The notes under the pieces were generated by a model. That model worked only from the letters and a program-made list of their open reading frames with translations, searched no databases and was not told the DNA's origin. A stretch of DNA of 64,000 nucleotides. Source: Notoacmeibacter ruber (GTDB lineage: Bacteria; Pseudomonadota; Alphaproteobacteria; Rhizobiales; Rhizobiaceae). Below, piece after piece: positions 1 to 64,000 of this stretch (the stretch's first letter is position 1; each line of letters opens with the position of its first letter). The stretch is from assembly GCF_003668555.1 (NCBI RefSeq), contig NZ_RCWN01000001.1, positions 124,001-188,000 of the forward strand. The letters are read 5' to 3'. A program made the position numbers and the translations under genes.

Positions 1-2
1 TC

Positions 3-635
3 GCCAATGGCGGCTATCGCCCGATGCTTCACATGATCGATCGCGTTGAAGACCGCAATGGACGTGTTCTCTACCGCTTCGAAGGCAACGCCCCGCGTGT
101 CCTGTCCGAAGAAGCGCTTGGCATGATGAACTACATGATGAACGGCACCATCGAAGCGGGCACGGGTCGCAATGCCGCGTTCGGCTGGCCCGCAGCCGGC
201 AAGACCGGCACGACCAATAAAAGTCGCGATGCATGGTTCGTCGGCTATACGGCCAATCTCGTCACTGCCGTCTGGTTCGGCAATGATGATGGCGAGCCCA
301 TGAAAAACGTGACCGGCGGCTCGATGCCTGCCCGGGCGTGGAAAGAGTTCATGCAGACGGCGCATCAGGGCCTTGCCACGCGGCCGCTACCCGGCCATTT
401 CGTTCCGTCCCTTTCGCCAGGCGTTCCTATGGCGCAGCACGGTGACGGGCCTGTCGGGTCGGTCAATGCCGGTAACAGGTTCGATGAAACCGAAGCCAAG
501 ATCCGCCACATCATATCCGGCGGACAGAGAGGCGACCCCCGTGAGGTGCGGCCCGAGGTGGGCGTCGGTGACCGGGTTATCGGACGGGTTCGCGATGGAG
601 CCGACGGCTTCCTGGATCGCATCTTCGGCCGCTGA
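3..635 (+). CDS. Penicillin-binding protein 1A-type, C-terminal fragment (partial)
   Basis: This is the 3' end of a class A penicillin-binding protein, a periplasmic membrane-anchored enzyme that polymerises and cross-links peptidoglycan. The gene begins before the window, so the glycosyltransferase domain and the SxxK serine are not seen. What remains is the end of the transpeptidase domain: the KTGTT box near base 201, followed by a DAWFVGYT segment and an AVWFGNDD segment typical of this family, then a low-complexity tail of about 80 residues rich in Gly, Arg and Asp. Family assignment is firm. The exact member (mrcA or a paralogue) cannot be fixed from the fragment. Confidence 0.9.
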   Translation, partial: ANGGYRPMLHMIDRVEDRNGRVLYRFEGNAPRVLSEEALGMMNYMMNGTIEAGTGRNAAFGWPAAGKTGTTNKSRDAWFVGYTANLVTAVWFGNDDGEPMKNVTGGSMPARAWKEFMQTAHQGLATRPLPGHFVPSLSPGVPMAQHGDGPVGSVNAGNRFDETEAKIRHIISGGQRGDPREVRPEVGVGDRVIGRVRDGADGFLDRIFGR

Positions 636-707
636 ACCGGCCAGCCGCAACTCAATCATTCCAAGACAGCCCCGCCTTTGCGGTGGCAAAGCAGAACCGA
701 GGTCGAA

Positions 708-1322
708 ATGTTCGAGTGGGTAACCGGACTTCTGGAGCGGGGCGGCTATTTCGTCATTGCCCTTCTCATGTTTCTGGAGAACGTCTTCCCGCCGATTCCG
801 TCCGAAGTGATCATGCCGCTGGCGGGCTTCAACGCCGCCCGCGGCGAACACAACATCATCGCGGTCATCGTGGCCGGCTCGCTCGGTTCGCTCGCGGGCG
901 CGCTTCTCTGGTATTATATCGGCCTTTGGATCGGTACCGAGGGGCTGAAGCGCTTTTCGAAACGTCACGGCCGCCTGCTCACCCTGACGCCGCAGGAGAT
1001 CGATCAGGCGGATAAATGGTTCGAGCGGTACGGCACATGGGCCGTGCTGTTCGGGCGGCTGATCCCGACGGTGCGCACCTTCATCTCCGTGCCTGCGGGC
1101 ATCAGCGACATGACCCTGCGGCGCTTTCTTCTCTTCACGGCCATCGGTACGGTCATATGGACAGCCTTTCTGGCCCTGGCGGGCTGGTGGCTTCAGGACC
1201 GCTATGAGCAGGTTTCCGGCTGGATGGGGCCCGTCTCCAATGTCGTGGTCGGCATTATCGTTCTCGCCTATCTCTATCGGGTCGTAACGTTTCGGCGGAA
1301 AGTGCCGAAAGAAGAACGATAA
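708..1322 (+). CDS. DedA family membrane protein
   Basis: A 204-residue integral membrane protein of the DedA (SNARE-associated/VTT) family. Members are inner-membrane proteins needed for envelope homeostasis, and several are linked to undecaprenyl-phosphate or phospholipid flipping. Visible are the N-terminal FLENVFPPIPSEVI segment, a GxxxG-rich helix near residue 65, and the FGRLIPTVRTFISVPAG motif near residue 120 that defines the family. The ATG at 708 is preferred over an upstream TTG at 678 because a GAGGT sequence precedes it and the protein then starts at the normal family N-terminus. It may be read together with the preceding penicillin-binding protein gene, 72 bases away. Confidence 0.9.
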   Translation: MFEWVTGLLERGGYFVIALLMFLENVFPPIPSEVIMPLAGFNAARGEHNIIAVIVAGSLGSLAGALLWYYIGLWIGTEGLKRFSKRHGRLLTLTPQEIDQADKWFERYGTWAVLFGRLIPTVRTFISVPAGISDMTLRRFLLFTAIGTVIWTAFLALAGWWLQDRYEQVSGWMGPVSNVVVGIIVLAYLYRVVTFRRKVPKEER

Positions 1323-1353
1323 AAGCGAAACGGGCCACCCAAGGGCGGCCCGT
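1321..1353 (-). terminator. Rho-independent terminator of the host-attachment gene
   Basis: A 7-bp stem (ACGGGCC / GGCCCGT at 1330-1336 and 1347-1353) is followed, on the minus strand, by TTTCGCTTTT. It lies just past the stop of the minus-strand gene and abuts the stop of the convergent dedA gene. Confidence 0.6.
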
Positions 1354-1376
1354 CCAGCATCAGAACTTGTATTATC

Positions 1377-1829
1377 TCAGCTCTGTAGAATTTTCTCGAT
1401 CTCGTAGATCGGGTGATTGGCCAGTTCCTTGTCCACTTCACCGACGATCTTGTCGGACACTTCCTTGTGATACTCCTTGCGCATATCGCCGAGAATGCGC
1501 GGTGGCGCGGCGACGATCAGGCGATCAATCTTGCCGCTATGCGCCATCTTGTAGAGCTTATCCGCGAGGTCCCGGGCAAAGCGCTCCTGACCTAGGCGAT
1601 GCCAGTCCGTGTCCTCGACTGCGCTTTTCTGCGCGCCGCCGGCCCCGGCATCGTTCAACCGGCCCCGCCGATTGGCGCTCTGCTCACGATTTGGCGGGTT
1701 TTCGTGATGCTCTTCGCGGAAGACGTCGAGGTTTGGGTAATCGTCATCGCCTTCATTGCGAAGGAAAAGCGCCTTCTCCCCATCGGCGATGAGTATGATA
1801 TCGCCATGCTGCATCTTAAAATCAGCCAT
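1377..1829 (-). CDS. Host attachment family protein (PF10116-like)
   Basis: A 150-residue cytoplasmic protein of the 'protein required for attachment to host cells' family, widespread in rhizobia, named after an Agrobacterium attachment locus. The biochemical role is not established; the fold resembles the eRF1/Pelota central domain. Evidence is the family pattern: ADGEKALFLRN near the N-terminus, a variable Asn/Arg-rich linker, FARDLADKLYKMAHSGKIDRLIVAAPPRILGDMRKEYHKEV, and a conserved end with the HPIYEIEKIL segment. Length matches the family. It has its own terminator and is followed upstream by a small acidic protein gene read in the same direction. Confidence 0.8.
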   Translation of the reverse strand: MADFKMQHGDIILIADGEKALFLRNEGDDDYPNLDVFREEHHENPPNREQSANRRGRLNDAGAGGAQKSAVEDTDWHRLGQERFARDLADKLYKMAHSGKIDRLIVAAPPRILGDMRKEYHKEVSDKIVGEVDKELANHPIYEIEKILQS

Positions 1830-1876
1830 TGGTAAATCCCTTTTTCTTATATCTGAACAAGCGCAAACGCAGTCGA

Positions 1877-2107
1877 TCAGCCATTATCGCCTTGATCGGC
1901 CTCATCGCTCTTGGTCACGCGCGTGGCGCCGGCAGGCTTTTCGAAGGATCGTTTTTCCTCGTCCTCCTTGGCGATCTTTTTGGCGGGCTGCCCGCCGCTC
2001 GTTCCCTGCTGATCGACATTGTTGGGGACGCCGAACGATTCCGACGTTTCAAGACGGGTCTGACGTTCCCCCTTCTTCTCAAGCATTTCGCGCGTTTCTC
2101 CTGCCAT
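1877..2107 (-). CDS. Small hydrophilic protein, function unknown
   Basis: A 76-residue, highly charged protein with no membrane segment, starting MAGETREMLEKKGERQ. I do not recognise a family. It is rich in Lys, Glu, Gln and Asp, resembling small intrinsically disordered stress proteins. The ATG at 2107 is chosen over an upstream in-frame ATG at 2161 because a GGAAGGAAA purine tract lies just before it. It is 47 bases upstream of the host-attachment gene on the same strand, so the two may be cotranscribed. Confidence 0.55.
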   Translation of the reverse strand: MAGETREMLEKKGERQTRLETSESFGVPNNVDQQGTSGGQPAKKIAKEDEEKRSFEKPAGATRVTKSDEADQGDNG

Positions 2108-2340
2108 GGGAGTTTCCTTCCGTCTCCTTGTGTCGTCGTGAAGCAACGCGGACCAAGGCACCCGCGTTCCGCAATCCGCACAGCGGAATGGCTTTGCATT
2201 GATTGAGCGTTTGACGAAAAAGCCGTTGCGCCTTGCCTGCTGAAAGGCACCGCCATTTCTTCAGACTATGGCGCGCTCATCCCATCTTTAGTCCCAACAT
2301 GGCGGAAACCGCATTCCGCCGAAATGCACGGAGCGAAAGC

Positions 2341-2625
2341 GTGGCTCTTAAGGTCCTGACAGCAAACCGTCTGACAGATGGCGAGGTCGTCTACTTCAAC
2401 CAGGAAGATGGGTGGATCCATACCCTGTCCAATGCCTCGGTTGGCAGTGACGAGGAGACGGTCGCGGCTCTCAACGAAGCCGGCGCAGCCTCTGCGGCGC
2501 GCAATGAGGTTGTGGACGTCAATCTGATTGATGTCTTTCAGGAGGGCAGCGCGCTTCGCCCCGCCAGGCTTCGCGAGATCATTCGCGCAGCCGGCCCGAC
2601 CACTCATCCCGAATTCGCCCGTTAG
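2341..2625 (+). CDS. DUF2849 domain-containing protein, first gene of the sulfite reductase cluster
   Basis: A 94-residue protein beginning (M/V)ALKVLTANRLTDGEVVYF, which matches the DUF2849 family found almost only upstream of cysI in alphaproteobacteria. Its function is unknown, and a role in siroheme enzyme assembly or sulfite reduction is inferred from linkage. The GTG at 2341 is preferred because GGAGCGA lies directly upstream and the protein then matches the usual length; ATG codons at 2299 and 2233 would add a non-conserved extension. It ends 11 bases before cysI, so they are almost certainly one operon. Confidence 0.75.
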   Translation: MALKVLTANRLTDGEVVYFNQEDGWIHTLSNASVGSDEETVAALNEAGAASAARNEVVDVNLIDVFQEGSALRPARLREIIRAAGPTTHPEFAR

Positions 2626-2636
2626 GACGAGATCTC

Positions 2637-4301
2637 ATGTATCGTTATGATGAATTCGATGCCGCGTTTGTTGCGGCCCGTACCCGGGAATTTTCCGATC
2701 AGGTGCAGCGTCGCCTTTCGGGAGACCTGACCGAAGACCAGTTCAAGCCGCTGCGGCTGATGAATGGCGTCTACTTGCAACTGCACGCCTATATGCTGCG
2801 CGTCGCGGTTCCCTATGGAACGCTGAATGGTCGCCAGATGCACAAGCTGGCGCACATCGCGCGGACCTATGACCGCGGATACGGCCATTTCACCACGCGC
2901 CAGAACATCCAGTTCAACTGGCCGAAACTGTCGGATATTCCGACCATTCTGGAAGAGTTGGCCGAAGTCGAGATGCACGCCATCCAGACCTCCGGTAACT
3001 GCATCCGCAACGTGACGAGCGACCAGTTCGCCGGCGCGGCCGCCGACGAGGTTGCCGATCCGCGCCCCTATGCGGAGATCCTGCGTCAGTGGTCTTCTAT
3101 CCATCCCGAATTCAGCTATCTGCCGCGCAAGTTCAAGATCGCCATTACCGGAGCCGAGGATGACCGCGCTGCCATTCAGTTTCACGATATCGGCCTGCAG
3201 GTGAAGAAGAATGAGGCGGGCGAGCTTGGCTTTGCCGTCTATGTCGGCGGTGGCCAGGGGCGGACGCCCGTCATCGCCAAGCTGATTGCCGAGTTCGTTC
3301 CGGAAGAGCATCTGCTTTCCTACGTTACGGCCATTTTGCGGGTCTACAATCTGTATGGCCGGCGCGACAACAAGTACAAGGCGCGCATCAAGATCCTCGT
3401 CAACGAGATGGGCTTGGAGACCTTCAAGGAAGAGGTCGAAGCGGAATGGACGCATCTGAAGGACGGCGAACTGACGCTTCCGGATGAGGACGTAGCCGCT
3501 ATCACCGCCTATTTCGAGCCGCCGGCACTGACGGACCGGGCTGAGGGTGTCGTCACCGAAATCGCCGCGCGCAAGCGTCTGACCGGCTTCGAAGACTGGC
3601 GCCGCCAGAACATTTTCGCTCACCGGCATCCCGACTATGCGGTCGTGACGATCTCACTGAAAGGTATCGGCGAGATCCCGGGCGACGCGACGGCGGATCA
3701 GATGGACGCCATCGCCGAGCTTGCAGAGCAATATTCCTTTGACGAATTGCGTGTGACGCATGAGCAGAACCTCGTCCTGCCACATGTGGCGCGAGCGGAT
3801 TTGCCTGCTGTTTTCGAGCGGCTTGTCGAGATCGGTCTGGCAACGGCAAATGCCGGTCTTGTCACCGACATCATTGCCTGCCCAGGCCTGGATTACTGCG
3901 CCCTTGCCAATGCGCGCTCGATCCCCGTGGCACAGGATATCTCGACCCGGCTCGCCGATCGCCAGCAGGAAATCGGAGAGCTGAAGATCAAGATCTCCGG
4001 CTGCATCAATGCCTGCGGCCACCACCATGTCGGCCATATCGGCATTCTGGGCGTCGAGAAGAAAGGTACCGAACTCTATCAGGTCACACTGGGCGGCTCA
4101 GCCGACCAGCATGCCGCGATCGGCGAAATTATCGGCCGCGGCTTCGCACCCGAGGAAATCGGCGGCGCCATCGAAACCATTGTCGATACTTATCTCGAGG
4201 GACGCCAAGGCGCCGAGGAAGCTTTCCTCGCTTATTTGCACCGCGTCGGCCCCGCACCATTCAAGGAGGCGCTCTATGGCCCTTCATCAAAAGCAGCCTG
4301 A
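2637..4301 (+). CDS. cysI: Sulfite/nitrite reductase hemoprotein (assimilatory sulfite reductase)
   Basis: A 554-residue cytoplasmic siroheme/[4Fe-4S] enzyme that reduces sulfite to sulfide with six electrons. The two ferredoxin-like half domains are visible (HKLAHIARTYDRGYGHFTTRQNIQFNW near residue 75; second copy near residue 360). Cluster and siroheme ligands are the CPGLDYC pair near residue 414 and CINACGHHH near residue 454. The neighbours (cysH, DUF934, DUF2849) point to sulfite rather than nitrite as substrate. Its last 26 bases overlap the start of cysH, suggesting translational coupling. Nitrite reductase is the main alternative within the family. Confidence 0.92.
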   Translation: MYRYDEFDAAFVAARTREFSDQVQRRLSGDLTEDQFKPLRLMNGVYLQLHAYMLRVAVPYGTLNGRQMHKLAHIARTYDRGYGHFTTRQNIQFNWPKLSDIPTILEELAEVEMHAIQTSGNCIRNVTSDQFAGAAADEVADPRPYAEILRQWSSIHPEFSYLPRKFKIAITGAEDDRAAIQFHDIGLQVKKNEAGELGFAVYVGGGQGRTPVIAKLIAEFVPEEHLLSYVTAILRVYNLYGRRDNKYKARIKILVNEMGLETFKEEVEAEWTHLKDGELTLPDEDVAAITAYFEPPALTDRAEGVVTEIAARKRLTGFEDWRRQNIFAHRHPDYAVVTISLKGIGEIPGDATADQMDAIAELAEQYSFDELRVTHEQNLVLPHVARADLPAVFERLVEIGLATANAGLVTDIIACPGLDYCALANARSIPVAQDISTRLADRQQEIGELKIKISGCINACGHHHVGHIGILGVEKKGTELYQVTLGGSADQHAAIGEIIGRGFAPEEIGGAIETIVDTYLEGRQGAEEAFLAYLHRVGPAPFKEALYGPSSKAA

Positions 4302-5019
4302 GAATTTTTCATCGGTCGAGGAACAGGCCGCCTGGCTCGACGAGACCTACGGCCATCTGCCGGCGGCGGAGATCGTCCGTCTGTCGATCGAGCGCTTCTT
4401 TCCCGGCGCAATCGGTACCGTCTCGTCCTTCGGCGCCGATTCAGCCGCCCTCCTGAAGCTGATCGCTGATGTCGATCCGGCGACGCCCGTCATGTTTCTT
4501 GATACGGGGCAGCATTTCGGCGAGACCATGGCGTATCGCGACGATCTTTCAGCAGACCTCGGACTGACCAATCTGCAGATCGTCCATCCCAAGGCCGAGA
4601 TGCTCAGCCGGCTTGACCCGGCGAACGATCTTTACAAGACCGATACCGACCAATGCTGTGATATCCGCAAGGTCGAGCCCATGGCTCGCGCCGTTGCACC
4701 GTTCGATGCGTGGTTCACCGGACGCAAGCGCTATCAAAGTGCACAGCGCGCCGAAATGCCGGTTTTCGAGGCCGTCGGGCCTCGCATCCGCATCAATCCG
4801 CTTGCGCGCTGGACGACGGAAGACCAGGCCAATTTCATGCGCCAGAACGATCTGCGGGAAAATCCGCTGATCGCCTTCGGCTATCTGTCCATTGGCTGCT
4901 TTCCCTGCACACAGCCCTCCACGGATGGCGATGAACGCTCCGGCCGCTGGGCTGGGCAGGCCAAGACGGAGTGCGGTATTCATCTGGAAGGACTCGTCGC
5001 GATGGACGGGCAGGGATAA
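4276..5019 (+). CDS. cysH: Thioredoxin-dependent adenylylsulfate (APS) reductase
   Basis: A 247-residue enzyme reducing adenylylsulfate (or PAPS) to sulfite, the step before CysI. The PAPS-reductase signature SSFGADSAALLKL is near residue 50. The Cys pairs DQCC (about residue 125) and IGCFPC (about 207) are the four ligands of the [4Fe-4S] cluster of the APS-type enzyme, distinguishing it from enterobacterial PAPS reductase. The end ECGIHLEG carries the catalytic Cys of the ECGIH motif. The ATG at 4276 lies inside cysI and is preceded by AAGGAGG at 4263-4269, a strong ribosome binding site. Confidence 0.93.
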   Translation: MALHQKQPENFSSVEEQAAWLDETYGHLPAAEIVRLSIERFFPGAIGTVSSFGADSAALLKLIADVDPATPVMFLDTGQHFGETMAYRDDLSADLGLTNLQIVHPKAEMLSRLDPANDLYKTDTDQCCDIRKVEPMARAVAPFDAWFTGRKRYQSAQRAEMPVFEAVGPRIRINPLARWTTEDQANFMRQNDLRENPLIAFGYLSIGCFPCTQPSTDGDERSGRWAGQAKTECGIHLEGLVAMDGQG

Positions 5020-5022
5020 GCC

Positions 5023-5541
5023 ATGAACGAGCAGAAATCCGCAATCTGGAATGGCGAGACCTTCGTCGAGGATGAGTGGGTCGAGGCCGAGACCATAGAA
5101 GCTCTGGTGAAGTCACGCCCGGCCATCTTGCCGCTGACCGCCTGGCAGGCCCTCGATGACGAGCGTAAGCAGGCCCATGGTGCGCCGATCGGAGTCCGGA
5201 TCGAACCGGGTGACGATATTTCGGCAATCCTGGACCATCTGACCACACTGCCCCTCATCGCCCTTTCCTTTCCGGCCTATACGGACGGACGGAGCTACTC
5301 CAAGGCCGTGCGGCTACGCCGTGCCGGCTATACCGGGACGATCCGGGCTGTCGGCGACGTGCTGTATGATCAGGTCGACCACATGATCCGCACCGGCTTT
5401 TCGGAACTGGCGATCAGCAACGAGCAGACCTTGAAGAAACTCCGGAACGGCGAAGAGCCTGGCATCGACCAGCGCTATCAGCCGTCCCTCGACAAGGAGA
5501 GGAAGACCAACCGTTTCGCCTGGCGGCGTCACGCCGCCTGA
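5023..5541 (+). CDS. DUF934 domain-containing protein (sulfite-reduction accessory)
   Basis: A 172-residue protein of the DUF934 family, annotated elsewhere as an oxidoreductase probably involved in sulfite reduction. No cofactor motif is obvious. The conserved block LPLIALSFPAYTDGRSYSKAVRLRRAGYTGTIRAVGDVLYDQ lies at about residues 77-118. It begins three bases after the cysH stop, completing the operon DUF2849-cysI-cysH-DUF934. Its role is inferred from this constant linkage, possibly electron delivery or enzyme maturation. Confidence 0.82.
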   Translation: MNEQKSAIWNGETFVEDEWVEAETIEALVKSRPAILPLTAWQALDDERKQAHGAPIGVRIEPGDDISAILDHLTTLPLIALSFPAYTDGRSYSKAVRLRRAGYTGTIRAVGDVLYDQVDHMIRTGFSELAISNEQTLKKLRNGEEPGIDQRYQPSLDKERKTNRFAWRRHAA

Positions 5542-5659
5542 GGCTGGCTGGTCTCGTTTCCTAAAACGGCCTGACACCCCTAGCCTGGCCGGCCGCGGCT
5601 TGTCGCTCTTCGTTTGTGGGATATCTCCCGCGGCTGACGGAAGAGCAGGAGCAGCGGGA

Positions 5660-7003
5660 ATGAGCAAGGCGGTCGACGACTATATCAATGATTTCATGGC
5701 GGGGTTGGAAAAGCGCAACCCAGCCGAGACCGAGTTCCACCAGGCCGTCCGCGAAGTCGCCTGTTCCGTCGCGCCCATCTATCTCGACCGCGAAGACTGG
5801 GTCAAAGATCAGCTTCTGGAACGTCTGACCGAGCCGGACCGTATCGTTTCGTTCCGCGTGCCTTGGGAGACCGATGACGGGATGATCCGGGCCAACCGGG
5901 CGTGGCGCGTCCAGTTCAATCACGCCGTCGGCCCCTACAAGGGGGGACTCCGCTTCTCCGACAGCGTAACCGAGAGCGTGCTTAAGTTTCTCGGCTTCGA
6001 ACAGACCTTCAAGAACGCGCTGACAGGCCTGCCAATGGGCGGCGGCAAGGGAGGCTCAAACTTCAACCCCAAGGGCAAGAGCGAGCGCGAAGTGATGCGC
6101 TTCTGCCAGTCGTTGATGAACGAGCTTCACCGGCATATCGGCGAAGATATCGACGTGCCCGCCGGCGATATGGGCGTCGGGCCGCGAGAGATCAGTTTTC
6201 TGTTCGGCCAGTATATCAAGATCAACAATCGCTGGGCCGGCGTGATGACCGGCAAGGGGATCTGTTTCGGCGGCTCAGCGATGCGCACGGAAGCCACCGG
6301 ATGGGGCGTCGTTTATTTTCTGCGCGCCATGCTCCATCGCATCGGTGAGGATATCGAGGGCCGGACGTTCTGCATTTCGGGCGCTGGGAATGTTGCCATT
6401 CACGCGGCGCAAAAGGTTCTCGACTGCAAGGGCACCGTCCTTTCCCTCTCCGATTCCGACGGCACACTCTACTTTCGGGACGGGATGAGCCGCGATGATC
6501 TGGATGCGATCGATACGTTGAAAAGCGAGGGCGGCAGCCTTGCCGATTACGATGGCAAAGGGACATTCCGAAAAGGCAAGACGCCATGGACGATCAAATG
6601 CGACGTCGCGCTGCCTTGCGCCACACAGAACGAAATGGGCGACGATGATGCCAAGGCTCTCATCGATAATGGTGTGATCGCCATCGTGGAAGGCGCCAAT
6701 ATGCCGCTCGCGGCCGACGCCGTCGAACGGGTTCGCAAGGCGAAGATCCTTTACGCGCCCGGCAAGGCCGCCAATGCCGGCGGGGTAGCCGTTTCGGGCC
6801 TGGAGCAGACGCAAAACGCGATGCGGGTCTCTTGGTCCGGCGACGAAGTGAACAAGCGCCTCGTGGAGATCATGGAAGATATCCATGGCCGCTGCCTTGA
6901 GCATGGCACGACGAGTGGCGGGCATGTCGACTATGTCGACGGCGCCAATATCGCGTCGTTTCTCAAAGTGGCGTCAGCCGTCAGAAGTTATGGCGTCTGG
7001 TGA
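5660..7003 (+). CDS. gdhA: NADP-type glutamate dehydrogenase, hexameric
   Basis: A 447-residue enzyme interconverting 2-oxoglutarate plus ammonium and glutamate. Visible motifs are VGPYKGGLRF, the catalytic lysine loop LPMGGGKGGSNF near residue 120, DVPAGDMGVG near 165, and the Rossmann motif CISGAGNVAIHAA near 240. Length matches the about 450-residue hexameric class that uses NADPH for ammonium assimilation; NADPH preference is inferred from the family. The ATG at 5660 (MSKAVDDYINDFM) follows a GCAGCGGGA sequence; the longer in-frame extension to 5600 is not family-like. The gene stands alone, 118 bases after the sulfur operon. Confidence 0.93.
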   Translation: MSKAVDDYINDFMAGLEKRNPAETEFHQAVREVACSVAPIYLDREDWVKDQLLERLTEPDRIVSFRVPWETDDGMIRANRAWRVQFNHAVGPYKGGLRFSDSVTESVLKFLGFEQTFKNALTGLPMGGGKGGSNFNPKGKSEREVMRFCQSLMNELHRHIGEDIDVPAGDMGVGPREISFLFGQYIKINNRWAGVMTGKGICFGGSAMRTEATGWGVVYFLRAMLHRIGEDIEGRTFCISGAGNVAIHAAQKVLDCKGTVLSLSDSDGTLYFRDGMSRDDLDAIDTLKSEGGSLADYDGKGTFRKGKTPWTIKCDVALPCATQNEMGDDDAKALIDNGVIAIVEGANMPLAADAVERVRKAKILYAPGKAANAGGVAVSGLEQTQNAMRVSWSGDEVNKRLVEIMEDIHGRCLEHGTTSGGHVDYVDGANIASFLKVASAVRSYGVW

Positions 7004-7013
7004 GAAACGGGAA

Positions 7014-7037
7014 ACGCCGCTGACCGGTCAGCGGCGT
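7014..7037 (-). terminator. Perfect 24-bp palindrome over the panC stop, probable terminator
   Basis: The left arm ACGCCGCTGACC and its exact complement form a perfect palindrome without a separate loop. It contains the panC stop codon (7028-7030) and, read on the minus strand, is followed by TTTCCCGTTTC. It sits between the convergent gdhA and panC stops and could end transcription from both sides. Confidence 0.6.
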
Positions 7038-7897
7038 GCCTTCTTCACCGGAATATTGTCGATCAGTCTCACGCCGCCGATCGTTGCGGCGGCAAGGAGC
7101 CGTCCCTCGCGGTCGCGTTCATCCATCGGCTGCAGGTCATCGGCACCGACGATTGCGAGATAGTCGATCTTGTCGAAACCGGCTTCCAGAATGACCGCCT
7201 GCGTTCGGTTGAGGGTTCCGGCAAAATCCGCCCCCCCTTCAATGGCATCGACAGCATTTGTCATGGCCTTATAGAGACTCGCCGCTTTCTTCCGGTCCTC
7301 CGGCGAGAGAAGCTGGTTGCGCGATGATAGGGCCAGCCCGTCCTTCTCGCGAATAGTCGGCGCCGCAACGATCTCGACGGGGATGTCCAGATCGCTCACC
7401 ATCCGTTGAATGACGGCGAGCTGCTGAAAATCCTTCTCCCCGAAAACAGCGATATTTGGGCGCGCCTGGTTGAAGAGTTTGCAGACGACGGTTGCGACCC
7501 CGGCAAAATGGCCGGGTCGATGCGCGCCCTCCAGCGGCAAGGCGGGACCCTCGACGATCACGCTTGTGGCAAAGCCCTCGGGATAGATCTCGTCGGGCGC
7601 CGGCGCATAAACCAAGTGAGCGCCAACCTCGCCCAGCAACTCCCGGTCGGTGTCCTCGCTACGAGGATAGTTCGCCAGGTCGGAGCGATTGTTGAATTGC
7701 TTCGGATTGACGAAGACACTCACCACCACCCGATCACATTTCTTCAGGGCGAGACTCACGAGGCTGGTATGGCCTGCGTGAAGCGCACCCATGGTGGGCA
7801 CGAGGCCCACCCTGAACCCATCAGCTTTCCATGCCGCCACCTGGCGGCGCAGTTCATCGATCTGGCGGACCAGCGTGATGGTTTGGCTATCGGCCAT
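7028..7897 (-). CDS. panC: Pantoate--beta-alanine ligase
   Basis: A 289-residue cytoplasmic ligase that joins pantoate and beta-alanine with ATP to give pantothenate, the coenzyme A precursor. It carries the nucleotidyl-transfer motif PTMGALHAGHTSLV near residue 34 (HxGH) and the KMSKS-like region REKDGLALSSRNQLL near residue 190, with FGEKDFQQLAVIQRM between them. Two bases separate its start from the panB stop, so panB-panC is one minus-strand operon. Its stop codon lies inside the palindromic terminator described separately. Confidence 0.95.
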   Translation of the reverse strand: MADSQTITLVRQIDELRRQVAAWKADGFRVGLVPTMGALHAGHTSLVSLALKKCDRVVVSVFVNPKQFNNRSDLANYPRSEDTDRELLGEVGAHLVYAPAPDEIYPEGFATSVIVEGPALPLEGAHRPGHFAGVATVVCKLFNQARPNIAVFGEKDFQQLAVIQRMVSDLDIPVEIVAAPTIREKDGLALSSRNQLLSPEDRKKAASLYKAMTNAVDAIEGGADFAGTLNRTQAVILEAGFDKIDYLAIVGADDLQPMDERDREGRLLAAATIGGVRLIDNIPVKKARR

Positions 7898-7899
7898 TT

Positions 7900-8742
7900 T
7901 CAGTTCCTTGGTGTTTTCGCCTTCGGCGCTTCATCGCCGAAAAGATGTTCGGAGGCTGGAAAACGTCGCGCACGCACTTCCGATGCATAGGAAACGATTG
8001 CGTCTCGCCCGACCTCCGCCCAGTTGCCGTAGCGTTTGACGAATTTCGGCTTGAAGTCCTCGAAGAGACCGAGCATGTCATCGACGACAAGGACCTGACC
8101 GTCGCAATTGGCTGAGGCACCGATGCCGATGGTTGGAATATCGATCGCTTCCGTCACCTTTTCCGCGACCGAAGCGGTCACTTTTTCGATCACGACCGAG
8201 AAAGCGCCGGCTTCTGCGATGGCCCGTGCATCGGCGAGAACGTTTTCGGCGTCCTCTCCTCGACCTTGCACCTTGTAGCCGCCGACCGTGTTGATCGCCT
8301 GAGGAAGCAGGCCGATATGCGCCATGACAGGGATGCCCCGTTCGGTCAGGAAGCGGATCGTCTCCGCCTGCACACGGCCGCCTTCGAGTTTGACCGCGCT
8401 CGCCTGGCCCTCCGTCATCAGGCGCACAGCGCTTGCCAGCGCCTGTTCCGGTCCGGCCTCATATGTGCCGAACGGCAGATCAGCCACGAGGAGCGGGCGG
8501 GTCAAACCGCGCCGTACCGCCTGGGTGTGCATGATCATCATGTCGAGCGTCACGCCAAGCGTCGAGGGCAGGCCGTGCAGGACGACACCGACAGAATCGC
8601 CCACGAGCACCACATCACACTGATCATCCATCAGTTTGGCGATCGGCGTCGTATACGCTGTCAGACAGACAATTGGATCGCCGCCCTTCATCGCCTGAAT
8701 CTGCGGTGGAGTAAGGTTCCTGATGATTCCCGTTGCGCTCAT
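7900..8742 (-). CDS. panB: 3-methyl-2-oxobutanoate hydroxymethyltransferase
   Basis: A 280-residue enzyme making ketopantoate from 2-oxoisovalerate and 5,10-methylene-tetrahydrofolate, the first step to pantothenate. The family blocks are present: [27 protein letters not shown] (metal-binding Asp), [19 protein letters not shown] and [22 protein letters not shown]. The ATG at 8742 is chosen over an upstream start at 8826 because GGGAGG precedes it at the right distance and the protein then starts at the conserved N-terminus ([15 protein letters not shown]). It is the first gene of the panBC operon. Confidence 0.95.
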
Positions 8743-8918
8743 TGACGGTCGGCCTCCCTTTCTTCGCCACAGAAGATGCTGCGGCGCGGCACCGTTAACA
8801 TTTTTACCGGCCCTCGCCATAGTCATCTTGTGTGTCGCGGGACCCCGGCAGAAGGTTTAACCCGATGGAAAAGTCCCGGCTCTAGGGTGCTCTGATATCC
8901 TGTTGGGAGGTGCCGCGC

Positions 8919-9872
8919 ATGGACCTGATGGTCAGCGCTTCAGTGGAAGACGACCCCGATTACGAAGAGACGGCACGCATTGCGACGCTTGCGTTTGGCC
9001 GCGAAAATGCCCCTTTCGCTCCCAGCCGATTCGAATGGTTCTACAATTGTGCCTTTTCGGAGGGCGCGACGATCGTTCGCCTTACCGATGACAGGACCGG
9101 CCAAAAGGTTGGCCAGATCGCCTTGGTCAATCATGCGATTGCCACTCCGGACGGCGTGGTCACCACAAGCGAGATGGTCGATCTTTTCGTTCTTCCCGAT
9201 TATCGCGGCTCAAAACGCCTCCGGACACTTTTCGATGAAGTAGAACGTCAGTTTCGCGACCAGGATATCCGCTTCTCCCTCGGCGTGCCCAACAAGAAGT
9301 CCCTTTCGGTCAATGACCGTTTTTTCCACTTGAAGCCCTATCGCAAGCTCGACATTCGCGGCGGCGTGCGCTCGCCTCTCGGCTCGCAAAAACCGCTTTT
9401 CAGCGAGGAAGTGACGGATGCCGGCGCAAGCCACGTTGCCGAACTGTTCGCGCCTTATGCGACGTGCCCGCACGACGCGGGCCTTATTTGGGACGGTCCG
9501 CGAATGGCGGCGCGCCTTGCCAATCCCGTCCAGCGATACGGGCTGCATGGGACGCCGGAGCTTGCCCTCGTTTCCTCCCCGCGGACCTTCAGGAACATGC
9601 CCATAACACTGCTCATCGGTTTCTTTTCCCGAGGCGGTGAGACCGTCAGCAAGAACAGTGTCTCGGCGCTCGTCGCAGCCGCGACGCGGCTATGGCGGCG
9701 GCCTGCTTTCCTCTATATCGGCGTGCATTCGGCAATTGAGGCGCTGCCGGGATGGCCCCTTGCCGATTGGATGCGCTTCTCACCGATGACCCTTCACCTT
9801 CGGGATTTTGCCCCGGACGGTCTTCCGCTCGATCTTGACCGTTTCCAACTCATCGATTTCGATTTCGGCTGA
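8919..9872 (+). CDS. GNAT-like acyltransferase domain protein
   Basis: A 317-residue protein whose first half looks like a GNAT N-acyltransferase: ARIATLAFGRENAPFAPSRFEWFY, a beta-strand block MVDLFVLPDYRG (the acyl-CoA loop region), and LGVPNKKSLSVNDRFFHLKPY. The second half does not match anything I recognise. The ATG at 8919 has GGGAGG 9 bases upstream. Its stop overlaps the start of the polysaccharide deacetylase gene (TGATG), so the two are coupled and probably act on one glycan, one removing and one adding acyl groups. That pairing is inference. Confidence 0.65.
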   Translation: MDLMVSASVEDDPDYEETARIATLAFGRENAPFAPSRFEWFYNCAFSEGATIVRLTDDRTGQKVGQIALVNHAIATPDGVVTTSEMVDLFVLPDYRGSKRLRTLFDEVERQFRDQDIRFSLGVPNKKSLSVNDRFFHLKPYRKLDIRGGVRSPLGSQKPLFSEEVTDAGASHVAELFAPYATCPHDAGLIWDGPRMAARLANPVQRYGLHGTPELALVSSPRTFRNMPITLLIGFFSRGGETVSKNSVSALVAAATRLWRRPAFLYIGVHSAIEALPGWPLADWMRFSPMTLHLRDFAPDGLPLDLDRFQLIDFDFG

Positions 9873-10888
9873 TGAAACGTGTTGCCCGACATCTTGCCAT
9901 CCGCTCTGCCCTCGAAGCGATCGCTGCGACCCATCCGCGCGCGCCCATTCGTCGCAAGGCGGGACACAGCCTGATTTTCACGATGCATCATGTATGTCCG
10001 GCCGAAATGAAGCCGTTCGACCCGAATGCGGGACTTTCGATCACCCCTGAATTCCTCGAGACAGTGATCGAAGAATGCCGCGCCTGCGGGTTCTCGCCGG
10101 TCAGGCTTCACGAACTGCCGCAACGGCTCGCCGCCCACCCCAAAGGCCGTTTCGTGGCCTTTACGCTCGACGATGGCTGCCGGGACAATCGCGACCATGC
10201 CGCGCCAGTCTTCCGGCGCCATAACGTGCCCTACACATTATTCGTCACGAAAGGATTTGCGCGGCGGAGCGCGACCATGTGGTGGGAGACGGCCGAAGCC
10301 GCTATCCGCGGCGCCGATCACTGGAACCTGGACGGCCAGCCGATGTGCTGCGAAACGATCGCGCAGAAGAACGAGGCCTATGCACGGACCGTGGCTTTTC
10401 ACGCATTGGCCGGCAACGACAACGCTGCGGTAACCGCGATCGAACTCGCGGCGGAAGAGGTCGGGATCGACGGCCTTGCGATCGTTCGAACTCAAACCCT
10501 GAGCGAGCGTGAGTTGAAAGCGCTTATCACGAGCGACGACCTCGCCGATTTCGGTGTCCACACGCTGAACCATCCTGCGCTCGCCAAATTACCAGAAGAC
10601 ATTATGCGGCGCGAGATCACAGAGTCCGTTTCATGGATTGAAGAATTGAGCGGGCGGCGCCCCGCCGCGATCGCCTACCCCTATGGTCACGAATGGGCCT
10701 GCGGCGAGAGGGAAGCGAATGCCGCTAGGGAGGCGGGGCTCAGCATCGGCGTCACAACCCGACCGGGCAAATTGGCCCGGGTCTTGTCGCAATCCATGCT
10801 TCTGCCGCGCGTCTCGCTTAACGGCCTCTATCAGGAGCGACGCTTCGTCAGAGCCTTTCTCTCAGGACGGCTCCTGAAGGAAACCTGA
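9872..10888 (+). CDS. Polysaccharide deacetylase (carbohydrate esterase family 4)
   Basis: A 338-residue NodB-homology protein, family enzymes of which remove N- or O-acetyl groups from chitin oligomers, peptidoglycan or exopolysaccharide. The catalytic TLDDG motif (FTLDDGCRDN, about residue 98) and metal-binding H-x3-H (HTLNHPAL, about residue 230) are present, as is the later AYPYG strand. No signal peptide is visible, so a cytoplasmic lipid-linked or nucleotide-linked substrate is possible. It starts in the TGATG overlap with the GNAT-like gene. Confidence 0.85.
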   Translation: MKRVARHLAIRSALEAIAATHPRAPIRRKAGHSLIFTMHHVCPAEMKPFDPNAGLSITPEFLETVIEECRACGFSPVRLHELPQRLAAHPKGRFVAFTLDDGCRDNRDHAAPVFRRHNVPYTLFVTKGFARRSATMWWETAEAAIRGADHWNLDGQPMCCETIAQKNEAYARTVAFHALAGNDNAAVTAIELAAEEVGIDGLAIVRTQTLSERELKALITSDDLADFGVHTLNHPALAKLPEDIMRREITESVSWIEELSGRRPAAIAYPYGHEWACGEREANAAREAGLSIGVTTRPGKLARVLSQSMLLPRVSLNGLYQERRFVRAFLSGRLLKET

Positions 10889-10939
10889 CCAGCCTTCCCT
10901 TGCACGCATCCGATCATCCATCCGGCGATGAACTGCCGC

Positions 10940-12334
10940 TCACGATCCTCTTCTGGCTAAGGCAGTGAGAATACGGGCCCAAGAACGCATGCCCTTGTGA
11001 AAGCTTGTCAGCCCGTATTTCTCGTTCGGCGAATGAATGCGGTCATCGGCAAGGCCGAAGCCGACCAAAAGGCTTTCCATGCCAAGTTCGTTCTGGAAAG
11101 TGCCCACAATGGGGATGGAACCACCCATGCCGATGATCGGCGCCTCGACGTTCCATTCTTCCGTCAACGCCTGCTTGGCGGTTGTCAGAAGCGACGACTG
11201 GTAAGGCAGTTGCACGGCCGGCGAGCCGCCATGCGGGTGGAATTCGACCGTGCAGTCGGCCGGCAGGTGGCTCTCTACGAAATGCCGGAAGTTTTCGCGG
11301 ATCGCGTCGGGGTCCTGATCGTGGACGAGGCGAAACGAGACCTTGGCGGTGGCCTTGGCGGGGATGACGGTCTTGAAGCCTTCGCCCGTATAGCCGCCCG
11401 AAATGCCATTGATCTCGGCCGTCGGGCGCGCCCATGTCAGCTCCGCAATCGAGCGGCCGGCTTCACCGGACGGTTTCGAAAGGCCGATCGAGCCAAGAAA
11501 ACCATCTGGCGTGAGGTCGAGTGCGTCCCAGCTTTTTTTGATGTCGTCAGGCGTTTCGTTCACGCCCTCATAGAAATTCTTGATGGTGACCCGTCCGGTC
11601 TCGTCATGCATCGCGCCGAGAATGGATGACAGGATCTGGAGAGGATTGGCCGCCGCGCCCCCGTAATAGCCGGAGTGCAAATCGCGATCGGCCGCGTGGA
11701 TGGTGATTTCTTCGCCGACAAGGCCACGCAGCCCACCAGAAATGGCAGGCGTCTCCGCGTCCCACATATTGGTGTCGCAGACGAGTGCGAAATCGGCCTT
11801 CAGTTCCTCCTTGTTGGCTTCGATGAAGGGAAGGAGCGAAGGCGATCCGCTTTCTTCTTCGCCCTCGAACAGGATCGTCACGCGGCAGGGCAGCGTGCCT
11901 GTTTCCGCAATCAGGGCGCGGCAGGCCTCGACGAAGGTCATTAGCTGGCCCTTGTCGTCTGCGGCGCCGCGGCCGGTAATCACCTGGCGTCCATCACGTT
12001 CGACGATTTCCGATTGAAAGGGATCGCTGTTCCATTCGGAGATCGGGTCGACCGGTTGAACGTCGTAATGGCCGTAGAACAGAGCGTGCGGTGCATCCGG
12101 TCCTGCGCCGTCATGATGAGCGACGACCATGGGATGCCCCGGCGTTTCCCGAACGGATGCCTCGAAGCCGATCTCGGCCAGATCCTTCTTCAGCCACTCT
12201 GCGGCTTGGCGGCAGGCGCCGGCGTAGTCCGGATCGGTCGAGATTGAGGGGATGGCGATGAGAGCCTTGAGATGGTCGAGTGCGCCATCCAGACGGTCGT
12301 CGAGGCGTGAAAGCACGGAATCGAGAGAGGACAT
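10940..12334 (-). CDS. M20 family dipeptidase
   Basis: A 464-residue zinc peptidase of the M20 family (dipeptidase/CNDP-like). Metal and catalytic residues are in recognisable blocks: FYGHYDVQP (His, catalytic Asp; about residue 89), GAADDKGQ (bridging Asp), FEGEEESGSPSL (catalytic and ligand Glu), CDTNMW (Asp), and a C-terminal HSPNEKY (His). The dimerisation insert is present, so length fits the carnosinase-like group. It is a single gene facing away from polA; the region between holds a candidate small RNA. Confidence 0.88.
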   Translation of the reverse strand: MSSLDSVLSRLDDRLDGALDHLKALIAIPSISTDPDYAGACRQAAEWLKKDLAEIGFEASVRETPGHPMVVAHHDGAGPDAPHALFYGHYDVQPVDPISEWNSDPFQSEIVERDGRQVITGRGAADDKGQLMTFVEACRALIAETGTLPCRVTILFEGEEESGSPSLLPFIEANKEELKADFALVCDTNMWDAETPAISGGLRGLVGEEITIHAADRDLHSGYYGGAAANPLQILSSILGAMHDETGRVTIKNFYEGVNETPDDIKKSWDALDLTPDGFLGSIGLSKPSGEAGRSIAELTWARPTAEINGISGGYTGEGFKTVIPAKATAKVSFRLVHDQDPDAIRENFRHFVESHLPADCTVEFHPHGGSPAVQLPYQSSLLTTAKQALTEEWNVEAPIIGMGGSIPIVGTFQNELGMESLLVGFGLADDRIHSPNEKYGLTSFHKGMRSWARILTALARRGS

Positions 12335-12415
12335 GAATCATCCATTGCGGTTATGTTTGCCGGCAACGGTAGGGCGCATGGCGCTCCTCGGCAAACACTC
12401 CCGATGCAATCGGAC

Positions 12416-12590
12416 AAAGAAAAGCCGCCGTGGCGGAGGGGGAAGCCACGGCGGCATTCTACTGATCGGAAGCCAGCGAGAGGGGGACGCGGCTTTCCGT
12501 CGTCTCGTCCGGGAGGCGGGGGACGGGCCTCTTGTTCCGGACGGTGGCGCTTTTGGTGTCGCCGACCACTGACAATTGATATCTGGAAAC
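12416..12590 (-). ncRNA. Candidate trans-acting sRNA upstream of polA, EcpR1-like
   Basis: No protein gene fits this interval, yet on the minus strand it ends in a perfect rho-independent terminator. Upstream of it is a second hairpin, CGTCC / GGACG, with a C-rich loop CCCGCCTCCC, a sequence able to pair with ribosome binding sites. A polA-linked sRNA with a C-rich second stem-loop recalls EcpR1 of Sinorhizobium meliloti, which I remember as encoded beside polA and acting on dnaA and gcrA mRNAs. The 3' end is well defined; the 5' end is a guess based on the roughly 170-nt length of that RNA. Confidence 0.55.
12418..12455 (-). terminator. Rho-independent terminator of the polA-upstream sRNA
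   Basis: An 11-bp perfect stem (GCCGCCGTGGC at 12424-12434 and GCCACGGCGGC at 12445-12455) with a 10-base loop is followed on the minus strand by TTTTCTTT. It cannot serve the dipeptidase gene, whose start lies beyond it, so it implies a transcript arising between here and polA. Confidence 0.75.
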
Positions 12591-12604
12591 GGGCAAAACA
12601 AGGG

Positions 12605-12623
12605 CAGAAGTATTACGCTTCTG
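12605..12623. promoter_or_regulatory. Inverted repeat between the sRNA and polA, possible operator
   Basis: CAGAAG and CTTCTG are separated by seven bases (TATTACG). The spacing and AT-rich centre suggest a dimer-binding site, placed just upstream of the estimated 5' end of the sRNA and about 100 bases before polA. No regulator can be named. Confidence 0.35.
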
Positions 12624-12718
12624 TAATCTATTGCCGTTGTGCGAAGGATAGCCGAAATCCCTGCTGCCATCAACTGCGCAATAGACGAGTCGCCCGTGCC
12701 GCGCTAAGCGTTCCAACC

Positions 12719-15664
12719 ATGAAAAAAGGCGATCATCTCTTCCTTGTCGACGGCTCGGCTTATATTTTCCGGGCTTATCACGCGCTCCCTCCTCTCACAC
12801 GCAAATCGGACGGTTTGCCGGTCGGCGCGGTTTCCGGTTTCTGCAACATGCTCTGGAAGCTGCTGCGCAACGCCCGCGACACGGAAGTCGGCGTAACGCC
12901 TACCCATTTCGCCGTCATCTTCGATTATTCCTCAAAGACGTTCCGGAATGAACTCTACGGAGAGTATAAGGCCAATCGCTCGGCGCCGCCGGAAGATCTG
13001 GTACCGCAATTCGGCCTGATCCGCGAAGCGACCCGTGCTTTCGACGTAGCCTGCATCGAGCAGGAAGGGTTCGAGGCCGACGATATCATCGCAACCTATT
13101 GCCGACTGGCCTGCGAAGCGGGCGGCGATACGACGATCATCTCCTCCGACAAGGACCTGATGCAGCTCGTCGGTCCTACGGTCGGCATGTACGATCCGAT
13201 GAAGGACAAGGAGATCGGCGTCGATGAGGTGATCGAGAAATTCGGCGTCCGGCCTGACAAGATGATCGAGCTTCAGGCGTTGACGGGCGATTCCATCGAT
13301 AATGTTCCGGGTGTGCCGGGAATCGGGCCGAAAACCGCGGCGCAACTTCTCGAAGAGTTTGGCGATCTCGATACGCTGCTAGCCCAGGCCGAGACCATCA
13401 AACAGAAGAAGCGGCGCGAAAATCTGATTGAGCATGCCGATAATGCGCGTCTTTCGCGCGAACTGGTGCGCCTCCGTGACGATGTGGATCTGGAGCTTCC
13501 GCTCGATGCGTTGACCCTTTCGGATCTCAACGGACCGAAACTGATCGGCTTTCTGAAGACGATGCAGTTTACCACCCTGACCAAGCGTGTTGCCGATCAG
13601 ACGGAAGCCGATGCATCCGCGATCGATGCGGCGGATGTGAAGGTGGAGTGGGAAAGCGCACACGGCCCGGATCTCGACCCTGGAGAGGGGCCATCGAAAG
13701 ACGATGTGCTCGCCGCGCCTACGGAGGGTATGGCGCCGCAGGCGCTTGCCGAGAAGCGCGCTGCCGAAATCCGCGACATTGCCTTCGACCACAGTAAATA
13801 TGAAACCGTCGGCACGCTGGAGCGATTGCGCGCATGGATCGCCGCCGCCCGCGATCAGGGCCATGTCGCCTTTGACACCGAGACCGACAGTCTCGACCCC
13901 ATGCAGGCGAAGCTGTGCGGGTTTTCGCTGGCCGTCGAGCCGGGATATGCCTGCTATGTGCCCCTTTGCCACCGGGAGGGCGATGGCGACCTTCTGGGCA
14001 GTGACAGTCTCTGTGCAGGTCAGATTCCCGAGCGGGACGCGCTGAGCGCCCTGCGGGAATTGCTGGAGGATCCCGCATGCCTGAAGATCGGCCAGAACAT
14101 CAAGTTCGATATGGTGGTCATGGCGCGATGCGATGTGGAAGGTGAGCCGATCGAAATTGTCAATTTCGACGACACCATGCTGATTTCCTATGTCATCGAA
14201 GCGGGGCGGACAGCCGGCAGCCAGGGCGGCCACGGCATGGATCCGCTGGCCGATCGCTGGCTTGGTCACAAGCCCATTCCGTACAAGGATGTTTGCGGAA
14301 CCGGAAAGAACGCCGTCACGTTCGACCGCGTGACGATGGATAAAGCCACGGAATATGCCGCAGAGGATGCCGATATCACGCTGAGGCTATGGCTTGCCAT
14401 GAAGCCACGACTGACGGCGGACGGTGTGGTCTCCGTCTATGAGAGGCTGGAGCGCCCGCTGGTGCCGGTCATCGGTAAGATGGAGCGGGCAGGCGTTTCG
14501 GTCGACCGGCAGATTCTCTCCCGACTGTCGGGCGAGTTCGGCCAGCAGGCCGCGGGTATCGAAGCCGAAATCTACGAGATGGCGGGCGAGAGCTTCAATA
14601 TCGGCTCGCCAAAACAGCTTGGCGATATTCTGTTTGGCCGAATGGGGTTGCCCGGCGGCTCCAAGACGAAGACCGGCCAATGGTCGACCAGCGCGCGTGT
14701 CCTGGAAGATCTCGCGGCCGAGGGCCATCCCTTGCCTCGGCGCATTGTCGATTGGCGCCAGCTCACCAAGCTGAAGAGCACCTACACCGATGCGCTGCCC
14801 GGTTATATCCACCCCGAGACAAAGCGGGTTCACACCTCCTACCAGATGGCGGCAACCACCACAGGCCGCCTTTCATCGTCGGAACCCAACCTGCAGAACA
14901 TTCCGATTCGCACGAGCGAAGGCCGGAAGATTCGCACCGCCTTCATCGCGGAGCCGGGCAACGTTCTGATTTCGGCCGATTACAGCCAGATCGAGCTGCG
15001 CATCCTCGCTCACATCGCCGACATACCGCAGCTTCGACAGGCTTTCGCCGAAGGGATCGATATTCACGCGATGACGGCAAGCGAGATGTTCGGTGTGCCC
15101 GTCGAGGGAATGCCCGGAGAGGTTCGCCGTCGAGCCAAGGCGATCAATTTCGGCATTATCTATGGCATCTCCGCTTTCGGGCTTGCCAATCAGCTTGGTA
15201 TCGAGCGCAGCGAAGCCGGAGAATACATCAAGCGCTATTTCGAGCGCTTCCCCGGCATTCGCGATTATATGGACGCCACGAAGGCCTTTGCGCGCGAGCA
15301 TGGTTATGTGGAGACCCTGTTCGGACGGCGCGCTTATTATCCCGACATCAAATCGTCGAATCATTCCGTCCGCTCCTTCAATGAACGGGCCGCAATCAAT
15401 GCGCCAATTCAGGGCTCTGCGGCCGACATCATTCGAAGAGCGATGATCCGCATGGACGGCGTACTGGAAAAAGCGAAACTCAATGCCACCATGCTGCTGC
15501 AGGTTCATGACGAACTGATCTTCGAACTGCCCGAAAGTCAGGCCGAGGCCGCCATTCCCCTGATCCGTGACGTGATGGAAAACGCAGCCATGCCGGCGGT
15601 AGACATGGCTGTGCCGCTACAGGTGGACGCGCAGGCGGCCTCCAACTGGGACGAAGCGCATTGA
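12719..15664 (+). CDS. polA: DNA polymerase I
   Basis: A 981-residue repair and Okazaki-fragment processing polymerase with all three domains. The N-terminal 5'-nuclease is at about 1-300 (FLVDGSAYIFRAYHALPP, TGDSIDNVPGVPGIGPKTA). The 3'-5' exonuclease is active-looking, with FDTETDS near 384 and YAAEDADITL near 550. The polymerase has motif A DYSQIELR near 754, motif B RRRAKAINFGIIYG near 805 and motif C QVHDELIFE near 930. The ATG at 12719 gives the standard N-terminus; an open frame continues upstream to 12353 but lacks conservation and overlaps the sRNA. Confidence 0.96.
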   Translation: MKKGDHLFLVDGSAYIFRAYHALPPLTRKSDGLPVGAVSGFCNMLWKLLRNARDTEVGVTPTHFAVIFDYSSKTFRNELYGEYKANRSAPPEDLVPQFGLIREATRAFDVACIEQEGFEADDIIATYCRLACEAGGDTTIISSDKDLMQLVGPTVGMYDPMKDKEIGVDEVIEKFGVRPDKMIELQALTGDSIDNVPGVPGIGPKTAAQLLEEFGDLDTLLAQAETIKQKKRRENLIEHADNARLSRELVRLRDDVDLELPLDALTLSDLNGPKLIGFLKTMQFTTLTKRVADQTEADASAIDAADVKVEWESAHGPDLDPGEGPSKDDVLAAPTEGMAPQALAEKRAAEIRDIAFDHSKYETVGTLERLRAWIAAARDQGHVAFDTETDSLDPMQAKLCGFSLAVEPGYACYVPLCHREGDGDLLGSDSLCAGQIPERDALSALRELLEDPACLKIGQNIKFDMVVMARCDVEGEPIEIVNFDDTMLISYVIEAGRTAGSQGGHGMDPLADRWLGHKPIPYKDVCGTGKNAVTFDRVTMDKATEYAAEDADITLRLWLAMKPRLTADGVVSVYERLERPLVPVIGKMERAGVSVDRQILSRLSGEFGQQAAGIEAEIYEMAGESFNIGSPKQLGDILFGRMGLPGGSKTKTGQWSTSARVLEDLAAEGHPLPRRIVDWRQLTKLKSTYTDALPGYIHPETKRVHTSYQMAATTTGRLSSSEPNLQNIPIRTSEGRKIRTAFIAEPGNVLISADYSQIELRILAHIADIPQLRQAFAEGIDIHAMTASEMFGVPVEGMPGEVRRRAKAINFGIIYGISAFGLANQLGIERSEAGEYIKRYFERFPGIRDYMDATKAFAREHGYVETLFGRRAYYPDIKSSNHSVRSFNERAAINAPIQGSAADIIRRAMIRMDGVLEKAKLNATMLLQVHDELIFELPESQAEAAIPLIRDVMENAAMPAVDMAVPLQVDAQAASNWDEAH

Positions 15665-15687
15665 GTTCGTTCGCCGATGGCCGCCGC

Positions 15688-15912
15688 ATGCCCTGCGCCT
15701 TTCAGGCATGGTTATGTGTCGGCATCGTCGGCGCGACTCTCTTGTCGATCGCCGGTTGCCAATCGACCTCGGCGACCATGCGCCCTCCCGGTGCCGTGAC
15801 CTCGGTGGACGGGCGCTTCTCTGATGATGGCGCTCCGATATGGGAACGGCCGCTCACCGAGGATGAACGCCTGATACGCCCCTTGGCCGTCGATAGCGGT
15901 GTCGAGAACTAG
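15688..15912 (+). CDS. Small putative lipoprotein
   Basis: A 74-residue protein with a hydrophobic N-terminal stretch (WLCVGIVGATLLSI) ending in the lipobox-like IAGC, after which a short acidic mature chain follows. It is not a family I recognise. The frame is also open from a TTG at 15661 that overlaps the polA stop; the ATG at 15688 is preferred because it leaves a normal signal peptide length, though no strong ribosome binding site is seen for either. Likely cotranscribed with polA and ended by the terminator at 16036. Confidence 0.55.
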   Translation: MPCAFQAWLCVGIVGATLLSIAGCQSTSATMRPPGAVTSVDGRFSDDGAPIWERPLTEDERLIRPLAVDSGVEN

Positions 15913-16035
15913 CTCCCGCCGACCGACTGTCATTTGTGCGTTACGCGTTCTTGCCATGATGACACTGCGCAGAAAACGAAACCCCGTTTCACTGCCGTGC
16001 CGCATCATGCCTGCCCCGTGCTGCGGCTCATCTTG
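15913..16035. other. Intergenic stretch before the polA-unit terminator
   Basis: Together with 16036-16239 this makes a 327-base region without a gene. I see no coding potential, no tRNA and no convincing promoter here; the remaining part contains the terminator and the leader of the entericidin gene. Confidence 0.5.
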
Positions 16036-16067
16036 AAGGCCGGATCGCTGCCCGATCCGGCCTTTTT
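16036..16067 (+). terminator. Rho-independent terminator after polA-lipoprotein unit
   Basis: A 12-bp perfect stem (AAGGCCGGATCG and its complement, loop CTGCC) is followed by TTTTT-C on the plus strand. Confidence 0.8.
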
Positions 16068-16239
16068 CCACGACGAAATCCAACGCGCGAAATTTTCTTG
16101 CTCCCCGTTAGCAGTGCCGGGCAGACCCGCTAGGCTCGCGGGTCTGAAATCGGGCAATTCTGTGAAAATATTCGCTCCTGCGGGGAACCAGTTGGCTCTT
16201 GGCGATTTTCTCCCTCATAGCGAAAGAGGGAATACATCC

Positions 16240-16398
16240 ATGAAAAATATTCTTTTCGTCACCGCACTTGTAGCGTTCATCGCACCGTCGCTCGCCGGCT
16301 GCGGCAACACGATCCGCGGTATGGGCCAGGATACGGCCAACACCGTCGATGCCACGCAGTCTGCGGTGGAAAATACGGCTGACGCAGCGGCCTATTGA
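16240..16398 (+). CDS. Entericidin A/B family lipoprotein
   Basis: A 52-residue lipoprotein: signal peptide MKNILFVTALVAFIAPSLAGC with the lipobox Cys at position 21, followed by GNTIRGMGQDT, the core of the entericidin family. In enterobacteria the entericidins are a small antidote/toxin lipoprotein pair induced in stationary phase; rhizobia carry single copies of unknown role. AGAGGG lies 9 bases upstream of the ATG. A strong terminator follows, so it is a monocistronic unit. Confidence 0.85.
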   Translation: MKNILFVTALVAFIAPSLAGCGNTIRGMGQDTANTVDATQSAVENTADAAAY

Positions 16399-16430
16399 TT
16401 TAACGGCCGCCCATCTGGCGGTTGAAACGA

Positions 16431-16462
16431 AGGGCGATGGATTACTCCATCGCCCTCTTTTT
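16431..16462 (+). terminator. Rho-independent terminator of the entericidin gene
   Basis: AGGGCGATGG, a six-base loop ATTACT, then CCATCGCCCT and CTTTTT: a perfect 10-bp stem with a T tract. Confidence 0.85.
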
Positions 16463-16489
16463 ATGCTGACAGGAAACCTGCCCCGACAA

Positions 16490-17863
16490 TCAGACCGCTG
16501 GACTATCGATGGCAACCGTCTTCACATTCACGAATTCGCGGATGCCTTCCGCGGAAAGTTCGCGTCCATAGCCGGAATGCTTGACGCCGCCGAACGGAAT
16601 GCGCGGGTCGGACGCCGTCATACGGTTGATGAACGTGCCGCCGGCGACCAGATCGCGGATGAATCGTTTCTGTTCGTCAGCATCCTTTGTGAAGGCCGCA
16701 GATGAAAGGCCGAAGCTCGTCGCATTGGCAATCTCGACGGCCTCATCGATATCCTTCGCTTTGAAGAACAGCGCGACCGGCCCGAAAAACTCCTCCTGAT
16801 AGGCAGGAGCGTCTTTTGGAATATCGGAGAGGATCGTCGGCGCGTAGAACCAGCCATCGCGGTCTGGCACTTCGCCTCCGATGACGAGTTTGGCGCCGTC
16901 CTCGACGCTTTTCTTCACCTGTTCCGCCAATTCGTCACGAATATCCTCTGTCGCAAGCGGCCCGAGATCGATCGACTCTTCCATGGGATCGCCGATGGTG
17001 AGCGCCTCGAACTTCTGCTTGAAGCCGGCTAGGACCTGATCATAGACGTCCTCGTGGACGATGAAACGCTTGGCCGCGATGCAGCTTTGGCCGTTATTCT
17101 GGAGCCGCGCCTTCACGCCCGTCTCGATAGCCGCATCGATATCGGCGCTCGGCATCACGATGAAAGCGTCGGATCCACCGAGTTCGAGAACAGCCTTCTT
17201 GATATGCTTGGCAGCCTGGCTGGCCACCGCTGCGCCGGCCGGTTCCGACCCGGTCAGCGTGACTGCCTTGACACGTTCGTCATCGATCAGAGCTTCAATC
17301 TTGTCCGAACCGATCAGGAGGGTCTGGAAGCAGCCTTGCGGCAAACCGGCCTCTGAAAAGACCTCTTCGATCGCCATGGCGCACTGCGGCACATTGCTCG
17401 CATGTTTCAGAATGCCGACATTACCGGCCATCAGGTTTGGTGCGGCAAAACGGAAAAGCTGCCAGTACGGAAAATTCCACGGCATGACAGCCAGCACCAG
17501 ACCAATCGGCTGGTAGGTCACGAATGTCTTCTCGGCCGCGCTTTCATGCGCTTCATCGGCGAGAAAGTCGGCTGCGTTGTCCGCGTAATAGCGGCAGACA
17601 GAGGCGCATTTGTTCACTTCGGCCTTCGCCTCTTCGAGACGCTTGCCCATTTCGAGTACGGCGAGGCGTCCCAGCTTGTCGGTTTGGGCCTCGAGGATAT
17701 CGGCGACCCTGTTGAGGATCGAAGAGCGCTCCGCAAAAGAGGTCTCACGCCATTCGGCAAAAGCCCGATCCGCGTTTTCGAGAGCGCGTTGGACATGCTC
17801 ATCATCGTGCGAAGCGAGTTCTTCGAATGTCTCGCCCGTGGCGGGATTCGTACTTTTAGGCAT
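16490..17863 (-). CDS. NAD(P)-dependent aldehyde dehydrogenase, succinate-semialdehyde type
   Basis: A 457-residue aldehyde dehydrogenase oxidising an aldehyde to its acid. The catalytic Cys is in NNGQSCIAAKRF (about residue 261), the general-base Glu in LELGGSDAF (about 228), and the cofactor-binding TLTGSEPAG near 205. PWNFPYWQLFRF and the short N-terminus resemble the Sad/YneI-type succinate-semialdehyde dehydrogenases rather than GabD. The substrate is therefore inferred from family similarity. It is a single gene whose upstream region also serves the small-protein operon at 17944-18568. Confidence 0.85.
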   Translation of the reverse strand: MPKSTNPATGETFEELASHDDEHVQRALENADRAFAEWRETSFAERSSILNRVADILEAQTDKLGRLAVLEMGKRLEEAKAEVNKCASVCRYYADNAADFLADEAHESAAEKTFVTYQPIGLVLAVMPWNFPYWQLFRFAAPNLMAGNVGILKHASNVPQCAMAIEEVFSEAGLPQGCFQTLLIGSDKIEALIDDERVKAVTLTGSEPAGAAVASQAAKHIKKAVLELGGSDAFIVMPSADIDAAIETGVKARLQNNGQSCIAAKRFIVHEDVYDQVLAGFKQKFEALTIGDPMEESIDLGPLATEDIRDELAEQVKKSVEDGAKLVIGGEVPDRDGWFYAPTILSDIPKDAPAYQEEFFGPVALFFKAKDIDEAVEIANATSFGLSSAAFTKDADEQKRFIRDLVAGGTFINRMTASDPRIPFGGVKHSGYGRELSAEGIREFVNVKTVAIDSPAV

Positions 17864-17943
17864 AAAAATCTCCTGATTGAAAAATCAAACGTGACAAAAG
17901 CCTGTTCAGGGGTAGGGCACAAAACTGCTGACCCGGCCCGATG

Positions 17944-18207
17944 CTAATTGTTGCGCAGCGCTTGGATCAGTTCATCCTTGGACATATCGGACCGCCCATC
18001 AATATCGAGCTCCTGGGCACGATCGTAGAGTTCGTCCTTCGTCCATTCTTCGTAGGGAGATGCGTTTCCGCCCTTTTTCGAAGGGTGCATATCGCTATTT
18101 TCCTGCGCATTGGCGATCGCCGCGGACTTCTGCTTCGAATAGCCCTTCCCGCGCAGCTCCTCATATGTCTCGTCATTTTTGACGGACGATCCGTGATCCT
18201 TTGTCAT
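17944..18207 (-). CDS. Small protein with Rho-N/SAP-like C-terminus (DUF7218-like)
   Basis: An 87-residue protein in two parts. The first, MTKDHGSSVKNDETYEELRGKGYSKQKSAAIANAQ, matches small proteins of the DUF7218 type seen in stress-protein clusters. The second, YEEWTKDELYDRAQELDIDGRSDMSKDELIQALR, is a Rho termination factor N-terminal/SAP-like helix-extended loop-helix fold that binds nucleic acid in other proteins. The ATG at 18207 is preceded by GAGGA and lies one base after the stop of the upstream gene, so they are cotranscribed. A nucleic-acid-binding role is inference. Confidence 0.75.
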   Translation of the reverse strand: MTKDHGSSVKNDETYEELRGKGYSKQKSAAIANAQENSDMHPSKKGGNASPYEEWTKDELYDRAQELDIDGRSDMSKDELIQALRNN

Positions 18208-18208
18208 T

Positions 18209-18568
18209 TCAGTCCTCGTCCAGTTCCTCGTCGCGCTCGTCCGGCGACATGGTGGAGAGATTCTGGTCGTCCATTGCCGCGAAAAGGCTGGCGCCGCCAT
18301 CCTCGTCTCCGTCGATCTCCGCGATCAGCCGTTCCACTTCCGTGAGCAGCCCGTCGAAGTCATGGCCGCGATCGGCGCTCTGGCGTGCATAGATCTCGTT
18401 TCGGATCTCTCGAAGACGACGAAGGCGCTCATCGCGAGGCTGGCTCGAGAACGCGATGCCCTCCAGATCGTCGACCGTGATCTCCTGGCTGATACCAGGT
18501 GAATCGCCGTCATCCCCGACACTCCGGTCATCCGGCACGATTCCGACTTCATATTGAAATTCAGGCAT
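18209..18568 (-). CDS. Acidic protein of unknown function
   Basis: A 119-residue, strongly acidic, soluble protein (MPEFQYEVGIVPDDRS). A central segment, RDERLRRLREIRNEIYARQSADRGHDFDGLLTEVERLIAEID, is predicted to form amphipathic helices; the C-terminus ends in DERDEELDED. I do not recognise a family. It is the first gene of a two-gene operon with the Rho-N-like protein, and faces the DUF2945 gene across a shared upstream region. Confidence 0.65.
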   Translation of the reverse strand: MPEFQYEVGIVPDDRSVGDDGDSPGISQEITVDDLEGIAFSSQPRDERLRRLREIRNEIYARQSADRGHDFDGLLTEVERLIAEIDGDEDGGASLFAAMDDQNLSTMSPDERDEELDED

Positions 18569-18696
18569 GGTGCATCCCTTCTCTGATTATTCTTCTGTTC
18601 TGCATCGACAACGCCCTGCTCTCGTTTTTCGTTGCAGGGAACCGAAGCGGAGCCGGCGGAATTGAGCCGGCATTGAACCAACGCGTGGAGAGAGTG

Positions 18697-18918
18697 ATGG
18701 CGAAGGACTATCCGGCGAATACGAAAGTGGAGTGGGACTGGGGAAACGGCACCGCACAAGGCAAGGTGCAGGAGAAGTTCACCGAGGAAGTGACGCGCAC
18801 CATCGACGGCACAGAGGTCAAGCGTGACGCTTCGGACGACAATCCGGCCTATCTGATCGAGCAGGATGATGGTCATCGCGTTCTGAAAAAGCACAGCGAA
18901 CTTCGCAAGGCCAGCTAA
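18697..18918 (+). CDS. DUF2945 / HVA1 family TUDOR-like small protein
   Basis: A 73-residue protein of the DUF2945 (hypervirulence-associated, TUDOR-domain) family: KVEWDWGNGTAQGKVQEKFTEEVTRTIDGTEVKRDASDDNPAYLIEQDDGHRVLKKHSEL contains the family's W..G.GTA.GKV, ..NPAYLI.Q.DG..VLK.HSEL landmarks. Its function is unknown; it is common next to small stress genes in rhizobia. The start at 18697 has GGAGAGAGTG just upstream. It ends in the palindrome-rich region before dxs. Confidence 0.85.
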   Translation: MAKDYPANTKVEWDWGNGTAQGKVQEKFTEEVTRTIDGTEVKRDASDDNPAYLIEQDDGHRVLKKHSELRKAS

Positions 18919-18958
18919 GAGGTCAGTCGCCTGCGAATGAAGCTCTTTTCAACTGTTT

Positions 18959-19058
18959 ATGCTGTATCGCAGCATGGTATAAATACCATCGTGCAATGCA
19001 CAATAAAGTCCAGCATATCGTTCACATAAAAGGAAATTTTAATGCTGCATCGCAGCAT
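18959..19058. repeat. Cluster of palindromes between convergent genes
   Basis: Two near-identical 17-bp palindromes, ATGCTG(T/C)ATCGCAGCAT, lie at 18959-18975 and 19042-19058, in the same orientation 83 bp apart. Between them are a 16-bp palindrome, ATGGTAT-AA-ATACCAT (18974-18989, sharing two bases with the first), and GTGCAATGCAC (18991-19001). The stretch is AT-rich, unlike its flanks. The CTGC-N3-GCAG core resembles sites described for the polyhydroxybutyrate regulator PhaR, but no phasin gene is here. A 15-codon frame with AAGGAA before it starts in the second copy at 19042. Confidence 0.6.
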
Positions 19059-19080
19059 ATCTGCACTCTGTGCGACCGCC

Positions 19081-21012
19081 TTAGCTTGATGCGGCGATTG
19101 AGGACATGCCCAGTGCCCCCATGATCGTGCGGACAATATTTCCGGCGTTGAGGCCGGCCTCTTCATACATCGCGGAAGCGGAATCCTGGTCGATGAAACG
19201 ATCGGGCAGTGTCAAAGAGCGGAATTTCAATCCGCCGTCGAGAAAGCCGCCTTCGAGAAGTCTCTGGGCGACGTGGCTGCCGAAGCCGCCGATCGCGCCT
19301 TCCTCGACCGTCACCAGAACTTCATGATCGCGCGCCAGTCGCGCCAGGAGATCTTCGTCGAGAGGTTTGGCAAACCGCGCATCGGCCACCGTGGCTGAAA
19401 GTCCTCTGGTTTCGAGGTCTTCGGCTGCTTTCAGCGCTTCCGCAAGGCGAGGGCCGAGCGATAGGATGGCCACGCGCCCACCTTCGCGAATGATACGCCC
19501 CTTGCCGATTGGCAGCACTTCGCCTTCCTCGGGCATTTCGACGCCAACACCTTCGCCTCGCGGAAAGCGGATGGCGGAAGGTCCGTCATTGATGGTCACG
19601 GCCGTGGCGACCATATGACGCAATTCGGCTTCATCAGCCGGAGCCATGATGGTGAAGCCGGGCAGATTGCCGAGATAGGCGAGGTCGAAAGAGCCGGCAT
19701 GGGTTGCGCCGTCAGCCCCAACCAGGCCGGCCCTGTCGATCGCAAAGCGTACCGGCAGATTTTGCAGCGCGATGTCGTGAACGACCTGGTCATAGGCTCG
19801 CTGCAGAAAGGTTGAGTAGATAGCGCAAAAGGGCTTCATGCCGCTGGCCGCCAGAGCGCCGCAGAAGGTCACGGCGTGCTGTTCGGCAATGCCGACATCG
19901 AAAGTGCGGGAAGGAAAGCGTTTTCCGAAGACGTCGAGCCCGGTGCCGGACGGCATGGCGGCCGTGACCGCACAAATCCTCCGGTCCTTCTCGGCATGGT
20001 GGATGAGGCTGTCGGCAAAGACCTTCGTATAGGCAGGGGCGTTGCTCTTCGCCTTGAACTGCTTGCCAGAGGGCACGTCGAATTTCGAAACGCCATGGTA
20101 CTTGTCGGCCGAGGCTTCGGCCGGAGCATAGCCTTTGCCCTTCTTGGTGATGGTATGAAGCAGCACCGGCCCGTGGGCGCGCGCCTTGACGGCACGCAGC
20201 ACGGCGAGCAATGCATGGATATCGTGACCATCGATCGGACCGGCATAGGAAAAGCCGAGCTCTTCGAACAGCGTTCCACCGACCACCATTCCCTTGACGA
20301 GATGCTTGGCGCGTTCCGCGCCCTCCCGGAACGGTGGCGGCAGGAGGGAGACGGCGCCCTTCGCAAGAGAACGAAAGTCCTGCAGCGGCTTGCCCGCATA
20401 TAGACGCGAGAGATAGCGGCTCATCGCGCCGACCGGCGGCGCAATGCTCATCTCGTTATCATTGAGGATGACGACCAATCGCTTGCCGAGATGTCCGGCA
20501 TTGTTCAGTGCCTCATAGGCCATGCCGGCGCTCATCGCGCCATCACCGATCACGGCGATCGCATCGCCGGTTTCCATGCCGAAATCGCGTCCGGCCGCGA
20601 AACCGAGGGCGGCGGAAATCGATGTCGAGGAGTGGGCCGCGCCGAATGGGTCGTATTCGCTCTCGGAGCGTTTGGTGAAGCCGGAAAGTCCGCCGCCCTG
20701 CCGCAAGGTGCGGATGCGGTCTCGGCGTCCGGTCAGAATCTTGTGGGGGTAGGTCTGATGGCCGACATCCCAGACAAGCTTGTCGCGTGGCGTATCGAAG
20801 ATGGCGTGAATGGCAACCGTCATCTCCACCACGCCCAGCGACGCGCCCAGATGGCCGCCTGTCTCCGAAACGGCCGAGATCGTTTCCTGTCGCAGTTCAT
20901 GGGCCAGCCGTGACAGTTCGTCATCGGAAAGCGCCTTCAGGTCGGCCGGCGTATCGATGCGATCAAGAAGCGGCGTATGGGGGCGGTCAGACAAGACGGT
21001 CAGCTCTCTCAT
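19081..21012 (-). CDS. dxs: 1-deoxy-D-xylulose-5-phosphate synthase
   Basis: A 643-residue thiamine-diphosphate enzyme making DXP from pyruvate and glyceraldehyde 3-phosphate, the entry to the MEP isoprenoid pathway. Visible are [19 protein letters not shown], the ThDP-binding [18 protein letters not shown] with NDN, the transketolase-type [15 protein letters not shown], and [14 protein letters not shown]. The ATG at 21012 gives the usual N-terminus ([16 protein letters not shown]); an open extension to 21129 is not conserved. No strong ribosome binding site is seen. Confidence 0.95.
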
Positions 21013-21088
21013 TGCTGGAAAATGGCGGCGATCTATCCGCCAAGCACCTAAGCAAGGTATCGGCGCAATGCAATGAGAATGCTTGCCC

Positions 21089-21763
21089 TCATCCTTCCTT
21101 CTCAATGCGCCAGGACGATATGCGGCCATTGAGTGCGGCGGGCATTCGATCGATCGATTTCCTGAAGGTCTGGCACCGGCCGGTCAGGCCGTAATTATCG
21201 CATACCGTGACGATGTAGCCATCGCCGATCCGCGCGGAAGCGATGCGATCGTTCCATTCGCGCCCGAGGGTTATCGCTTCGTCGGCGCGATCGTGGCAAT
21301 CGGCTTCGCCGGCTTCTTCATATTCCGAATAGAAACAGACGCCGAGTTCAGACTTCGGGGCTCCGGCGGCTGTGTTGCCCGGATCGGATCCGGGAACCGC
21401 CGTTGGCGTGGAAGCGTCTCGCTTTCTCTTTTTGTCGTCAGGCGTGAAACTGATCCTGCTTGCCACATCGCGCACCCGCGAGCCGGACAGATCGCCATCC
21501 TGCAGGATCAGGAAGGCGCCAGCGATCCAGCCAGTGCCGGTGGCAGCCTCGACACGGCACCAGCGGCCCTGCGGGGTGCATTCGAGAAGCCGTCCGCTGG
21601 CATTTTCCGCCATTGAGCCGACGCGCTCATATTGAACGCCGGGCCCGGCGCGCATGTTCATGCCGGCCCGCGCCTGAACCGAAAGCTCGGCGGCATGAGA
21701 AACGGCAGCAAAATTCATCAGAAAGAATACGGCAGAGAAAAGGACGCGTCCGGCAGTAGCCAT
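21089..21763 (-). CDS. Secreted SH3-domain protein
   Basis: A 224-residue exported protein. A signal peptide ([24 protein letters not shown]) precedes a bacterial SH3 domain at about residues 27-90 ([43 protein letters not shown]). After a basic linker, a second domain ([15 protein letters not shown]...[37 protein letters not shown]) resembles a beta/gamma-crystallin-like repeat with paired cysteines. SH3_3 domains of this kind usually bind cell-wall or envelope targets, and the role here is inferred. It sits between rpsA and dxs on the same strand. Confidence 0.75.
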
Positions 21764-21947
21764 GGGCAGGCAATTCCAGTCTATTCGAATAGGTCCCTAT
21801 AAGAAGGGCGGTAGCGGACAAATTCGACCGCAATTGGACAGGTCGAGCTATCACCCAGCGTCAATCTCTACAACCAGAAGGTCCGATCACAATTCCTCAC
21901 AATTTTTGACTGTGAGGCTGTCACTGCGTCCAACCCCGATCTCGGAC

Positions 21948-21977
21948 AAAAAAAAGCCCGGCGGATAACCGCCGGGC
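21948..21977 (-). terminator. Rho-independent terminator of rpsA
   Basis: GCCCGGCGG, loop of four, CCGCCGGGC, then eight Ts on the minus strand, 29 bases after the rpsA stop. Confidence 0.9.
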
Positions 21978-22005
21978 CTCAGAGCTTTGAAAGAGTGGGG
22001 GACGA

Positions 22006-23712
22006 TTACTCGTCGCTACCCTTTTCCTTGAGCGCAGCGCCGAGAATGTCGCCGAGCGACGCACCGGAGTCGGACGAGCCGTACTGTGCGACCGCTTCCT
22101 TCTCCTCGGCGATTTCCAGCGCCTTGATGGAGACGGAGATGCGACGGTTCTTCTTGTCGAACTGCGTGACACGACCATCGACCTTCTGACCGACGGAGAA
22201 GCGCTCGGGGCGCTGTTCCGCACGGTCGCGGGAAAGGTCGGCGCGGCGGATGAAGCTGTCGACATCGTGATCGACCAGCTTCACTTCCAGGCCGCCATCG
22301 GTCACGGCGGTCACTTCGCAGGTCACGACAGCGCCCTTGCGCAGTTCGCCGGATGCGGCTGCATCGCCAAGGGCGTCGCGGCCAAGCTGCTTGATGCCGA
22401 GGCTGATACGCTCTTTCTCCACGTCGACGTCGAGAACCTGGGCCGACACTTCGTCGCCCTTCTCATATTCGTCGATGACCTGCTCGCCGGGGCGGTCCCA
22501 GCTGAGGTCGGAAAGGTGCACCATGCCGTCCACATCGCCTTCGAGGCCGATGAACAGACCGAACTCGGTCTTGTTCTTGACTTCGCCGGTGACGGTTGCG
22601 CCGACCGGGAAGCTCTGGGCGAATGCATCCCACGGATTTTCCAGGGTCTGCTTCAGGCCGAGCGAAATGCGGCGCTTGACCGGATCGACTTCGAGAATGA
22701 CCACGTCGACTTCCTGCGTCGTCGACAGGATCTTGCCGGGATGGACGTTCTTCTTGGTCCAGCTCATCTCCGAAACGTGGATCAGGCCTTCGATGCCCGG
22801 CTCCAGTTCGACGAATGCACCGTAATCGGTGATGTTGGTGACCGTTCCGGTGACCTTCTTGCCGAGCGGATACTTGCCGCCGATGCCGTCCCACGGATCG
22901 GCTTCGAGCTGCTTCATGCCGAGGCTGATGCGGTGCGTTTCCTGGTTGATGCGGATGATCTGCACATTCACCGTCTGGCCGATCTGAACGATCTCGGACG
23001 GATGGTTCACGCGGCGCCATGCCATGTCGGTCACGTGCAGCAGGCCGTCGATGCCACCGAGGTCGACGAATGCGCCGTAATCGGTGATGTTCTTGACCAC
23101 GCCTTCGACCGTCTGGCCTTCTTCGAGGTTCTGAACGATCTCGGAACGCTGCTCCGCACGGCTCTCTTCGAGAACAGTCCGGCGGGATACGACGATATTG
23201 CCGCGGCGCTTGTCCATCTTCAGAATTTCAAAAGGCTGCGGCGTGTGCATCAGCGGGCCGACATCGCGGATCGGACGAATGTCCACCTGCGAGCGCGGCA
23301 GGAAGGCGACAGCGCCATCCAGATCGACGGTGAACCCGCCCTTGACCTGGTTGAAAATCTGACCTTCGACCTTTTCGCCGGACTCGAATTTCTTCTCCAG
23401 GCGGATCCAGGCTTCTTCGCGGCGGGCCTTGTCGCGGCTGATGACCGCATCGCCAAGCGCGTTTTCGATGCGCTCGACATAGACTTCCACCGTATCGCCG
23501 ACCTTGAGGGTCGGTTCGCCATTCTTCACGCCGAATTCGCGCAGCGGCACGCGGCCTTCGACCTTCAGGCCGACGTCGATGACGGCCATGTCTTTTTCGA
23601 TGCCGGTTACGAGACCTTCGACCACATTGCCTTCAGCGGCGAAATCGCCCGAGGCTTCGGTCTGGTCCAGCATAGCCGCAAAATCGTCGCGCGACGGATT
23701 CATTTCACTCAT
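22006..23712 (-). CDS. rpsA: 30S ribosomal protein S1
   Basis: A 568-residue protein with six tandem S1 (OB-fold) RNA-binding repeats that bring mRNA to the ribosome. Repeat signatures are easy to see: VEGVVKNITDYGAFVDLGGIDGLLHVTDMAW, VTGTVTNITDYGAFVELEPGIEGLIHVSEMSW and VTGEVKNKTEFGLFIGLEGDVDGMVHLSDLSW, each followed by an RISLGxKQ end. Length and order match alphaproteobacterial S1. An ATG three codons in (23703) is an alternative start. It follows cmk in the same direction after 206 bases and has a strong terminator. Confidence 0.97.
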   Translation of the reverse strand: MSEMNPSRDDFAAMLDQTEASGDFAAEGNVVEGLVTGIEKDMAVIDVGLKVEGRVPLREFGVKNGEPTLKVGDTVEVYVERIENALGDAVISRDKARREEAWIRLEKKFESGEKVEGQIFNQVKGGFTVDLDGAVAFLPRSQVDIRPIRDVGPLMHTPQPFEILKMDKRRGNIVVSRRTVLEESRAEQRSEIVQNLEEGQTVEGVVKNITDYGAFVDLGGIDGLLHVTDMAWRRVNHPSEIVQIGQTVNVQIIRINQETHRISLGMKQLEADPWDGIGGKYPLGKKVTGTVTNITDYGAFVELEPGIEGLIHVSEMSWTKKNVHPGKILSTTQEVDVVILEVDPVKRRISLGLKQTLENPWDAFAQSFPVGATVTGEVKNKTEFGLFIGLEGDVDGMVHLSDLSWDRPGEQVIDEYEKGDEVSAQVLDVDVEKERISLGIKQLGRDALGDAAASGELRKGAVVTCEVTAVTDGGLEVKLVDHDVDSFIRRADLSRDRAEQRPERFSVGQKVDGRVTQFDKKNRRISVSIKALEIAEEKEAVAQYGSSDSGASLGDILGAALKEKGSDE

Positions 23713-23918
23713 TTGATTAGATATCTCCAGCGGGAAGCGTTGAGATTTGCGGTCTTGCCGCTTCGCTTGCCCGTTCTGCGCCGGTGGTTCGTGTTGGGTC
23801 GACCCGTCTGCGCACTCCAGGTTCTCATATCAGAACCATCGAAACCGTACTGCCGGGAGCATCTCTTGCGTGGCAGGCGGCGATCCGGCGCGGTGGATGC
23901 GGACGGGCGTCGTTTGCG

Positions 23919-24559
23919 TCAGGCGGAGCGTTTGCCGTTGATCAGCAATCGTGCCGCATTGAACGCGGCCTCTATACCCATTTCGCTCGTATCCAGCAAG
24001 TGTGCGTCTTCAGCCGGCCGGAGCGGCGAATCGGAGCGGCCCATGTCGCGCTCGTCGCGCCGCTTGATGTCGGCCAGAATATCGGCCTCGCGTGCCTCTC
24101 CGCCATTGCGCAGGATCTCGTGATAGCGACGCTCGGCCCGTATTTCCGCAGAGGCGGTCACGTAGAGTTTGACGTCCGCATCGGGAAGCACCACCGTGCC
24201 GATGTCGCGCCCGTCGAGAACCGCTCCATGGCCCTTATTGGCGAAGGTGCGTTGGCGCTCGACCAGTTCTCTGCGAACCGCCGGCATGACCGCGACCCTT
24301 GAAGCGGCTTCGCCCACGCCATGAGCTGAAAGAATGGTCCGGTCCATCGCCGAGAGGTCCAGCGTCCGTGCCGCGTCGAGGGCGGCGTCCTCATCGTCGA
24401 GAGACGCGTCCCGGTCGATCATGGCCTTGGCGACCGCCCGATAGGTCAGGCCCGTGTCCAGATGGCGAAGGCCGTAATGTGCGGCGAGCCGCCGCGACAG
24501 CGTGCCCTTGCCCGATGCTGCCGGCCCGTCGATAGCGATGGTCAGGGGTGATTTGTCCA

Positions 24560-24560
<1 letters not shown>
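23919..24560 (-). CDS. cmk: Cytidylate kinase
   Basis: A 213-residue enzyme phosphorylating CMP and dCMP. It has the P-loop [18 protein letters not shown] near residue 9, the substrate region [11 protein letters not shown], the [22 protein letters not shown] block near 115, and the [25 protein letters not shown] end. Its start overlaps the aroA stop by one base (CATCA on the plus strand), so aroA-cmk are translationally coupled; rpsA follows. This order is common in proteobacteria. Confidence 0.95.
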
Positions 24561-26562
<2,002 letters not shown>

Positions 26563-26713
26563 TTGTCAGGCAGGCTGGCGCAGAAAAATTTTGCCGGCCT
26601 GCATCTAGCCTCTTGATCGTTTCGGCAGGGCCGGATAGAAGCCCGCCATCCCAAACGGTGCTGTCCGCGTGCAGCACCGCCACGGAAGTCGAGCCGCTGG
26701 GCTCGCAAGGCGT

Positions 26714-26789
<76 letters not shown>

Positions 26790-26955
26790 TCTTTCCTAAG
26801 AGAAAAACACAGACACCCGTCCCAGTCCTGCGCAAGCCGTCCAACGCCTGGCAGACGGCCAATCCTCACCGGTGACGGATGCCGTTATTGCCCTGCAGCG
26901 AAAAACGGCAGAACCGCAAAGGCGGCGATTGACAGGGCCTGACTGGGACCGGTCG

Positions 26956-29346
26956 TCAGAGATCGATCCGGCGTAGCCGCAGCGCATTCGTGATCACCGA
27001 CACCGAGGAGAGCGACATGGCCGCCGCGGCAATCATGGGCGATAGCAGCAAACCGAAGACCGGGTAGAGAATGCCGGCGGCGATCGGCACGCCGAGCGCG
27101 TTGTAAAAGAACGCGAAGAAAAGGTTCTGCTTGATATTGCGAAGGGTCGCCTCGGCCAGCTTGCGCGCCCGCACAATACCCTGCAGATCGCCACCAAGAA
27201 GCGTGATGCCGGCGCTTTCCACGGCGACATCGGCGCCGGTTCCCATCGCGATCCCTACATTGGCCGCAGCGAGGGCCGGTGCATCATTGACCCCGTCACC
27301 CGCCATGGCGACGGAAGCGCCGGCTTGATGCAGTTCGTCGACCAGCGCCTTCTTGTCTGCCGGTAGAACGCCGGCCCGCACTTCGTCGATGCCGAGGCGG
27401 GCCGCGACGGCCTTCGCCGTGCGCTCATTGTCGCCCGTGGCCATGATGATGCGTAGTCCCTGGGAATGGAGGTCGCGAATGGCGTCTTCCGTACTGGCCT
27501 TTACCGGGTCGGCAACCGCGATGAGGCCTGCCAATTGCCGATCGACGGCGATATACATCACCGTCTTGCCCTGACCGCCGAGGTCGCCGGATACTTGCTC
27601 GGCGGCCGATGTTTCAACCGACAGATCGGCAAGAAGGGCGGCATTTCCGAGCGCGACATCGCTTCGTCCCACCATGCCGCGAACGCCCTTACCGGTAATC
27701 GCTTCGAAACCGGAAACTGTCGCGATCGTCAGGCCACGGGAGTGCGCGCCTTCGAGAATCGATTCCGCCAGAGGGTGTTCGGAGCCGCGTTCAAGCGCGG
27801 CCGCGAGAGAGAGCACTTCGTCTTCTGTCCGGTCGGCCAACGCGATCACATCCGTCAGTCGAGGCTTTCCCTCGGTCAATGTGCCGGTCTTGTCGATAAC
27901 GAGCGTATCGACTTTCGCCATGCGCTCCAGCGCTTCGGCATCCTTGACGAGAACACCGGCCTGCGCACCGCGCCCGGCCGCGGTCGTGATGGAAATCGGC
28001 GTGGCGAGACCGAGCGCACAAGGGCAGGCAATGACCAGCACCGAGACGGCTGCGGCCATCGCATAAGCCAGGGCCGGCTCCGGACCGAAGATCAGCCAAA
28101 GGACAAAAGAAAGCAGCGCAATGCCCACCACCGTCGGCACGAACACCGCCGCCACCTTGTCGGCGAGTCCCTGAATGGGGGCCTTGGAAAGACGCGCGCT
28201 CGCAACCATCGAAACGATCTGCGACAGAACGGTCTCCGCCCCGACCTGCGTGGCGCGCACCGCAAGCGTTCCGTTCTTGTTGATCGTGCCGCCGGTCACG
28301 CGATCGCCAGTCGTTTTCTCCACCGGCACCGGTTCGCCTGTAATCATGCTTTCGTCGATGGAAGAGCGGCCTTCGATCACCTCGCCGTCGACGGGAATGC
28401 TTTCGCCCGGCCGAACGCGCACCAGATCGTCCTCGACGATATTGTCGAGCGGCGCGTCATATTCCGAGCCGTCGGGAAGGATGCGCCGCGCCCTCTTGGG
28501 GGCCAGATCCATCAGGGCGCGAATCGCGTCGCCGGTTCGCTCGCGTGCCCGCAATTCCAGCACCTGGCCAAGGAAGATGAGTGCGACGATCACGACGGCC
28601 GCCTCGTAATAGGTGCCGGCTTTGTCGCCCGACCGGTAGGCTTCCGGAAGGAGGCCGGGCAGGAATGTCGCGACCAGCGAATAGAGATAGGCGGCGCCGA
28701 CACCGAGCATGATCAGCGTCCACATATTCGGCGCCCGGTTGCGTATGGAATCCACACCGCGCTTAAAGAAGGGCAGGGCGGCCCAGAGCACGACCGGCGT
28801 CGCAAGGGCGAATTCCAGATAGACGGCGATGCGCTCGCCGATCCAGTCACGCACCGGCAGGCCGACCATCTCGCCCATGGTCAGGATGAGCAGCGGAACG
28901 GCGGCCGCCGCGCTGATCCACATGCGTCTCGTGAAGTCCGTCAGTTCCGCGCTCGGCTCGTTGGACGGGACCATCGGCTCCAGTGCCATGCCGCAGATCG
29001 GGCAGGTGCCCGGTTCGTCGCGCACGATTTCCGGATCCATCGGGCAGGTGTATTGAACGCCGGGCTTACCGCGGCTTCGCACAATGTCTGCATTGCCGGA
29101 AAGGTAGAAATAGGGATCGTCGCGGAACTTGGTGCGACAGCCCTCCGAGCAGAAATAATAGGTCTCGCCCTCATAGGAATAGGTGCGGGCGTCCGGCTTG
29201 ATGGTGACCGACATCCCGCAAACCGGATCGATCGCCTTGTCGGCGTTGCCGACAGCCGTCCCGTCGGCATTGCCATGATCGTGGTGGCGGTGCCCGCCGC
29301 AGCAATGGTGAGCGGCGTTGTCGGACGCTTTCGACTGTTCGGTCAT
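26956..29346 (-). CDS. copA: Copper-translocating P1B-type ATPase
   Basis: A 796-residue inner-membrane pump exporting Cu(I). The N-terminus is His/Cys-rich ([13 protein letters not shown]), followed by a YHS metal domain (DPVCGM near residue 42) and a heavy-metal-binding domain (YTCPMDPEI...[10 protein letters not shown], about 98-124) instead of the usual CxxC ferredoxin-like domain. The pump core has the transmembrane metal site [10 protein letters not shown], the phosphorylated [15 protein letters not shown] (HP motif), and [15 protein letters not shown] promoter with a CueR operator lies directly upstream, supporting copper as substrate. Confidence 0.93.
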
Positions 29347-29372
29347 GACCGTATTCCCGTTGTTGAACAGCG

Positions 29373-29403
29373 AATGTAGGTCTTCCAGTCACTGGAAGGT
29401 CAA
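29373..29403 (-). promoter_or_regulatory. CueR-type promoter of copA
   Basis: On the minus strand TTGACC (-35) and TACATT (-10) are separated by 19 bases that contain the dyad TTCCAGTGACTGGAA. An over-long 19-bp spacer filled with this dyad is the hallmark of MerR/CueR-activated promoters, and the half sites match those of the cueR promoter in this window. Confidence 0.85.
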
Positions 29404-29433
29404 GGGGGGCGACGCGTCGATCGATCGACTTGT

Positions 29434-30321
29434 TCACTGCGCAGCACCGCACCGGTAATAACCGCGATATCCTGCCTGCAGTCCGGCATCGAGCGTGAGG
29501 CGGAGCGTCGCTTCCTGAGGCGAACTGGCTGTCGCATCAAGAGTATCACCATCGTGTGCGTCGATGCGGATCGATGCGCCCTCGGTGAAGAAAGACAGCC
29601 CGGTTTCTTCATTGTCATTGCGCCCGTCCAGTAGCACCAGATCGCCGCTGATCTTGAGGAGGGCGCGGCTCTCGTTGCCGGAGTCGCCGAACGCCAGGAC
29701 AGGCCTGCTTTCGGTCGTGTAGGAAAAACTGCAAACCGGCTCTTCTTTAAAGACCGTCTCCTTCTCATCCTGGTTCAGGAATTGCAGATCGAGCGTGGCG
29801 ATTTCGGGAGTGGAAAGCGCTTCGTCCAGGCTGACGATCTGTGCTGCCTGCGATGCACCGGGTCCAGTGGCATCGCCGTTGGTCTCGATATCCTCGATCA
29901 GATAGCGCATCTCGGCAATTTCTTTGTCCTGCGCGTAAATGATCCCGTCTGCGAGCTTGCTTACGCGGGGATCGGATATATTGGCTCTGCCTGAGGTCAT
30001 GATCGCGATGGAATGATGAGGGATCATTGCGCGCATATAGGATGTGTCACCGACTGTAATCTGGCTGCGTACCAGCCAGAGCGAGGCGCCGAAGACAATC
30101 ACCGCGCCGACGAAAATGGCGGCATTCAGCGCCTTGCTGGAATACATCGAAAGCATGAACGCCAGCATGATGATGGCCATGGCCGCGCCCATGAGAATAG
30201 CCATGTAGACGCGCGTTTCGGACCAGAAGATATGCGTGACGAGAAATGTGTTCAGATACATGAGACCGAACATCACCACCGTCGAGGTGAGGATCATCGC
30301 CGCAAAGCGCCAGTAGGACAT
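29434..30321 (-). CDS. DUF305-type membrane protein
   Basis: A 295-residue protein with four N-terminal hydrophobic segments at about 7-100 (AAMILTSTVVMFGLMYL, VYMAILMGAAMAIIMLAFML, AAIFVGAVIVFGASLWL) and a DUF305-like region, YMRAMIPHHSIAIMTSGRANISDPRVSKLADGIIYAQDKEIAEMRYLIEDI, with the conserved HH pair. The remaining 130 residues are extracytoplasmic-looking and not recognised. DUF305 proteins accompany copper resistance genes in many bacteria; metal binding by the HH and Met residues is inferred. It lies between copA and the divergent cueR. Confidence 0.75.
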   Translation of the reverse strand: MSYWRFAAMILTSTVVMFGLMYLNTFLVTHIFWSETRVYMAILMGAAMAIIMLAFMLSMYSSKALNAAIFVGAVIVFGASLWLVRSQITVGDTSYMRAMIPHHSIAIMTSGRANISDPRVSKLADGIIYAQDKEIAEMRYLIEDIETNGDATGPGASQAAQIVSLDEALSTPEIATLDLQFLNQDEKETVFKEEPVCSFSYTTESRPVLAFGDSGNESRALLKISGDLVLLDGRNDNEETGLSFFTEGASIRIDAHDGDTLDATASSPQEATLRLTLDAGLQAGYRGYYRCGAAQ

Positions 30322-30400
30322 GATGGAGAACTCCCGAAATTATTTTCTGGAGAGGAAATGACCTTACAGCGCAGGAGGGTTCCCCACTATCTGAAGTCGC

Positions 30401-30431
30401 TTGACCCTCCAGTTGCTGGAAGGTTTATCCT
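30401..30431 (+). promoter_or_regulatory. CueR-type promoter of cueR
   Basis: TTGACC at 30401-30406 and TATCCT at 30426-30431 with a 19-bp spacer carrying the dyad CTCCAGTTGCTGGAAG. The operator is nearly the same as the one before copA, indicating autoregulation of cueR and one copper regulon. Confidence 0.85.
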
Positions 30432-30449
30432 GAATGAAGGAGCTATGTG

Positions 30450-30854
30450 ATGAATATTGGTGATGTTTCGGCAGCCAGCGGACTGCCCGCGAAGACGATC
30501 CGTTATTATGAAGAGATCGGCCTCATCGACGCGGGTCGTGGTGCAAACGGCTATCGCGACTTCAGCGAGAGTGACGGCCATAAGCTCGCCTTTCTGGGAC
30601 GTGCTCGATCCCTCGGTTTTTCCATTGAGGATTGCCGAACCCTTCTGTCACTTTACGAGGACAGGGAACGCGCGAGTGCCGATGTGAAGGCGGTCGCGAC
30701 GGAGCATATCCGCCGGATCACGTCGAAGATCGAGGAACTGGAATCGCTACGGCAGACGCTGAGTGAACTGATCAGCCGGTGCAAAGGCAATGATCGCCCC
30801 GATTGCCCGATCATCGACGACCTGTCGGGAGCACGGAGTGCGTGCCATGAGTAG
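30450..30854 (+). CDS. cueR: Copper-responsive MerR-family activator
   Basis: A 134-residue transcription factor that binds Cu(I) and activates promoters with 19-bp spacers. It has the MerR winged helix (MNIGDVSAASGLPAKTIRYYEEIGLI, GYRDFSE), a dimerisation helix, and the CueR metal loop CKGNDRPDC, two Cys separated by seven residues, followed by PIIDDL. These identify CueR rather than a zinc or mercury member. AAGGAG at 30437-30442 positions the ATG at 30450. Its last eight bases overlap the cytochrome c gene. Matching operators occur before itself and before copA. Confidence 0.93.
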   Translation: MNIGDVSAASGLPAKTIRYYEEIGLIDAGRGANGYRDFSESDGHKLAFLGRARSLGFSIEDCRTLLSLYEDRERASADVKAVATEHIRRITSKIEELESLRQTLSELISRCKGNDRPDCPIIDDLSGARSACHE

Positions 30855-31257
30855 AAAATTCGTGATGGTGCTCGCCGCACTTTTCGTCGTTCTGGTGGGC
30901 GGGTGGTTCGTGTTTTTCGGGCAGGCCCCCTCCGACGGCGGCGAAGAACAGGCGTCACTTGTCATCCCAACCCTCTCCGGGGAGCAGCTTAAGGGCAAGG
31001 CGCTCTTCGACCGCAACTGCGCAAGCTGCCATGGCGAAAGTGGCGTTGGAACGGATCAGGGCCCGCCCTTCATTCATCCGATTTACGAGCCCGGCCATCA
31101 TGGCGATCAGGCCTTTCTCCTGGCCGCGCAAAACGGTGTACGCGCCCACCATTGGCGTTTCGGCAATATGCCTCCCGTTGCCGGCGTCGGTCAGTCCGAA
31201 GTTCGGAAGATCGTCGCTTATGTGCGCGCCGTACAGCGAGCCAATGGTATTCGCTGA
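30847..31257 (+). CDS. Class I c-type cytochrome, membrane-anchored or exported
   Basis: A 136-residue protein with an N-terminal hydrophobic segment (FVMVLAALFVVLVGGWFVFF), then one haem-c site CASCH near residue 59 and a candidate axial Met in GNMPPVAG near 113. It is a periplasmic electron carrier of unknown partner. The start codon lies inside the end of cueR (8-base overlap), so it is translated from the cueR message. A role in copper handling or oxidation is an inference from this linkage. Confidence 0.85.
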   Translation: MSRKFVMVLAALFVVLVGGWFVFFGQAPSDGGEEQASLVIPTLSGEQLKGKALFDRNCASCHGESGVGTDQGPPFIHPIYEPGHHGDQAFLLAAQNGVRAHHWRFGNMPPVAGVGQSEVRKIVAYVRAVQRANGIR

Positions 31258-31437
31258 TCCTTCGGATATTCGACTTTGACCGCTGATCGATCCGCCGGGC
31301 GGTCTTCCGGCCACTAAACAGCGAGAATCGGGGTGGAACGTCCGCCTTCGCGTTGCGCTTTGTGTCAAAACCGCTAAATCGGTGCGCAGAGCCAATGAAT
31401 GAGGCCCGATGGCCGCTATCCAGTCCAGAGATCGATC

Positions 31438-32421
31438 ATGACCCGCTATCCTTCCGCCCCTCCACTGGTGACTATTTTCGGCGGTTCCGGCTTCCTTGGC
31501 CGCCATGTCGTGCAGGCGCTTGCTCGCAGGGGCTTTCGCATGCGCGTCGCCTGTCGCAACCCCAATAGGGCGCAGCATCTGCAGCCGCTTGGAAATGTCG
31601 GGCAGATCCAGACGATCAAGGCGAATATTCGCGACGAAAATGCCATTGCACGCGCCTGCGAAGGCGCCGATCACGTGGTCAACCTTGTCGGTGTATTGGT
31701 CGAGACCGGCAAGCAGACGTTTGAAGCTCTTCAGAATGAAGGAGCCGCCGATCTGGCGCGCGCCGCCGCCAAGGCCGGCGCAGGGATGACCTTCGTTTCA
31801 GCGATTGGAGCCGACGAGGATAGCGCAAGCGAATATGCCCGTGCCAAGGCGAAGGGCGAGCAGGCGGTTCTGGATGCTGTCCCGGATGCGGTCATTCTCC
31901 GGCCTTCCATCATGTTCGGTCCCGAAGACGATTTCTTCAACCGGTTTGGCGATATGGCGCGGTTCACACCGGCCCTGCCGCTGATCGGTGGCGGCGATAC
32001 GCGTTTCCAGCCCGTCTATGTGGCTGATGTCGCCGAAGTTGTGGCGCGCAGCGTCGCCGGCGAATTGCAGGGTGGAGCGATCTATGAGCTCGGCGGACCG
32101 GAGGTGTTCACCTTCAAGGAGCTGATGCAGATCGTGCTGGATCAGACAGATCGCAAGCGCGTCCTCATGCCTCTGCCGAAATCGATCGCCAGCATCATAG
32201 GCGGGGTCGGCGACTTCATTCCTTTCGGTCTTGCGCCGCTCACCTCCGATCAGGTGCGGCAGCTCAATAACGACAATGTGGTGTCGGACGAGGCAAGAAA
32301 GGATGGACGGACGCTCGAGGGCCTCGGCATCCAACCGCACACCGTTCGGGCGATCGTCCCCTCCTATATCTGGCGTTATCGGCCGGAGGGAGAGTTTACC
32401 CGCAGTCGCGGAGAGGGCTGA
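31438..32421 (+). CDS. NDUFA9-like NAD(P)-binding protein
   Basis: A 327-residue atypical short-chain dehydrogenase of the complex I NDUFA9 subunit family. The Rossmann motif TIFGGSGFLGRHVVQAL is near residue 12; NLVGVLVE, ILRPSIMFGPEDDFFNR and FQPVYVADVAEV follow as in the family. Related alphaproteobacterial proteins are called NADH-ubiquinone oxidoreductase 39-kDa-like, though most bacteria lack it in complex I. The ATG at 31438 was chosen for the family N-terminus (MTRYPSAPPLVTIFGG). It faces uppP. Confidence 0.85.
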   Translation: MTRYPSAPPLVTIFGGSGFLGRHVVQALARRGFRMRVACRNPNRAQHLQPLGNVGQIQTIKANIRDENAIARACEGADHVVNLVGVLVETGKQTFEALQNEGAADLARAAAKAGAGMTFVSAIGADEDSASEYARAKAKGEQAVLDAVPDAVILRPSIMFGPEDDFFNRFGDMARFTPALPLIGGGDTRFQPVYVADVAEVVARSVAGELQGGAIYELGGPEVFTFKELMQIVLDQTDRKRVLMPLPKSIASIIGGVGDFIPFGLAPLTSDQVRQLNNDNVVSDEARKDGRTLEGLGIQPHTVRAIVPSYIWRYRPEGEFTRSRGEG

Positions 32422-32427
32422 CGGCGC

Positions 32428-33234
32428 TCAGCCGACCAGCAGCAATCCGGCGAGGCCTGCCGCACCGACGACGATGCGCCACCAGCCGAACAGCCCGTAT
32501 CCGTAGCGGCTGACATAGGCCAGAAGCGCTTTCACCACGAGCGCCGCGACGATGAAGGCCGCGACGAAGCCAACCGCGATGACCGATGTATCGGCGCCCG
32601 ACAGGACGTCGCGATTCTTGAAAAGATCGTAGACCACGGCGCCGGTCATGGTCGGCATGGCGAGGAAGAAGCTGAACTCCGCCGCGCTGCGTTTGTCCGC
32701 ACCCAGCAGCAGCGACCCGACAATGGTCGAACCGGATCGAGAGGTTCCGGGGATCATGGCAAGGCACTGGAAAAATCCGATCGCGATGCAAAGCCACAGC
32801 GGATAATCCATGATGTCGTTGTAGCGTGGCGCTTTCACCAGCCGGTCGACGAAAAGCAACACGATACCGCCGACGATCAGCGCAACGCAGATCACCATTG
32901 GGGTTTCGAACAGAACCGTCTTGATGAAATCATGTGCCAGGACGCCGATGACCGCTGCCGGGAGAAAAGCCAGCAGGATGCCAATGACGAAATGGCGCGA
33001 GCGCGGGCTGCTCGGCAGCGTGACCGCCAGATTCCAGAGCCGCGCGAAATAGAGCATCACGATCGCCAGGATCGCGCCGAGCTGGATGACGATTTCGAAG
33101 ACCTTGCCGGTCGATTCGAAGCCCATGAAATGTCCGGCGAGAAGAATATGGCCGGTCGACGAAACGGGAAGAAACTCGGTCAATCCCTCCAGAATGCCGA
33201 GGATCAACGCGTCGAATAGTGTCTGTTCACCCAC
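32428..33234 (-). CDS. uppP: Undecaprenyl-diphosphatase
   Basis: A 268-residue polytopic membrane enzyme that dephosphorylates undecaprenyl diphosphate to recycle the carrier lipid for peptidoglycan; overexpression gives bacitracin resistance in other species. The two family motifs are present: [20 protein letters not shown] near residue 15 and the phosphate-binding PGTSRSGST near residue 161. About eight hydrophobic segments can be seen. Six bases separate its stop from that of the convergent NDUFA9-like gene. Confidence 0.95.
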
Positions 33235-33386
33235 GGCTGACCGGGTCCTTTATCCGTTGCTAATTCTTGTGTGCTTGATTGTTAGCCTCTATAGCCCGAA
33301 ACCCTGATGGCCTCCGAATCGCACATGCGACATTTCTTTACCGGTGCGAGGAAACGAATGCCATGCGTAGCTTTGATGCGTGAGCG

Positions 33387-34079
33387 ATGCTGACCCTTTT
33401 TCACTATCCCATGAATGCGGGCAGCCGCTTCATCCGCCTGCTCCTGACGGAATATTCCGTACCGTTTACCCTTATCGAGGAAACGCCCTGGGTGCGCCGG
33501 CGTGAGTTCCTTCAGCTCAATCCGGCCGGATCGGTGCCGGTCCTGCTTGCCGAATCGGACCAGCCGGTGGCGGGCACCATGACGATCTGCGAGTATATCG
33601 ACGAGACGCGGGGCAGCATGTCCCGCGACAAGCGCCTGATGCCGTCCGACGTCTTCGGAAGGGCGGAGGCGCGCCGTCTGACGAGTTGGTATCTCGACAA
33701 GTGCGAAAACGAAGTCACGCGCCACATGGTCCGCGAACGGGTCACACGGCCTCTCATGCCGACGGAGAAGGGTGGCGGATCGCCGGATGCTGGCGCGTTG
33801 CGCGCGGCGCGAAGCAATATTACCCAACATCTGAAATACACCAATTATCTGGCTGGCACCCGTAACTGGCTATCCGGAGACAAGCTGACCATTGCCGACC
33901 TTGCCGCCGGCGCGACCCTTTCGATCCTCGACTATCTCGGCGAGCTGGACTGGTCAGGCCACGAGGCCGCCCGGGAATGGTATGCCAGGGTCAAGAGCCG
34001 GCCGTCCTTCCGTCCCCTCTTGCAGGAGCGGGTGCGCGGCTTGCCGCCCTCCGCCCATTATGCGGATCCCGACTTCTGA
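33387..34079 (+). CDS. Glutathione S-transferase family protein
   Basis: A 230-residue GST-fold protein: thioredoxin-like N-terminus ([39 protein letters not shown] with the cis-Pro) and an all-helical C-terminal domain ([20 protein letters not shown]). No strongly diagnostic catalytic Ser or Cys is seen, so the class is open. Its last 20 bases overlap queG, an arrangement suggesting coupled translation. Confidence 0.85.
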
Positions 34080-35232
34080 CCAGTCCGCTCGCGCCGAGCG
34101 GCTCCGCGCCTTCCTGCACAAAGAGGCGCGGGCGCTCGGCTTCGACGGCGTGGCCATCACTAGGCCCGACGCGATACCGCAGGCCGCAGAGCGTCTGTCG
34201 CATTTCGTTGCAGAAGGGCGGCATGGGACAATGGGCTGGATAGCGGAAACGGCGGAGCGGCGAGGCAGCCCGACAGGGCTCTGGCCGGAGGTCCGCTCCG
34301 TCATCATGCTCGCTGTCAATTACGGTCCGGAAGAGAACCCCCTGCCGCTTCTGCAGCGAAAAGAGAAGGCGAACGTTTCTGTCTATGCGCGCCATCGCGA
34401 TTATCACGATCTCATCAAGGGCCGCCTGAAGACACTGGCATCGAAATTGCTGGCGCGGGTGCGCCAGATGGATGCGGAAGACCGGAACGAAGTGAAGGTC
34501 TTTGTCGATACCGCCCCACTGATGGAAAAGCCGCTGGCGGAAGCCGCCGGCCTGGGCTGGCAGGGCAAGCATACCAATCTTGTCAGTCGCGAGCATGGCT
34601 CATGGCTCTTTCTTGGCTCGATCCTCACCACGCTCGACCTGCCGGCGGACCAAGCCGAAATCGACCATTGCGGCTCGTGCCGGGCCTGCCTCGACATCTG
34701 CCCGACTAATGCGTTTCCCGCCCCATATCAGCTCGATGCGCGGCGCTGCATTTCCTATCTGACCATCGAACATGACGGCCTGATCCCCTTGGAATTTCGC
34801 CCGGCGATGGGAAACAGGGTCTATGGATGCGATGATTGTCTGGCCATCTGCCCGTGGAACAAATTCGCCAGCGAAACGAAGGAAGCCAAGCTGGCTGCAC
34901 GCCACGATCTGAAAGCGCCGCCGCTGGCTGATTTCCTTGAAATGGACGATGCCGCATTTCGCGCTTTCTTTTCCGGCTCGCCCGTCAAACGCATCGGACG
35001 CGACCGTTTCGTGCGGAACGTGCTGGTCGCCGCCGGCAATAGCGGCAAAACCGAACTGGTGCCGCTTGTCGAAGCGCTGCTTGATGATCCGGCGCCCCAG
35101 GTTCGCGGCATGGCGGTCTGGGCGCTCTCACGGCTGGACCATGCAACTCTTGCATGCCATCAGGGTGACGCCTCAACAGATGAGGATGGAGCGGTGCGGC
35201 ATGAGTGGCGGCAGGCACTTTCCAACGGCTAG
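34060..35232 (+). CDS. queG: Epoxyqueuosine reductase
   Basis: A 390-residue cobalamin-dependent enzyme making the last step to queuosine in tRNA position 34. Two [4Fe-4S] clusters are indicated by [16 protein letters not shown] near residue 210 and [13 protein letters not shown] near 258. The motif [27 protein letters not shown] and a C-terminal HEAT-like region ([14 protein letters not shown]) complete the family layout. The ATG at 34060 lies inside the GST gene and gives the normal N-terminus; the frame is open further upstream without conservation. Confidence 0.93.
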
Positions 35233-35249
35233 ACTGGGATCGGAACGGC

Positions 35250-36152
35250 GTGAGACTTTTTCTGTTTGGTGCAGGTTACAGCGCGCGAGGCGTGGCGCAG
35301 GAACTGGCGGCCGAATCTGAATGGATTGGCGGTACGTCACGTTCGGCCGATCAGTTGAAGACACTTCCTGATTTCGGCATTGCTCCCTATCGATTTGCGG
35401 GTCGCGACGACGATGTAGCGACGATGCCCCTTTTCGATGTGACCCATCTTCTGGTTTCCATCGCGCCGGACCAGCAGGGTGACCCCGTTTTGGATGCAGC
35501 TGGCGATACCATCCGAAACAACATGCCCGCCCTGCGATGGATCGGATATTTCTCCACCATCGGCGTTTACGGGGATGCCGATGGGAAGTGGATCGATGAA
35601 AGCGCGCCGCGCCTGAGCGACAAGAGGCGCGGTCGAGAACGGATCGACGCGGAGGATGGCTGGATCGCGCTCGGAAACGCGCTTGATATTCCGGTCGCGG
35701 TGTTGCGTCTGGCCGGCATTTACGGGCCGGGTCGCAACCAGCTTCTCAAGCTGGCCGAGGGAAAGGCGCGCCGTATCATCAAGCCCGGTCAGGTCTTCAA
35801 TCGCATTCATGTCGACGATATTGCCGGTGCGACTGCGCATCTGCTGCGGCAGAAAGCCAATGGGGCCTGGAACATCACCGATGACGAGCCGGCCCCTCCA
35901 CAGGATGTCATCGAATATGCTGCCGGACTGATGGGCGTTCAGCCACCGCCCGCGGTTGACTTCGATACCGCGGACCTTTCTCCTATGGTCCGCAGCTTCT
36001 ATGGCGACAATAAGCGGGTCAGCAATGCGAGACTGAAAGCCTCCGGCTACAGTTTGCGCTTTCCGGATTATCGCAGTGCGCTGGATCATTTGTGGCAGTC
36101 GGACCGTTGGCGCGGCCGGGGTCCGCTGGATGCGCCCCGCGCGATGAGCTGA
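35250..36152 (+). CDS. SDR family NAD(P)-dependent epimerase-like protein
   Basis: A 300-residue extended short-chain dehydrogenase-like protein. The nucleotide-binding segment is RLFLFGAGYSARGVAQEL at the N-terminus; YFSTIGVYGDADGKWIDE and VLRLAGIYGPGRNQLLKL follow as in the YeeZ group, and FNRIHVDDIAGATAHLL ends the core. The usual YxxxK catalytic pair is not obvious. The GTG at 35250 with an upstream GGAAC tract fits best. It is the third gene of a GST-queG-SDR unit. Confidence 0.8.
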   Translation: MRLFLFGAGYSARGVAQELAAESEWIGGTSRSADQLKTLPDFGIAPYRFAGRDDDVATMPLFDVTHLLVSIAPDQQGDPVLDAAGDTIRNNMPALRWIGYFSTIGVYGDADGKWIDESAPRLSDKRRGRERIDAEDGWIALGNALDIPVAVLRLAGIYGPGRNQLLKLAEGKARRIIKPGQVFNRIHVDDIAGATAHLLRQKANGAWNITDDEPAPPQDVIEYAAGLMGVQPPPAVDFDTADLSPMVRSFYGDNKRVSNARLKASGYSLRFPDYRSALDHLWQSDRWRGRGPLDAPRAMS

Positions 36153-36336
36153 GTTCGGTCAGTTCCGCATTCGCCAGGGCACGAAGATCCGACCATGGTG
36201 GCATCGGCAGGTCGGCAAGTTCGTCGAGCGTGAGATGCCGAAGTGATTCATGGGCCAGAATGTCGTGCCCCTCTTCGCCGTTGCCCAGTAAGTTTTTCTT
36301 GAACCACTCGCGCCATTTGCGAAATCCGAAATACAT
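36019..36336 (-). CDS. Small hypothetical protein, overlaps SDR gene end
   Basis: A 105-residue frame starting MYFGFRKWREWFKKNLLGNGEEGHDILAHESLRHLTLDELADLPMPPW. The aromatic/basic N-terminal helix followed by a short acidic helix recalls small DUF1127-like regulators, but this is weak. The ATG at 36336 has AAGGGAGAG at a good distance, which argues it is translated. The 3' part runs 134 bases antisense into the SDR gene and looks less protein-like (Ser/His/Asn-rich). It is divergent from the LysR gene. Confidence 0.45.
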   Translation of the reverse strand: MYFGFRKWREWFKKNLLGNGEEGHDILAHESLRHLTLDELADLPMPPWSDLRALANAELTELSSSRGAHPADPGRANGPTATNDPAHCDNPESANCSRRLSVSHC

Positions 36337-36422
36337 ATCGCTCTCCCTTTCATGAAGGGAAAGGCCACATATTTTTACGATGGCCAATGGAATTTGTCTG
36401 ACCCTTTATATAGAAAATCTAT

Positions 36423-37331
36423 ATGAAGAATCTCAATCGTGTGCACCTGAATGCTCTCCACGCGGCAGAAGTCATTGGTCGAACCGGGACATTGAAAGCG
36501 GCGGCGCAAGAGCTTGGCGTGACGCCCGGGGCGGTCAGCCAGCATCTCATCAAGCTGGAAAAGCAGTTGGGCCATCAGCTATTCGAGCGACAAGCGGCAG
36601 GTTTGCGTCCGACACCGTTTGGCGCAGCACTCCTGCCCGAACTGCATGAAGGGTTCAGTCAGCTCGAACATGCTCTGACCATGGCGCGTGGCCGGGGCGA
36701 CGGCATTTTGACGCTCTCCGTCGCTCCGAACTTTGCCGCCAAATGGCTGGTACCGCGGCTTGCACGGTTCTCCCGGCTCCATCCCGGCGTAAGCGTGCGC
36801 GTCGAAGCGACGTCGACTCTCGTTGACCTCGACGCTTCGGATATCGATCTCGCTATACGGGTGGGTGACGGAGAGTATACGGATGTCAGGACCGAATTTT
36901 TGGCGCCTCAAGAGGTCTTTCCGGTCTGCGCGCCGTCGCTCGCCGAGGCGCTGAAGGTCCCTGCCGATCTGAAGACGGCGTGGATCCTCCGTGACGTCAA
37001 CTCCGTTATTCCATGGCAATTCTGGCTCGATCAATTCGATATGCGCGAGGAAGAGTTGCCGCAGGGCTATGCGTTTACCGATGGTGCGCTTTGCCTAGAA
37101 GCTGCGATTGCGGGCCAGGGCGTGATGCTGGCCTGGCGGTTTCTTGCGGAGGATGCGATAGCGGCCGGCCAGCTCGTGGCCCCCTTCGAGGGGTGTACCG
37201 CTACGGGGCTCTCTTATTGGCTTCTGAGTTCGAAGCGGCGCAGACCGGGCCTGCCCGTAAGGGCGTTCAGCGAGTGGTTGAAGAACGAGATCGCTGGTTC
37301 ATTTGCGCCGCCAAGCGCGTCCGCCGGATAA
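36423..37331 (+). CDS. LysR family regulator, GcvA-like
   Basis: A 302-residue LysR-type transcription factor. The winged helix (LNALHAAEVIGRTGTLKAAAQELGVTPGAVSQHLIKLEKQLGHQLFERQAAGLRPTPFG) is followed by a periplasmic-binding-protein-like effector domain (LTLSVAPNFAAKWLVPRLARFSRLHPGVSVRVEAT) with the DIDLAIRVGDGEY signature typical of the GcvA/AmpR branch. The target is unknown; the divergent small gene at 36019-36336 is a candidate. Confidence 0.9.
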   Translation: MKNLNRVHLNALHAAEVIGRTGTLKAAAQELGVTPGAVSQHLIKLEKQLGHQLFERQAAGLRPTPFGAALLPELHEGFSQLEHALTMARGRGDGILTLSVAPNFAAKWLVPRLARFSRLHPGVSVRVEATSTLVDLDASDIDLAIRVGDGEYTDVRTEFLAPQEVFPVCAPSLAEALKVPADLKTAWILRDVNSVIPWQFWLDQFDMREEELPQGYAFTDGALCLEAAIAGQGVMLAWRFLAEDAIAAGQLVAPFEGCTATGLSYWLLSSKRRRPGLPVRAFSEWLKNEIAGSFAPPSASAG

Positions 37332-37333
37332 AG

Positions 37334-37364
37334 AAAGGGCCGGCTGATGGCCGGCCCTTTCCTT
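37334..37364. terminator. Bidirectional terminator between LysR and DUF892 genes
   Basis: AAAGGGCCGGC and GCCGGCCCTTT form a perfect 11-bp stem with a 5-base loop. The flanking A and T residues suit termination from both convergent genes. Confidence 0.75.
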
Positions 37365-37383
37365 CATTCTTCAACGATGCCGT

Positions 37384-37878
37384 TCAGACGGCGGCTTTGT
37401 TGACGCCGCCCATTGCGATATCGGTCATGTGGCGATCGCCTTCATATGTCTCGTTGAGGCAATCCTGCAGCCGGTCGGCTTCGTCGTTCAGCTCGAGGCG
37501 GCGCGCGAAGGCGACGAGGCAGCCATAGCCGGCAATGGCGTAGTGAGCCATGCGCTGATACTGCGTGATGATCATCGCGTCGCGCGCATCGGCGTCGTCA
37601 ATATCCTGCTCGATACCATGCGAGCGTGCTTCTTTGACGAGACCTTCCATGCCCTTGCAGAATTCGCCCTTCGGGTCGGCATCATGGGCCTTGATGATCG
37701 AACGAAGAACTTCCATGCCATTTTCGATGCCTTTGACACCGGCCGACAGGGCGTCCTGCAGTTCTGAATTGTCAGCCTTGTCTTTCAACTCGGCCGTGAC
37801 CTTCGAGGACTGGTGGCAGGCGCTGAAAATATCCTGCAGCTGGTCAACATAAACGTCTTTAAGATTGGCAATAGCCAT
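37384..37878 (-). CDS. DUF892 ferritin-like protein (YciF family)
   Basis: A 164-residue four-helix-bundle protein of the DUF892/YciE-YciF family, rubrerythrin-like and usually stress induced. Pattern seen: DVYVDQLQDIFSACHQSSKV, AGVKGIENGMEVLRSIIKAH, ARDAMIITQYQRMAHYAIAGYGCLVAFARRL, with His/Glu candidates for a di-metal site. In some members metal ligands are incomplete. The ATG at 37878 is chosen over 37902 for its purine-rich upstream (AGGGAAGG). Confidence 0.85.
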   Translation of the reverse strand: MAIANLKDVYVDQLQDIFSACHQSSKVTAELKDKADNSELQDALSAGVKGIENGMEVLRSIIKAHDADPKGEFCKGMEGLVKEARSHGIEQDIDDADARDAMIITQYQRMAHYAIAGYGCLVAFARRLELNDEADRLQDCLNETYEGDRHMTDIAMGGVNKAAV

Positions 37879-37960
37879 GAAAATAACCTTCCCTTCGTGC
37901 ATTCAAAATTGTCGAATGATCAACACGCGAAGAGGCGGTCTCGTTCCATATCAACGCAGG

Positions 37961-37992
37961 AAAAAGGCCGACGCATCGCTGCGCCGGCCTTC
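37961..37992 (-). terminator. Rho-independent terminator of the peroxiredoxin gene
   Basis: On the minus strand a GC-rich stem around AAGGCCGGCGCA...TGCGTCGGCCTT (one mismatch) runs into TTTTTCC, 27 bases past the stop. Confidence 0.75.
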
Positions 37993-38018
37993 GTGTTTTT
38001 CCTACAAATTGAAAGCCG

Positions 38019-38675
38019 TCAGGCCGAGGGCTGTTTGGTTTTGCGCAGATAGGGCAGAACCGTATCGAACGCACCGAACTTCGCCTTCGCATCATCGTCG
38101 GAAAGGGTCGCCGGAATGATGACGTCTTCACCGACATTCCAGTTGGCTGGCGTCGCAACGGTGTGCTTGGCTGCTGTCTGCAGCCCGTCAAGCGCGCGCA
38201 GCACTTCGGCGAAGTTACGGCCGACATTCATCGGATAGGTCATGGAAAGCTTCAGCTTTTTGTCCGGCCCGATAATGTAGACGGTGCGAACCGTGGCCGT
38301 GTCGTTCGGCGTGCGTCCATCCGGCAGATAAGCCTCGGCGGGCAGCATGTCGAAGGCCTTGGCGACCTTAAGATCGGCGTCGGCCACGATCGGGAAGCCG
38401 GCCTTGGTGCCCGCAACCTTCTCGATATCGCCCTTCCATTTCACATGGTCGTCCGCGCTGTCGACCGAGACGCCAAGCACCTTGGTGCCACGCTTTTCCC
38501 ATTCATCGGAAAGCTGCGCGACAGCACCGAATTCGGTCGTGCAGACCGGCGTAAAATCCTTCGGGTGGCTGAAGATGACGGCCCAGCTATCGCCGATCCA
38601 GTCATGCAGCTTGAAGGTGCCCTGGTCGGTTTCGACTTCGAGATTTTCAATCGTGTCGTTGATACGGAGGCTCAT
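38019..38675 (-). CDS. 1-Cys peroxiredoxin (Prx6 type)
   Basis: A 218-residue thiol peroxidase reducing H2O2 and organic peroxides. The peroxidatic Cys is in SHPKDFTPVCTTEFG near residue 46, with the Thr and the Arg of the active site; there is no resolving Cys in the usual C-terminal position, and the long C-terminal arm (GLQTAAKHTVATPANWNVGEDVIIPATLSDDDA) is typical of Prx6. AAGGAGC lies six bases before the ATG at 38675. Monocistronic, with its own terminator. Confidence 0.93.
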   Translation of the reverse strand: MSLRINDTIENLEVETDQGTFKLHDWIGDSWAVIFSHPKDFTPVCTTEFGAVAQLSDEWEKRGTKVLGVSVDSADDHVKWKGDIEKVAGTKAGFPIVADADLKVAKAFDMLPAEAYLPDGRTPNDTATVRTVYIIGPDKKLKLSMTYPMNVGRNFAEVLRALDGLQTAAKHTVATPANWNVGEDVIIPATLSDDDAKAKFGAFDTVLPYLRKTKQPSA

Positions 38676-38802
38676 AATAGCTCCTTTCAAAAGAATTTCT
38701 GTTGCAGCGAATGTAAGGTGTGCAGCCTGATAAATCAGGGAATGACTTGGCGATTATCGGCCACCTTTGGGGATGGCTTTGCGCGTTTCGACGAATTGCC
38801 GA

Positions 38803-40398
38803 TCAAGCCGCCTTTTTTGTCCCGACCTGATAGTCCTTTACCGTTGCGAAGCTGATGGCAGGCCAGCGCTCGGCCTCATAGTTCAGCGAAAAGCCGTTCG
38901 GCGCCATATAGACGGGGTCGCCGTCCAGATCGCGGCTCATTTCTCCGCGATGGGCGTCCATGAAATCGCGTAGTTCCTGCTGCGTCGGGGCGGAAATCCA
39001 CCGCGCCACGGCAAAGCGGGCCGGTTCGAACCCGACCGGCAGCGAGTACTCCTGGTTGAGGCGCTCGGCGAGGACGTCGATCTGCAGTGCACCCACGACG
39101 CCGACAATGGCTGGGGAGCCGTCTTCCGGTGTGAAGAGCTGAACGACACCCTCCTCGGCCATCTGCGCCAGCGCTTCCTTCAGCTTCTTGGCCTTCATCG
39201 CATCTTTCAGCGAGACGCGCCGCAGAATTTCCGGCGCAAAATTCGGAACGCCGCGGAAGACGATATCTTCGCCATCCGTCAGCGTATCGCCGATGCGCAG
39301 GGTGCCATGGTTCGGAATGCCGACGACATCGCCGGCATAGGCTTCCTCGGCCAGATGCCGCTGCGAAGCGAAGAAGAATTGCGGCGCTGATAGTGGCATG
39401 GCCTTGCCCGTACGAACCAGCTTGGCCTTCATGCCGCGTGACAGCGTGCCCGAACAGACCCGCACGAAGGCAATGCGGTCGCGATGGTTCGGGTCCATAT
39501 TGGCTTGAATCTTAAAGACAAAGGCACTCATGCCCTTTTCGGTCGCCTCGACATGGCGGTTTTCCGCCTCCTGCGCACGAGGTGCGGGTGCGTAATCCAT
39601 CAGAGCGTGGATCAGATCGCGCACCCCGTAATTCTTCAGGGCGGAGCCGAAGAAGACCGGCGTGAGGTGCCCTTCTCGGAAGGCCTGCATGTCGAAAGGA
39701 CGGCAGGCTTCGGCCGCCAGTTCCACGCCTTCGACAAAGGCTTCCTGCTCGTTCTCCGGCAGCATGCCGGCGGCCGCATCGGCCTGCGGGCCGTTGACCC
39801 TTGTGCGCTCCTTCTCGGCATCGCCATGGCGCACGGCGCTCTCGGCCAGGTGATAGGTTCCGCAAAAGCTCTTGCCCTGACCGATCGGCCAGGTGACGGG
39901 CGCGGTATCAAGCGCCAGTTTCTCCTCAATTTCGTCGAGAATTTCGAAATTGTCGCGCGCTTCGCGGTCCATCTTGTTGACGAAGGTGATGATCGGGATA
40001 TCCCGCAGCCGGCAGACTTCGAAGAGCTTCAGTGTACGCGGCTCGATACCCTTGGCGGCGTCGATCACCATGATGGCGGAGTCGACGGCTGTCAGCGTCC
40101 GATAGGTATCGTCGGCGAAGTCTTCATGGCCCGGCGTGTCGAGCAGATTGAAGACGTGGTCTTCATATTCGAATGTCATCACCGAGGTGACGACCGAAAT
40201 GCCGCGTTCCTTTTCGATCTTCATCCAGTCCGAACGGCTGCTCTGACGGTTCTTCTTGGCCTTCACTTCGCCGGCGAGCTGGATTGCGCCGCCGAACAGC
40301 AGCAGCTTCTCGGTCAGCGTCGTCTTGCCGGCGTCGGGGTGCGAGATGATGGCGAAGGTGCGCCGCCGCGCGACCTTCTCTTGCAGTGTGTCGGCCAT
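38803..40398 (-). CDS. prfC: Peptide chain release factor 3
   Basis: A 531-residue translational GTPase that recycles RF1 and RF2 after termination. G motifs are visible: SHPDAGKTTLTEKLLLFGGAIQLAGEVKAKK (G1 near residue 18), RGISVVTSVMTF (G2), DTPGHEDFADDTYRTL (G3), NKMDRE (G4). The AGEVKAKK stretch and the GLFTPEDG-like end (VVQLFTPEDGSPAIVGVVGALQIDVL) separate RF3 from EF-G. The ATG at 40398 gives MADTLQEKVARRRTFAIISH; an upstream frame to 40437 is not conserved. Confidence 0.95.
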   Translation of the reverse strand: MADTLQEKVARRRTFAIISHPDAGKTTLTEKLLLFGGAIQLAGEVKAKKNRQSSRSDWMKIEKERGISVVTSVMTFEYEDHVFNLLDTPGHEDFADDTYRTLTAVDSAIMVIDAAKGIEPRTLKLFEVCRLRDIPIITFVNKMDREARDNFEILDEIEEKLALDTAPVTWPIGQGKSFCGTYHLAESAVRHGDAEKERTRVNGPQADAAAGMLPENEQEAFVEGVELAAEACRPFDMQAFREGHLTPVFFGSALKNYGVRDLIHALMDYAPAPRAQEAENRHVEATEKGMSAFVFKIQANMDPNHRDRIAFVRVCSGTLSRGMKAKLVRTGKAMPLSAPQFFFASQRHLAEEAYAGDVVGIPNHGTLRIGDTLTDGEDIVFRGVPNFAPEILRRVSLKDAMKAKKLKEALAQMAEEGVVQLFTPEDGSPAIVGVVGALQIDVLAERLNQEYSLPVGFEPARFAVARWISAPTQQELRDFMDAHRGEMSRDLDGDPVYMAPNGFSLNYEAERWPAISFATVKDYQVGTKKAA

Positions 40399-40566
40399 AA
40401 GAGTTGATCCGTTTGAGGTCTGACCGCCATGTGGCAAGCGTCCGGGCCGAAGTCAACGTAAGGCCGAGCTTTGGCAAAGTTGCAAATGTTAGGCTGTGCA
40501 GCCGCGGATGGGCATTATATTAGATGCATAAGAGCAAATACGTCTCATGGTCGATATGGAGTCTGG

Positions 40567-41736
40567 ATGCACGAAGAAGACGAGAACGGTGGTCCCGTCT
40601 CCGATGAGAGGGTGACAACGGCCTTTCGACCGGAACATGACCCTTATGACAACACGATCGGTAAAGACCACCAGTCTCGGCGGGTGTTCCAGGCCCTTCA
40701 GGACGATGTCGGCGCCAATCGGCGTATTGCCGAACTTGGGATACGATCCGACCTGTTTTTCGAACAGGCCCTTGAGCAGACGCGGATGGCCGTGTGCGTA
40801 ACGGACCCGCATCAGCCGGATAATCCCATCGTCTTCGTCAATAATGCGTTTGAAGCGATGACCGGTTACGCGCGCGAAGACATTGTCGGCAAGAATTGTC
40901 GGTTTCTCCAGTCTCCCCGAACCGACCCCAAAATGGTCGCCCGGCTGCGCAAGGCGATCGATGCCGAAGAGACATGCGTGGTGGAAATTCTCAATCGCCG
41001 GGCTGACGGGACCGAGTTCTACAATTCGCTGCATGTCGGCCCGATCTACGGTCAGGATGGCAGGCTGGCACTCTTTTACGGCTCACAATGGGATGTCACC
41101 GATCTCGTCGAAGAGCGGGAAAGGACGATGCGGCTAAAAATAATCGGCCGCGAGCTCAATCATCGGATCGGCAACATGTTTGCCGTGGTCGGCTCGATTT
41201 TGAGACTGTCCCGACCGAGGGAAGGGGAGGGCAAACAATCTTTCATCGACGCGGAAAACAGGATTCAAGCGCTTTCGAGAGCGCATCAGGCCTCGATCAA
41301 TATGGGCGACAATCCCGGTGGGGCGACGGAAACGGTGGACCTGCACAAGCTCGTTGAAACCATCCTCCTGCCTTATCAGACCGAGCAGCAGCGTAACCGC
41401 GTCACCTTCGGCGGTCCGGAAATCTCCATTCTGGCCCATGCCGTATCGGCGGTCAGTCTCACTCTGCACGAACTGTCGACCAATGCAGCCAAGCACGGTG
41501 GCCTTCGTGATGGCGAAGGCACGATACGTGTCGTCTGGTCGGTTGATGATGGATTGCTTGATCTGCGATGGATGGAGCGTGGCGCAGGCGAAGCCAAGAG
41601 AAACCCGGAACACAAGGGAACCGGCGCCAAGCTGATAAACACCCTGGTGCAGTCGATCGATGCGACGGTTGAACGGGAGTGGGGAGAGGATGGGCTGATC
41701 GTCCGGCTGAAAATGCCACCAAGCGTCATGGCGTAA
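40567..41736 (+). CDS. LOV-domain HWE-family sensor histidine kinase (blue-light sensor)
   Basis: A 389-residue soluble kinase. The PAS/LOV domain (about 75-195) has the flavin-adduct motif GKNCRFLQ with the photoactive Cys at position 111, followed by NRRADGTEFYNSLHVGPI, so it probably binds FMN and senses blue light. The kinase is of the HWE class: RELNHRIGNMFAVV with phospho-acceptor His199, LHELSTNAAKHGGL and a WxE-like WMERGAG box. GGAG lies five bases before the ATG at 40567. Response partner is not encoded nearby. HWE-LOV kinases regulate attachment, virulence and stress responses in related bacteria. Confidence 0.9.
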   Translation: MHEEDENGGPVSDERVTTAFRPEHDPYDNTIGKDHQSRRVFQALQDDVGANRRIAELGIRSDLFFEQALEQTRMAVCVTDPHQPDNPIVFVNNAFEAMTGYAREDIVGKNCRFLQSPRTDPKMVARLRKAIDAEETCVVEILNRRADGTEFYNSLHVGPIYGQDGRLALFYGSQWDVTDLVEERERTMRLKIIGRELNHRIGNMFAVVGSILRLSRPREGEGKQSFIDAENRIQALSRAHQASINMGDNPGGATETVDLHKLVETILLPYQTEQQRNRVTFGGPEISILAHAVSAVSLTLHELSTNAAKHGGLRDGEGTIRVVWSVDDGLLDLRWMERGAGEAKRNPEHKGTGAKLINTLVQSIDATVEREWGEDGLIVRLKMPPSVMA

Positions 41737-41840
41737 CCTGGCCCTTTCCTGATTTCCATCACACCACACGAGCGCGTGTCGCGCACTCTCGAGGCGTCAT
41801 GCCGCCTAAACCGGCGGTTAATCGGCCAAGTGTAGCACTA

Positions 41841-41870
41841 TTGACAAAAATACCAACCGGTTGGTATGTA
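41841..41870 (+). promoter_or_regulatory. Promoter with perfect palindromic operator of the TetR gene
   Basis: TTGACA at 41841-41846 and TATGTA at 41865-41870 flank the 18-bp perfect palindrome ATACCAACCGGTTGGTAT (41850-41867), placed in the spacer and overlapping the -10. This is the expected site for autorepression by the TetR protein encoded just downstream. Confidence 0.8.
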
Positions 41871-41876
41871 TTTCAG

Positions 41877-42500
41877 ATGATCGAGGCCAAACGCGGATAT
41901 TTGAAGGGGAAGGAGGCGAGGATGCGCATACTGGATGCCGCGATCGCCTCGGTGCGGGAAAAGGGCTATGCCGCGACCCGCGTTGACGAGGTGGCCGCAG
42001 CCGCCGGCGTAACCAAGGGCGGCTTCTTCCATCACTTCGCCAGCAAGGAAGAGATGGCCGTAGCCGCCGCTGAACGATGGAGCGAGACGACTGGCAAATT
42101 GTTCCGGTCCGCGCCTTACCATCTGCCAGACGATCCGCTAGAGCGGGTGCTGGCCTATATCGATTTCCGCCGCGAAATCATGACCGGTAAGACCAACGAG
42201 TTCACCTGCTACGCCGGCACCCTGGCGCAGGAAGCACACCTGACAGCATCAAACCTTCGCGATGCTGCGCGCGCTTCCATCTTTGAACATGCTGAGACGC
42301 TGATCGACGATATCGCTGCCGCCAAAGCCAAGCATTGCCCTAATGCGAACTGGACAGCGGAAAGCCTCGCGCTTCACACCCAGGCCGTCTTGCAGGGCGC
42401 ATTCATCGTCGCCAAAGCCGATGGCGGTCCAGAGCGTGCGCGCGAAAGTGTGGATCATCTGAAACGCTACATCGAATTGCTGTTCAACCAGACCAATTGA
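41877..42500 (+). CDS. TetR/AcrR family transcriptional regulator
   Basis: A 207-residue repressor: N-terminal helix-turn-helix (RMRILDAAIASVREKGYAATRVDEVAAAAGVTKGGFFHHFASKEEMA) and a helical ligand domain with NEFTCYAGTLAQEAHLT. The ATG at 41877 lies ten bases after its palindromic operator, giving a short or leaderless message. It heads a run of small genes in the same direction (DUF1428, SRPBCC, GyrI-like) separated by a few bases, which it likely controls. Confidence 0.9.
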   Translation: MIEAKRGYLKGKEARMRILDAAIASVREKGYAATRVDEVAAAAGVTKGGFFHHFASKEEMAVAAAERWSETTGKLFRSAPYHLPDDPLERVLAYIDFRREIMTGKTNEFTCYAGTLAQEAHLTASNLRDAARASIFEHAETLIDDIAAAKAKHCPNANWTAESLALHTQAVLQGAFIVAKADGGPERARESVDHLKRYIELLFNQTN

Positions 42501-42508
42501 GAAAATTT

Positions 42509-42862
42509 ATGACCGTTGTAAGCGGATTTGTGGCCGCCGTGCCCAAGGCGAATAAGGATAAGTTCATCGCTCATGCCAAGGCGGCAGCCGAGGTGTTCAA
42601 GGAGCATGGCGCCCTTGAAATCATGGAAAACTGGGAACTCGACGTGCCGGATGGTGAGTCGACCTCGTTTCCCCTCGCCGTCAAGAAGAATGAAGACGAG
42701 GATGTTGTCTTCTCGTGGATCGTCTGGCCAGACAAGAACGCTGCCGATCGCGCCATGGAGGCGTTGATGAGCGACCCGCGCATGGATTCCGAAACCAATC
42801 CCATGCCGTTTGACGGCAAGCGCATGATCTGGGGATTTTTCGACAATATCGTGAAGGTGTGA
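42509..42862 (+). CDS. DUF1428 family protein
   Basis: A 117-residue dimeric alpha-beta barrel-type protein of the DUF1428 (YbaA) family: YVSGF-like start (MTVVSGFVAAVPKANKDKFIAHAKAAAEVFKEHGALEIMENWELDVPDG) and a VVFSWIVWPDKNAADRAMEALMSDPRM block. Function is unknown. It starts eight bases after the TetR stop, so is in the same operon. Confidence 0.85.
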   Translation: MTVVSGFVAAVPKANKDKFIAHAKAAAEVFKEHGALEIMENWELDVPDGESTSFPLAVKKNEDEDVVFSWIVWPDKNAADRAMEALMSDPRMDSETNPMPFDGKRMIWGFFDNIVKV

Positions 42863-42866
42863 TCCA

Positions 42867-43325
42867 TTGGCACAGAGCGTTCTGTTTATCGAGCGGACGA
42901 TTGATACGTCTCGCGACAAGCTATGGCGTTGCTGGACGGATGCCGCCCTCCTCAAGCAATGGTTCTGCCCGAAGCCTTGGACCGTGCCGGACGCTGAACT
43001 CGACATTCGACCGGGCGGCGTCTTCAGGACGGTGATGCAGGGGCCAAATGGCGAGCGTCACGACAATCCAGGTCAGGTCTTGGCGTTGAGACCACTGGAG
43101 CAGCTCATCACCTCAGACGCCTTCACGGGCGACTGGCAGCCGGGCGAAAAGCCATTCCTGATTTCTGTCGTGACCATGTTGGATGCCGGAAACGGCATGA
43201 CGCACTATCGCTGGGAAGCCCGTCACTGGAGTGAGGAAGACCAGAAAAGTCATGAAGAGATGGGCTTCGAAGCAGGCTGGAACGCCTCGACCGATCAACT
43301 CGAGGCATTGGCGAAGAGGCTATAG
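42867..43325 (+). CDS. SRPBCC / Aha1-like domain protein
   Basis: A 152-residue START/Bet v1-like protein of the activator-of-Hsp90-ATPase group (SRPBCC): ERTIDTSRDKLWRCWTDAALLKQWFCPKPW at the N-terminus, DIRPGGVFRTVMQGPNG, and a final helix HEEMGFEAGWNASTDQLEALAKRL. Such domains bind hydrophobic ligands; the ligand is unknown. It starts with TTG at 42867, preceded by AAGGTG, four bases after the DUF1428 stop. Confidence 0.85.
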   Translation: MAQSVLFIERTIDTSRDKLWRCWTDAALLKQWFCPKPWTVPDAELDIRPGGVFRTVMQGPNGERHDNPGQVLALRPLEQLITSDAFTGDWQPGEKPFLISVVTMLDAGNGMTHYRWEARHWSEEDQKSHEEMGFEAGWNASTDQLEALAKRL

Positions 43326-43332
43326 CAGCATC

Positions 43333-43866
43333 ATGCGTGATATCCACGAAACTGCAAAGAACGGCGCCAGCCTCACCATTCCCGTGGTGCGAAGCTTCGA
43401 ACCGATGACCTATCTTGCGATCGCTGTCGAATGCGCGATGGCCGATCTGCCACAGGCGGCACCGTCTGCCTTCCCGCGCCTGCATCGATGGTGCGAAGAT
43501 CATGGGGTAGAGCTGGGCGAAGGCCTGTTCCGCTATTTTCATTTTACGGCGGATGGAAGGACGCTTGTTCACGTCGCAAATCTTGTCGACAGGACAGTAG
43601 CGATTGATGACGACGCCGAAATTATCACCGGTGAGATGGCAGGCGGAGACTACGCCGTCGCAGTCCATACCGGGCCCTACGACCTCCTCTACGACAGCAC
43701 GGTAATGATGGACGGTTGGTTGTCCGGTCGCAATCTTGCAAAAGATGAGCGGCGCTCAGCACAGCAGTTTGAACCGGCCTGCCAAGTCGAAATCTACCGC
43801 AACGGACCATGGAGCGAGCCAAACCCAGCGGCATGGGAGACTGAACTGCGTATGAAATTGGCATAG
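43333..43866 (+). CDS. GyrI-like / AraC effector-binding domain protein
   Basis: A 177-residue stand-alone small-molecule-binding domain of the GyrI-like group. Features include the paired beta-alpha-beta halves, with VRSFEPMTYLAIAVE in the first and EIITGEMAGGDYAVAVHTGPYDLLYDSTVMMDGWL in the second; the latter is the family's strongest signature. It begins seven bases after the SRPBCC gene. Effector and partner are unknown; drug or metabolite binding is inferred from the TetR link. Confidence 0.8.
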   Translation: MRDIHETAKNGASLTIPVVRSFEPMTYLAIAVECAMADLPQAAPSAFPRLHRWCEDHGVELGEGLFRYFHFTADGRTLVHVANLVDRTVAIDDDAEIITGEMAGGDYAVAVHTGPYDLLYDSTVMMDGWLSGRNLAKDERRSAQQFEPACQVEIYRNGPWSEPNPAAWETELRMKLA

Positions 43867-43945
43867 GGCTCTTCCCCCCGTTCGTGGCCGCTCTTTCATC
43901 CTTCCGGCCAGTCATCTAAAACTCTGACAGAAAAGGGGACGGCGC

Positions 43946-44548
43946 ATGGATAGCAAAACGGCATTGCTGGTCATCGATATGCAGAACGATTTCTGCGAAG
44001 GCGGCGCACTGGCGGTCGAGGGCGGTACATCGATCGTGCCGTTGGTCAACAAGCTCATCGCCGGCTACGATCATGTCATCCTGACGCAGGACTGGCACCC
44101 GCAAGGCCATTCGTCCTTCGCCAGCCAATATGAAGACAAGGCCCCGTTCGAAACCATCGAGATGCCCTATGGCGAGCAGGTCCTGTGGCCTGACCATTGC
44201 CTGCAGGGAACGGACGGCGCCGCATTCCATCGCGAATTGGAGTGGACGACCGCACAGCTGGTGATCCGAAAAGGCTTTCGTCGCGAGATCGACAGCTATT
44301 CCGCTTTCCGTGAAAACGATCGTGAAACACCCACGGGACTGGCGGGCTATCTGCGTGAGCGAGGCATAGATGATCTCGTTCTCTGCGGGTTGGCCTTCGA
44401 CTATTGCGTCGCCTGGTCCGCTCTCGACGCGCGACGTTTTGGGTTTTCAGCGCGTGTGGTGGAGGAAGCGACAGCCGCCATCGATCTCGATGGTTCGAAG
44501 GCGAAGATGCGCCTGGCAATGGAGGAAGCGGGCGTCCGCTTTGCTTGA
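43946..44548 (+). CDS. pncA: Nicotinamidase
   Basis: A 200-residue cysteine hydrolase converting nicotinamide to nicotinate for NAD salvage. The catalytic Asp is in VIDMQNDFC (about residue 10), metal ligands in LTQDWHPQGHSSF, and the nucleophile Cys in GLAFDYCVAWSALDA. It is followed six bases later by pncB, the next enzyme of the pathway. Confidence 0.95.
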   Translation: MDSKTALLVIDMQNDFCEGGALAVEGGTSIVPLVNKLIAGYDHVILTQDWHPQGHSSFASQYEDKAPFETIEMPYGEQVLWPDHCLQGTDGAAFHRELEWTTAQLVIRKGFRREIDSYSAFRENDRETPTGLAGYLRERGIDDLVLCGLAFDYCVAWSALDARRFGFSARVVEEATAAIDLDGSKAKMRLAMEEAGVRFA

Positions 44549-44554
44549 TCTGAC

Positions 44555-45865
44555 ATGACCGCACCGATTACCGACATCGCCAAGCGGGTCCACGACCATA
44601 CCTGGAAGCTCGATCCGATCATCCGGTCGCTGCTGGATACCGATTTCTACAAACTTCTGATGCTGCAGATGATCTGGAAGAGGCACCGCGATCTTCCGGT
44701 GACCTTCTCCCTGATCAACCGAAAGCCGGAGATTCGTCTCGCCGACGAGATCGATGAATCGGCTCTGCGCGAGCAACTCGATCACGCGCGGACGGTGATG
44801 CTCTCGAAGAAGGAGCGGATATGGCTGGCGGGCAACACATTCTACGGCAAGAAACACATCTTCGAGCCGGAATTTCTCGAATGGTTCGCCAATTTCCGTT
44901 TGCCGGACTACGATCTGTCAGTGCGCGACGGCCAGTTCGAACTGTCCTTCAGCGGCTCCTGGTGTGAAGTCACCATGTGGGAAATCCCGGCGCTTGCCAT
45001 CCTGATGGAACTGCGAAGCCGTGCCGCCATGGCGGGGATGGGGCGTTTTCACCTGGATGTTCTCTATGCCCGCGCCAAAGCGCGGATGTGGGAGAAGACC
45101 GAACGCCTGAACCGTCTGGAAAATTTGCGTATCTCGGACTTCGGCAGCCGTCGGCGTCATTCCTATCTTTGGCAGCGATGGTGCGTCGAAGCGCTTAAGG
45201 AAGGCATCGGCGAGAAGTTCACCGGAACGTCGAACGTCAAGCTGGCGATGGACACCGATCTGGAAGCGGTCGGCACCAATGCCCATGAATTGCCGATGGT
45301 CTACGCGGCGCTGGCGGACAGCGACGCAGAGCGGCTTAAGTCGCCCTATAAGGTTCTGGAAGACTGGAATACGCTCTATGGCGGCAATTTGCTGATCGTC
45401 TTGCCGGATGCCTTCGGCACGGAAAGCTTCCTGCAAAATGCGCCCGGCTGGGTGGCCGATTGGACCGGTTTCCGCCCCGACAGCGCCCCGCCCATCGAAG
45501 GCGGCGAGCGCATCATGCAATGGTGGCGACAGCACGGTGTGGACCTGAAAGATCGCATCCTGATTTTCTCCGACGGGCTTGATGTCGAGACGATCGAGGA
45601 GACCTATCGCCACTTCGAAGGGCGCGTGCGGATGGCTTTCGGCTGGGGCACCAATCTGACCAATGATTTCGTCGGCATGGCGCCGACCGAGAATGAGCGC
45701 CTTCGCGCGCTCAGCATCGTGATCAAGGTGACGGAGGCGGCGGGCCGCCCTGCGGTGAAGCTCTCCGACAATCCCAACAAGGCGACCGGCGACGAGCAGA
45801 CGGTGCAGGACTATCTGCGATTGTTTGGCGGCGACAGCCGGGTGGAGCAGGCGGTGCTCGTATGA
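44555..45865 (+). CDS. pncB: Nicotinate phosphoribosyltransferase
   Basis: A 436-residue enzyme forming nicotinate mononucleotide from nicotinate and PRPP with ATP. The segment [19 protein letters not shown] at the N-terminus and [26 protein letters not shown] and [10 protein letters not shown] further on are family signatures. Together with pncA it makes the Preiss-Handler salvage pair. Its stop overlaps the dut start by four bases (ATGA). Confidence 0.95.
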
Positions 45866-46329
45866 AGGATGTGCTTGGTCCTCAAATCGGGATACGTCGC
45901 CTGCCGCATGCCGAGGGGCTCGATCTGCCCTCATATGCCAGCGACGGCGCGGCAGGCATGGATATACGCGCGGCGGTTTCGGCCGAAGACCCCGTCCAGC
46001 TCGCGCCAATGGCACGAGCTGCCATACCCACCGGCATCATGATGCAGATCCCGGAAGGATTCGAAGTGCAGGTCCGCCCGCGCTCCGGCCTTGCCTTGAA
46101 GAGTGGCGTCACCTGCCTCAACACGCCCGGCACCATCGATTGGGATTATCGGGGCGAGGTGAAGGTCCTCCTCATCAATCTCGGAGCCGAAACCGTCTCG
46201 ATTACGCGCGGGATGAGGATCGCCCAGCTGATCGTCGCCCCGGTGGTCCGCGCCCGGCTCGAAGAGCTATCGGAGCTTGGCGCCACGAAACGCGGCACCG
46301 GAGGCTTCGGCTCGACCGGAACGGCCTGA
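45862..46329 (+). CDS. dut: Deoxyuridine 5'-triphosphate nucleotidohydrolase (dUTPase)
   Basis: A 155-residue trimeric enzyme removing dUTP to dUMP, preventing uracil in DNA. All five motifs are visible: AGMDIRA (1), RSGLALK (2), [14 protein letters not shown] (3), RIAQLIV (4) and [10 protein letters not shown] (5). The ATGA overlap with pncB indicates coupled translation. Confidence 0.95.
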
Positions 46330-46423
46330 TACCACAATCGGGCCCGACCTTATCCAGCTTGGAAAGAACGAAAAGTCTCCTCCGTGCGTTGTCCTACACG
46401 ATCAAAAAGGGAAGGGACGCCCG

Positions 46424-46981
46424 ATGAGATTGAATGCAAGACGGATCGGCATACTGACGACCGACGGCTTCGACGATGCTGCTCTGAATTTCCTGCGCGA
46501 GGAATTGCGATCACAAGGCGCTGAAGTTCGCCTCCTTTCCTTGCTCCCCGACTCTGTCCAAGGCTGGTCGAGGGAGGGCTGGAGTGATCGGCAAGCCGTC
46601 GATCTGGTTCTTGACGACGTGGCGCTGACCGATTTCGACGCGCTGGTCATTCCACCCGGATTGATTGCGGTCGATACGCTCAAGGCTACGCGATACGCTG
46701 TCAACTTTGTCAGCCGCTTCGCGGCCGGTCATCGTCTCGTGGTTGCGATTGGCCACGCGCCGCTTTTTCTGAACGAAGCGGGTCTTATACGCGGCCGAAC
46801 CGTCACCGGTACACGCAGTATCCGTACCGAACTGCGCAATGCCGGCGCTCATGTCAGGGAAGATGGGCCAAGGCGAGATGGAATGTTGATCACGGCAGCC
46901 GACAATGGCGAACTCCTGCTCACAGTGAATGCGATTGCTGACGGCTTTATGACGGAGCGAAGTACACCGGAAGCGGCCTGA
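46424..46981 (+). CDS. PfpI/DJ-1-like protein lacking the active-site Cys
   Basis: A 185-residue class I glutamine amidotransferase-like protein: RIGILTTDGFDDAALNFLREELRSQGAEVRLLSL, FDALVIPPGLIAVDTL and VAIGHAPLFLNEAGLIRGRTVTG. In family proteases and glyoxalases the nucleophile elbow reads ICHGP; here it reads IGHAP, so the nucleophilic Cys is Gly. The protein may therefore be a binding or chaperone-type member. GGGAAGGGA precedes the ATG at 46424. It follows dut by 94 bases and faces mbfA. Confidence 0.75.
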   Translation: MRLNARRIGILTTDGFDDAALNFLREELRSQGAEVRLLSLLPDSVQGWSREGWSDRQAVDLVLDDVALTDFDALVIPPGLIAVDTLKATRYAVNFVSRFAAGHRLVVAIGHAPLFLNEAGLIRGRTVTGTRSIRTELRNAGAHVREDGPRRDGMLITAADNGELLLTVNAIADGFMTERSTPEAA

Positions 46982-46996
46982 GGGCGCTTACCTCCG

Positions 46997-47980
46997 CTAG
47001 GCCGTGCCGATCAGCATTCCCGCTGCGAAGACCAGTGCACCTCCAAGGACGACCTGAAAAAGAGCGCGGCTCCACGGGGTTTCCATATAGCGCCGCTGGA
47101 TCCAAGCGATCACGAAAAGCTCGACCACCACGATTGCGATGGCGGTCAGCGTCGCCGTCCAGAAATGCGGGATGAGATAAGGCAGGGCATGACCAAGCCC
47201 GCCGAGCGTTGTCATGATGCCGGTCGCAAAACCGCGCTTGATCGGTGAGCCGCGTCCGGAAATGACGCCGTCATCGCTGGCCACCTCCGTGAAACCCATG
47301 GAGATACCGGCACCAACGGATGCCGCGAGACCGACCAGAAAAGTTTGCCAGGTATCGTGTGTCGCGAAAGCAGCCGCGAAAATCGGCGCCAGGGTCGACA
47401 CGGAACCATCCATCAAACCGGCAAGGCCGGGCTGTACGTAGGTGAGGATGAATCGCCGGCGCTCCGCGTCATCCTCCGTCAGGCGTTCCGAAGGGCCAAG
47501 ATGTTCCTCGATCAGGCCTTCGGCGCGGTCCTGATGCTGGGCCTCCGCTGCAGCCAGATCGCCCAGCAGTTTACGAAGATCCGCATCGGTGGCGCGATGC
47601 GCGGCCTGCTCATAAAAGCGGCGGGCCTGATGCTCCATGGCGCCGGCCTGTTCCCGAACCTTTTCCAGACCGAGCGGACGCACAAGCCAATCCGGCTTGC
47701 GATGGTAGAAACCGGCCACATGCTCGCGGCGGATAAGGGGTACCGTGTCGCCGAACTTGGACTGGTAGAGTTCGATCAGGCGCCGCCGGTGGCCGTCCTC
47801 TTCCTCTGCCATTCCCTCGAAAATACGGGCTGTCGATGGATAGTCCTGCTGGAGTCCGTCGGCGTAATTTCGATAGATCCGTGCATCGTCTTCCTCTGAT
47901 GAGATAGCGAGGGCGAGAATTTCCTGCTGTGAAAGACTATCGAAGCGGCGGCGCGATCCACCCCAAAAACGTTCGATCAT
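46997..47980 (-). CDS. mbfA: Membrane-bound ferritin-like iron exporter (MbfA type)
   Basis: A 327-residue fusion. The N-terminal half is a ferritin-like/rubrerythrin domain with repeated Glu/His ligand sets (EEDDARIYRNYADGL, EEEDGHRRRLIELY, EHQARRFYEQAA, EAQHQDRA). The C-terminal half is a VIT1/CCC1-type transporter with about five membrane segments (GLAGLMDGSVSTLAPIFAAAFAT, AASVGAGISMGFTEVASDDG). In Agrobacterium and Bradyrhizobium this protein exports iron and is controlled by Irr. I see no clear Irr box upstream. The ATG at 47980 has GGGGAGA before it. Confidence 0.9.
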   Translation of the reverse strand: MIERFWGGSRRRFDSLSQQEILALAISSEEDDARIYRNYADGLQQDYPSTARIFEGMAEEEDGHRRRLIELYQSKFGDTVPLIRREHVAGFYHRKPDWLVRPLGLEKVREQAGAMEHQARRFYEQAAHRATDADLRKLLGDLAAAEAQHQDRAEGLIEEHLGPSERLTEDDAERRRFILTYVQPGLAGLMDGSVSTLAPIFAAAFATHDTWQTFLVGLAASVGAGISMGFTEVASDDGVISGRGSPIKRGFATGIMTTLGGLGHALPYLIPHFWTATLTAIAIVVVELFVIAWIQRRYMETPWSRALFQVVLGGALVFAAGMLIGTA

Positions 47981-48111
47981 GACGTTCTCCCCGGCACGAA
48001 TGGTCTGCAACTGGTGGCATATAAGAGATTGGTCAAGGAAAAGCCCTTTCTTTACGTAACAGCAAGGCGATTGCGCCATCTTTCGGAACGATCAGTCCAA
48101 AGAAGGTTTGA

Positions 48112-49221
48112 ATGACCCTGCTCGCCGAAATCAGAAAGCCGGACGGCCGCTTTGCCTCAGCCTGGCGCTTTGGAAAGCCGATCCTTCCGCGTGGCGAGTG
48201 GATCCTTCTCACCCTTGCCGTGGCCACGGCGCTCGCCGGACAGATCGTTGGTCTCTCTTCGGGGCGATCGACTGATTTCCATGTCGTCACCACGGTTGTC
48301 GAAGACCTCTCCTTGCTCGGCATCTTGACGTTGAGCGCCTTTCTGGCCGGCCTTCTGCTTGATGCCGCGAAGAAGAAGAGCAAAAGCCCGACCCGTCACG
48401 TTCTGGCCGCGCTGTCGGGCTTCTTTTATGATCCCGCCCGTTTCGGCCGTGCCCTTCGAACTGTCGCGATCTTCACCCTGTTTGCCATCGGCTTCGGTGA
48501 GCTCAAGGGACTCGCGGCGCTGGGCGGGTTTCAATGGGACGAGCCGCTCATGCATGCCGAGCGCTGGCTGCATTTCGGTTTCCTGCCGCATGAATGGCTA
48601 TCGCCGTTCTACGATTGGCCCCGCGCCGTCCAACTCGTCAATTATATCTATAATCTCTGGTACTTCGTCATGATCGGGATGGTGCTGCTACTGGCGCTTC
48701 GGCATGGCTCACCATCGAAAAGGTTTCGCTATCTGTGTAGCTTCATGGCGACATGGCTGATCGGGGGCGTCGTGATGGCGTTGATCTTCTCGTCTGCCGG
48801 GCCGTGCTTCTATGGGCGGCTGGGCTTTGGCGCCGAATATGCGCCGCTCATGGCAGAGCTCGGTGCGATTGATAAGGTGCACGAACTCTATGCGCTTTCG
48901 ACGCAAGACATGCTCTGGGAGAGCTTCGCCGCAGGAAAGAATGCTGCGGCCATCAGCGCTTTTCCGTCCCTGCATGTCGCGACGGCAACGCTGGTCGCAC
49001 TTTTCGCATGGACGTCGGGCAAGATGCTCCGGATTGCGGGCCTTCTGTTTCTTGGCGCGATCATGCTCGGCTCCGTCCTTCTCGGCTGGCATTATGCGCT
49101 CGATGGTTATGCCGGCATTGCTCTCGCGCTTATCGCCTGGACGGTGACAGGCCGGCTCGCTCAGCTCGCCGGCGTACCGGCAACAGCATCTACGAGCTGC
49201 CTAAAGGCTTCAGATAGGTAA
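48112..49221 (+). CDS. PAP2 superfamily membrane phosphatase
   Basis: A 369-residue membrane protein of the PAP2/AUR1-like group (PAP2_C type), with about eight hydrophobic segments. Catalytic blocks appear near the end: SAFPSLHVATATL around residue 286 (His) and GWHYALDGYAGIA around 328 (His, Asp). A long gap between them and the N-terminal half, plus GPCFYGRLGF, resembles inositolphosphorylceramide-synthase-like bacterial proteins. Substrate is unknown. An AAGAAGG tract precedes the ATG. Its 3' end overlaps the convergent purK by 32 bases. Confidence 0.85.
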   Translation: MTLLAEIRKPDGRFASAWRFGKPILPRGEWILLTLAVATALAGQIVGLSSGRSTDFHVVTTVVEDLSLLGILTLSAFLAGLLLDAAKKKSKSPTRHVLAALSGFFYDPARFGRALRTVAIFTLFAIGFGELKGLAALGGFQWDEPLMHAERWLHFGFLPHEWLSPFYDWPRAVQLVNYIYNLWYFVMIGMVLLLALRHGSPSKRFRYLCSFMATWLIGGVVMALIFSSAGPCFYGRLGFGAEYAPLMAELGAIDKVHELYALSTQDMLWESFAAGKNAAAISAFPSLHVATATLVALFAWTSGKMLRIAGLLFLGAIMLGSVLLGWHYALDGYAGIALALIAWTVTGRLAQLAGVPATASTSCLKASDR

Positions 49222-50278
49222 CGTGACCCATTTTACGGCCTGGTCGCGCCTGTCGCTTGCCATAGTGATGCAGGACGGCATTGGGCTTCTGCGCCAGTTG
49301 CGGAAGATCGTCGATCTCATCGCCGATCAGATTCTCCATCACGCAATCGCTGTGTCGGCTCGTCGCACCCAATGGCAGGCCGCAAATGGCGCGGATATGC
49401 TGCTCGAATTGGCTCACGGCGCAGGCCGCTTCCGTCCAGTGTCCGGAATTGTGGACGCGCGGAGCGATTTCGTTGACCAGCAACTCCTGGTCCTTGGTGA
49501 CGAAGAATTCGATGCCGAGCACGCCGACATAGTCGAGCGCATTCAAAATGCGCCTTGCTGCCTCGCGTGCTTGGGCGGACACGGTGTCGGAGATCTGCGA
49601 CGGCACCGTCGATCGGCGCAGTATGCCATCGGAATGTTCGTTGCGAGCCGGATCGTAAAACGCCACGCTGCCATCCAGACTGCGGGCCGCAATGATCGAT
49701 ATCTCGCATGAAAAGTCGATGAAGCCTTCGAGGATCAACGGCACGGTCCCCATGGCCGAAAAGACGCCATCGACCTTGGCTTCGGTCTTGCCGTCAAACA
49801 CACGTTGTCCCTTGCCGTCATAGCCCATGCGCCGCGTCTTGAGGACACCCCGCCCGCCGAAACGCGCCAGCGCGTCGGCGATCTCCTCGTCGCTGTCGGC
49901 AGGAACGAAAGGTGCTGTCGCGATGCCGTGCTCGTTGATGAAGCGCTTTTCAACCAGTCGATCCTGGCTGAAGGAGAGCGCCTTTGCCGGCGGATAGACG
50001 GGCACGTGGCGGGCCAGCTCCTCCATCGCACCGACCGGCACGTTTTCGAATTCATAAGTGACGACTGACGCCCGTTCCGCCAGCTTTGCCAAGGCGGCCG
50101 GATCGTCATAGGCGGCGTCGATCTGCTCGACGCAGACATCGCGGGTTGGGCACCCGCCCTTTTCCAGCACAACGCATTCATAGCCGAGACGCGCTGCGGC
50201 CATTGCGAGCATACGGCCAAGCTGGCCACCGCCGATAATCCCTATTGTCGAGTTTGGGGGCAGGGCGGGTCCGCTCAT
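49190..50278 (-). CDS. purK: N5-carboxyaminoimidazole ribonucleotide synthase
   Basis: A 362-residue ATP-grasp enzyme of purine synthesis making N5-CAIR from AIR, bicarbonate and ATP. Visible: [28 protein letters not shown] at the N-terminus, the ATP-binding [33 protein letters not shown], and the metal-binding [22 protein letters not shown] near 270. Its start overlaps the purE stop by four bases (ATGA). The 3' end overlaps the PAP2 gene on the other strand. Confidence 0.95.
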
Positions 50279-50790
50279 TCGCTATCGCTCGGATGTTCGG
50301 CCACACTCTTGGTCCGCGCCGTCCGCCAGGCATCCAGCCGGTCTCTGATGGCCGGCTCGCCGAGCGAAAGGATGGAGGCTGCCATCAGGCCCGCATTGGT
50401 CGCGCCCGCCTTGCCGATCGCCAATGTGCCGACGGGAACGCCCGCGGGCATCTGGACGATGGAAAGAAGGGAGTCTTTGCCGGACAAGGCTGCCGATTGC
50501 ACCGGAACGCCGAGAACCGGCAGGCTGGTCCATGCAGCGACCATGCCGGGAAGGTGCGCCGCGCCGCCCGCCCCTGCGATAATGACGGCGAAACCCTTCT
50601 CGCGCGCGGACATCGCGAAATTCCGCATACGGTCGGGCGTCCGATGGGCGGAGACAATGCGGGCCTCGTAGGGGATCGATAGATCGTCGAGCAATTCGGC
50701 GGCGTATTTCATGGTGGGCCAGTCTGATTGACTGCCCATGATGATCGCGACTTTTGGCTGGGCCGATGGTGCGGTATCCGTTTGGCTCAT
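50275..50790 (-). CDS. purE: N5-carboxyaminoimidazole ribonucleotide mutase
   Basis: A 171-residue class I PurE converting N5-CAIR to CAIR. The family core is clear: [40 protein letters not shown] near residue 17 and [29 protein letters not shown] (catalytic His) near 75. The start is the ATG at 50790; a longer open frame continues upstream to 51393 but covers the DUF465 gene in another frame and is not conserved. Operon purE-purK. Confidence 0.95.
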
Positions 50791-50828
50791 AGAGGGGAAG
50801 TTCCGTCGTTGGTATTCGTCACGCTCGC

Positions 50829-51032
50829 TCAGGCAATGATGTCGGGAAGCGTGCCATCTGCGAGTTCGCTTATCTTGTCTTTCAAAACCAGCTTCTTCTT
50901 CTTCATCCGCTGGATGCGAAGGGCGTCGCAACCTGTCTTGACCATCGCCTCGATCGCGGCGTCGAAATCGGCATGTTCCTGTTTGAGACGTGCGAGTTGA
51001 AGGCGAAGCTCGGCCTTCTCCTGATCGGACAT
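50829..51032 (-). CDS. DUF465 (YdcH-like) small coiled-coil protein
   Basis: A 67-residue protein with a long predicted helix ([25 protein letters not shown]) and the family's C-terminal [31 protein letters not shown]465 proteins are SlyX-like coiled coils of unknown function. The ATG at 51032 is chosen over 51077 for family length. It lies 38 bases upstream of purE on the same strand. Confidence 0.85.
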
Positions 51033-51219
51033 GGAGGCAATTCCCTGAAAAACAGGCTCTTTCTCTATCACATTCACAAACTGTTTGAAATGCTACCACG
51101 GAGCATTCGACAGGAACCGTTCCGTGTTGCAAACTGTTACATGAAGGTGTGGCGGCGTGCCCTTCCAAGGCATGATTGCCATGCGCTTCCTCAATAGAAA
51201 CAATACGGAGGGAATGCCA

Positions 51220-51396
51220 ATGTCTCTTGACTCCCATCTTGCCGAACTTCACCGCAAGCACGGGGATCTGGATCAGCAGATCGAAAGGCTGCAAGCCGCT
51301 CCGGCCACCGATAACCTCGAAATCGCCCGCCTCAAGCGACGGAAACTCGCTTTGAAAGACGAGATTACGCGTCTTTCGCCCCCGGTTCGTCACTAG
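51220..51396 (+). CDS. DUF465 (YdcH-like) small coiled-coil protein, second copy
   Basis: A 58-residue relative of the minus-strand DUF465 gene only 187 bases away: [20 protein letters not shown], then [27 protein letters not shown] lies just before the ATG at 51220. A strong terminator follows, so it is monocistronic. The pair is divergent and shares one intergenic region. Confidence 0.9.
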
Positions 51397-51439
51397 TTCC
51401 GCGCATCTGTCCGTCTACGCGGCGGATTAGTCAGTTTGG

Positions 51440-51467
51440 AAGGGCAGGTCGGCGGCCTGCCCTTTTT
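51440..51467 (+). terminator. Rho-independent terminator of the second DUF465 gene
   Basis: AGGGCAGG, a seven-base loop, CCTGCCCT and then TTTT on the plus strand. Confidence 0.85.
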
Positions 51468-51540
51468 GATGGGCAGATTCCGGCCTTTCCGAATGACCGC
51501 CGCGAACCAGATGGTGTGCAAAGTCCGAGCGGAGAACACC

Positions 51541-52554
51541 ATGGCCCATTTGCCCCAAGAGATGACCGTCATAGAGATCGCCGAACCCGGCGGGCCCGAA
51601 GTGCTGAAACTGGGGCGGCGTTCGCTTCCTTCGCTGCGGGCCGGAGATGTTCTGATCCGGGTCGAGGCGGCGGGTATCAATCGGCCGGATGTCTTTCAGA
51701 GGAAGGGTCTTTATCCGGCTCCCGATGGCGCATCCGATCTGCCCGGGCTGGAGGTCGCCGGGCGGATCGCAAAGATCGGCGAGGGCGTCACGCAATGGAA
51801 AGAGGGTGACGCGGTTTGCGCGCTGACGCCCGGGGGCGGCTACGCACACTATGTCGCTGTCGCGGCCGGCCACTGCCTTCCGGTGCCGGAAGGGCTGTCG
51901 ATGATCGAGGCGGCTGCGCTTCCCGAAACCGCCTTCACCGTGTGGCACAATGTCTTTCAGAGGGGCGGTCTCAGCGAAGGCGAGAGCCTCCTCGTTCATG
52001 GGGGCACGAGCGGTATTGGTACGATGGCGATACAATTGGCGAAGGCCCGCGGCGCAAGAGCTTTCGCGACCGCAGGGAGCGCCGAGAAATGCGAGGCTGC
52101 AGAGAAGCTGGGCGCCGAGCGATGCGTCAATTACCGGGAAGAAGACTTCGTCGAAGTGTTTCAGGACGCGACAGGCGGTAAGGGTATCGATGTTATCCTC
52201 GATATGGTCGGCGGCGATTATGCGCCACGCAACCACAAGCTCGCTGCCACAGGGGGTCGGATTGTGCAGATCGCCACGCTTGGCGGAGCGAAACAGGAGG
52301 TGGACCTATCGCTCCTGATGCGCAAGCGGCTCACGCATACCGGCTCCACTCTCAGGCCACGATCGGATGATTTCAAAGCGGCACTGGCTAGGGAACTGCA
52401 CGAAGAGGCTTGGCCGCTGATCGAAGCCGGCAAGGTGCGTCCGCTCATCGACAGGACAGTGGCTCTGGAAGATGCGGCCGAGGCTCATCGATGGATGGAA
52501 CAGGGCGATCATATCGGCAAGATCGTGATGACCGTGGAGCACGAAGCCAACTAG
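51541..52554 (+). CDS. NAD(P)H-quinone oxidoreductase (zinc-less MDR, PIG3-like)
   Basis: A 337-residue medium-chain dehydrogenase of the quinone oxidoreductase type. It has the GroES-like domain (VEAAGINRPDVFQRKGLYPAPDGASDLPGLEVAGRI), no catalytic-zinc Cys/His set, and the nucleotide-binding VHGGTSGIGTMAIQLAKARGA near residue 150. The PIG3-like blend with the conserved NRPDVFQRKG fits the family well. The ATG at 51541 (MAHLPQEMTVIEI) follows AGCGGAG. Physiological substrate is unknown. Confidence 0.9.
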   Translation: MAHLPQEMTVIEIAEPGGPEVLKLGRRSLPSLRAGDVLIRVEAAGINRPDVFQRKGLYPAPDGASDLPGLEVAGRIAKIGEGVTQWKEGDAVCALTPGGGYAHYVAVAAGHCLPVPEGLSMIEAAALPETAFTVWHNVFQRGGLSEGESLLVHGGTSGIGTMAIQLAKARGARAFATAGSAEKCEAAEKLGAERCVNYREEDFVEVFQDATGGKGIDVILDMVGGDYAPRNHKLAATGGRIVQIATLGGAKQEVDLSLLMRKRLTHTGSTLRPRSDDFKAALARELHEEAWPLIEAGKVRPLIDRTVALEDAAEAHRWMEQGDHIGKIVMTVEHEAN

Positions 52555-52612
52555 TCTTCGAACATGCGACGGCACGACCGAAGGATGCCGACCACGTGCA
52601 GGCGTGATGCGC

Positions 52613-55207
52613 TCAGACCGCCCTCTGGCCCAGTGCGTCATGGATAAGACCGCGCACGGCATCGCGGTCGTAGGGCTTGGAGATGCAGCAACGATCTCCA
52701 AGAGATTCGGGAATCTTCAAATTCTCGCCATAGCCGGTCGCAAATCCGAAGGGAATGCCGCGTTCTCTCAGAATTTCAGCCACGGGAAAGCTTGTCGCGG
52801 AGCCGAGATTGACGTCCAGAATGGCGAAATCGAGTTCGGACTGTTCGGCAATCGCTTTCGCATCGGAAAGGTTACTGGCAACATCGACGGTCAGCGCACC
52901 GTATTCCAGCAGAAGATCCTCAAGTTCCATGGCGAGGATGAGATTGTCCTCTGCGACCAGAAAGCGTTTCGGCTGGCCTGACTCGATCTGACGAGAAATA
53001 TCCCGCTTTCGTTTCGCATCCGGCTCGGCCGGCCTTTCCGTGCTTTCGGGCGCCGGCTTGACGTGTTTCCGGGGCAGTTCGAACTTGGCATGAAGACCTG
53101 AGAGTTCGAAGTCGAGCGTCGCCCTTCCGTTGAGCTCGTAGGGGACGGAGCGCTCGACGATCGTCGAGCCGAAACCCCGACGCTGCGGCGCTTTCACGGC
53201 CGGGCCCCCGCGTTCCAGCCAGTCGATGGTAAAGATCCCATCCTCTTCCATGGTCGTGGTCACGTCCACATGACCGGCAGAGGCTGAAAGAGCGCCGTAT
53301 TTCGCACTATTGGTGGTCAGTTCGTGGATGACCAGAGCCAGTGTCGCGAAGGCTTCCGGCTCAAGCAGGCAATCATCGCCGACGATGCGAATACGATCCT
53401 TGCTCTCGCCGAGATAGCTGGCGGCCTCGACCTCGATCATGCGGTGCAGGGACGCTGCGGACCAGTTCTGCTTGGTGATCTGGTCGTGCGCGCGTGCCAG
53501 AGACTGGATGCGCGTATCAAGAATGTTGATATAGTCGCTAACCGAAAGGTTCGTACCCCGGCTCTGGCTGACGATACCCTTCACCAGCGAAAGAATGTTT
53601 CGAACCCTGTGGTTCAGTTCGGCGATGAGCAGTTCCTGCCGCTCTTGCGCCTGCTTCCTCTCGCGCGCGACCTCGTCGGTAAAGCGAAGAACCACTTCGA
53701 GCATCACCATACGCAACTGCTCGGCGACCCGCAGATCGCTGCCCGACCACATCTCGCTTTGGCCGCGCTGTTCCTTCTGCCAGGCTTCGAAGCTCTTGCG
53801 GGGATTGAGCCGGACGCCATTGGGGCCGGCGACGACCGGTTTGTCGGGGTTTCCAGCCCATGTCACCGTCTTCACGACCTCGCGGCGGAAGAAAATAATG
53901 TAATCGCGCGGGCTGCGGCTGATCGGAATGGCCAACATTCCCGCCGCGCGGTCGGCAAAGGTTTCCGCACCGCCAAAAGCGCTGCCGATATGATGGGTCG
54001 AGAAAATCTGGTTGCCGGAATCCGTGTTCAGAAAGCGGACGATTTTCACCAGTTCGTCGTCGGACGGGGCAGAGCCATAAGTTTGCCGGTTCTTGTCGAT
54101 GACGATCGCGAAACCATCGGCGGACAGCAGTTTCGAGATCTCCCTCAAAACAGGAGTCACGCCGTGAATAGGGTCGCTGCTCGGCGAAATGGATGCCGAA
54201 AACGTATTGGTCAGCCGGCGAACCTCTTCATCCGACCTGCGCTCTTCGTCGGAAAGGCGGGTCGAGAGCATCAGCGAGAACAGTTCGCCGAACATCTCGG
54301 CGACGCCGCGCTTGAGATGATCGACCACGATCGGCGTCTCGTGGTGGCAGGCGAACAGCCCCCAGAGTCGCCCGTTGATGACGATCGATATGCTCATCGA
54401 CGCCGATACATCCATATTGCGAAGGTATTCCAGATGGATGGGCGAGACGCTGCGCAGGATCGAAGAGGACAGGTCGATCGGCTCGCCGCGAATGTTTCGC
54501 GCGGGCGTCACGGGTACACCGTCTTCGGCCGTGTTGGCGATCAGACGGATCGGGTGTTTCAGATAAAGCGCGCGTGCCTGTTTCGGAATATCGCTGGCGG
54601 GATAGCGCAGACCAAGAAACGGATGCAGCCGGCTCTGCCGTGCTTCTGCAATCACCTCACCGGAGCCATCCTGCAGAAACTGATAGACCATCACCCGGTC
54701 GAAGCCGATGATGAACTGCAGATAGCGCGCCGCATCCTGGCAGAGGCGTTGGACCGACTCATGCCGGGCCAGGCGTGGCAGGGCGTTGCGGACCAGAAGC
54801 AGCTCTTCATCCTGCGCATCGGATGATCGGGAGGGCTCCAGTTCCAGTACGGTCGTTCCGGTCTCGGGGATGACGTGAAGCGTCACGTCGAAACGCGCGC
54901 CTGTCTCCGCGATGGGCAGGTCGCGCAATCGTTCACGCGGGCTGTGAAGGGAAAGAGTCTGGATGCGGTTGCGGATCGTATCGATCGACTGTTGCGAGAA
55001 GAACCGGACGAGCGGCTCGCCGATCATGGCCTCCGCTTCCACATCGAGAAACGTTCCGACATTCTCGGAAACGTGGCTGACGATCCAGTCCGAGGAGACG
55101 GCGATGAGAAAGCCGAAACTCTGAACCTTGCCGAGCAGATGGATCGGTTCGCGGTCGCAATTGGTCAGGTCGACTGAGAACTGATCAACATCGAAATAAT
55201 CGCTCAT
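52613..55207 (-). CDS. bphP: Bacteriophytochrome HWE histidine kinase with fused receiver
   Basis: An 864-residue red/far-red photoreceptor kinase. Order: PAS2 (about 20-120) with the biliverdin-binding Cys17, GAF (145-310) with the PASDIP motif, PHY (320-500) with the tongue WAG and PRKSF motifs, HWE kinase core with acceptor His in AELNHRVRNIL, ATPase region VIHELTTNSAKYGAL and WLERGG, and a C-terminal receiver (VAEDNLILAMELEDLLLEYG, FAILDVNLG, phospho-Asp). This layout matches the Agrobacterium BphP2 type. Its start overlaps the stop of the haem oxygenase gene (ATGA), which supplies its chromophore. Confidence 0.94.
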   Translation of the reverse strand: MSDYFDVDQFSVDLTNCDREPIHLLGKVQSFGFLIAVSSDWIVSHVSENVGTFLDVEAEAMIGEPLVRFFSQQSIDTIRNRIQTLSLHSPRERLRDLPIAETGARFDVTLHVIPETGTTVLELEPSRSSDAQDEELLLVRNALPRLARHESVQRLCQDAARYLQFIIGFDRVMVYQFLQDGSGEVIAEARQSRLHPFLGLRYPASDIPKQARALYLKHPIRLIANTAEDGVPVTPARNIRGEPIDLSSSILRSVSPIHLEYLRNMDVSASMSISIVINGRLWGLFACHHETPIVVDHLKRGVAEMFGELFSLMLSTRLSDEERRSDEEVRRLTNTFSASISPSSDPIHGVTPVLREISKLLSADGFAIVIDKNRQTYGSAPSDDELVKIVRFLNTDSGNQIFSTHHIGSAFGGAETFADRAAGMLAIPISRSPRDYIIFFRREVVKTVTWAGNPDKPVVAGPNGVRLNPRKSFEAWQKEQRGQSEMWSGSDLRVAEQLRMVMLEVVLRFTDEVARERKQAQERQELLIAELNHRVRNILSLVKGIVSQSRGTNLSVSDYINILDTRIQSLARAHDQITKQNWSAASLHRMIEVEAASYLGESKDRIRIVGDDCLLEPEAFATLALVIHELTTNSAKYGALSASAGHVDVTTTMEEDGIFTIDWLERGGPAVKAPQRRGFGSTIVERSVPYELNGRATLDFELSGLHAKFELPRKHVKPAPESTERPAEPDAKRKRDISRQIESGQPKRFLVAEDNLILAMELEDLLLEYGALTVDVASNLSDAKAIAEQSELDFAILDVNLGSATSFPVAEILRERGIPFGFATGYGENLKIPESLGDRCCISKPYDRDAVRGLIHDALGQRAV

Positions 55208-55821
55208 GGAAGGGTCTTGTTGCTTCTGCCGTGCGTTTGGGCCATGGCCGCACGCTGATAAACCTCGAATGTATGGCGCGCCGCATTGACGGCATCACCA
55301 TGCGATATGCCCTCTTTATCGGCCTCGTCCAGCACGCTCACAAAACCGGCCCATAGACGCTCGCCTTGGCCATGGCCGAGGAATCGTGTCGGAAAACGCG
55401 GATCGCCTTGCGGCACACGCTCCATCAGGAGCCGCGCGCCCATGCGCGAGCCTTCCAGTACATAAGCCGCACCGAGACGCGCCGCAGGCGAGGAAAGGTC
55501 GGCGTCGATGTCGATCGCGGCAACGCTCTCCTGAAAAGGCAGTTCGGCGAGGTCCTCGGCGAGAGCCTGGCGCCTCTGCCGTGCCGACCAATCCGGCAGT
55601 TCGTGCGCAATGCCGGCCTCTTCCAGCGCCCGTTCATAGGCCGGCAGCACCGCTGCATGGGTCGCGAGAAACGCGGCATAGTCCTTCGCATCGTCGAGGC
55701 GAAAGGCGCTCATCTCGTCATCCAGCGCCTGATGGGCATGGCGTGTTTCATCGCGCAGGGCCATTCTGAGCCGCTGCGATCTGCCTTGGTCCTGCGCTGT
55801 GGAATTGTCGTCACGATACAT
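55204..55821 (-). CDS. bphO: Biliverdin-producing haem oxygenase
   Basis: A 205-residue haem oxygenase-like protein, cleaving haem to biliverdin, iron and CO. The proximal His region is LRDETRHAHQALDDEMSAFRL near residue 23, and LGAAYVLEGSRMGARLL matches the distal helix. Divergence is high, as in other BphO proteins. The four-base overlap with bphP makes it the chromophore-supplying partner. The AT-rich upstream region contains no obvious operator. Confidence 0.88.
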   Translation of the reverse strand: MYRDDNSTAQDQGRSQRLRMALRDETRHAHQALDDEMSAFRLDDAKDYAAFLATHAAVLPAYERALEEAGIAHELPDWSARQRRQALAEDLAELPFQESVAAIDIDADLSSPAARLGAAYVLEGSRMGARLLMERVPQGDPRFPTRFLGHGQGERLWAGFVSVLDEADKEGISHGDAVNAARHTFEVYQRAAMAQTHGRSNKTLP

Positions 55822-56085
55822 GAATATATGTCATTGCTAAAGTGAAAGGCGAAGCGGTTGCACACTCGTCGGGAGTTCGCAACAATTAAGATTGAAGGAT
55901 GGCGCCCGCTGGCGCAATCTTCCGTTTCCACTCCCTTATTTAGGCGTCGGTACCATCGAAAGAAGGTGCATCCCGCTCGTCCCGCTCTGGCGTGGTCGCG
56001 CCGGCGCCCTCAAAGAAAGAGGGAAGGGGATTTCAGCGTGTTTTGGCGCTTCCGTGCAGGCGAGAACGCCTCTATATGAGCGGCC

Positions 56086-57894
56086 ATGACAGACACACCG
56101 CGCTCCCATATCCGCAATTTCTCCATCGTGGCCCATATCGACCACGGCAAGTCCACGCTCGCGGACCGGCTGATCCAATCGACGGGATCGCTGGAAGAGC
56201 GCGAGATGAAGGACCAGATCCTCGACGCGATGGATATCGAGCGCGAGCGCGGCATCACCATCAAGGCCAATACCGTCCGCCTCGAATATGATGCCAAGGA
56301 CGGCCAGCACTATGTGCTGAACCTGATCGACACGCCCGGCCATGTCGACTTCGCCTATGAGGTCTCACGGTCTCTGGCTGCCTGCGAAGGCTCGCTCCTC
56401 GTGGTCGACGCGTCGCAGGGGGTCGAGGCGCAGACGCTGGCGAATGTCTATCAGGCGATCGACAATGACCACGAACTCGTCACCGTCCTCAACAAGATCG
56501 ACCTGCCCGCCGCCGAGCCGGACCGCATCAAGGAGCAGATCGAGGAGGTGATCGGCATCGATGCTTCCGACGCCATACCCATCAGCGCGAAAAGCGGCAT
56601 GGGCATTCCGGACGTGCTGGAAGCCATCGTGCAGCGCCTGCCCGCGCCGAAGGAAGGGGATGCGAATGCGCCGCTGAAAGCGATGCTCGTCGACAGTTGG
56701 TACGACGCCTATCTCGGCGTGATCGTGCTGGTCCGCATCATCGACGGCAAGCTTAAGAAGGGCCAGACCATTCGCATGATGGGCACGGGCGCGAAGTACC
56801 CCGTTGAGCGCGTCGGCGTCCTGACGCCCAAAATGGTGCTGATCGACGAACTCGGCCCCGGTGAGATCGGTGTCATCACGGCCTCCATCAAGGAAGTTGC
56901 GGATACCCGCGTCGGCGACACAATCACCGAGGACAAGAAGCCCTGCGCCAAGATGCTGCCGGGCTTCAAGCCGGCCCAGCCGGTCGTCTTCTGCGGCCTG
57001 TTTCCGGTCGATGCCGCCGATTTCGAGGACCTGCGCGCCGCAATGGGCAAGCTCCGCCTGAACGACGCCTCGTTCAGTTTCGAGATGGAAACATCGGCCG
57101 CACTCGGCTTCGGCTTCCGCTGCGGCTTCCTTGGCCTGCTCCACCTGGAAATCATTCAGGAGCGCCTCAGCCGCGAATTCGACCTCGAGCTGATCGCGAC
57201 GGCGCCGTCCGTGGTCTACCAGATCACCATGACCGATGGCAGCGAGATCGAGCTGCACAACCCGGCCGACATGCCCGACGTGGTCAAGATCGAGCACATC
57301 AAGGAGCCGTGGATTCGCGCCTCCATCATGACGCCGGACGAGTATCTCGGCCCGATCCTGACGCTCTGCCAGGAGCGGCGCGGCATCCAGCAGGACCTCT
57401 CCTATGTCGGCAGCCGCGCAATGGTGGTCTACGACCTGCCGCTGAACGAGGTGGTGTTCGACTTCTACGACCGGCTGAAGAGCATCTCGAAGGGCTATGC
57501 CAGCTTCGACTACCAGATCAGCGATTATCGCGAGGGCGACCTCGTCAAGATGAGCGTTCTCGTCAATGAAGAGCCGGTCGACGCGCTCTCAATGCTGGTT
57601 CACCGCAGCCAAGCCGAACGGCGCGGGCGCGGCATGTGCGAGAAGCTGAAGGAACTGATCCCCCGCCACCTCTTCAAGATTCCGATCCAGGCGGCCATTG
57701 GCGGCAAGGTCATCGCCCGCGAAACGCTCAGCGCCATGAGGAAGGACGTGACCGCCAAATGCTATGGCGGCGACGCGACCCGCAAGCGCAAGCTTCTGGA
57801 GAAGCAGAAAGAGGGCAAGAAGAAGATGCGCCAGTTCGGCCGCGTCGAAATCCCTCAGGAAGCGTTTATTCAAGCACTGAAGATGGATAATTGA
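56086..57894 (+). CDS. lepA: Elongation factor 4 (LepA)
   Basis: A 602-residue ribosome-associated GTPase that back-translocates or assists initiation under stress. G motifs: [14 protein letters not shown] (G1 near residue 16), [14 protein letters not shown] (G2), [21 protein letters not shown] (G3), NKIDLPAA (G4). The LepA-specific C-terminus ([36 protein letters not shown]) is intact. Its bases are clearly GC-rich, in contrast to the next two genes. Confidence 0.97.
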
Positions 57895-57998
57895 GGCGCA
57901 CTAAGCCGATTTCATCTACCGGCATTGCAATTAATTGTAGCACGTCACAACATATGCGCCTGTTCGGTATTGTTTTGCTCGAGAGAATCGGCAACGCT

Positions 57999-58017
57999 TA
58001 TCTCCATTTCGGAGATA
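57999..58017 (+). promoter_or_regulatory. Hairpin hiding the ribosome binding site of the KTSC gene
   Basis: TATCTCC (57999-58005) and GGAGATA (58011-58017) form a perfect 7-bp stem with loop ATTTC. The GGAG part is the only Shine-Dalgarno candidate for the ATG at 58021, three bases beyond the stem. Folding would block translation of the KTSC gene and, through overlap, perhaps the OLD gene. Confidence 0.55.
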
Positions 58018-58020
58018 GGC

Positions 58021-58230
58021 ATGCCGACAATCGAGTCATCTCTAATTGAATTCGCGGAATACGACGCCGAATTAAGCGTCCTTGTTTTGTATCTAGTTGG
58101 CGGGCGAGTATACAAATATTTTGACGTGCCATCCGGCGTTTATTCGGACTTGTTGGCAGCCGACTCGGCTGGGTCGTTTTTTAATAGAAAAATAAAAAAC
58201 GAATATAGGTTTGAGAATGCGGCTAGATAG
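58021..58230 (+). CDS. KTSC domain protein
   Basis: A 69-residue protein matching the KTSC domain: SSLIEFAEYDAELSVLVLYLVGGRVYKYFDVPSGVYSDLLAADSAGSFFNRKIKNEYRFE, with the final YRFE and the conserved Y-DVP and A-SAGSFFN landmarks. The domain is named after a lysyl-tRNA-synthetase-fused example, and free copies are thought to bind RNA or protein; function is unknown. Its last 14 bases overlap the start of the OLD gene. It is AT-rich compared with lepA. A companion or control role for the OLD nuclease is inference. Confidence 0.85.
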   Translation: MPTIESSLIEFAEYDAELSVLVLYLVGGRVYKYFDVPSGVYSDLLAADSAGSFFNRKIKNEYRFENAAR

Positions 58231-60073
58231 CGTTTCATTTAAAAACTTCCGGTGCTTCAGAGACGAGAGAATCGATTTTAGCCGCATAACAACGATAGTT
58301 GGCGAAAATAACTGCGGTAAGTCAACTATATTAAAAGCTATAGATCTATTCTTTTCTGGGAAATCCATAAAGATAAGTGAGAATGATTTCTACATTGGTT
58401 GCAAGGCAGTCGATGAGATGAAAATCAGATTAGATTTCGCCGAGGTGGAGGGTAAGGCTGCAGAAGATCTGAGTCACTATGTCCGTAGCGGACGCGTGGC
58501 ATTTGAAATTGCAGCCAAGAGGTCAGAAGACGGAGCGATCGATCAACGCTGTGTAGGGATACGTTACGGTCTTGAAGAGTTTAAGCCTTTCTTCGAGGCA
58601 AACAACGCGACGGATAAGCGGCGTGTATATGACGCGCTCAAGGAAAAGTACCAATTACCAAAGTGGACGAATGTCAATGAGGCGATCGCCTCGGTCAATG
58701 CCGCCGAAGCCGATCATGTTGATGAGCATGTTGCGATACCTAGTTCTGTTCCAGCTTACGGAGCTACCGGCCCGCTTCCAACTCTTCAGCGCTATTTTGA
58801 CTGGATTTATGTGCCAGCTGTGAAAGATGTCTCTGACGAAGCAATTGAAAGCAGAAACTCAGCGTTTTCTAAGCTTGCGCTTTACGCCATTCGAAGCCGA
58901 TCCTCTCTTGCCAGCGAAATTGAGGCAATTAGGGACACGGCACGAACTTCGCTAGCAACGGCATTAGAGAACTTAAGCGGCGACCTCGAGGGTCTCCAAA
59001 GAGATATCAATGAGGAATTTCGACAAATCAATTCAACCGATGTCAGTGTCGGTTTGGAGTGGCACGACGGCGGTCGGCTTGATCTAAAGGAGCCGATACT
59101 ACAGAGCATATTCAAGGATGGGCGTGTATTCGGCACACCTGATCAATTTGGTCATGGGTTGCAGAGAACGTATCTCATGGCTCTGCTTTCGTTAGCCGGG
59201 CGGGTGGGTGAGCACGATGACGATTTCAAACTGCTAATAGGTGTTGAAGAGCCTGAGTTGTACCAACATCCTCCACAGGCTCGATACCTGTCGCGAGCTC
59301 TTGCAGATATCGCTGATGCCAACTCTCAGGTAATACTCAGCACCCATAGCAACTATTTCATCGGCGGTCGCAGTTATGATGGTGTCCGGGTCATAAGAAA
59401 GCGCGAAAATGCCTCCAGAGTTTATCAGTGGAGTGCCGACGAACAGGCTTCGTACTATGCGAAAAGGCGGGGTGGAGAGGCGATTGGTGAAAAGGCTATG
59501 CTATCAGGCCTAGACCGCACATTGCAGACAGAGATCGCAGAGATATTTTTTGCTCCTAAGATAATTTTGGTCGAGGGTATAGAAGACAGGGCAATCTTAG
59601 AGGCCTATCTAGAAAAGCGCGCAAAGTTCCGAGCTTATTTGAAAGCTGGGTGTCATATTGTTCCAGTCAGCGGCAAAACTAAGATGCCGCCAGTTATATC
59701 TCTTTGCCGAGGCTTTGGAATTGATGTTTTTTGTCTTTTTGATCTGGACAGAGATAAGAAGGAAAAAGATAGAAACAATAATCTTATCGTTCGCTTTGCC
59801 GAGGATGCTGATGAAGAGATTAGCTTAGAAGGTGAAGATCATCATAGGGGCTCTTATTTCTGGGCTTGGAGTGAAAATATCCAAGCAGCTATTCGAAGCG
59901 ATGTAAAAGATTGGGACCGTTATGTGGAGGAAAAAGCGACAGCCTGGGGCTGGAGCAAATCAGGTATGTCAAAAGATCCCATGGTCCTGTCGGATGTGAT
60001 CGCAGAATTCGAAGGCGAAATACCTTGCCTTTCGGATTTGATTGATGCCTTAGAGCGCTTCTGGAATGCATGA
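58217..60073 (+). CDS. OLD-family ATP-dependent nuclease (AAA ATPase + TOPRIM)
   Basis: A 618-residue protein. The ATPase half has Walker A GENNCGKST at 29-37, the signature GHGLQRTYLMALLS, and Walker B VEEPELYQHPP (E344/E345). The C-terminal TOPRIM half has VEGIEDRAIL (E453, D457) and FDLDRD (D509, D511), the acidic metal site of OLD nucleases such as phage P2 Old and GajA. No UvrD-like partner is adjacent, so it is not an evident Gabija pair. Base composition is AT-rich (17 G/C of 60 at 58321-58380, versus 36 of 60 in lepA at 57121-57180), indicating transfer. A defence role is inferred. Confidence 0.9.
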   Translation: MRLDSVSFKNFRCFRDERIDFSRITTIVGENNCGKSTILKAIDLFFSGKSIKISENDFYIGCKAVDEMKIRLDFAEVEGKAAEDLSHYVRSGRVAFEIAAKRSEDGAIDQRCVGIRYGLEEFKPFFEANNATDKRRVYDALKEKYQLPKWTNVNEAIASVNAAEADHVDEHVAIPSSVPAYGATGPLPTLQRYFDWIYVPAVKDVSDEAIESRNSAFSKLALYAIRSRSSLASEIEAIRDTARTSLATALENLSGDLEGLQRDINEEFRQINSTDVSVGLEWHDGGRLDLKEPILQSIFKDGRVFGTPDQFGHGLQRTYLMALLSLAGRVGEHDDDFKLLIGVEEPELYQHPPQARYLSRALADIADANSQVILSTHSNYFIGGRSYDGVRVIRKRENASRVYQWSADEQASYYAKRRGGEAIGEKAMLSGLDRTLQTEIAEIFFAPKIILVEGIEDRAILEAYLEKRAKFRAYLKAGCHIVPVSGKTKMPPVISLCRGFGIDVFCLFDLDRDKKEKDRNNNLIVRFAEDADEEISLEGEDHHRGSYFWAWSENIQAAIRSDVKDWDRYVEEKATAWGWSKSGMSKDPMVLSDVIAEFEGEIPCLSDLIDALERFWNA

Positions 60074-60106
60074 TCTTTCGATGAAGTTAGCCTGCCCATA
60101 AGGCGC

Positions 60107-61321
60107 ATGACCCATCACACCATCATCCTTGGCGCGGGTGCCGCCGGCCTCCACTGTGCCGCCTATGCGGTGGGGCAGGGGCGCTCGACACTTGTCATCG
60201 ACCATGCGAAAGCGCCGGGCGACAAGATCCGCATTTCCGGCGGCGGGCGCTGCAACTTCACCAATACGCGCACCGCGCCGAAGCACTTCCTCTCCACCAA
60301 CCCGCATTTCGCCAAGAGCGCGCTCGCCCGCTATACGCCGGCGGATTTCGTTGCGCTGGTCGAGCGGCACGGGATCGCCTGGCATGAGAAGACGCTCGGC
60401 CAGCTCTTCTGCGATGGCTCGGCGAAGCAGATCGTCGCCATGCTGCGGGACGAGATGGAGCGCGCCGGCGCGGACCTCTGGCTGAACACCACCATCGTCG
60501 AAGTGGAGAAGACGGAAGCCGGCTTCGCCGTAACGGTCGAGCGTGACGGAAAGCGACAGACGCTCTCCTGCGCCAATCTGGTCGTCGCGACGGGCGGCAA
60601 ATCGATCCCGAAAATGGGCGCGACCGGTTTTGGCTACGATCTGGCGCGGCAGTTCGGCCTTCCGATCGTGGAGCCGCGCCCGGCGCTGGTGCCTTTCACG
60701 CTCACCGGCGCACTGCATGAGGAGGTGAAGGCGCTCGCCGGCGTCTCGGTGCAGGGCCGCGTGACCGCTGGTCAGGGCGGGCGCGGAACCACCTTCGACG
60801 AGGCGATCCTTTTCACCCATCGCGGCCTGTCCGGCCCGGCCGTTCTGCAGGCTTCGTCCTATTGGCGGGAGGGCGAGATGGTGCGCCTTTCGCTCGCGCC
60901 GCAGCGTGATCTGGCCGATGCGCTTCTGGAAAGGGCACAGGCGGGTGACGGCAAGAAGACGGTCGAGACCGTGCTGGCGACGATGCTACCCGAGCGGCTG
61001 GCGCATGACATCTGCGCCCGCGCCGGGGTTTCGGGCCGCCTGGCTGAGCAGGGCAGGAAGAGCCTTTCTAGGCTGAACGCCGCGGCCAATGACTGGCAGA
61101 TCATCCCCGCCGGCACTGAAGGCTACCGCACCGCCGAGGTAACGCTCGGCGGCGTCGATACCGACGCGCTGTCCTCGCAGACGATGGAAGCGAAGGCCGT
61201 GCAGGGCCTCTATTTCATCGGCGAGGTGGTCGATGTGACGGGCTGGCTGGGCGGCTACAACTTCCAATGGGCCTGGGCCTCGGCCTTTGCTGCTGGAAGG
61301 GCTATAGCCACCACTGGATAG
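60107..61321 (+). CDS. BaiN/HI0933-family FAD-dependent oxidoreductase
   Basis: A 404-residue flavoprotein. FAD binding: IILGAGAAGLHCAAYAVGQGRSTLVID at the start and ISGGGRCNFTNTR near residue 44; LVVATGGKSIPKMGATGFGYDLARQFG near 163; and the C-terminal GLYFIGEVVDVTGWLGGYNFQWAWASAFAAGRAIA, all typical of the HI0933/BaiN family (annotated as aminoacetone oxidase family in many genomes). Substrate is unknown. It resumes GC-rich composition after the KTSC-OLD pair. Confidence 0.88.
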   Translation: MTHHTIILGAGAAGLHCAAYAVGQGRSTLVIDHAKAPGDKIRISGGGRCNFTNTRTAPKHFLSTNPHFAKSALARYTPADFVALVERHGIAWHEKTLGQLFCDGSAKQIVAMLRDEMERAGADLWLNTTIVEVEKTEAGFAVTVERDGKRQTLSCANLVVATGGKSIPKMGATGFGYDLARQFGLPIVEPRPALVPFTLTGALHEEVKALAGVSVQGRVTAGQGGRGTTFDEAILFTHRGLSGPAVLQASSYWREGEMVRLSLAPQRDLADALLERAQAGDGKKTVETVLATMLPERLAHDICARAGVSGRLAEQGRKSLSRLNAAANDWQIIPAGTEGYRTAEVTLGGVDTDALSSQTMEAKAVQGLYFIGEVVDVTGWLGGYNFQWAWASAFAAGRAIATTG

Positions 61322-61461
61322 CGCTACCTTTTCCAAATTGGCGAAAGTGATTTTCACCTTTGCCTGAATTGACGGCTTGGGGGCGGCATGTTGAATGCAT
61401 GGCCAAGAAAACCATGTGGCGAACCAAGAGTTCAACACGCCAAAAGGCCCGGAGGATCAAC

Positions 61462-63624
61462 ATGACCGAACGCATCGAGCGAAGCGGACTGCAATACGAC
61501 AAGGCGCTGCACGATTTCATCGTCGAGAAGGCGCTTAAGAATTCGGGCGTCGATGAGGATGCCTTCTTTGAAGGTTTCGCGTCGATCATCGCCGATCTGA
61601 CACCGAAAAATCACGATCTGCTGAAAATTCGCGACGAGATGCAGGAAAAGATCGACGGCTGGTACAAGGAAAATGGCGCGCCGACAGACTTGGAGGCCTA
61701 CAAGGAGTTTCTCCGGGAGATCGACTATCTCAAGCCGGAAGGCGAGGCATTCTCCGTCGATACGCAGAATGTCGATCCCGAGATCGCGACCGTCGCCGGC
61801 CCGCAGCTGGTCGTGCCCGTCGACAATGCCCGCTATGCCCTGAATGCCGCCAATGCGCGCTGGGGATCTCTCTATGATGCGCTCTATGGCACCGACGCCA
61901 TGGGCGACCGGCCGGAGGGCAGCGGCTATAATGCCGAGCGCGGTGCGCGGGTTATCGAGTGGGCCAAGGAGTTTCTGGACCGCACATTCCCGTTGGAAGA
62001 CGCGCTCTGGGCGGATGCGACCGGCCTTGCCATCGAAAACGGAAAGCTGTCGGTTCGTACGCATGATGGAGACAAGACGCTGCGCTATGAGGAAGATCTG
62101 GCCGGCTTTTCTGAAGAGGGCGGCGAGCCGTCCACAATTGCTCTGGTCAATAATGGCCTGCATGCGCTGGTTCACATCGACCGCAACCATCAGATCGGCA
62201 AGGACGATCCGGCCGGCATTTCCGATGTCGAGTTGGAAAGTGCGCTGACCTCGATCATGGATTGCGAGGACTCGGTCGCCGCGGTCGATGCCGCCGACAA
62301 GACGCACGTCTATGAAAACTGGCTGGGCCTGATGGACGGCACCCTGAAAGAGAGCTTCCAGAAGGGTGGAGAGACCGTCACGCGCGAACTCAATGCCGAC
62401 AAGACCTTCGCCGCGCCTGACGGTTCGAAACTTGTGCTCAAGGGTCGCGCGCTGATGCTCGTCCGCAATGTCGGCCACCTGATGACCAATCCCGCCATTC
62501 TGGATGCTGACGGCAATGAGGTCTTCGAGGGTCTGATGGATGCCGCTGTGACCGCGCTTGGCGCTCTGCAGGATGTCGGGCCGGATGGCCGCCGCGCTAA
62601 TAGCCGTGAAGGCTCCATGTATGTGGTGAAGCCGAAGATGCATGGCCCGGACGAGGTCGCCTTCGCGGTCGAGCTTTTCACCCGCGTCGAAAAACTTCTC
62701 GGCATGAAGCCCAACACGATCAAGATGGGCATCATGGATGAAGAGCGCCGCACCACCGTCAATCTGAAGGAGTGCATCCGTGTTGCGAAGGACCGCGTGG
62801 TCTTCATCAATACCGGCTTCCTCGATCGGACCGGCGACGAGATGCACACCTCCATGGAAGCTGGTCCGATGATCCGGAAGGCCGACATGAAGGGCGCGCC
62901 CTGGATCAAGGCCTATGAAGACTGGAACGTCGATATCGGGCTGGAATGCGGCCTCAAGGGACACGCCCAGATCGGCAAGGGCATGTGGGCCATGCCCGAT
63001 CTGATGGCGGATATGCTGGAGCAGAAGATCGGCCATCCAAAGGCGGGCGCCAACACGGCCTGGGTGCCGAGCCCGACCGCCGCGACGCTTCACGCCACCC
63101 ACTACCATACGGTCGATGTGGAAGAGGTGCAGGAAGAATTGAAGAGCCGTGACCGCGCCAGCCTCGACGATATTCTTTCCGTGCCGGTCGCGTCGCGTCC
63201 GAACTGGACCGAAGAGGACAAGACGGCCGAGCTACGCAACAATGCGCAGGGCATTCTTGGCTATGTCGTTCGTTGGATCGATCAGGGTGTCGGCTGCTCC
63301 AAGGTGCCGGACATCAACGATGTCGGCCTGATGGAGGACCGCGCAACGCTCCGCATCTCGTCGCAGCATATCGCCAACTGGCTGCATCACGGTGTCGTCA
63401 GCAAGGAGCAGGTCATGGATGTGATGAAGGAGATGGCGGCGGTCGTGGACCGGCAGAACGAGGGCGATCCGAACTATCGCCCCATGGCTGGAAACTTTGA
63501 CGATAGCGTTGCCTTCCAGGCGGCCTGCGATCTTGTCTTCAAGGGCACCGAGCAGCCCAATGGCTATACCGAGCCCGTTCTTCACGCGCGCCGTCGCGAG
63601 GCCAAGGAAAAGCATGCCGCCTGA
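61462..63624 (+). CDS. glcB: Malate synthase G
   Basis: A 720-residue enzyme condensing glyoxylate and acetyl-CoA to malate, used with two-carbon substrates. Family blocks: [26 protein letters not shown] near the C-terminus, [55 protein letters not shown] (catalytic Asp/Glu region), and [27 protein letters not shown]. Length fits isoform G rather than A. GGAGGATC precedes the ATG at 61462; the frame is open to 61360 without conservation. A strong terminator follows. Confidence 0.96.
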
Positions 63625-63644
63625 TCGCGGCTGATATTGAGACG

Positions 63645-63677
63645 AAGGCCGGCGAAGGAAACTTCGCCGGCCTTTTT
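63645..63677 (+). terminator. Rho-independent terminator of glcB
   Basis: AAGGCCGGCGAAG, loop GAAA, CTTCGCCGGCCTT and TTT: a perfect 13-bp stem. Confidence 0.9.
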
Positions 63678-63709
63678 CTTTTTGATGAAGGGGCTTTTTG
63701 ATGAAGGGG
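63678..63709. repeat. Tandem 16-bp duplication
   Basis: CTTTTTGATGAAGGGG occurs twice in a row directly after the glcB terminator, with the next copy breaking off after CTT. It looks like a local slippage duplication and lies just beyond the stop of the minus-strand gene. Confidence 0.8.
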
Positions 63710-63716
63710 CTTGAGC

Positions 63717-63998
63717 TTAGGCCGAGGGATCGTAAGGGAAATCGCTGCTGTCGCTCGTTTTCCAACGGGTGAAACGCATGATTTCAGGGGGCTGACCATC
63801 GCGCCCTCGCCAGCTGTCGACCGCCCAGACTGTTCCGTCGGAAGAGCGAACGAGAGCCGTCTTGTGCGGATAGCGTCCGTCGAGGAGGAAGCCGCGCTGA
63901 CCGACGCGACGCAGGGGTTTATGATAGCGCAGAAAGCCTTGGCGCTTGAGCCAGAAGAGATAGGTTTGCGTATTGTCGGACTCGTCGAAACAGTCCAT
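63717..63998 (-). CDS. Hypothetical protein, possibly incomplete at window edge
   Basis: A frame of at least 93 residues ending in RFTRWKTSDSSDFPYDPSA. It contains aromatic and basic residues (YLFWLKRQGFLRYHKPLRRVGQRGF, TALVRSSDGTVWAVDSWRGRDGQPPEIM) and no membrane segment. An ATG is present at 63998, but the window ends two bases later so the true start may lie outside. I do not recognise the family. Confidence 0.6.
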   Translation of the reverse strand: MDCFDESDNTQTYLFWLKRQGFLRYHKPLRRVGQRGFLLDGRYPHKTALVRSSDGTVWAVDSWRGRDGQPPEIMRFTRWKTSDSSDFPYDPSA

Positions 63999-64000
63999 CT

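Follow-up and report, generated by a model that had tools for sequence, protein, structure and literature searches.

Organization of the KTSC-OLD gene pair

The window, a 64,000-nucleotide stretch of the Notoacmeibacter ruber genome, carries two overlapping genes between lepA and a flavoprotein gene (Table 1). The first encodes a small KTSC-domain protein, and the second encodes a protein of the OLD family, whose members are ATP-gated nuclease effectors. The KTSC domain is named after the C-terminus of some lysyl-tRNA synthetases. A score of 66.5 bits against PF13619 (cut-off 25) assigns the small protein to the KTSC family. In the OLD protein, residues 1-382 match AAA_15 (PF13175) at 145.1 bits, and residues 444-511 match OLD-like_TOPRIM (PF20469) at 57.1 bits, both above the cut-off. 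In a 42-sequence alignment of OLD proteins that includes the one of the window (alignment A1), the Walker A residues G29, N31, G34, K35, and S36 are invariant, as are E344-E345, H377, E453, E456, D457, D509, and D511. The architecture is that of the OLD family, with an ABC-type ATPase followed by a C-terminal TOPRIM part and the motifs of both conserved. An earlier note on this DNA had described the catalytic residues of the OLD protein as intact, which is borne out by the invariance of the Walker A motif and the TOPRIM acids across the 42 sequences.

Table 1 Features of the KTSC-OLD locus, in positions of the window.
Feature	Position	Strand	Basis
lepA, upstream core flank	56086..57894	+	LepA_C PF06421
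AT-rich insert, lepA stop to flavoprotein start	57895..60106	.	Composition, junction comparison, repeat scan
GGAG stretch 6 nt 5' of the KTSC ATG		+	Sequence
KTSC-domain gene, 69 aa	58021..58230	+	ATG 58021; PF13619, sequence
KTSC domain, residues 5-62, YKY at 31-33	58033..58206	+	PF13619
OLD-family ATPase-TOPRIM nuclease gene, 618 aa	58217..60073	+	Pfam, PADLOC Old, 6p74
OLD ABC-type ATPase part, residues 1-382	58217..59362	+	PF13175
OLD Walker A GENNCGKS, residues 29-36	58301..58324	+	Alignment A1
OLD TOPRIM part, residues 444-511	59546..59749	+	PF20469, invariant columns
TOPRIM acids of OLD: E453, E456, D457, D509, D511			
HI0933-like flavoprotein, downstream core flank	60107..61321	+	PF03486

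The list of open reading frames gives a TTG six bases upstream as the start of the OLD gene; the ATG at 58217 was chosen, in agreement with the relatives in alignment A1. Because this ATG is taken as the start, the KTSC and OLD genes overlap by 14 bases (58217-58230). The ORF coordinates confirm the 69-residue and 618-residue proteins and the 14-base overlap given in the earlier note. This overlap suggests that KTSC and OLD are co-translated.

The pair occupies a variable slot

The GC and GC3 values of the pair (0.433/0.471 for KTSC and 0.470/0.452 for OLD) are far from those of the flanking genes (0.617/0.847 for lepA and 0.667/0.822 for the flavoprotein), with a GC of 0.596 for the whole window. 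Two other genomes of the genus, G528 and G441, whose lepA genes are 98% and 96% identical to that of the window, were compared at the same junction. In G528 the slot is empty, and lepA is followed by the flavoprotein gene at a distance of 184 bp. In G441 the slot is filled by another AT-rich insert, formed by a GmrSD_N (PF03235) gene and a gene for a 205-aa protein, and the flavoprotein gene comes after it. The GmrSD_N gene of G441 also matches the PADLOC defence profile NsnA, and the 205-aa gene has no Pfam or PADLOC match. Neither of the two genomes contains a KTSC gene or an OLD match to the window protein. The earlier note named independent presence or absence of the two genes in close relatives as a sign of an accidental link; in the small sample of three genus genomes, KTSC and OLD are present or absent together.

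The lepA-flavoprotein junction (L156, L185) is a variable slot of the genus that holds the KTSC-OLD pair, the GmrSD_N and 205-aa genes, or nothing. Because this slot is otherwise empty or filled by a GmrSD-type gene and another, the pair is variable cargo of the slot. The insertion between two core genes, claimed earlier from the composition, is thus borne out by both the composition and the variable slot. A vertical core operon was rejected, since the pair is absent from both other genus genomes and the slot is variable. The repeat scan revealed neither the ends of the insert nor terminal repeats, the promoter scan of the insert region revealed no promoter, and no defence-island-like setting was seen around the window's own pair. 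Elsewhere in the same genome, a second OLD-like match (G000 C1:2675066-2676897, minus strand) extends over two open frames, one of 506 aa and one of 142 aa.

Relation to known OLD systems

When solved structures were ranked by profile, the Thermus scotoductus OLD (TsOLD, 6p74) came first with an E-value of 1.3e-38, and the best GajA match had an E-value of 6.3e-18. The Old profile of PADLOC is the best defence match of the OLD protein, at 162.1 bits. By gene context, OLD proteins have been divided into class 1 (alone), class 2 (with GajB), and class 3 (with a retron), as laid out in the accessible text of PMC10568477. P2 Old and TsOLD of class 1 have the same ATPase-TOPRIM order as the window OLD and are its nearest relatives by sequence. 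However, a class 1 OLD is described as a single gene without a partner (accessible text of PMC10568477), and the window OLD is overlapped by a KTSC gene that recurs beside OLD in some relatives. The same difference applies to YbjD (OldB) of E. coli, a class-1-type OLD reported to confer anti-phage phenotypes on induction: YbjD is described as an isolated gene whose TOPRIM part is dispensable for these phenotypes (accessible text of PMC13261556), whereas the window OLD has KTSC.

Gabija (class 2, GajA-GajB) shares with the window pair an OLD effector with ATPase and TOPRIM parts, and the window OLD matches the GajA profile, but this match is weaker than that to class 1, and the UvrD-like GajB has no counterpart in the pair. 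Membership in Gabija was rejected, as the neighbours are lepA, KTSC, and the flavoprotein, with no UvrD/PcrA/Rep-like helicase among them. The earlier proposal that KTSC replaces a lost UvrD-like helicase was not supported: by sequence profile the nearest relative among solved structures is 6p74, described as class 1, rather than GajA, and class 1 OLDs are described as single genes. Retron-Eco8 (class 3) and PARIS (AriA/AriB) share the ABC ATPase with TOPRIM chemistry, and the AriA profile of PARIS matches the window OLD through its ATPase part only (residues 1-382); no reverse transcriptase or second effector gene adjoins the window OLD. Membership in a retron was rejected as well, with no reverse transcriptase as an immediate neighbour and no match at positions 57000-61000 to Rfam, which may miss retron RNAs. 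A small KTSC protein or domain accompanies an ATPase-effector system, as here, in some SIR2-HerA operons and in the HerA chain 8wiv; in these HerA systems the ATPase and effector are different, and KTSC lies downstream or is fused, whereas it is mostly upstream of OLD.

By sequence, the predicted nuclease of the window is class-1-like, and by context it fits none of classes 1-3. In KTSC-OLD, a known family of nucleases takes on a new gene arrangement. Searches of an open-licence library of papers gave no description of a KTSC-OLD system, in line with the earlier note, which knew of none.

Recurrence of the pair in other loci

A scan of 84,980 species genomes with the OLD alignment confirmed 292 relatives, of which the best 80 loci were kept and scanned with a KTSC profile built from 31 domains. 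KTSC lies beside OLD, directly upstream and on the same strand, in three of these 80 loci, with a gap of 82 bp in L005, an overlap of 4 bp in L012, and a gap of 111 bp in L066. No other KTSC was found in the flanks of the 80 loci (931,066 bases). About 0.05 KTSC would be expected by chance in these bases against the three observed, giving a Poisson P of about 2e-5, which is rough because the KTSC density was derived from one order (98 places in 397 genomes) and an assumed mean genome size of 4.5 Mb. On this comparison, with the density taken from that one order, chance adjacency was rejected, and the question raised earlier of whether KTSC is commoner beside OLD than expected was answered in the affirmative. 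Two of the 80 loci, L012 and L014, contain the halves of a single gene, and L014, L017, L019, L038, and L052 are among the loci that start near OLD, where a KTSC could escape. The gene in question, from Aurantimonas marina (L012:6001-6978 and L014:1-885; also G680 C7 and C14), is split at residue 324/325. The break coincides exactly with the ends of two contigs, which points to the insertion of a repeated element in this A. marina strain.

One of 11 viral-contig OLD loci (L122) also has a KTSC; there the gene order is reversed, and KTSC follows OLD with a short overlap. Further KTSC-OLD pairs are carried by the Streptomyces plasmids L212, L213, and L214. In Streptomyces, KTSC lies 52 bp (NZ_CP108982) and 51 bp (NZ_CP107856) upstream of a 618-aa OLD and less than 60 bp from OLD in NZ_CP108665. 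A Haloferax alexandrinus plasmid (NZ_CP106970, L215) has KTSC 52 bp upstream of a 628-aa OLD. The plasmid pairs were found by following KTSC and OLD matches and form a biased sample. Altogether, KTSC precedes OLD in eight of nine pairs, with L122 as the exception, and overlaps the downstream OLD in the window and in L012.

In the available flanks of the other eight pairs (L012 ends within the first OLD half), no lepA or flavoprotein match was found, so those pairs sit elsewhere. In each of the eight, both KTSC and OLD have a lower G+C than the remainder of their locus, clearly so in most, with the largest deficit of 0.21 for the L012 KTSC and the smallest of 0.02 for the L214 OLD; the difference is slight in L214, where KTSC and OLD have 0.631 and 0.657 against 0.676 for the rest of the locus. 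The L066 pair adjoins a DrmMI-type (DISARM-type) methylase (PADLOC, E 2.6e-94); a type II methyltransferase and a Schlafen AlbA_2 protein are encoded close by, and this setting is defence-island-like. Recurrence in unrelated contexts, which the earlier note had proposed to look for near defence genes, was found in L005, L012, L066, L122, and the Streptomyces and Haloferax plasmids, in one case (L066) beside defence genes.

Phylogeny of KTSC-associated OLD proteins

In a tree of 114 OLD proteins, from which the short fragments L014, L118, and L036 were dropped and in which L012 was kept as a half, the window, L012, and L005 proteins fall in one strongly supported clade. Their OLD proteins are about 48-50% (L012) and 37% (L005) identical to that of the window. 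The other 14 members of the clade are metagenome proteins of unknown context, and KTSC lies upstream in all three members with a readable context. The OLDs of L066, L122, the Streptomyces set, and Haloferax fall outside this clade. The KTSC label changes five times on the tree when the 14 metagenome proteins are left out of the label. A single clade for eight of the nine KTSC-associated OLDs was rejected with a p-AU of 4.8e-89, on 36 hand-chosen rows of the 114 (8 with and 28 without KTSC) and a quick tree with a long Haloferax branch. This rejection means that the pair was assembled or lost more than once. The KTSC tree has too few columns to be resolved, and the nearest rows of four OLD-linked KTSCs are mostly not OLD-linked.

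KTSC is an optional partner of OLD

In the order survey of 397 genomes, KTSC was found at 98 places in 77 genomes and OLD TOPRIM at 110 places in 98 genomes. Both occur in 26 of the 397 genomes, and only the window's pair is adjacent, as judged by eye from the listed places. The phylum survey of 398 genomes, which overlaps with the order sample, gave KTSC at 69 places in 51 genomes and OLD TOPRIM in 122 genomes; here too, no pair but that of the window is adjacent, and in the closest other pair noticed (G1065) the genes are separated by about 48 kb. Both surveys would miss pairs whose genes fall on different contigs of a draft genome. KTSC was not found in 77 of the 80 genome OLD loci, in 10 of the 11 viral OLD loci, or beside any of six plasmid-borne relatives of the L122 OLD whose surroundings were inspected. 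Of 11 Streptomyces plasmids that carry a protein related to the Streptomyces OLD, three have KTSC and eight are without it (tblastn, E 0.01). No KTSC-OLD fusion occurs among the 120 best OLD relatives, no new OLD pair came from the viral scans with the L122 and L066 KTSCs (whose OLD profile does not pick up the Streptomyces type), and a protein search with the window KTSC returned only itself. Since most of the OLD relatives examined are without KTSC, OLD evidently works without it in general. The KTSC-OLD association is rare and facultative.

Other genomic neighbours of KTSC

HerA is the commonest recognised neighbour of KTSC in the sampled loci. A HerA-type ATPase gene lies directly upstream of KTSC in 13 of 51 top-scoring KTSC loci (the best 30 of the 98 order places and 21 new ones among 30 of the 69 phylum places), and an OLD neighbour is found in none of these 51. 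The HerA profile was built from eight loci with Pfam support, and the other five assignments are by profile alone. The link between KTSC and OLD proposed earlier is more than an accident and recurs, but it is rare and facultative, and HerA is the commoner neighbour.

On plasmids, SIR2-HerA-KTSC was seen in two of the eight first-opened KTSC loci (Sulfitobacter and Pseudoalteromonas) and in two of six later ones (E. coli and Rhizobium etli) that were partly picked by listed names; Pfam supports HerA in three of these four loci. These three-gene operons (L189, L196, L207, and L208) have KTSC overlapping HerA or less than 30 bp away. The C-terminus of the solved HerA chain 8wiv is KTSC-like and matches the window KTSC with an E-value of 1.2e-10; the structure codes reported in PMC11291478 are different ones. 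The accessible text of PMC9503650 refers to an unpublished connection of HerA with a KTSC gene and an endoDNase.

Several other settings of KTSC were observed. On a Halorubrum plasmid (L210:2181-5213), an E2-type gene, a ThiF-type E1 gene, and KTSC stand in a row, and the same KTSC and ThiF features are listed together for the matches H69 and H70. On a Deinococcus plasmid (L211:5001-10204), KTSC and an uncharacterised gene lie near an opposite-strand UvrD-helicase/AAA ATPase pair of Gabija-like layout. KTSC is also found near the apparently unrelated genes of Mg-chelatase ChlI, ribonucleotide reductase/TSCPD, and catalase. One plasmid has it close to Ku, and the Haloferax plasmid L215 has it close to NurA and HerA. 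Phages of many hosts carry stand-alone KTSC genes, and the L066 KTSC matched 86 phage records.

Proposed function of the pair

We consider it somewhat probable that the two genes form an anti-invader module that has moved horizontally, in which OLD would be the effector and KTSC an accessory subunit. This reading rests on the foreign composition, the variable slot, the intact OLD motifs, and the overlapping genes, together with the presence of KTSC beside OLD in several separate lineages, on plasmids, on a viral contig, and once by R-M/DISARM-type genes. The pair probably fights viruses or other invading DNA. The class-1-type, ATP-gated predicted nuclease OLD may cut DNA or RNA (tRNA) of the invader or the host once infection is sensed. 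KTSC would most likely be a small nucleic-acid-binding adaptor that helps the OLD ATPase to make contact with its trigger or substrate, comparable to the part found behind or fused to HerA elsewhere, and co-translation could keep the two subunits in proportion. We infer that KTSC is an exchangeable accessory subunit. The accessible text of PMC7824862 calls KTSC RNA-binding and that of PMC9503650, citing PMC7824862, calls it DNA-binding, both as assertions; in the accessible parts of the literature examined, we found no measured KTSC function or nucleic-acid binding.

KTSC might also act as an inhibitor of OLD in the manner of a toxin-antitoxin system, made first and restraining the nuclease until infection removes or inactivates it. 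The small size of KTSC, its position ahead of OLD in eight of nine pairs, and its overlap with OLD in the window and L012 would suit such a role, as would the toxicity of the OLD protein YbjD when over-expressed (accessible text of PMC13261556). However, most OLD relatives examined persist without KTSC, KTSC follows OLD in L122, and in other systems KTSC lies behind HerA or is fused to it, which points to a stable subunit. A stable subunit accounts better than an inhibitor for the HerA fusion and for the reversed order in L122, and we regard inhibition as unlikely. We judge equally improbable that KTSC and OLD are separate cargo travelling together, an ordinary class 1 OLD beside, for example, a phage-derived factor. 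The rarity of the pair in both surveys and the stand-alone KTSC genes in phage records, 86 of them matched by the L066 KTSC, are consistent with separate cargo, but the two genes are repeatedly adjacent on the same strand in separate OLD lineages and at separate loci, no further KTSC lies in the flanks of the 80 loci, and all three context-readable members of the window's clade have it.

A housekeeping or DNA-repair role of the insert, in place of defence, is very improbable in our view. Cran1, an archaeal OLD-family ATPase, is reported to act in cell-cycle progression (accessible text of PMC12796447), and the plasmid settings of KTSC near Ku and near NurA with HerA point in the same direction; the patchy presence of the pair, its foreign composition, and its absence from both other genus genomes argue against such a role.

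KTSC as a possible shared subunit

Beyond an accessory subunit of OLD, it is possible, though doubtful, that KTSC is a general exchangeable subunit of unrelated invader-defence machines (SIR2-HerA, KTSC-fused HerA, haloarchaeal E2-E1 ThiF, and OLD) and that KTSC-OLD forms an undescribed context class of OLD. In the boldest form of this idea, KTSC may deliver tRNA or another nucleic acid to an effector of the TOPRIM or NADase type. AriB, the TOPRIM nuclease of PARIS, is reported to cleave tRNAs, among which those for Lys(UUU), Thr, and Asn are singled out (accessible text of PMC12409363).

In the field it is asked what triggers or directs OLDs of the stand-alone type, and for a class-1-type OLD the recurrent KTSC-OLD pair offers a small partner that can be tested. 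KTSC also links a class-1-type OLD to the HerA-based systems, in which this small protein is found as well. The pair spans several unrelated OLD branches, in bacteria and one archaeon.
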